A stretch of DNA of 21,623 nucleotides from the IMG/VR virus record IMGVR_UViG_3300030117_005017, positions 1 to 21,623 of that record; one strand, 5' to 3'. Positions 1 to 21,623 of this stretch are shown piece after piece. The notes below the pieces were generated by a model. That model ran no database searches and had not been told where the DNA came from. It saw only the letters and a list, made by a program, of their open reading frames with translations. The translations under genes were made by a program, and so were the position numbers. The first letter of the stretch is position 1; every line of letters begins with the position of its first letter. The stretch comes from a virus.

Positions 1-14
1 AATAGGTTATAATT

Positions 15-713
15 ATGAAAAGTCAAGTCTTAGACAAAGGCTTTATTGAAGTTGTTGATTCATTAGGAAATGATTTAACAGTTGTCAATTCAGCTAGAGT
101 ATCATTCGGTAAAAGAAAAAAGAAATGGGATAAGTCAGATGAAAGATTAGTTCGTTATCTCGCAAAGTACAAACACTATTCCCCTTTCAGACATTTACAA
201 GTTCAATTCCATATTAAAGCACCAGAGTTTGTTATGAGACAATGGTATAAACACGTGGTGGGTATTGAAACCACATCTAATAGCTCAGCCAAAGATCATG
301 CTTGGAACGAAATCAGTGGTAGGTATGTGCCTGTTGAAGATTTCTACTATCCCTCAGTTTGGAGAAAACAATCAGATGATAATAAACAAGCATCTGAAGG
401 GGTGTTGGATGATTTACAGCAAAAGAGAATGGATATGGTTTTCAATGAATATATGAGACAAGTAGAGATGGCTTACGATAGGATGATTGATGCTGGTATG
501 GCTAAAGAACAGGCAAGAATAATCTTACCATTGAATCAATACACAGAAGTTTATTGGACAGCATCGTTTCAAGCAATTATGAATTTCATCGAACTTAGAA
601 ACGAAAAAACATCACAAATAGAAATACAGGAGTATGCTAAAGTATTGTTAGATTTGATGCGTGACGTATACCCTATGACAACTAAGTTGTGGTCTGAGGC
701 GCACGGTTGGTAA
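15..713 (+). CDS. thyX: Flavin-dependent thymidylate synthase ThyX, variant motif
   Basis: ThyX makes dTMP from dUMP using FAD, NADPH and methylene-tetrahydrofolate, supplying thymidine for phage replication. The 232 residues match the family's usual length. Visible family signatures are SPFRH (residues 56-60, the usual SPFEH flavin-site region), APEFVMRQW (69-77), WNEISGRY (97-104), and a C-terminal half with LPLNQYTEVYWT and FIELRNEKTSQIEIQEYA. The signature RHRx7S is altered: after RQW the sequence is YKH, then about 16 extra residues before the NEISGRY block, so the second arginine of RHR is absent. I believe phage ThyX proteins with such an insertion exist, but I cannot verify this here. 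The ATG has an AGG eight bases upstream. The gene overlaps the next one by seven bases. The family call is firm; activity is inferred. Confidence 0.93.
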   Translation: MKSQVLDKGFIEVVDSLGNDLTVVNSARVSFGKRKKKWDKSDERLVRYLAKYKHYSPFRHLQVQFHIKAPEFVMRQWYKHVVGIETTSNSSAKDHAWNEISGRYVPVEDFYYPSVWRKQSDDNKQASEGVLDDLQQKRMDMVFNEYMRQVEMAYDRMIDAGMAKEQARIILPLNQYTEVYWTASFQAIMNFIELRNEKTSQIEIQEYAKVLLDLMRDVYPMTTKLWSEAHGW

Positions 714-2008
714 TAGTAGAATCTCACAGAGAATGGAAAAAATTTATGGTGGAGTTTGGTAAAGAAAACTCTATTGTGATTCCGATAGCTTGTGACAAAA
801 ATAAACATCCGATTGATACCAACCTTTGTTTACTTTATATTAAAATGTTAGATGGTTCTCTTGAAGAATATGTGCTACCATTCAGACATTCTGATGCTAT
901 AAACTTAAAACCTAGCTATATGAATAAAACAGTAACAGATAGGGATGTTTTTACATATGATAAAAAAAAGTTATTGCATTTCTTAAAGTGGGATAATATA
1001 ACAGATATGCAAATGCACTACTATATGTCTAAAAACCAACCATTACCAATTGATGATGTAACCACTGGTGCTCACGAATATTTTTATAGAATTCATTATA
1101 AAACTAAGAATATTAACTGTATCATCCCAATGATGAAACATATAGAGTGGTGTAGAAAACTAGTCGACTATTTGAAACTAACTGTTTTTATAAAACCAGC
1201 AAACAGTAGTGTGTTGAAAATTTACAATGATGATGTTATTGAAAATTTACAACAGATAGAACAAAATGGATTACAAACTACAAAAGGTATGGTGTATTCA
1301 GAGTATAATCCATACACATCTACAGGCCGCCCATCAAATAGATTCGGTGGTATGAACTTTGCTGCTCTAAACAAAAAAGATGGAAGTCGTAAACAATTCA
1401 TAAGTAGATTTGGTAAAGATGGTATGTTGATAGAAATGGATTATGATGCTTATCATCTGAGGCTAATTGGTGATGAGATAGGTTATGACTTTCCAAAGGG
1501 CTCTGTGCACAAACATATGTCAAAACTTTATGGTGTCGGATACGATGAAGCAAAATCACTGTCATTCCAATATTTGTACGGACACATACCTGAAGAAGTT
1601 TTGAAAAAGAATCCATTCTTTAGAAAAGTTCAAAAATACATAGATGCTGTTTGGAGTGAATATAAATCATCAAAATCCATTAAATCTAATATTTATAGTA
1701 AGAGGATAAGACAAGAAAACCTTTCAGATATGAATAAGAATAAGGTTTTCAATTATCTTATTCAGTTGACAGAAACAGAAAGTAATATGAGAATGTTGTC
1801 AGAGCTAATACCAAAGATAAGCAGTTATAAAAGTAAATTAGTTCTATATAGCTACGACTCATTTCTGTTTGACTTTTATTTGCCAGATGGTTTAAATTAC
1901 ATACATAAAGTAAAGAAAATCATCGAACAGAGTGGTAAGTTTCCAGTAAAAGTTGGTAAGGGTTGGAACTACCACGAAATGAAAGATATAACAAGGAAAT
2001 TTAAATGA
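707..2008 (+). CDS. Divergent family A DNA polymerase-like protein
   Basis: The C-terminal half has the order of motifs of a Pol I-type palm: TGRPSNR at 206-212 (family TGRLSS), motif A as DYDAYHLR at 245-252 (family DYSQIELR), motif B as a lysine at 283 followed by YLYG at 289-292, and motif C as YSYDSF with Asp384 (family VHDE). Both metal-binding aspartates are kept. However, the motif A glutamate is His, the motif B arginine four residues before the lysine is Tyr, and the motif C His and Glu are Tyr and Ser. The first 120 residues only faintly resemble a proofreading domain. At 433 residues it is shorter than Pol I. I chose the TTG start at 707 because GAGG (696-699) lies seven bases upstream; ATG 746 is the alternative. 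A complete family B polymerase lies downstream, so this is probably accessory or specialised. Confidence 0.75.
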   Translation: MVIVESHREWKKFMVEFGKENSIVIPIACDKNKHPIDTNLCLLYIKMLDGSLEEYVLPFRHSDAINLKPSYMNKTVTDRDVFTYDKKKLLHFLKWDNITDMQMHYYMSKNQPLPIDDVTTGAHEYFYRIHYKTKNINCIIPMMKHIEWCRKLVDYLKLTVFIKPANSSVLKIYNDDVIENLQQIEQNGLQTTKGMVYSEYNPYTSTGRPSNRFGGMNFAALNKKDGSRKQFISRFGKDGMLIEMDYDAYHLRLIGDEIGYDFPKGSVHKHMSKLYGVGYDEAKSLSFQYLYGHIPEEVLKKNPFFRKVQKYIDAVWSEYKSSKSIKSNIYSKRIRQENLSDMNKNKVFNYLIQLTETESNMRMLSELIPKISSYKSKLVLYSYDSFLFDFYLPDGLNYIHKVKKIIEQSGKFPVKVGKGWNYHEMKDITRKFK

Positions 2009-3873
2009 TTACAGATTTAAATAAGATTATGAATGAATGGGCTTTTCGTACTCACAATGGTAAACCTAATCCAAAGAGTATGGCTCATCAAATTATATTA
2101 GAAGGAGTTCTAAAAGATTTTGGTTGGAGTTTGGAACAAAGAAATGAATTGCTCAATAGTGATTCATTTCAGATAACTGAAAAAAGAAAGCCGGGTGAGG
2201 TTTGGAAAACACAAACTGGATGGGCAGGTTTGAAACCTGGAGAGGAAACAGCTCAGTATGGCATGGCAAATAAAAAAACTGCTCAGAAATACGTTGCTGG
2301 TGAGGAAGAAGATGATGAGAAATCCGATAAAAAACCAGATGAGAAATCTCAAGAAAAAGATAAAGAATTAAATCAAGATATTGATACTCTTGAACAAGAA
2401 ACTTTTGCTAGAACTGAAACCGAACCCGATGATGATAATTTTGAAGAATCCAATTCAGAATATGTTGCAGAAAATACTATTGATTTTGAAAGAGAGATGG
2501 AAGAAAGATTTAAACCACATAAATTTCCAAAAAAATATTTAAAAACTCTTGGTAGAATGTTAAATACAAAATTAGATGCTTCTATGAAAGATAGTAGTGG
2601 AAAAGTAAAACCACCTATTGGGCAATTAAGTCATTATACATTAGAAGGTGGTGCTGGTGAGATAAGGTCACAGGCTGGTGAATTGATAGGTATGATAGCA
2701 AGTTCTATTCAAGATCCTAACCAAAGAGAAGAATTTCTAAAAATGTTAGAAGAACATATGGATGCTAATGATGATGGATTAATTGCAGATAAGAGTTGGG
2801 TAAAGGCAGCTAGACAAAATAATCAAGCAATAGATGATTCATTGAATACTGAATTTCCTGATGGTTATGAAATAGTTGCTAGTGCTTGGGATGTAGATAG
2901 TGAAGCTGAAGCTTTAGGAATGAATCCACCAATACAGAAGAATAAAGGTGAATCAACCGACCAATATATGAAGGTAAAAACTCCAGATGGAAAAGCACAT
3001 TTGGTTGAGATATCTCTGAAGAAAGATAAAAATATAAGATTGACAAATACATCACCTGAAGCCTTGATGAATTTTGATAACTTTACTGAAGATGAAAGGA
3101 AAGAACTTCAGAAGAATATGAGAGGTAAGGGTATTCAAGATGTACCACCGCCAGGTGATGGAAAGACAGATATTGACGATGTTAGATTTTCCTCTTACCA
3201 AAAATATCAACAAGAAAAATACAATGAGTTTGGAAAACAAAATAAAAGTGAAATTATTAAATTAATAAAAGAGGGTAAAATTAGTTCTTCAACATTAAAG
3301 AAATTAAAAATCGATTCTAACAATCCTGAAGAAAGATTAGATGAGATATTAAAAGGTGGACGAGGAACTGGTAAAACTCGTGATAAAAATAAACTATTTT
3401 TACAAGCTGCTCAACAATTACCAGATGGTCAGGCTGTTATTGATGATGTAAATGAAAATACAAAGAAAGTATTATCTAATATAGCAACTGCTATAGGTGT
3501 AGAACCAGTAAAGACTAAAATGTTAGAATCTGTAAAAGAAAAATTACCATTGAGAAGTTTAGTCTCTGGTGAAGAATCTATGGCCGTTGGTGATTTTATG
3601 ATGGATAAAAGAACTATGAAAAAAGTATTTGGTACTGATGACTTTGAAAAAATTAAAGATGATTTACAGGTTGATATAGGTCCACCTCCAGTTATTAAGT
3701 ATGTTGCAAAAGGTGGTGGTGAACCAATAGTAGTGGCAAATATAAAAATAAGAGAAGATGGTGTGGGTTATGGCGCTGCTATGAAATTTGATATGGTGTT
3801 GTCTAATGATTTCACACAGAAATGTAAAGATGCACATGAAAGTGAGTTGAATCAAGCAAAAAGGGCTAGTTAA
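2005..3873 (+). CDS. Large phage protein of unknown function, possible nuclease-like core
   Basis: The start overlaps the previous stop as ATGA, so translation is probably coupled. The 622 residues fall into an N-terminal block with EWAFRTHNGKPNPKS (11-25), a highly charged Lys/Glu/Asp linker (about 98-150) that is probably disordered, and a structured C-terminal part. Around 319-340 there is an Asp, then VEISLKK (334-340). This spacing resembles the D...ExK core of PD-(D/E)XK nucleases, but the E-x-S-L-K form is not diagnostic. I recall similar long proteins in T4-like marine phages annotated only as hypothetical or structural; this is memory, not a search result. No signal peptide, membrane segment or cysteine cluster is visible. 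Function is unknown. Confidence 0.85.
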   Translation: MITDLNKIMNEWAFRTHNGKPNPKSMAHQIILEGVLKDFGWSLEQRNELLNSDSFQITEKRKPGEVWKTQTGWAGLKPGEETAQYGMANKKTAQKYVAGEEEDDEKSDKKPDEKSQEKDKELNQDIDTLEQETFARTETEPDDDNFEESNSEYVAENTIDFEREMEERFKPHKFPKKYLKTLGRMLNTKLDASMKDSSGKVKPPIGQLSHYTLEGGAGEIRSQAGELIGMIASSIQDPNQREEFLKMLEEHMDANDDGLIADKSWVKAARQNNQAIDDSLNTEFPDGYEIVASAWDVDSEAEALGMNPPIQKNKGESTDQYMKVKTPDGKAHLVEISLKKDKNIRLTNTSPEALMNFDNFTEDERKELQKNMRGKGIQDVPPPGDGKTDIDDVRFSSYQKYQQEKYNEFGKQNKSEIIKLIKEGKISSSTLKKLKIDSNNPEERLDEILKGGRGTGKTRDKNKLFLQAAQQLPDGQAVIDDVNENTKKVLSNIATAIGVEPVKTKMLESVKEKLPLRSLVSGEESMAVGDFMMDKRTMKKVFGTDDFEKIKDDLQVDIGPPPVIKYVAKGGGEPIVVANIKIREDGVGYGAAMKFDMVLSNDFTQKCKDAHESELNQAKRAS

Positions 3874-4274
3874 TGAAAACTCAATTGCTCTGTACCTTTA
3901 CTGATAAAGGAAGTTTAGATGATGTTGTAGAACTTATTATGGAATGTAATGATATACTCTATAATAAGATTTATGTTTTTGAAAATGGTAAAGATAAATC
4001 ACAATTAATTTGCACATACAATGTAGAGTATGAGGATGACCATATTTCAGAAGATATACCAAATACAATTTCACTTCATAGAAAAAAACAAACTAACACA
4101 TTATACACTATTAATGCTCTGAATGAAGTTATAAGAGAACTCAACAATGGTATATTAGATAAGAAATTTTCTATACCTTGGGATGACTATTATAATTCTT
4201 TACTACTTACGAATGATGATGGCTTGAGTAAAATACCTACAAAAATATATAAAATTATTAATACAAAAGATTGA
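3873..4274 (+). CDS. Conserved hypothetical protein, 133 aa
   Basis: The ATG shares its A with the TAA stop of the preceding gene (TAATG), indicating coupled translation. The product begins MKTQLLCTFTDKGSLDD and has an alternating hydrophobic pattern that suggests a small alpha/beta fold, with KIYVFENGKDKSQLICTYNV around residues 32-51. I have the impression of short proteins with similar N-termini in T4-like cyanophages and pelagic phages, without assigned function. There are no recognisable catalytic motifs, membrane segments or metal sites. It is the last gene before a promoter-containing gap. Confidence 0.8.
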   Translation: MKTQLLCTFTDKGSLDDVVELIMECNDILYNKIYVFENGKDKSQLICTYNVEYEDDHISEDIPNTISLHRKKQTNTLYTINALNEVIRELNNGILDKKFSIPWDDYYNSLLLTNDDGLSKIPTKIYKIINTKD

Positions 4275-4282
4275 AAAAAAAA

Positions 4283-4315
4283 TTGTATTTAACTAAAAAG
4301 TTAGATACTTATTAT
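4283..4315 (+). promoter_or_regulatory. Candidate promoter for the SSB gene
   Basis: TTG at 4283-4285 is followed after 20 bases by TACTTAT at 4306-4312. The same TTG-to-TA distance occurs in the two better-conserved elements at 13777 and 20096. The form resembles the -33 TTG / -7 TAnnTTTG promoter of Bacteroidota. It lies in the 93-base gap upstream of the SSB gene. The region is very AT-rich, so chance similarity is possible. Confidence 0.45.
4290..4303 (+). repeat. Small perfect hairpin, TAACT-AAAA-AGTTA
   Basis: This is a five-base perfect inverted repeat with a four-base AAAA loop. It lies between the candidate -33 and -7 elements, so it could be a protein-binding dyad rather than an RNA structure. 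Confidence 0.4.
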
Positions 4316-4317
4316 AG

Positions 4318-4331
4318 GTTACAAAAGTAAC
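4318..4331 (+). promoter_or_regulatory. Leader hairpin GTTAC-AAAA-GTAAC upstream of the SSB gene
   Basis: A five-base perfect stem (six with a G-U pair) with an AAAA loop lies just after the predicted transcription start. It would form the 5' end of the SSB mRNA. It is followed by an A/T-only-looking leader with the direct repeat AACTAATAA at 4329-4337 and 4347-4355, then the AAGGAG ribosome site. T4 gene 32 is known to repress its own translation through a structured, A/U-rich leader. A similar role here is inference. Confidence 0.45.
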
Positions 4332-4367
4332 TAATAAATGCTAATTAACTAATAAGGAGAATAACAA

Positions 4368-5126
4368 ATGGATATTAATTCTATTCGTAAGCGTCTTAAT
4401 CAGCTTCAAACAACAAACAATCGAACTTCAAACCTATGGAAACCTCAACCAGGAAAACAAGTAATTAGAGTTTTACCTTATAAACATAATAAGGATAATC
4501 CTTTTATTGAATTGTTCTTTCATTTTGGTTTGAATAATAAAACCTATCTTTCACCAATCACATTTGGTCGTCCAGACCCAATTGAAGAGTTTGCACAAAA
4601 ACTTAAAACAAGCGGTAACAGAGAAGAGTATCAGATGGCTCGTAAATTAGAGTCAAAGATGAGAACCTTTGCACCAGTAATCGTTCGTGGTGAAGAAACA
4701 CAAGGTGTTCGTTTTTGGGGATTTGGTAAGACGGTCTATCAAGAATTACTTTCAGTTATAGCAGATCCAGACTATGGTGATATTACAGATGCCGTAAGCG
4801 GTCGTGATGTATCAGTAGAGTTTATTACTGCTGAAGAAAGTGGTGCTTCATTTCCTAAAACTTCTATTCGTGTAAAGCCTAATCAAACTCCAATCGTTGA
4901 GGATAAGGCACAGCTAGAGGCTATGTTGGATAATCAAAAAGACATTACTGAATTATATCAGGAACTCTCATATGAAGAGCTTACAGATGTGTTAAATCAA
5001 TGGTTGAATCCAGAAGCTTCTTCTGATGATAAAGAAGAAACTGCACCTGTGTCGGCTGTTGCTGCTGAATCAGCAAATACTGTTGAAGATGCCAGTGCCG
5101 CATTTGATGAGTTGTTTAGTAAGTAA
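4368..5126 (+). CDS. gp32-like single-stranded DNA-binding protein
   Basis: The product would coat single-stranded DNA during replication and recombination, working with UvsX and the polymerase. The 252 residues follow the T4 gp32 plan. There is a basic N-terminus for cooperativity (IRKRLNQL, 6-13). The core contains WKPQPGKQVIRVLPY (24-38) and SPITFGRPDPIEEFAQK (62-78), which aligns with the gp32 TTFG...DP segment. The C-terminal tail is acidic and flexible and ends AAFDELFSK, the usual partner-binding tail. There is no cysteine anywhere, so the zinc ligands of T4 gp32 are missing. A strong AAGGAG precedes the ATG. Its arginine codons are largely CGT, unlike the AGA-rich neighbours, which fits high expression. 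The gene starts a cluster running through the tRNA to the helicase. Confidence 0.88.
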   Translation: MDINSIRKRLNQLQTTNNRTSNLWKPQPGKQVIRVLPYKHNKDNPFIELFFHFGLNNKTYLSPITFGRPDPIEEFAQKLKTSGNREEYQMARKLESKMRTFAPVIVRGEETQGVRFWGFGKTVYQELLSVIADPDYGDITDAVSGRDVSVEFITAEESGASFPKTSIRVKPNQTPIVEDKAQLEAMLDNQKDITELYQELSYEELTDVLNQWLNPEASSDDKEETAPVSAVAAESANTVEDASAAFDELFSK

Positions 5127-5139
5127 ATAAAGTGTAGTT

Positions 5140-5212
5140 GGGGCTGTAGCTCAGTTGGGAGAGCGCTACACTTGCACTGTAGAGGTCGCAGGTTCGATTC
5201 CTGTCAGCTCCA
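5140..5212 (+). tRNA. tRNA-Ala (anticodon UGC)
   Basis: The 73 bases fold as a full cloverleaf. The acceptor GGGGCTG pairs with CAGCTCC through one G-U. The D arm is GCTC/GAGC. The anticodon stem CTACA/TGTAG encloses loop CTTGCAC, giving anticodon TGC at 5173-5175. The T arm is GCAGG-TTCGATT-CCTGT. The discriminator base is A5212. The 3' CCA is not encoded, so host tRNA nucleotidyltransferase must add it. It lies 13 bases after the SSB stop and 21 bases before the UvsX start, inside the operon, so it probably has to be cut out of a polycistronic transcript. Confidence 0.97.
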
Positions 5213-5233
5213 CTATTTAAATAGGAGAAACAA

Positions 5234-6331
5234 ATGTCAGTAAAAGACGATTTGGCTGGGGTTTTAGCGGATTCCCTAAATAAAAAATTCAAAGATTATA
5301 AGGTTGCATATTTCTTAGATGGCGCACAACAAACACCTACTGATATAAGAGAGTTTATATCAACGGGTTCAACAATGTTAGATTTAGCAATATCTAATCG
5401 CCCTAATGGTGGTATTGCAGTTGGTAGGATTACAGAGTTGAATGGATTGGAAAGTAGTGGTAAATCATTAGTTGGTGCTCATCTACTTGCCGAAACTCAA
5501 AAGAAAGGTGGTGTTGCTGTTTACATAGATACAGAGACAGCAGTAAGTGAAGATTTCTTAGAAGTTATAGGTGTGGATATTGGTAAAATGTTATATCTAC
5601 ATTTAGAAACAGTGGAAGATATATTTGAGGCTATTGAAGAGATTGTGACTAAAGTAAGAGAATCAGATAAAGACAGATTAGTAACTATCTTAGTTGATTC
5701 ACTCGCAGCTGCTACAACTAAAGTTGAGTTAAATGCAGATTATGACAAAGATGGTTGGGCTACTTCTAAAGCTATTGTAATCAGTAAAGCTATGAGAAAG
5801 ATTACTCAAATGATTGGTAGACAAAGAATTGCTTTAGTGTTCACTAATCAGCTAAGACAAAAATTAGGTGTTATGTTTGGAGACCCGTGGACTACTTCAG
5901 GTGGTAAGGCTCTTCCATTTCACGCTTCAACTCGTATCAGATTAAAGAACAAAGGTCAGATAAAAGATAGTAAAAAGAATACTATTGGTATGACTATTCT
6001 GGCGCAAGTGATTAAGAATCGTTTGGGTCCTCCATTAAGAAAAGCTGAGTTTCCACTCTACTTTGAAAGTGGTGTAGATGATGAGGGCAGTTGGTTGCAG
6101 GTGTTGAAGGAACATAATATTGCTAAAGTTGGTGGTGCTTGGTACACAATGAAAGACCATAATGGCAAAGAGATTAAGTTTCAATCCAAAGATTGGGCTG
6201 AGAAGTTGGAAGACGAAGAGTTTAAAGAACATTGTTACAGTATGATTTGTGATAAAGTAATTCTTAAATACAACAAAGCTGAGATTGGTATCGATGATGT
6301 AGAAATTACTGATGAGGTGCTTGGTGAGTAA
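5234..6331 (+). CDS. uvsX: UvsX/RecA-type recombinase
   Basis: This ATP-dependent strand-exchange protein forms filaments on ssDNA for recombination-dependent replication and repair. In 365 residues it shows the RecA core. Walker A is GLESSGKS at 71-78. The E-T-E catalytic region is VYIDTETA around 97-103. Walker B is VTILVDS at 150-156. The L2 region starts NQLRQKLGVMFGDP and is followed by SGGKALPFHASTR, matching the RecA and UvsX pattern. The C-terminus is short and acidic. AGGAG at 5222-5226 precedes the ATG by seven bases. Its stop overlaps the exonuclease start. With the SSB and helicase it forms the recombination-replication block. Confidence 0.95.
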   Translation: MSVKDDLAGVLADSLNKKFKDYKVAYFLDGAQQTPTDIREFISTGSTMLDLAISNRPNGGIAVGRITELNGLESSGKSLVGAHLLAETQKKGGVAVYIDTETAVSEDFLEVIGVDIGKMLYLHLETVEDIFEAIEEIVTKVRESDKDRLVTILVDSLAAATTKVELNADYDKDGWATSKAIVISKAMRKITQMIGRQRIALVFTNQLRQKLGVMFGDPWTTSGGKALPFHASTRIRLKNKGQIKDSKKNTIGMTILAQVIKNRLGPPLRKAEFPLYFESGVDDEGSWLQVLKEHNIAKVGGAWYTMKDHNGKEIKFQSKDWAEKLEDEEFKEHCYSMICDKVILKYNKAEIGIDDVEITDEVLGE

Positions 6332-7349
6332 TGGTAAGTATCTTTCCATACTTGAGGAAATAAAAAATAAAGGCGGTGATTTAAAATCTACTGAACCTAA
6401 TGATAAGGTATTGATAATAGATGGTCTGAACACTTTTATTAGATGCTTCAGCGCTATACCAACTCTCAATGATGACGGTGCTCACGTTGGGGGAGTAGTT
6501 GGTTTTCTAAGGTCAATCGGTTACGCTATAAGAACAATTAGACCTACTCGAACTGTCATAGTATTTGATGGTAAGGGTGGGTCTAACCGCCGAAAGAAAA
6601 TATTTCCAGAATACAAAGCTGGTAGAAATATGTCTGAAAGGTTGAATCGTTCTTATGATTTCAACACTAAAGAAGATGAACACCAATCAATGATTATACA
6701 GTTAACTAGAGTTATTGATTACTTAGAATATTTGCCAGTAACCTCAATTACAATTGAAGATATTGAAGCTGATGATACAATGGCTTACATCACAAAACAA
6801 ATACTAAAGACCTCTAAAATAGTTTTGATGTCTACAGACAAAGACTTTCTTCAGTTAGTAAATCATAGAGTATCAGTTTGGTCTCCAACAAAGAAGAAAC
6901 TATACGACCCACCAAAGGTGTTAGAGGACTATGGGATACCATCTCATAACTTTGCTGTGTACAGAGCAATTGATGGAGATAAATCTGATAACATAGATGG
7001 AGTTCGTGGTTGGGGATTGAAAACTATTCAAAAAAAATTACCACTTTTGCTAGAAGACAATATACTTAATATAGATGACATAATTACTGAAGACGAAAAA
7101 CTCAAAGAGAATGAGGAGTTATTGAAAAGAAATCATATGTTGATGCAATTAGATGAAGTGGACATCAGTGCTTCTGCTAAAATGAAGATACTTGATAAAA
7201 TTCGGGAACCTATAAACAAACTAAATAAACTAAAATTTCAAAAAAGATTCATAGAGGACAGGTTATTTGCTACACTTCCGAATATGGATAGTTGGTTGGT
7301 TCAATGTTTTGCCACACTAAATCAAATGGCTAGTAAAACACATGGGTAG
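6324..7349 (+). CDS. 5'-3' exonuclease / RNase H-like flap nuclease
   Basis: This FEN-family nuclease would remove RNA primers and flaps from lagging strands, like T4 RNase H. Counting from GTG 6324 (341 aa), it shows IIDGLN with Asp33, VFDGKGGSNRRKK with Asp82 and the basic helical-arch residues, EDIEADD at 145-151, STDKDF with Asp172 and Asp174, and IDGDKSDNIDGVRGWG (217-232), the helix-3-turn-helix with its metal aspartates. I chose GTG 6324 because GAGG at 6314-6317 lies six bases upstream. ATG 6312 would overlap that ribosome site and add four residues. The gene overlaps uvsX by eight bases and the next small gene by eight bases. Confidence 0.92.
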   Translation: MSNGKYLSILEEIKNKGGDLKSTEPNDKVLIIDGLNTFIRCFSAIPTLNDDGAHVGGVVGFLRSIGYAIRTIRPTRTVIVFDGKGGSNRRKKIFPEYKAGRNMSERLNRSYDFNTKEDEHQSMIIQLTRVIDYLEYLPVTSITIEDIEADDTMAYITKQILKTSKIVLMSTDKDFLQLVNHRVSVWSPTKKKLYDPPKVLEDYGIPSHNFAVYRAIDGDKSDNIDGVRGWGLKTIQKKLPLLLEDNILNIDDIITEDEKLKENEELLKRNHMLMQLDEVDISASAKMKILDKIREPINKLNKLKFQKRFIEDRLFATLPNMDSWLVQCFATLNQMASKTHG

Positions 7350-7521
7350 ACAAAAGAAATATAACTCAGAAGAAGAAAAGAAAGTTGCTCAGAGAAAATG
7401 GTCTATGGAATACTATTATAGAAATAGAGCAGTTCTTCAGGCAAAAGCACGTGAGAGATATCGTAGAAAGAAACAAATGGAAATAAAAGAAAAACAAAGA
7501 AAAGAGTTATATGGTGAGTGA
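7342..7521 (+). CDS. Small basic hypothetical protein, 59 aa
   Basis: This short ORF starts inside the end of the exonuclease gene and ends inside the start of the helicase gene, filling exactly the interval between them. The product is extremely rich in Lys, Arg and Glu and is predicted to be almost wholly helical: it begins MGRQKKYNSEEEKKVAQRKW and continues YYYRNRAVLQAKARERYRRKK. Such short helices occur next to phage HNH or DNA-binding proteins, but no zinc or nuclease motif is present here. A nucleic-acid-binding role is only a guess from its charge. The tight overlap on both sides supports that it is a real gene. Confidence 0.72.
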   Translation: MGRQKKYNSEEEKKVAQRKWSMEYYYRNRAVLQAKARERYRRKKQMEIKEKQRKELYGE

Positions 7522-8869
7522 AAATTTTAATCAATTTGGCCCGACATTCCAATCAAAAATAATATCATCTTTACTATCAGACAATAAATTTATACAAACT
7601 ATCAGTGACATACTTGAACCAAAATATTTTGATTCAGATGCTAATAAATGGTTATCCTCAGAAATTAGTAAATACTTCAATGAGTTTAGGAAGGCACCTA
7701 CCTTAGAAGTATTAAAGATAAAGATTACTCAGATGGATGATGAGATTCTAAAAGTATCTGTCATAGAAAATCTTAAAGAGGCTTGGAGAAGCGTTGAGGC
7801 TACCGATTTAGAATTTGTAAAGCAGGAGACATTAGACTTTTGTAAGAATCAGGTGTTAAAAGGTGCTATCGTAGAAGCTGTAGACTTACTAGAACAGAAG
7901 AAATATGATGAGATAAAAACTATAGTTGACGCTGCTATGAAAGCTGGTAGTGAAAGAGACTTAGGACATGACTATATAATATCTCTAAACGATAGACTTA
8001 CAGAATCAGTAAGAGAAACTTTACCAACACCTTGGGATGCAGTAACGGGTGTTATGGATGGTGGACTTGGTGGTGGAGAGTTAGGTGTTTTGGTTGCACC
8101 TGCTGGTATTGGTAAGACTTGGTGTTTACAATCTTTGGGTGCTCACTTAGTTAAAGAGGGCAAAACAGTTGTACATTATACTTTAGAGTTAAATGAATCT
8201 TATGTTGGTTTGAGATACGATACAGTATTTAGTGGAACACCAACTGCTAATGTAAAGTTTTATCAGGATGAAGTACAGAAGGTGATTGATGGATTGAAAG
8301 GTAAATTGATAATCAAATACTACCCAACTCGTTCTGCTACTGTAAACACACTAGCAGCTCATCTAAAACAAATGGAGATTCAGGAAATTAAACCTGACGC
8401 TGTGATAGTGGATTATGCTGATATTTTGAAACCTACAACTTTTTATAAAGAGAAAAGGCACGCTACTGGTGAGACTTATGAAAATCTTCGTGGTATGGCT
8501 GGTGAGTTCGATATTCCGATATGGACTGCTTCACAGGCAAATCGTAGTTCACTCGAAGAGGATGTGATTGATGCTACTAAAGTTTCAGAAGACTACTCAA
8601 AAGTTATGACAGCAGATTTTGTAATGTCAGTTAGTCGTAAGGTTGAAGATAAGATTGCTAATACAGGTAGGTTCCATGTAATCAAAAATAGGTTTGGAGT
8701 TGATGGTATAACATTTCCAGCAAACATAAACACAAATACAGGTTTGATTCAAGTGCACGAAGCATCTACTGTTGCTGGAAAACAAACACAAGGTAAAATG
8801 GATAATTCGGAAGAATATCTACGCAAAACTTTATCTCAAAAATATAAAGATATGGAAGGTTTTGAGTAA
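7511..8869 (+). CDS. Replicative DNA helicase, gp41/DnaB family
   Basis: This hexameric 5'-3' helicase unwinds the fork. The first 150 residues form the helical N-terminal domain, starting NQFGPTFQSKIISSLLSD. The RecA-like motor follows the linker at about 155-175. Walker A is APAGIGKT at 196-203, the conserved TLE(L) segment is HYTLELNES (222-230), and Walker B is AVIVDYADIL (297-306) with Asp301. TASQANR around 342-348 matches the DnaB H3 glutamine region. Length (452 aa) fits T4 gp41. The start overlaps the 59-residue gene by 11 bases. No primase gene is visible in the window, and the protein has no TOPRIM or zinc domain, so it is not a fused primase-helicase. Confidence 0.95.
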   Translation: MVSENFNQFGPTFQSKIISSLLSDNKFIQTISDILEPKYFDSDANKWLSSEISKYFNEFRKAPTLEVLKIKITQMDDEILKVSVIENLKEAWRSVEATDLEFVKQETLDFCKNQVLKGAIVEAVDLLEQKKYDEIKTIVDAAMKAGSERDLGHDYIISLNDRLTESVRETLPTPWDAVTGVMDGGLGGGELGVLVAPAGIGKTWCLQSLGAHLVKEGKTVVHYTLELNESYVGLRYDTVFSGTPTANVKFYQDEVQKVIDGLKGKLIIKYYPTRSATVNTLAAHLKQMEIQEIKPDAVIVDYADILKPTTFYKEKRHATGETYENLRGMAGEFDIPIWTASQANRSSLEEDVIDATKVSEDYSKVMTADFVMSVSRKVEDKIANTGRFHVIKNRFGVDGITFPANINTNTGLIQVHEASTVAGKQTQGKMDNSEEYLRKTLSQKYKDMEGFE

Positions 8870-8898
8870 ATAAGAATGTGTATATATTATATTTAATA
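8862..8898 (+). promoter_or_regulatory. Possible weak promoter for the RNR gene
   Basis: TTG at 8862-8864 is followed after 20 bases by TATTATAT at 8885-8892, the same spacing as the better candidates. The stretch is nearly pure A/T, so the match is weak. AAGGAG at 8905-8910 is a clear ribosome site five bases before the RNR ATG. Confidence 0.25.
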
Positions 8899-8915
8899 TT
8901 GTATAAGGAGTTACT

Positions 8916-10925
8916 ATGGAAAAGTTTACATTATCAGAAAATTTTATAAGCAAATATAAAAGGAAAAAGGCTCCTTTTGGTTTTAATGGATTAGGTGAAT
9001 TGGTTTATATGAGAACCTATTCTCGAATCAAAGAAGATGGTAAAAACGAAAGATGGTGGGAGACAGTACAGAGAGTTGTAGAAGGTACTTACAACATGCA
9101 AAAGAATTGGATTGAATCACATCAATTAGGGTGGAATCCGTGGCAAGCTCAGAAGAGTGCTCAAGATATGTATGAGCGAATTTTTACAATGAAGTTTTTG
9201 CCTCCTGGTCGCGGTCTGTGGGCGATGGGAACGCCTATCACAGAGAAAAAGGGATTATACGCCGCCCTAAACAATTGTGCTTTTGTATCTACAAAAACAC
9301 TCAAAGAAGACTACGCAAAACCATTCTGTTTCCTTATGGATGCCAGTATGTTAGGTGTCGGTGTGGGGTTTGATACAAAAGGTGCTGGTGAAATAGTAAT
9401 TAAAGGTATTGACAAAAGTAGAGATGAACAGACTTACAAAATACCTGATACACGTGAGGGTTGGGTGGAGTCTTTGAAACTTCTTTTAGAGAGTTACTTT
9501 CATGGTCAGGCACCGATGGAGTTTGACTATACAAAGATACGGCCTGCAGGTGAACCCATAAGTGGTTTTGGTGGTGTTTCAAGTGGTCACGAACCACTAA
9601 TGGAAGTGCACGAAGACATCAGAAAGGTATTAGAAAAAAATAGTGGAGAACCAATTTCAGTAACAACAATTGTAGACATAATGAATCTAATCGGTAAGTG
9701 TGTTGTTGCAGGTAATGTTAGAAGAACTGCTGAAATAGTTTTTGGCGAACCAGATTCAGAGGAGTATTTGGATTTAAAGAATTATGAAGTTAATCCAGAT
9801 AGAGAACAATTCGGTTGGACATCTAATAACAGTATCTTTGCTGAATTAGGAATGGATTACACCGAAGCTGCAAAAAGAATTGTAGATAATGGAGAGCCTG
9901 GTTTTGCCTGGTTACACAATATGAGAAAATATTCTCGTATGAAGAATGGTGGAGACAACAAAGACCATAGGGTTATGGGGGGTAATCCCTGTTTGGAACA
10001 ATCTTTAGAGAGTTATGAGTTATGTTGTTTAGTAGAAACATTTCCTGATAATCACATAGACTTTGAAGATTATGCGAGAACTCTAAAGTATGCTTATCTT
10101 TACGCTAAAACAGTTACATTAGGAAGAACTCATTGGAGTGATACCAATAGAGTTATGTTAAGAAACAGAAGAATCGGTTGTTCTGTAAGTGGTGTTGCAC
10201 AATTTATTACACATAGAGGAATTAATTCGTTAAAGGAGTGGTTAAATGATGGATATGATGTCATTCAAGAATGGGATGATGTATACTCTGATTGGTTTGC
10301 TGTACCAAAGTCAATTAAAACTACATCTGTTAAACCTAGCGGTACAGTATCGCTTTTGGCTGGAGCGACTCCTGGTCTTCACTATCCTGAAAGTCGGTTT
10401 TATATTAGACGGATAAGATTATCAAAACATTCAGAATTATTAGAACCGTTAAAAAAAGCTGGATATAAATTAGAACCAGCATTCGGTTCTGAGGAAACAA
10501 CAATGGTTGTAGAAATACCCGTTGATGTTGGCGAGGGAATTAAAACAGCAGCTGAACTTTCGATTTGGGAACAATTCAGTCTAGCTGCTTTTCTTCAACG
10601 ACATTGGGCAGACAATCAAGTAAGTTGCACGGTTACATTCAATCCAGAAACAGAAGCAAATCAGATTGCTCCGTGTTTGAATTACTATCAGTATCACTTG
10701 AAGGGTATCAGTTTATTACCAAGACATGATTATGGTGCTTATAAGCAAATGCCATATGAATCTATTGATGAAAAGGAATATAATAAACAAATAAAAAAAC
10801 TCAGTAAATTATCATTCGGTGTTATCAAGAATGAAGAAGCGGATATAGATAAGTTTTGTAACAATGATTCTTGTGAAGTGCCATCGTTGTCAGGCGATAA
10901 CGATGACCAAGAATATGCCAACTAA
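8916..10925 (+). CDS. nrdJ: Adenosylcobalamin-dependent (class II) ribonucleotide reductase, monomeric
   Basis: This enzyme reduces ribonucleotides to deoxyribonucleotides, using coenzyme B12 to generate a thiyl radical, so it needs no oxygen and no separate radical subunit. At 669 residues it resembles the monomeric triphosphate reductase of Lactobacillus leichmannii. It has FLPPGRGLWAMGT (94-106) and the redox cysteine in LNNCAF (Cys121). The active-site block is NPCLEQ with Cys359 and Glu361, with Cys370/371 in YELCCLVETFP. KPSGTVSLLAGATPG forms the phosphate-binding region. The C-terminal redox pair is CNNDSC (648 and 653). All expected catalytic residues are present. No small-subunit gene is nearby. 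It lies between the helicase and the TonB-dependent receptor. Confidence 0.94.
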   Translation: MEKFTLSENFISKYKRKKAPFGFNGLGELVYMRTYSRIKEDGKNERWWETVQRVVEGTYNMQKNWIESHQLGWNPWQAQKSAQDMYERIFTMKFLPPGRGLWAMGTPITEKKGLYAALNNCAFVSTKTLKEDYAKPFCFLMDASMLGVGVGFDTKGAGEIVIKGIDKSRDEQTYKIPDTREGWVESLKLLLESYFHGQAPMEFDYTKIRPAGEPISGFGGVSSGHEPLMEVHEDIRKVLEKNSGEPISVTTIVDIMNLIGKCVVAGNVRRTAEIVFGEPDSEEYLDLKNYEVNPDREQFGWTSNNSIFAELGMDYTEAAKRIVDNGEPGFAWLHNMRKYSRMKNGGDNKDHRVMGGNPCLEQSLESYELCCLVETFPDNHIDFEDYARTLKYAYLYAKTVTLGRTHWSDTNRVMLRNRRIGCSVSGVAQFITHRGINSLKEWLNDGYDVIQEWDDVYSDWFAVPKSIKTTSVKPSGTVSLLAGATPGLHYPESRFYIRRIRLSKHSELLEPLKKAGYKLEPAFGSEETTMVVEIPVDVGEGIKTAAELSIWEQFSLAAFLQRHWADNQVSCTVTFNPETEANQIAPCLNYYQYHLKGISLLPRHDYGAYKQMPYESIDEKEYNKQIKKLSKLSFGVIKNEEADIDKFCNNDSCEVPSLSGDNDDQEYAN

Positions 10926-11022
10926 ATTTCACATACAAATGCGGACAGGCAGATGGCACACCTGTAAAAAAATGTGTCTTTCGTTAATGAATAAGCAAGG
11001 AGATGATTATGAATTATCGTAA
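10903..11022 (+). CDS. Possible short ORF, 39 aa, overlapping RNR and receptor ends
   Basis: This open frame runs from ATG 10903 (or ATG 10915, 35 aa) out of the RNR 3' end, across the intergenic region, and stops after the receptor start. From ATG 10915 the product begins MPTKFHIQMRTGRWHTCKKM and ends QGDDYELS. The composition looks protein-like rather than random, and it fills the only gap between two large genes. However, no good ribosome site precedes either ATG. It may be a remnant of a small phage gene interrupted where the receptor gene begins. Real, remnant or chance are all possible. Confidence 0.3.
   Translation: MTKNMPTKFHIQMRTGRWHTCKKMCLSLMNKQGDDYELS
10998..11002 (+). promoter_or_regulatory. 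Ribosome binding site deciding the receptor start
   Basis: AGGAG ends immediately before ATG 11003, too close for initiation there, and lies six bases before ATG 11009. This makes ATG 11009 the likely start and gives a clean signal peptide beginning MNYRNLIVSF. Confidence 0.8.
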
Positions 11023-13735
11023 TCTAATAGTGTCATTTATGATGACAACAGGATTGTTCGCGCAGTCTATTGTTGGAATCGTACATGGACTAAAACCACT
11101 TGAAGGAGCTAATATTGTCGTTGAAGGAACAGAACTTGGTTCGGTTTCTAATGACGAAGGTATGTATACCATATCTGATGTTTCACTTGGAACATATGAT
11201 ATAACTGCTTCTTTTATTGGTTACTCTTCAGTGACTAAATCTTTGGTTGTTGGAGAGGGTGACAATGTAGTTGACTTTCATTTGGAAGTTGACGCGGTTG
11301 TATTGTCAGCGCTTGAAGTTCTCGCTTCTCGTGCGGATAAAACAACACCTGTGGCTTACACAACTGTAGATAAAGCTGAAATGGAAGTTCGTCTTGGTTC
11401 ACAAGACATTCCAATGATTCTTAATACTACACCAAGTGTATATGCCACTCAACAAGGTGGTGGTGCGGGTGATGCCCGTATCAATGTTCGAGGTTTTAAC
11501 CAAAGAAATGTTGCTGTTATGATTAATGGTGTTCCCCAAAATGATATGGAGAACGGATGGGTTTATTGGTCTAATTGGGATGGTGTTGGTGATGCCACAT
11601 CTTCCATTCAGATGCAAAGAGGTCTATCAGCTGTTAATCTTGCTACACCTTCTATTGGTGGAACTATGAACATCATCACAGACCCTGCTGCTCTTGAAAA
11701 GGGTGGTAAGTTCAAACAAGAGATTGGTGTTAGTGGTTTCTTAAAATCAACACTAAACTATAATTCAGGTCTAATCAAAGATAAACTAGCGCTTAGTGGA
11801 ACAATAGTTCGTAAGACTGGTGATGGTTTAATCGATGGAACTTGGACAGATGCTTGGGCATATTACTTCGGTGGTTCTTATGCAGTTTCGGATGACCAAC
11901 GATTTGAGTTATATGCTATAGGCGCACCACAGCGACATGGACAGAACCTATATAAACAGAATATTGCAACTTATTCACAAGAGCTTGCAGGAAGTATCGA
12001 TGGGTATGATGATTCCGCTTATGTTGCTGGTAATAAGTTTGAACATGAAGCTGGTAGGTTCTTTAATCAAAATTGGGCACCCGTGGATGAATCATACACA
12101 GGTAAACAGTATTGGTATATGTATGGTGCAAACATTGTGGATAGGTATAGTCCTACTCTTTTGAACGAAAGAGAGAACTTCTTTCACAAACCACTTGTAA
12201 ACCTTAACCATTTTTACGATATCAATGAAGATTTAAGATTATCATCTGTTCTTTATTGGTCAGGCGGTTCGGGTGGTGGAACTGGCACTTATGGAAGTGT
12301 AAAAAGACAACCTGCCATCGAAGGTAATCAATGGTGGGCAAGTTCACCTTGGAGATGGGATTGGAATGCCGAGATTGCTGAGAACTCTGCTAACATAGAT
12401 TCTGCTTGGTCAGAAACAGAAAATCGTTCAACAGGTATTCTTCGTAACTCAATCAACAGACAAAACACTTATGGTTTGATTTCTAAATTAAACTATGATG
12501 TTTCAGATGAACTTGAGGTTCAAGTAGGATTGGATTGGAGAACTGCTGGTATTGAACACGCTCGTGAGGTTCGTGATTTACTTGGTGGAGACTATTATGT
12601 AGACTACGCTGATGACAATGCACCTGATGGTAAGAAAGTTGGGTTGGGTGACATAATCGCTTATCACAATGAAACAACAGTAGATTGGATTGGTACATTT
12701 GCTCAAGGTAAATACACAACTGATAAATTCAATGTTTATGGTATGGGTGGATTGTCAACAATAAAATATACCTATCATGACCACTTTGCAGTTGATGCTG
12801 ATGTAGTTGAGGCTAGTCCTATAACTACCTTTCAACTCAAGGGTGGTGTTGTGTATAATCTTGATGACAGATTATCAGCATTTGCTAATATTGGATATGT
12901 TCAGAAACCACCTATTTTAGATAATGTAATTGATTATGATGGAAATGTATCTACAAATCCAGATAATGAGAAGTTTTTATCTAATGAGATTGGTGGGGAA
13001 TACAAAAGTGGTAAGGTTGCTATTAAAGGTAGTTACTATAATACTCAATGGAATGATAGAAACCTTACTAAGTCTGTGACTACAGGTCAAGGTGATTCAG
13101 GTGATACCGATATCATTTACTTAACAGGCGTTAATCAATCACATTCTGGTGTAGAGGTTGAATCTAAGATTGCTCTTCATGAGATGGTAGACTTAGATAT
13201 TGCTGTGAGTGTGGGAGATTGGTATTTCGATGGGGATGCTAATGGTGATTACACAGAGATGGAGTACAATGATGATAATCAAATCATTGGACAAACTTCT
13301 ACTGAATATGAGTATGCTCTAAACAATCTAAAGGTTGGTGACATGCCACAAACTGCTTATGTTGGTGGACTCACATTAAAACCAATCAAAGGATTGAGTT
13401 TACAAGGACTTTACAGATGGTATGATGAACATTATGCTGATTGGAGTCCTGATGCACGTGAGGTTGATGGTGATGCTGACAGAGCACAAGTATGGAAATC
13501 ACCATCCTATGGTAAGTTAGACTTACATCTATCTTACAAACTACCAGAAATTGCTGGTCTTGACTTGACTCTTTCAGGTCATGTCTTTAATGCTCTTGAC
13601 GATATTTATGTTCAAGACGCTGTGGATAACAGTAGGTATAATGGGTATGGTGACAAACTTCACCTAGCTCATAATGCTGAAGTATTCTTGGGTACACCAA
13701 GAAGTTTCAACTTAGGACTTTCTGTTAATTTCTAA
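11009..13735 (+). CDS. TonB-dependent outer-membrane receptor with carboxypeptidase-regulatory-like domain
   Basis: This family imports scarce nutrients across the outer membrane using TonB energy. From ATG 11009 the protein is 908 residues. The signal peptide is MNYRNLIVSFMMTTGLFA with cleavage near 18-19. A carboxypeptidase-regulatory-like beta domain (about 21-93) has LEGANIVVEGTELGSVSNDE and GMYTISDV. The likely TonB-box/linker is around LEVLASRAD (102-110). The plug (about 115-225) contains INVRGFNQRNVAVMINGVP and GGTMNIIT. A large beta barrel follows, ending LGLSVNF with the terminal Phe needed for outer-membrane assembly. The plug wording is that of Bacteroidota-type receptors. There is no frameshift or truncation. 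No SusD, TonB, ExbB or ExbD gene is present, so it would rely on host TonB. Substrate is unknown. This is a bacterial gene inside a phage replication region. Use of both CGT and AGA arginine codons does not look foreign. Confidence 0.95.
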   Translation: MNYRNLIVSFMMTTGLFAQSIVGIVHGLKPLEGANIVVEGTELGSVSNDEGMYTISDVSLGTYDITASFIGYSSVTKSLVVGEGDNVVDFHLEVDAVVLSALEVLASRADKTTPVAYTTVDKAEMEVRLGSQDIPMILNTTPSVYATQQGGGAGDARINVRGFNQRNVAVMINGVPQNDMENGWVYWSNWDGVGDATSSIQMQRGLSAVNLATPSIGGTMNIITDPAALEKGGKFKQEIGVSGFLKSTLNYNSGLIKDKLALSGTIVRKTGDGLIDGTWTDAWAYYFGGSYAVSDDQRFELYAIGAPQRHGQNLYKQNIATYSQELAGSIDGYDDSAYVAGNKFEHEAGRFFNQNWAPVDESYTGKQYWYMYGANIVDRYSPTLLNERENFFHKPLVNLNHFYDINEDLRLSSVLYWSGGSGGGTGTYGSVKRQPAIEGNQWWASSPWRWDWNAEIAENSANIDSAWSETENRSTGILRNSINRQNTYGLISKLNYDVSDELEVQVGLDWRTAGIEHAREVRDLLGGDYYVDYADDNAPDGKKVGLGDIIAYHNETTVDWIGTFAQGKYTTDKFNVYGMGGLSTIKYTYHDHFAVDADVVEASPITTFQLKGGVVYNLDDRLSAFANIGYVQKPPILDNVIDYDGNVSTNPDNEKFLSNEIGGEYKSGKVAIKGSYYNTQWNDRNLTKSVTTGQGDSGDTDIIYLTGVNQSHSGVEVESKIALHEMVDLDIAVSVGDWYFDGDANGDYTEMEYNDDNQIIGQTSTEYEYALNNLKVGDMPQTAYVGGLTLKPIKGLSLQGLYRWYDEHYADWSPDAREVDGDADRAQVWKSPSYGKLDLHLSYKLPEIAGLDLTLSGHVFNALDDIYVQDAVDNSRYNGYGDKLHLAHNAEVFLGTPRSFNLGLSVNF

Positions 13736-13748
13736 AATGGTAAATTTA

Positions 13749-13771
13749 GGGGGGATTTTTCCCCCCTTTTT
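13749..13771 (+). terminator. Strong intrinsic terminator after the receptor gene
   Basis: GGGGGG (13749-13754), a six-base ATTTTT loop, CCCCCC (13761-13766) and TTTTT form a perfect G/C stem with a T tract, 13 bases after the receptor stop. It is the only such structure I see in the window. It would isolate the receptor transcript from the polymerase operon, which has its own promoter a few bases downstream. Confidence 0.93.
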
Positions 13772-13776
13772 ATCAA

Positions 13777-13817
13777 AAAAAAGCTTGACTTTATCAGGTT
13801 TTATTCGTAGCTTTAAT
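13777..13817 (+). promoter_or_regulatory. Promoter-like element, copy A, upstream of gp43
   Basis: AAAAAAGCTTGACTTT (13777-13792), 11 variable bases and TTCGTAGCTTT (13804-13814) are shared exactly, with the same spacing, by copy B at 20096. TTG at 13785 is separated by 20 bases from TAGCTTTA at 13808, like the -33 TTG / -7 TAnnTTTG promoter of Bacteroidota. AAAGCT and AGCTTT form a dyad with a 23-base centre. It sits directly after the terminator and before the polymerase gene, as expected for a promoter. The ribosome site AGGGG (13827-13831) is 13 bases from the polymerase ATG, which is rather long. Confidence 0.7.
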
Positions 13818-13844
13818 AAATCAAATAGGGGATTTTATATCTAA

Positions 13845-16337
13845 ATGTATCAGAATATTTACTTTGATATGAAAACGCGAAAAGTTCATATTTGGGATGA
13901 TGATAAAGGTTATTATGTTATTCCATATAAGAAGTACGCATATGTAAAAGATAGAAACGGCTCTCATGTTTCTCTCTATGGTGATAAACTTAGAAAGGTA
14001 TTTAAGTTCGATGCCGACACACCAAACTTATTTGAATCCGATGTGCCACCTGAAACACGTGTATTGGTAGACCAATATGGAGATTCAGAGGAGCTATCTA
14101 ATAATCACAATATAATGATGATTGACATTGAGGTAGAAGTAACAGAGGGATTCCCAATGCCAGAGGATGCTAACAATAAGATTACTTCTATTGCTACATA
14201 CGACTCTGTTAGTGATACTTATTACGCTTTTGTGTTGGATGATAAAGATAGACTAACACTAAAATCAAAAGATAATGTAATAGTAGAGAAATTTAATACA
14301 GAGTATGAACTTTTACAAAAATTTATGGTGGAGTATCTGAAATGGAAACCAACCATCATTACAGGTTGGAACATAGATACATTTGATATGCCATATCTAT
14401 ACAACAGAATGTGTAAGGTGGTTGGTAAAAATGTTGCTGATATGATTTCACCAATTCAGACAGCTCAATGGAACAAACATAGAAAGAGATATATGTTTGC
14501 CGGTGTCAGTTGTTTAGATTACTATGCTTTATACAGATTGTTTACTTACACTCAATTATCATCTTACAGATTGGATGCCGTTGCAGAAAAAGAGTTAGGT
14601 GAAAACAAAATAGAGTATGATGGAACACTTAATGATTTATATGAAAATGATATAAATAAGTTTGTCGAATATAACATACATGATGTCAGACTTGTGAAAA
14701 GATTGCATGACAAATTAGATTTTATTGATATGGCTAGAGGTGTATGTCACGTAGGTCATGTTCCTTATGAAGATGTTTACTTCTCATCTCGTTACTTAGA
14801 AGGGGCTATATTGGTTTACCTAAAAAACTTAGGTGTTGTTGCTCCTAACAAGCCACCAAGAGTTGAGAAAAAAGATGACGATAAATTTGCTGGTGCTTAT
14901 GTACAACCACCACAAAGAGGTAAACATGATTGGGTGTTTGACTTAGATATTACCTCTATGTATCCATCAGTAATTATGTCTTTAAATATATCACCAGAAA
15001 CAAAAATTGGAAAACTTTCAGGTTGGGATGCTGAGGAGTTCTTGAAGGGCACGCCAAAAACTTATACCCTCATATCCAATGGTGTAGAAAAAGGAAAACT
15101 TACAGAAAAAGAGTTGAAAGATTTCTTTAACAAAAATAAGGTTTCAGTATCTTCCAATGGTGTATTATATCGTAGTGATAAAAAAGGTTTGATTCCTGCA
15201 TTGTTGGAGAAATGGTTTGATACTCGTGTGGAGTATAGAAAGTTAATGAAGAAGTTTGGTGATGCTGGTAATAACGAAAAGTATACATATTTCAAAAGTC
15301 GCCAGTTGATTCAAAAAGTTGTTCTAAACTCATTGTATGGTGTATTAGGTTTGCCAGTATTTAGATTCTATGATTTAGATAATGCTGAGGCTACCACACT
15401 AACAGGTCAGGAACTAATAAAATTTACTAAAAAGATTGGTAACTATTTTTACAACAATGCTTTGAATACTGATGAGGACTACTGTATTTACATCGATACA
15501 GATTCCGTATTTTATTCAGCACTACCATTGGTGCAAAAAAGATTTCCAAATAAAAAATTCACAGAAACACAGATGAGTAAGGTTATTTTGGATGTAGCTG
15601 ATGAAATGCAAACATATCTAAATAAGTCATACGACTACTTTGCTAGTAAGTTTCTAAACTTAGACAAACATAGGTTTGAGATAAAGCAGGAATTGATTGC
15701 TAAGAGTGGTTTATTTATTGTGAAAAAACGATATGGTATGAAGATTATCAATGACAATGGAGTAAAGGTAAACAAACTGCATGTAAAGGGTTTGGACTTA
15801 GTTCGTAGTAATTTTCCAAAGGCTATGGGTGAACTACTAAAGAGTGTTTTAGAAGATATACTGGCTAATGTACCAAAGGATAAGATAGACGAAAGGATAA
15901 TAAACTTTAAGGAGTCTATGAAATTAGTAGACTTTGATAGGATAGCTATGCCGACAGGTGTAAAAAATATGAAAAAATATAGTTCTGGTAAAAATGGTCA
16001 CTTTACTCAGTTTGCCAAAGGTGCTCCAGCACATGTTAAAGCAGCACTAACTTACAATGACTTATTGGAACACTTTGGTGTTGATGGTAAGTATGAAAAG
16101 ATAAGTAATTCCGAAAAGATAAAATGGGTTTATTTAAGACAAAATGAGTTTGGATTAGATTCTTGTGGTTACAAAGGTTATGAAGACCCACCTGAGGTAA
16201 TTAATTTTATAAAACAATACATAGACCACAAAAAGATGTATGCTCAAATGTTAGAGAAGAAGATAATGATGTTTTATGAATCTTTGAAATGGAATGAGCC
16301 TGTGAATAAAAAAACATCTATGGAAAGATTTTTTTGA
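13845..16337 (+). CDS. Family B replicative DNA polymerase, gp43-like
   Basis: This is the replicative polymerase with proofreading. The 830 residues carry intact 3'-5' exonuclease motifs: Exo I MIDIE (Asp94, Glu96), Exo II GWNIDTFD (174-181), Exo III YNIHD (276-280). The polymerase motifs are also intact: motif A LDITSMYPS (367-374), motif B KVVLNSLYG (491-499) and motif C YIDTDS (549-554). The thumb region extends to the C-terminus, which ends TSMERFF. That short hydrophobic/aromatic tail resembles the clamp-binding C-terminal peptide of T4 gp43 and PIP-type motifs (inference). The N-terminal MYQNIYFDMKTRKVHIWDD supports the ATG chosen despite the distant ribosome site. It is the first gene after promoter copy A. 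Confidence 0.97.
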   Translation: MYQNIYFDMKTRKVHIWDDDKGYYVIPYKKYAYVKDRNGSHVSLYGDKLRKVFKFDADTPNLFESDVPPETRVLVDQYGDSEELSNNHNIMMIDIEVEVTEGFPMPEDANNKITSIATYDSVSDTYYAFVLDDKDRLTLKSKDNVIVEKFNTEYELLQKFMVEYLKWKPTIITGWNIDTFDMPYLYNRMCKVVGKNVADMISPIQTAQWNKHRKRYMFAGVSCLDYYALYRLFTYTQLSSYRLDAVAEKELGENKIEYDGTLNDLYENDINKFVEYNIHDVRLVKRLHDKLDFIDMARGVCHVGHVPYEDVYFSSRYLEGAILVYLKNLGVVAPNKPPRVEKKDDDKFAGAYVQPPQRGKHDWVFDLDITSMYPSVIMSLNISPETKIGKLSGWDAEEFLKGTPKTYTLISNGVEKGKLTEKELKDFFNKNKVSVSSNGVLYRSDKKGLIPALLEKWFDTRVEYRKLMKKFGDAGNNEKYTYFKSRQLIQKVVLNSLYGVLGLPVFRFYDLDNAEATTLTGQELIKFTKKIGNYFYNNALNTDEDYCIYIDTDSVFYSALPLVQKRFPNKKFTETQMSKVILDVADEMQTYLNKSYDYFASKFLNLDKHRFEIKQELIAKSGLFIVKKRYGMKIINDNGVKVNKLHVKGLDLVRSNFPKAMGELLKSVLEDILANVPKDKIDERIINFKESMKLVDFDRIAMPTGVKNMKKYSSGKNGHFTQFAKGAPAHVKAALTYNDLLEHFGVDGKYEKISNSEKIKWVYLRQNEFGLDSCGYKGYEDPPEVINFIKQYIDHKKMYAQMLEKKIMMFYESLKWNEPVNKKTSMERFF

Positions 16338-16366
16338 TTTTGAATAATAACATTGATATGTATATA
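16334..16366 (+). promoter_or_regulatory. Possible promoter in the AT-rich gap before the clamp gene
   Basis: The 62-base gap between gp43 and the clamp contains a TATATGTA-type alternating run (16355-16377). TTG at 16334 has TATGTAT 20 bases later, but a second TTG at 16340 fits equally well, so the alignment is not specific. AAGGAG at 16388-16393 is a clear ribosome site six bases before the clamp ATG. Confidence 0.25.
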
Positions 16367-16399
16367 TGTATATATCTATTAACAAATAAGGAGTGATAA

Positions 16400-17116
16400 A
16401 TGAATAAACATTCACTAAACCGTTTCATCGACAAATATTATCTTGGAGGAAATTGTTCTTCAGTTGTGATAAAAAGCGATGGAACAAATCTATCTACTAG
16501 GTTCATCACAGGTGATAAGAATTTGCTTGGTGAACTAAAGATGTCAGATTGGAAATTTGATAAAGCTGAACTTGGTGTTTACAACACAGAACAGTTGGTA
16601 AAACTACTTTCAGTTATGTCAGATAATATTTCGATGAATTTGACGAAAGCTGGTGATAAGGTTGTTTCTCTTAAAGTATCGGACAGTGCTTCAAGCGTAA
16701 ATTACATGCTTTCTGATTTATCTGTGATTGGACAAGTACCTAATATGAAGAGCGTACCTGACTTTGAAGTAAAGATAAAAGTTGATAAGTCTTTTATGAA
16801 TAAGTTTGTTGCTGGTAAAGGTGCATTAGCTGATACAGATAACTTTACAGTATTGACAAGCGATGATGGCGTAAAGGTTGTAATTGGTTATGCAGAAATA
16901 AATACTAATCGTGTGACTCTGCCTGTTCAAACAGAAACTTATGATGTCATAGATAATGTTTCTTTCAATGCTAATCTATTCAGAGATGTTTTAGTTGCTA
17001 ACAAAGAATGTGAAAGTGCTACATTAGAAGTTAGTTCACAGGGTCTTGCCCGTATCAAATTTAAAATTGATGAGTATGATGCCACTTACTATCTTGTTGC
17101 AGAAACAGATGTGTAA
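16400..17116 (+). CDS. Sliding clamp, gp45-like
   Basis: This would be the ring-shaped processivity factor for gp43, loaded by gp44/gp62. At 238 residues it is the size of T4 gp45 (228) and has its pattern of repeated beta-alpha-beta halves. The N-terminal half includes SSVVIKSDG, TRFITGDKNLLGELKMSDW and FDKAELGVYNTEQLVKLL. The C-terminal half includes NTNRVTLPVQTETYDVI and ends FKIDEYDATYYLVAETDV, like the gp45 C-terminus. Sequence identity in this family is low, so the call rests partly on context: it follows the polymerase and precedes the clamp loader. Its stop (TAA) touches the next ATG. Confidence 0.85.
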   Translation: MNKHSLNRFIDKYYLGGNCSSVVIKSDGTNLSTRFITGDKNLLGELKMSDWKFDKAELGVYNTEQLVKLLSVMSDNISMNLTKAGDKVVSLKVSDSASSVNYMLSDLSVIGQVPNMKSVPDFEVKIKVDKSFMNKFVAGKGALADTDNFTVLTSDDGVKVVIGYAEINTNRVTLPVQTETYDVIDNVSFNANLFRDVLVANKECESATLEVSSQGLARIKFKIDEYDATYYLVAETDV

Positions 17117-17881
17117 ATGGAGTCTTATGTAGACACCACAAGAGTATCAGTTCGACCAATCTACAAAGCATTGGCGAGAGATATAATTGAAAAGAATCAT
17201 TACAGTGGTAGGTTGTCCTCTTGTAGATATCCGTTAGGGGTATTTTATCAAACGGACAACCAACATCAATTCTTTGATGAGGCTGAAGAGAAACTAATTG
17301 GAGTAGCCTGTTATGGATTTCCAGTTGGTAGAAGAGTTATTGGTTCAATCTTTAGTGAAGAGATACTAGAAAATAAAAACATTTTGGAATTGACAAGACT
17401 GTATATAGATGATGGTTATGGTAAAAACATAGAGTCGCATGTTATCTCATCCACATTTAAATGGTTGAGAGAAAATGCTCCAAACATAAAAGTTTTAGTG
17501 TCCTACGCAGATCCTGAACAAAGTCATGATGGTGCTATCTATCAAGCCACTAATTGGATATATCAAGGTTGTGGTGACTTTCAGTTAGCACCAACATACT
17601 CTTTAAGAGTTAATGAAGAAGATGATTGGATGCACAGCAGAAGCGTATATTCAAAGTATGGTTCAGCTGCACCTAAGAATTTGATTAAAACCATAGGACA
17701 AACCTTTTGGTTGAAGAAAGAAGCCACAAAACATAGATATATTTATTTTTTAGGAAATAAAACAGAAAACAGAAAGTTTCGTAAAGTGATGAAACATCCT
17801 GAGATGAGATATCCGAAAAATTATGTACAAGAAGTTGAAATTACAAAAGTAGAGGTAGAAAATAACAAATGGGAAAATTAG
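17117..17881 (+). CDS. Mom-like GNAT-fold protein 1 (putative DNA modification)
   Basis: This resembles phage Mu Mom, a GNAT-fold protein that converts adenine in DNA to a carbamoylmethyl form that blocks restriction. Visible shared blocks are IIEKNHYSGR (23-32), LIGVACYGFP (60-69), ELTRLYIDD (91-99), SHVISSTFKWLR (107-118), VSYADPEQSHDGAIYQATNW (128-147), and a basic C-terminal region with FWLKKEATKHRYIYFL. The ATG immediately follows the clamp stop without an obvious ribosome site, suggesting translational coupling. The gene overlaps gp44 by 13 bases. It lies between clamp and clamp loader, where T4 has no gene. DNA modification is inferred from family resemblance. The exact chemical product cannot be read from sequence. 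Confidence 0.78.
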   Translation: MESYVDTTRVSVRPIYKALARDIIEKNHYSGRLSSCRYPLGVFYQTDNQHQFFDEAEEKLIGVACYGFPVGRRVIGSIFSEEILENKNILELTRLYIDDGYGKNIESHVISSTFKWLRENAPNIKVLVSYADPEQSHDGAIYQATNWIYQGCGDFQLAPTYSLRVNEEDDWMHSRSVYSKYGSAAPKNLIKTIGQTFWLKKEATKHRYIYFLGNKTENRKFRKVMKHPEMRYPKNYVQEVEITKVEVENNKWEN

Positions 17882-18807
17882 AACATACCCTTTGGGTTGA
17901 GAAGTATCGGCCTGATTCATTAGAGTCTTACATAGGTAATGAACATCTAAAAAGTAAGATAAAATTGTATTTAGAAAATGGTGACTTACCACATCTTCTT
18001 TTATATGGAAGAGCTGGTACGGGTAAAACAACATTGGCAAAATTGTTGGTTAATAATATAGAGTGTGACCAACTTTATATAAATGCTTCTGATGAGAATA
18101 GTGTGGATACAGTTCGTAATAAAGTTCGTAACTTTGCTTCTACAATTGGATTCAAAGATATGAAGGTTATTATATTAGATGAATGTGATTATATCACACC
18201 AAATGCTCAGGCAGCTCTTCGTAATCTAATGGAGACTTTTTCTAAGCACACTAGATTTATACTAACTTGTAACTATGTTGAAAGAATCATAGACCCAATA
18301 CAAAGTCGTTGTCAACCATTTCAAATAGTGCCACCATCAAGAAAAGAAGTTGCTGTACATCTTAATAGTATACTTAAAGAAGAGACTGTTACTTTTGAGA
18401 TGGATGATGTAGCTACATTAGTTAATGGTGGTTATCCTGATATTCGTAGAGTTATAAATTTTGCTCAAAGACAAGTAGTGGATGGTAAACTGTCAATTGA
18501 CCAAAATAATTTAGTAGCGGTAGATTTAAATGTCAATGTATTTTCTTCACAAATTATAAATGTCCTAAAGACACAAAGTAAAAAAGATGCTTTCGTAACT
18601 ATAAGAAAGATGTTGGCTGATAATCAGATATCAGACTTTGCTGATCTGTTTCGTTTACTCTATGATGAGGTTGATGACTATGGTAAAGGGCATATCGCAG
18701 AATGTATTTTAACCGTAGCTAAATATCAGTTGTCAGATGCTCAGGTAGTTGATAAGGAGATAAATGCTATGGCTATGTTAATAGAATTACTAGGAGTAAT
18801 AAAATGA
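17869..18807 (+). CDS. Clamp loader large subunit, gp44-like AAA+ ATPase
   Basis: This ATPase opens the clamp and loads it at primer-template junctions together with gp62. In 312 residues it shows WVEKYRPDSLESYIG (9-23, the classic RFC/gp44 opening), Walker A GRAGTGKTT (47-55), Walker B IILDECD (101-107, the DExx box as DECD), LRNLMETF and the SRC motif QSRCQPF (145-151) supplying the arginine finger. The C-terminal collar is helical. GAGG about 13-16 bases upstream of the ATG may serve as the ribosome site. The start overlaps the Mom-like gene, and the stop overlaps the next gene as ATGA. Confidence 0.95.
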   Translation: MGKLEHTLWVEKYRPDSLESYIGNEHLKSKIKLYLENGDLPHLLLYGRAGTGKTTLAKLLVNNIECDQLYINASDENSVDTVRNKVRNFASTIGFKDMKVIILDECDYITPNAQAALRNLMETFSKHTRFILTCNYVERIIDPIQSRCQPFQIVPPSRKEVAVHLNSILKEETVTFEMDDVATLVNGGYPDIRRVINFAQRQVVDGKLSIDQNNLVAVDLNVNVFSSQIINVLKTQSKKDAFVTIRKMLADNQISDFADLFRLLYDEVDDYGKGHIAECILTVAKYQLSDAQVVDKEINAMAMLIELLGVIK

Positions 18808-19055
18808 ATATGAAACCACAAAAGCCATTACCTAAACCTAAGACACAAGTTCAGGTTGATTTGAGTGAAGCCGAAACTATGAAATGTGAAGATTGTGGTA
18901 ACACAGTTTTTATTCCAGCATTTTTCCTAAAGAGACTTTCACCACTTGTATCTCCAACAGGACAAGAAGCACTTATACCAATTCAGGTATATAGTTGTGG
19001 AAATTGTGGTAAGGTGCCGGACAAGTTAATGAAGGAAGTTAATGGCAACAGTTAA
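18804..19055 (+). CDS. Small zinc-ribbon protein, 83 aa
   Basis: The product has two CxxC knuckles, CEDC at 28-31 and CGNC at 65-68, separated by 33 residues, a typical zinc ribbon. The proline- and lysine-rich N-terminus is probably disordered. AGGAG at 18792-18796 is seven bases from the ATG. The gene overlaps gp44 by four bases and gp62 by 14. T4 has nothing between genes 44 and 62, so this may be an extra clamp-loader or transcription-associated factor, as zinc ribbons often bind nucleic acid or polymerases. The specific function is unknown. Confidence 0.82.
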   Translation: MNMKPQKPLPKPKTQVQVDLSEAETMKCEDCGNTVFIPAFFLKRLSPLVSPTGQEALIPIQVYSCGNCGKVPDKLMKEVNGNS

Positions 19056-19491
19056 AAAGAAGAGTTTATTCGATCACATCAAACAGATAACAGATGTTCA
19101 GAACCCTAATTATTGGGATGAGATTTCTGATGATGATAAAAAGTCGTGGTCTAACTACATGGTTAACAGATTCTTATCTATGAAAATGGATTGGGTAGAG
19201 TTTGTTAATGAGGTACAGAAGTATTCTTTAGAGCCAGAACAGGTTTATAAAATTTACACAGATATACTGCCGAAAAAAAGACAATGGCTAAAGTATATCA
19301 AAGGAGATAAAAAGATGAAGTATCCAAAATGGGTATATGAAATAGTTGCTAAGCATCTACAATGTAGTATGAGAGAAGCTAGCGAGGCAGTAGATATGTA
19401 TGAATTGTCGCATGGTGGACAAGCAGAATTAGTAGACATACTTATTAAGTATGGTAAAACAGAGGATGAGTGTCGTAAGATTGGATTATGA
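19042..19491 (+). CDS. Clamp loader small subunit, gp62-like
   Basis: This is probably the single small subunit that completes the gp44 clamp-loader pentamer. The 149 residues have the gp62 pattern SLFDHIKQIT (8-17), DKKSWSNYMVNRFLSM (32-47), VQKYSLEPEQVYKIYTDILP (58-77) and YIKGDKK near 84-90. T4 gp62 is somewhat longer (187 aa). AAGGAAG at 19032-19038 precedes the ATG. Position after gp44 supports the call, since gp62 sequences diverge strongly. The stop overlaps the next start as ATGA. Confidence 0.82.
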   Translation: MATVKKKSLFDHIKQITDVQNPNYWDEISDDDKKSWSNYMVNRFLSMKMDWVEFVNEVQKYSLEPEQVYKIYTDILPKKRQWLKYIKGDKKMKYPKWVYEIVAKHLQCSMREASEAVDMYELSHGGQAELVDILIKYGKTEDECRKIGL

Positions 19492-20129
19492 GTGTTACCA
19501 ACTTTACTGTTGAAGAAATACCTAGAAAATCCATAGTTCAATTTATTGAAAAACATCACTATTCTCACAATGTAAATGGAGTGCAATCTTTGTATCACTT
19601 CGGATTATATGGTGAGGGCAACTTTGGTTTACCTAAAATGATTGGTGCTATGATGTATGCTATACCATCTATGCCAGCTACTGCTTCAAAATATAATCCA
19701 ATTAATCCTAATAAATGTTTAGAGCTAAGAAGACTTGTTTGTGTGGATGACACACCTAAAAATACCGAAAGTTATTTTATCGGAAAGACTTTCAAATGGT
19801 TAAAAAAGTATACTGATATGGAAGTTATAGTTTCATTTGCCGACCAACACTATGGTCATTCTGGCACAATTTACAAAGCAACTAACTTTGATTACTTAGG
19901 TGAAACTGCTGACGCTAGAGTATTAATCGTTGATGGTAAGGAAATGCACAGTAGGTCTCTAAATCAACTGAAGAGACCATATGGAAGAGAATTAAATCGT
20001 AGGTATAAAGCCGGTGATGAAAATATTTTTTGGAAGAAGAGAAAACCAAAACATATTTATGTTTACTATCTCAGTAAAAAAATCAAAAGACAAATAAAAA
20101 AGCTTGACTTTCAGCCTAAAAGTTCGTAG
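19488..20129 (+). CDS. Mom-like GNAT-fold protein 2 (putative DNA modification)
   Basis: This second protein of the Mom type is clearly different from the first. Shared blocks are FIEKHHYSHN (19-28), IGAMMYAIPS (52-61), ELRRLVCVDDTPKN (79-92), YFIGKTFKWLKK (96-107), VSFADQHYGHSGTIYKATNF (115-134) and EMHSRSLNQLKRPYG. It lacks the first protein's longer C-terminus and has a different loop between the HYS and IGA blocks. The start overlaps gp62 as ATGA. Its last codons and TAG stop coincide with promoter-like element copy B, so regulatory DNA overlaps coding DNA here. It occupies the position after gene 62 where T4 carries regA. Role in DNA modification is inferred. Confidence 0.76.
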   Translation: MSVTNFTVEEIPRKSIVQFIEKHHYSHNVNGVQSLYHFGLYGEGNFGLPKMIGAMMYAIPSMPATASKYNPINPNKCLELRRLVCVDDTPKNTESYFIGKTFKWLKKYTDMEVIVSFADQHYGHSGTIYKATNFDYLGETADARVLIVDGKEMHSRSLNQLKRPYGRELNRRYKAGDENIFWKKRKPKHIYVYYLSKKIKRQIKKLDFQPKSS

Positions 20130-20137
20130 CTTTTAAT
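20096..20137 (+). promoter_or_regulatory. Promoter-like element, copy B, upstream of the Nmad1-like gene
   Basis: AAAAAAGCTTGACTTT (20096-20111) and TTCGTAGCTTT (20123-20133) match copy A at identical spacing; the 11 bases between them differ. TTG at 20104 is 20 bases before TAGCTTTT at 20127. The dyad is AAAAGCT/AGCTTTT with a 23-base centre, one base pair longer than in copy A, supporting selection for symmetry or simply the shared sequence. The element overlaps the 3' end of the upstream gene. Confidence 0.7.
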
Positions 20138-20155
20138 GTAAATTGGAGTGTTATA

Positions 20156-20539
20156 ATGAAGAATATAAAAGAATCTAAAAGTGTGACTTATACAGAGGAT
20201 GTTCATCCTGTCGTTGAACAGATGGAAAAAGAATGGCCTGAGATGACTAAGGAGTTCAAAAGATTACAAAGAGAACAGTATGAACTATTTCTGAGGAAGC
20301 AGCATGATTATGGTCCTGGTAATATTTCTGTCGGTACTATGTTGCAAACACCAGATGAAACTCATCTAGCACTAACTGGCTTATGGTTTCGTATGAATGA
20401 TAAGATACAACGATTGAAAAATATGTTAATGAGTAAAAGAGAATCTGCCGTTGATGAACCTATGGAAGATGCTTACTTAGATGTTAGTAATTATGGTATT
20501 ATGGCAACCATTGTAAAAAATGGTAAGTGGGGAAAGTAA
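20156..20539 (+). CDS. Nmad1 / DUF1599-like nucleotide-modification-associated protein
   Basis: The 127 residues match the pattern of the nucleotide modification associated domain 1 family: RKQHDYGPGN (47-56), a long spacer, RMNDKIQRLKNML (79-91) and VDEPMEDAYLDVSNYGIMA (99-117). The conserved acidic residues suggest an all-alpha, MazG-like metal-dependent nucleotide-binding fold; enzymatic activity is not established. GGAG at 20145-20148 lies seven bases before the ATG. It is the first gene after promoter copy B and sits one gene from the second Mom-like protein, consistent with a modified-nucleotide pathway. Assignment is by recalled motif pattern. Confidence 0.75.
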   Translation: MKNIKESKSVTYTEDVHPVVEQMEKEWPEMTKEFKRLQREQYELFLRKQHDYGPGNISVGTMLQTPDETHLALTGLWFRMNDKIQRLKNMLMSKRESAVDEPMEDAYLDVSNYGIMATIVKNGKWGK

Positions 20540-20694
20540 TGAAGTCTGTCAGAAAAATAATTAAAGAAATGGTAGACAAATATCCAAATGATATGGAACT
20601 TGGAGCTAGAGTACGTTGGTATATAAAATGGTTGTATGAAGGTGTGACTAAAAGAAGTGAGGAATATAAAGATGACAACAAATGGAGTGTATAA
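20539..20694 (+). CDS. Small hypothetical protein, 51 aa
   Basis: The start shares its A with the preceding stop (TAATG). The product begins MKSVRKIIKEMVDKYPNDME and continues LGARVRWYIKWLY, an amphipathic helical protein with a basic, Trp-containing face. There is no known motif. Tight coupling to the upstream gene and protein-like composition support a real gene. Short proteins with a similar PNDMELGA-like segment seem familiar from T4-like phages, but I cannot name a family. Confidence 0.7.
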   Translation: MKSVRKIIKEMVDKYPNDMELGARVRWYIKWLYEGVTKRSEEYKDDNKWSV

Positions 20695-20806
20695 GTATGA
20701 GTGTAAGGCTGGAACTTATGAATCAGATACATTGATTGGTTTGTTGTGGGAAAGGTTTACTCATAAGTTATGGCATTTGATAAAGCACGGTAGGTGGATG
20801 GATTGA
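20672..20806 (+). CDS. Small hypothetical protein, 44 aa
   Basis: It overlaps the previous small gene by 23 bases and the nuclease gene by four. The product contains YKYECKAGTYESDTLIGLL and ends HLIKHGRWMD, with several Trp and His residues. GTGAGG at 20657-20662 is nine bases upstream of the ATG. Continuity of overlapping frames supports translation. Function is unknown. Confidence 0.65.
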   Translation: MTTNGVYKYECKAGTYESDTLIGLLWERFTHKLWHLIKHGRWMD

Positions 20807-21623
20807 AAAAAATAAGCTATAGTCAATATTCAATGTGGTCTCAATGTCCACATCGATGGAAGACTTCTTATGTCGATGGTATCAGAGAATACTCGGATAG
20901 CATTCATACAATGTTTGGTACTTCGATGCACGAAGTAATACAAACTTTTCTCACAGTGATGTATAATGATACTGCTAAATTAGCAGAACAATTACCATTA
21001 GAAGATATGTTACGGACTAGAATGAAACGTAACTTTGAACAGATTGTTAAAGCAAATGGTGGTGAGATGTTTTGTACTGAAAGCGACATGGTAGAGTTTT
21101 ATACACAAGGTATAGAGATACTCAAATTTATCAGAAAGAAAAGAGGTCAGTACTTTAGTAAGAAAGGTTATGAATTGATTGGTATAGAAGTGCCACTAAA
21201 TTATAATTTACCAAGCGGTATAAAATTTGTCGGTTTTATCGACATCGTAATCAGAGATACGGTGAGAGATGTAATTAAAATTTATGATATCAAAACCTCT
21301 ACTATGGGTTGGAATAAATATATGAAAGCTGATAAGAACAAAACCGACCAACTACTACTCTACAAACAATTTTACTCCAAACAGTTTAACCATCCTATAG
21401 ATAAAATAGAAGTTGAATATTTTATAGTAAAAAGAAAGTTATATGAAAACTTAGACTTTCCACAAAAAAGAGTACAAAAGTTTGTACCAGCAAATGGTAA
21501 ACCATCTATAAATAAAGTAGTTAGTAGATTAGATGTATTTTTGAAAGAATGCTTTACTTCTGATGGAGAATATAATGTCGAACATATTTATAGAAAAGAA
21601 GCATCTAAAAAAAATTGTAGATT
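20803..21623 (+). CDS. RecB/Cas4-like PD-(D/E)XK nuclease, 3' end beyond window
   Basis: This is probably an exonuclease of the Cas4/RecB superfamily. From TTG 20803 there are 273 codons before the window ends. It begins KISYSQYSMWSQCPHRWK with Cys15, the usual opening of this family. It then has GTSMHE (39-44, His43), GFIDIV with Asp147, YDIKTS with Asp162 and Lys164, and QLLLY (183-187), the QxxxY helix. This is the full catalytic set. Cys272, two codons from the end, may begin the C-terminal cysteine cluster that binds an iron-sulfur cluster with Cys15 in Cas4/AddB-type enzymes; the rest is outside the window. I chose TTG because AGGTGG at 20792-20797 precedes it and the family opening follows directly. 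It overlaps the upstream stop. Confidence 0.85.
   Translation, partial: MKKISYSQYSMWSQCPHRWKTSYVDGIREYSDSIHTMFGTSMHEVIQTFLTVMYNDTAKLAEQLPLEDMLRTRMKRNFEQIVKANGGEMFCTESDMVEFYTQGIEILKFIRKKRGQYFSKKGYELIGIEVPLNYNLPSGIKFVGFIDIVIRDTVRDVIKIYDIKTSTMGWNKYMKADKNKTDQLLLYKQFYSKQFNHPIDKIEVEYFIVKRKLYENLDFPQKRVQKFVPANGKPSINKVVSRLDVFLKECFTSDGEYNVEHIYRKEASKKNCR

Follow-up and report, generated by a model that had tools for sequence, protein, structure and literature searches.

Why would a phage carry a complete outer-membrane receptor among its replication genes? The question is raised by a gene in a viral stretch of 21,623 nucleotides (the window), which a first-pass annotation had described as an intact 908-residue TonB-dependent receptor (TBDR) with a regulatory-like domain, plug, barrel and terminal Phe, placed between a phage ribonucleotide reductase and a phage DNA polymerase. 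That annotation had offered three roles, namely a boost to nutrient uptake, exclusion of competing phages and a decoy on lysis debris, and it had missed the pseudoknot leader, the dedicated terminator, the shuffling of the gene among phages and its natural deletion, as well as its origin in Marinimicrobia and the other cargo found in the same slot. The features of the locus are the following.

8916..10925, + strand: adenosylcobalamin-dependent (class II) ribonucleoside-triphosphate reductase (RNR), the upstream flank
10906..10913, + strand: 8-bp repeat ACCAAGAA, upstream copy in the 3' end of the RNR gene, left deletion breakpoint
10945..10978, + strand: predicted H-type RNA pseudoknot leader, with helices P1 (10945-10949/10961-10965) and P2 (10955-10960/10973-10978) and an A-rich loop (10966-10972)
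10979..11008, + strand: A/U-rich, G-poor spacer that includes the Shine-Dalgarno sequence AAGGAG (10997-11002)
11009..13735, + strand: TBDR gene, 908 amino acids, recognised by open frame, Pfam, AlphaFold2 and motif; signal peptide (residues ~1-20), CarboxypepD_reg (21-92), TonB-box-like LEVLASR (102-108), plug (113-231), barrel (232-907) and terminal Phe
13696..13703, + strand: 8-bp repeat ACCAAGAA, downstream copy in the 3' end of the TBDR gene, right deletion breakpoint
13749..13771, + strand: dedicated intrinsic terminator of the TBDR cassette, GGGGGGATTTTTCCCCCC followed by a T run
13845..16337, + strand: phage DNA polymerase B (gp43-like; PHROG 262), the downstream flank

The open reading frame at 11003-13735 is uninterrupted, and the Shine-Dalgarno sequence favours the ATG at 11009 as the start, which gives 908 residues. 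Pfam recognises CarboxypepD_reg and Plug domains (Plug PF07715, E 5e-14, over the cut-off), the AlphaFold2 model is a beta barrel of ~22 strands (pLDDT 76; the plug is modelled poorly), and the C-terminal residue is Phe; reading frame, Pfam and model thus agree on the anatomy first described. The signal peptide was called by eye only, and the candidate TonB box LEVLASR, recognised by its motif, sits correctly ahead of the plug. Foldseek places the model among TonB-dependent receptor structures with E values to 4e-27, the top matches being Fiu, PqqU/YncD and FhuA at just 11-14% identity. A sequence search of solved structures with the single protein returned no match, and a search with a TBDR profile returned mainly N-terminal and plug matches. 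With plug, barrel and TonB box all recognisable, the feature is, on sequence and modelled fold, a member of the TonB-dependent receptor/transporter class, for which transport is predicted. Two narrower memberships were rejected: SusC/RagA, because no NCBIfam SusC model matched and no SusD gene adjoins it in the window (the only place to which the SusD statement refers, host-locus neighbours having been clustered for context), and BtuB, because no BtuB family model matched and BtuB is not among the 50 best folds.

The surroundings of the gene are those of a phage. The RNR scores over the NCBIfam equivalog cut-off for adenosylcobalamin-dependent RTPR, the polymerase falls in PHROG 262 and the stretch is a virus record, all of which bear out the position reported earlier. 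The same replication region encodes ThyX, gp32, UvsX, exonuclease, helicase, clamp-loader and Mom-like proteins. The two Mom-like DNA modification genes of the window lie at 17117-17881 and 19488-20129, its gp32 gene at 4368-5126 and its tRNA-Ala at 5140-5213. Because a related 164.8-kb record carries portal, T4-type major head, head-tail adaptor and baseplate genes, the TBDR-bearing phages are T4-like.

The viral collection holds 307 relatives of the TBDR. The 80 of these that were retrieved are 74-86% identical, and nearly all that are long enough have the order helicase, RNR, TBDR, polymerase. When the sample was anchored on the RNR, the TBDR was present in 61 of 72 determinable loci and absent from 11 (~15%), with eight further loci that end too early left out of the 72. 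Since dozens of independent IMG/VR contigs share the RNR-TBDR-polymerase order, an assembly chimera is excluded on synteny, without recourse to reads. The first-pass annotation had suggested that other phage contigs be searched for this order, with the absence of the gene from related phages as a refutation; related phages commonly have it at this very site. A TBDR in a phage, of which that annotation knew no standard module, also has some precedent: a SusC-type receptor is reported from the marine megaphage Mar_Mega_1 and from LR745206 and is proposed to raise uptake in infection (PMC9723777). Those genomes resemble ours in carrying a receptor with a proposed uptake role, but they belong to another phage type, and no leader is described for them (PMC9723777). 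The listed megaphages match the window TBDR distantly, at ~27-28% over the N-terminal quarter, and an INPHARED search with the TBDR gave distant matches only (~30%).

The RNR-polymerase slot also houses glutamine synthetase and lipoprotein genes and, as judged by eye, a dUTPase-like and a glycosyltransferase-like gene, the latter without a Pfam match. Glutamine synthetase precedes the TBDR at loci L174, L191, L016 and L076, follows it at L026, L034 and L042, and occupies the slot at L192:10024-11028; it is a recurrent, nutrient-related companion whose Marinimicrobia homologues reach 58% identity. A small putative lipoprotein lies directly 3' of the TBDR in L001 (166 aa), L004, L010, L020 and L030, and a tRNA-like gene stands at the usual TBDR site in L206, L208 and L215. 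Elsewhere in related phages, the TBDR-less sibling L300 (G005) encodes a fused cytidylyltransferase and PEP mutase (L300:10945-13350), suggesting phosphonate metabolism, with a carbamoyltransferase nearby (L300:7761-9383). L299 (G005) encodes a 583-aa protein that matches the NTPase and finger domains of the bacterial DNA polymerase III alpha subunit (L299:8049-9800), and this phage also has its own family-B polymerase.

Selection and exchange have both marked the gene. Among pairs with dS of 0.1-0.8, the range to which the comparison was limited, dS being saturated in distant pairs, the TBDR has a median dN/dS of 0.15 and a maximum of 0.24, with the plug most constrained; the comparison values for RNR, helicase, polymerase and UvsX are 0.055-0.07. 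By this measure the viral TBDR is under purifying selection, in keeping with the earlier argument from its intact 2.7-kb frame. Across 40 dereplicated loci, helicase and UvsX distances track those of the polymerase (0.78), whereas TBDR distances are uncorrelated with them (rho 0.04, Mantel p 0.36); the RNR is intermediate, and TBDR distances correlate weakly with it (rho 0.24, Mantel p 0.02). Being out of step with the replication genes, the TBDR has therefore been exchanged among phages. A terminator-like hairpin follows it at every locus inspected. Variable presence at a fixed site, expression signals of its own and an incongruent history make it a phage cargo (moron/AMG) cassette. One virus has lost it. 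The 95.9-kb record L141, whose flanks are 99.4% and 98.3% identical to the window, lacks 2790 bp and retains the final ~30 nt of the TBDR frame and the terminator, fused to the end of the RNR gene at ACCAAGAA. This remnant identifies a secondary loss and not a pre-insertion site. The deletion alters the three last residues of the RNR, and the absence of the TBDR from so near a relative means that the gene is dispensable.

The source of the gene lies in a bacterial phylum. In a GTDB scan, cellular relatives of the TBDR came nearly all from Marinimicrobia MAGs (52-74% identity). The other matches, L082 (Flavobacteriales MAG) and L128 (Euryarchaeota MAG), contain phage genes and are phage contigs of the TBDR-bearing lineage misbinned into public MAGs. 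The receptor tree that had been proposed in the first-pass annotation nests the viral TBDRs as one clade inside the Marinimicrobia orthologues with support 1.0, the sole intruder being the MAG contig L083. This Marinimicrobia MAG contig has a TBDR at 986-3733, on a long branch within the viral clade, and a second, partial TBDR in tandem at 3900-4262; the phage leader is absent from it. The host genomes inspected have a single orthologue at 65-69% identity, with the next paralogue at no more than 39%, and the orthologue was detected in 70 of 149 draft Marinimicrobia genomes (E 1e-150). On these sequence relationships, the viral TBDR is derived from a single-copy Marinimicrobia orthologue. The Marinimicrobia receptors (e.g. 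L084-L087) share domains, TonB-box region, plug and length with the viral ones, but their genes have no pseudoknot leader and stand in unrelated contexts, and no informative neighbour was recognised when these contexts were read for a clue to the substrate. The TBDR, the glutamine synthetase (58%) and the tRNA-Ala (88%) indicate that the TBDR-bearing phages probably infect Marinimicrobia (SAR406). Marinimicrobia genomes searched with the phage genes yielded no phage of the TBDR clade and one 37% relative only, and a search of them with the phage RNR gave one distant match.

What sets the phage genes apart from the host gene is an RNA element. Of 89 distinct viral TBDR genes, 88 follow the leader, GCGGACAGGCAGACGACACACCTGTAGAAAAATGTGTC or a variant of it (87 were found by pattern and L080 by eye), and the remaining one, L012, is cut at the contig end. 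In an alignment of 65 sequences, from a set assembled partly by pattern with variable paired positions left free or mismatch-tolerant, 98% of the cells of the two interleaved helices are paired, against 18-63% in slid controls, and six of the 11 pairs have changes on both sides; one of the five measures in shuffle tests, the number of pair types, was not exceptional. Minimum-free-energy folding (z 0.1) is uninformative here, because the folding program is unable to form pseudoknots. Compensatory change in the interleaved helices supports the assignment of the leader as an H-type RNA pseudoknot. It is bound closely to one gene: the TBDR lies downstream in 151 of the 152 unique cases that could be judged, and the remaining one is a decayed copy ahead of a glycosyltransferase-like gene. 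Scanned with a model of the leader, each phage genome with a TBDR yields a single significant copy, and the sibling that lacks the gene yields none; the pattern is absent from 244 Marinimicrobia genomes, and the model finds no copy at 30 host TBDR loci. The distance from leader to start codon is 24-39 nt, of which the part before the Shine-Dalgarno sequence is 51% A and 6% G. An Rfam search with three members, to E 10, gave no on-register match. As judged from these searches, the pseudoknot leader is phage-specific and new, with no counterpart in host genes and no Rfam family, and it looks like a new regulatory RNA family. A literature search on the leader, phage TBDRs and Marinimicrobia viruses returned nothing closer, with most subscription journals outside its coverage.

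How such a leader might act can be judged from known elements. preQ1-I is likewise a small pseudoknot of the H type, and its third loop is A-rich. The sole riboswitch match of the leader was to preQ1, an out-of-register match of 15 bits (E 0.67) in one of the three members. The RF00522 gathering score was not reached, the P2 helix of the leader is longer and covaries, and its Shine-Dalgarno sequence lies beyond the fold; identity with preQ1-I was rejected. That the leader nevertheless senses the imported nutrient as a small-molecule riboswitch, instead of acting as a protein operator or stabilising the mRNA, is a reading we find doubtful though worth keeping in view: the compact H-type pseudoknot, an architecture also used by the preQ1-I and SAM-II aptamers, and an A-rich loop invariant across 65 sequences agree with it, whereas the missing on-register Rfam match and a Shine-Dalgarno sequence 12-27 nt beyond the fold do not. 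In the translational operator of T4 gene 32, a ~28-nt pseudoknot is joined by an unstructured tract that covers the ribosome-binding site (PMC535899). The TBDR leader has the same layout, with a 5' pseudoknot of ~30 nt, an A/U-rich unstructured tract and a ribosome-binding site in a T4-like phage mRNA, a likeness that is structural only. The T4 operator precedes an SSB gene and the TBDR leader a transporter gene, and, as the element is missing ahead of the gp32 gene of the window, the leader is not a true gene 32 operator.

We think it rather probable that the TBDR is a captured host transporter cassette, expressed in infection under pseudoknot control, that sustains or raises nutrient import. 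A T4-like marine phage lineage would have acquired the single-copy TonB-dependent outer-membrane transporter of Marinimicrobia (SAR406) and kept it between RNR and DNA polymerase as a cassette of pseudoknot leader, open reading frame and terminator. During infection, the phage-made transporter would team with the TonB/ExbBD machinery of the host, and import of its normal substrate would continue or rise after host gene shut-off. The phage-specific pseudoknot in the 5' leader would set TBDR expression, most likely at translation, with a protein or small molecule binding the knot and the unstructured spacer relaying this binding to the ribosome-binding site, by analogy with the T4 gene 32 operator. 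The analysis directly shows the anatomy of the receptor, its descent from the host clade, the purifying selection on it, its movement between phages, its later loss in one of them and a paired leader exclusive to the TBDR; host identity, transport activity, substrate, timing and leader action are the predicted parts of the explanation. With a working-looking Marinimicrobia-type transporter behind a phage-only RNA, these viruses probably produce and regulate an uptake protein of their own in infection.

Conservation of the protein bears on the choice among roles. Plug identity is 93% among viruses and 90% between virus and host, the TonB-box region is almost invariant across both, and the extracellular loops vary no more than the rest of the protein, with hardly any fixed virus/host differences. 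Conserved plug and TonB box with undiversified loops fit an energised transporter that keeps the host's substrate, and they disfavour an altered, phage-escaping surface. Of the three roles first proposed, a boost to uptake is therefore the best fit, and the decoy has no specific support. Superinfection exclusion, in which the phage TBDR would replace or dilute a host receptor used by rival phages, we regard as unlikely. Phages are known to use TBDRs such as FhuA as receptors, the Foldseek matches include structures of T5 pb5-FhuA and Llp-FhuA, and the lipoprotein gene right after the TBDR at some loci recalls T5 Llp, which blocks FhuA, in position only; TBDR-bearing phages also have glycosyltransferase-like genes, and shuffling of the kind seen here is frequent in arms-race genes. 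Yet the loop divergence expected of exclusion is missing, both against the host and among phages, and a plug and TonB-box region conserved to host level would be unnecessary for it. Import of cobalamin for the adjoining B12-dependent RNR is improbable: this RNR lies directly 5' of the leader in nearly all cases and its distances, unlike those of the polymerase, are weakly followed by the TBDR, but BtuB matches neither by family model nor by fold, no cobalamin riboswitch lies near phage or host TBDR genes, and there are phages that have this RNR and no TBDR. A host gene picked up accidentally, or joined to the phage in assembly, and useless to it would accord with the loss in the sibling virus and is otherwise hardly credible for an ancient single viral clade under purifying selection that recurs in independent contigs, has its own terminator and stands behind a covarying leader specific to phages.

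The TBDR is a clear example of an outer-membrane transporter that viruses carry as a common, selected gene, and it links phages that have their own regulatory RNA to an uncultivated marine phylum. The system allows a direct test of whether phages reshape nutrient uptake by the cells they infect, a natural deletion mutant being at hand for contrast, and the ligand of the leader could disclose the imported substrate. We put forward tentatively that a phage-invented pseudoknot senses a metabolite or a phage protein and governs the captured transporter; if this is true, a new class of regulatory RNA governs the nutrient import that viruses drive in a bacterial phylum not yet cultivated.
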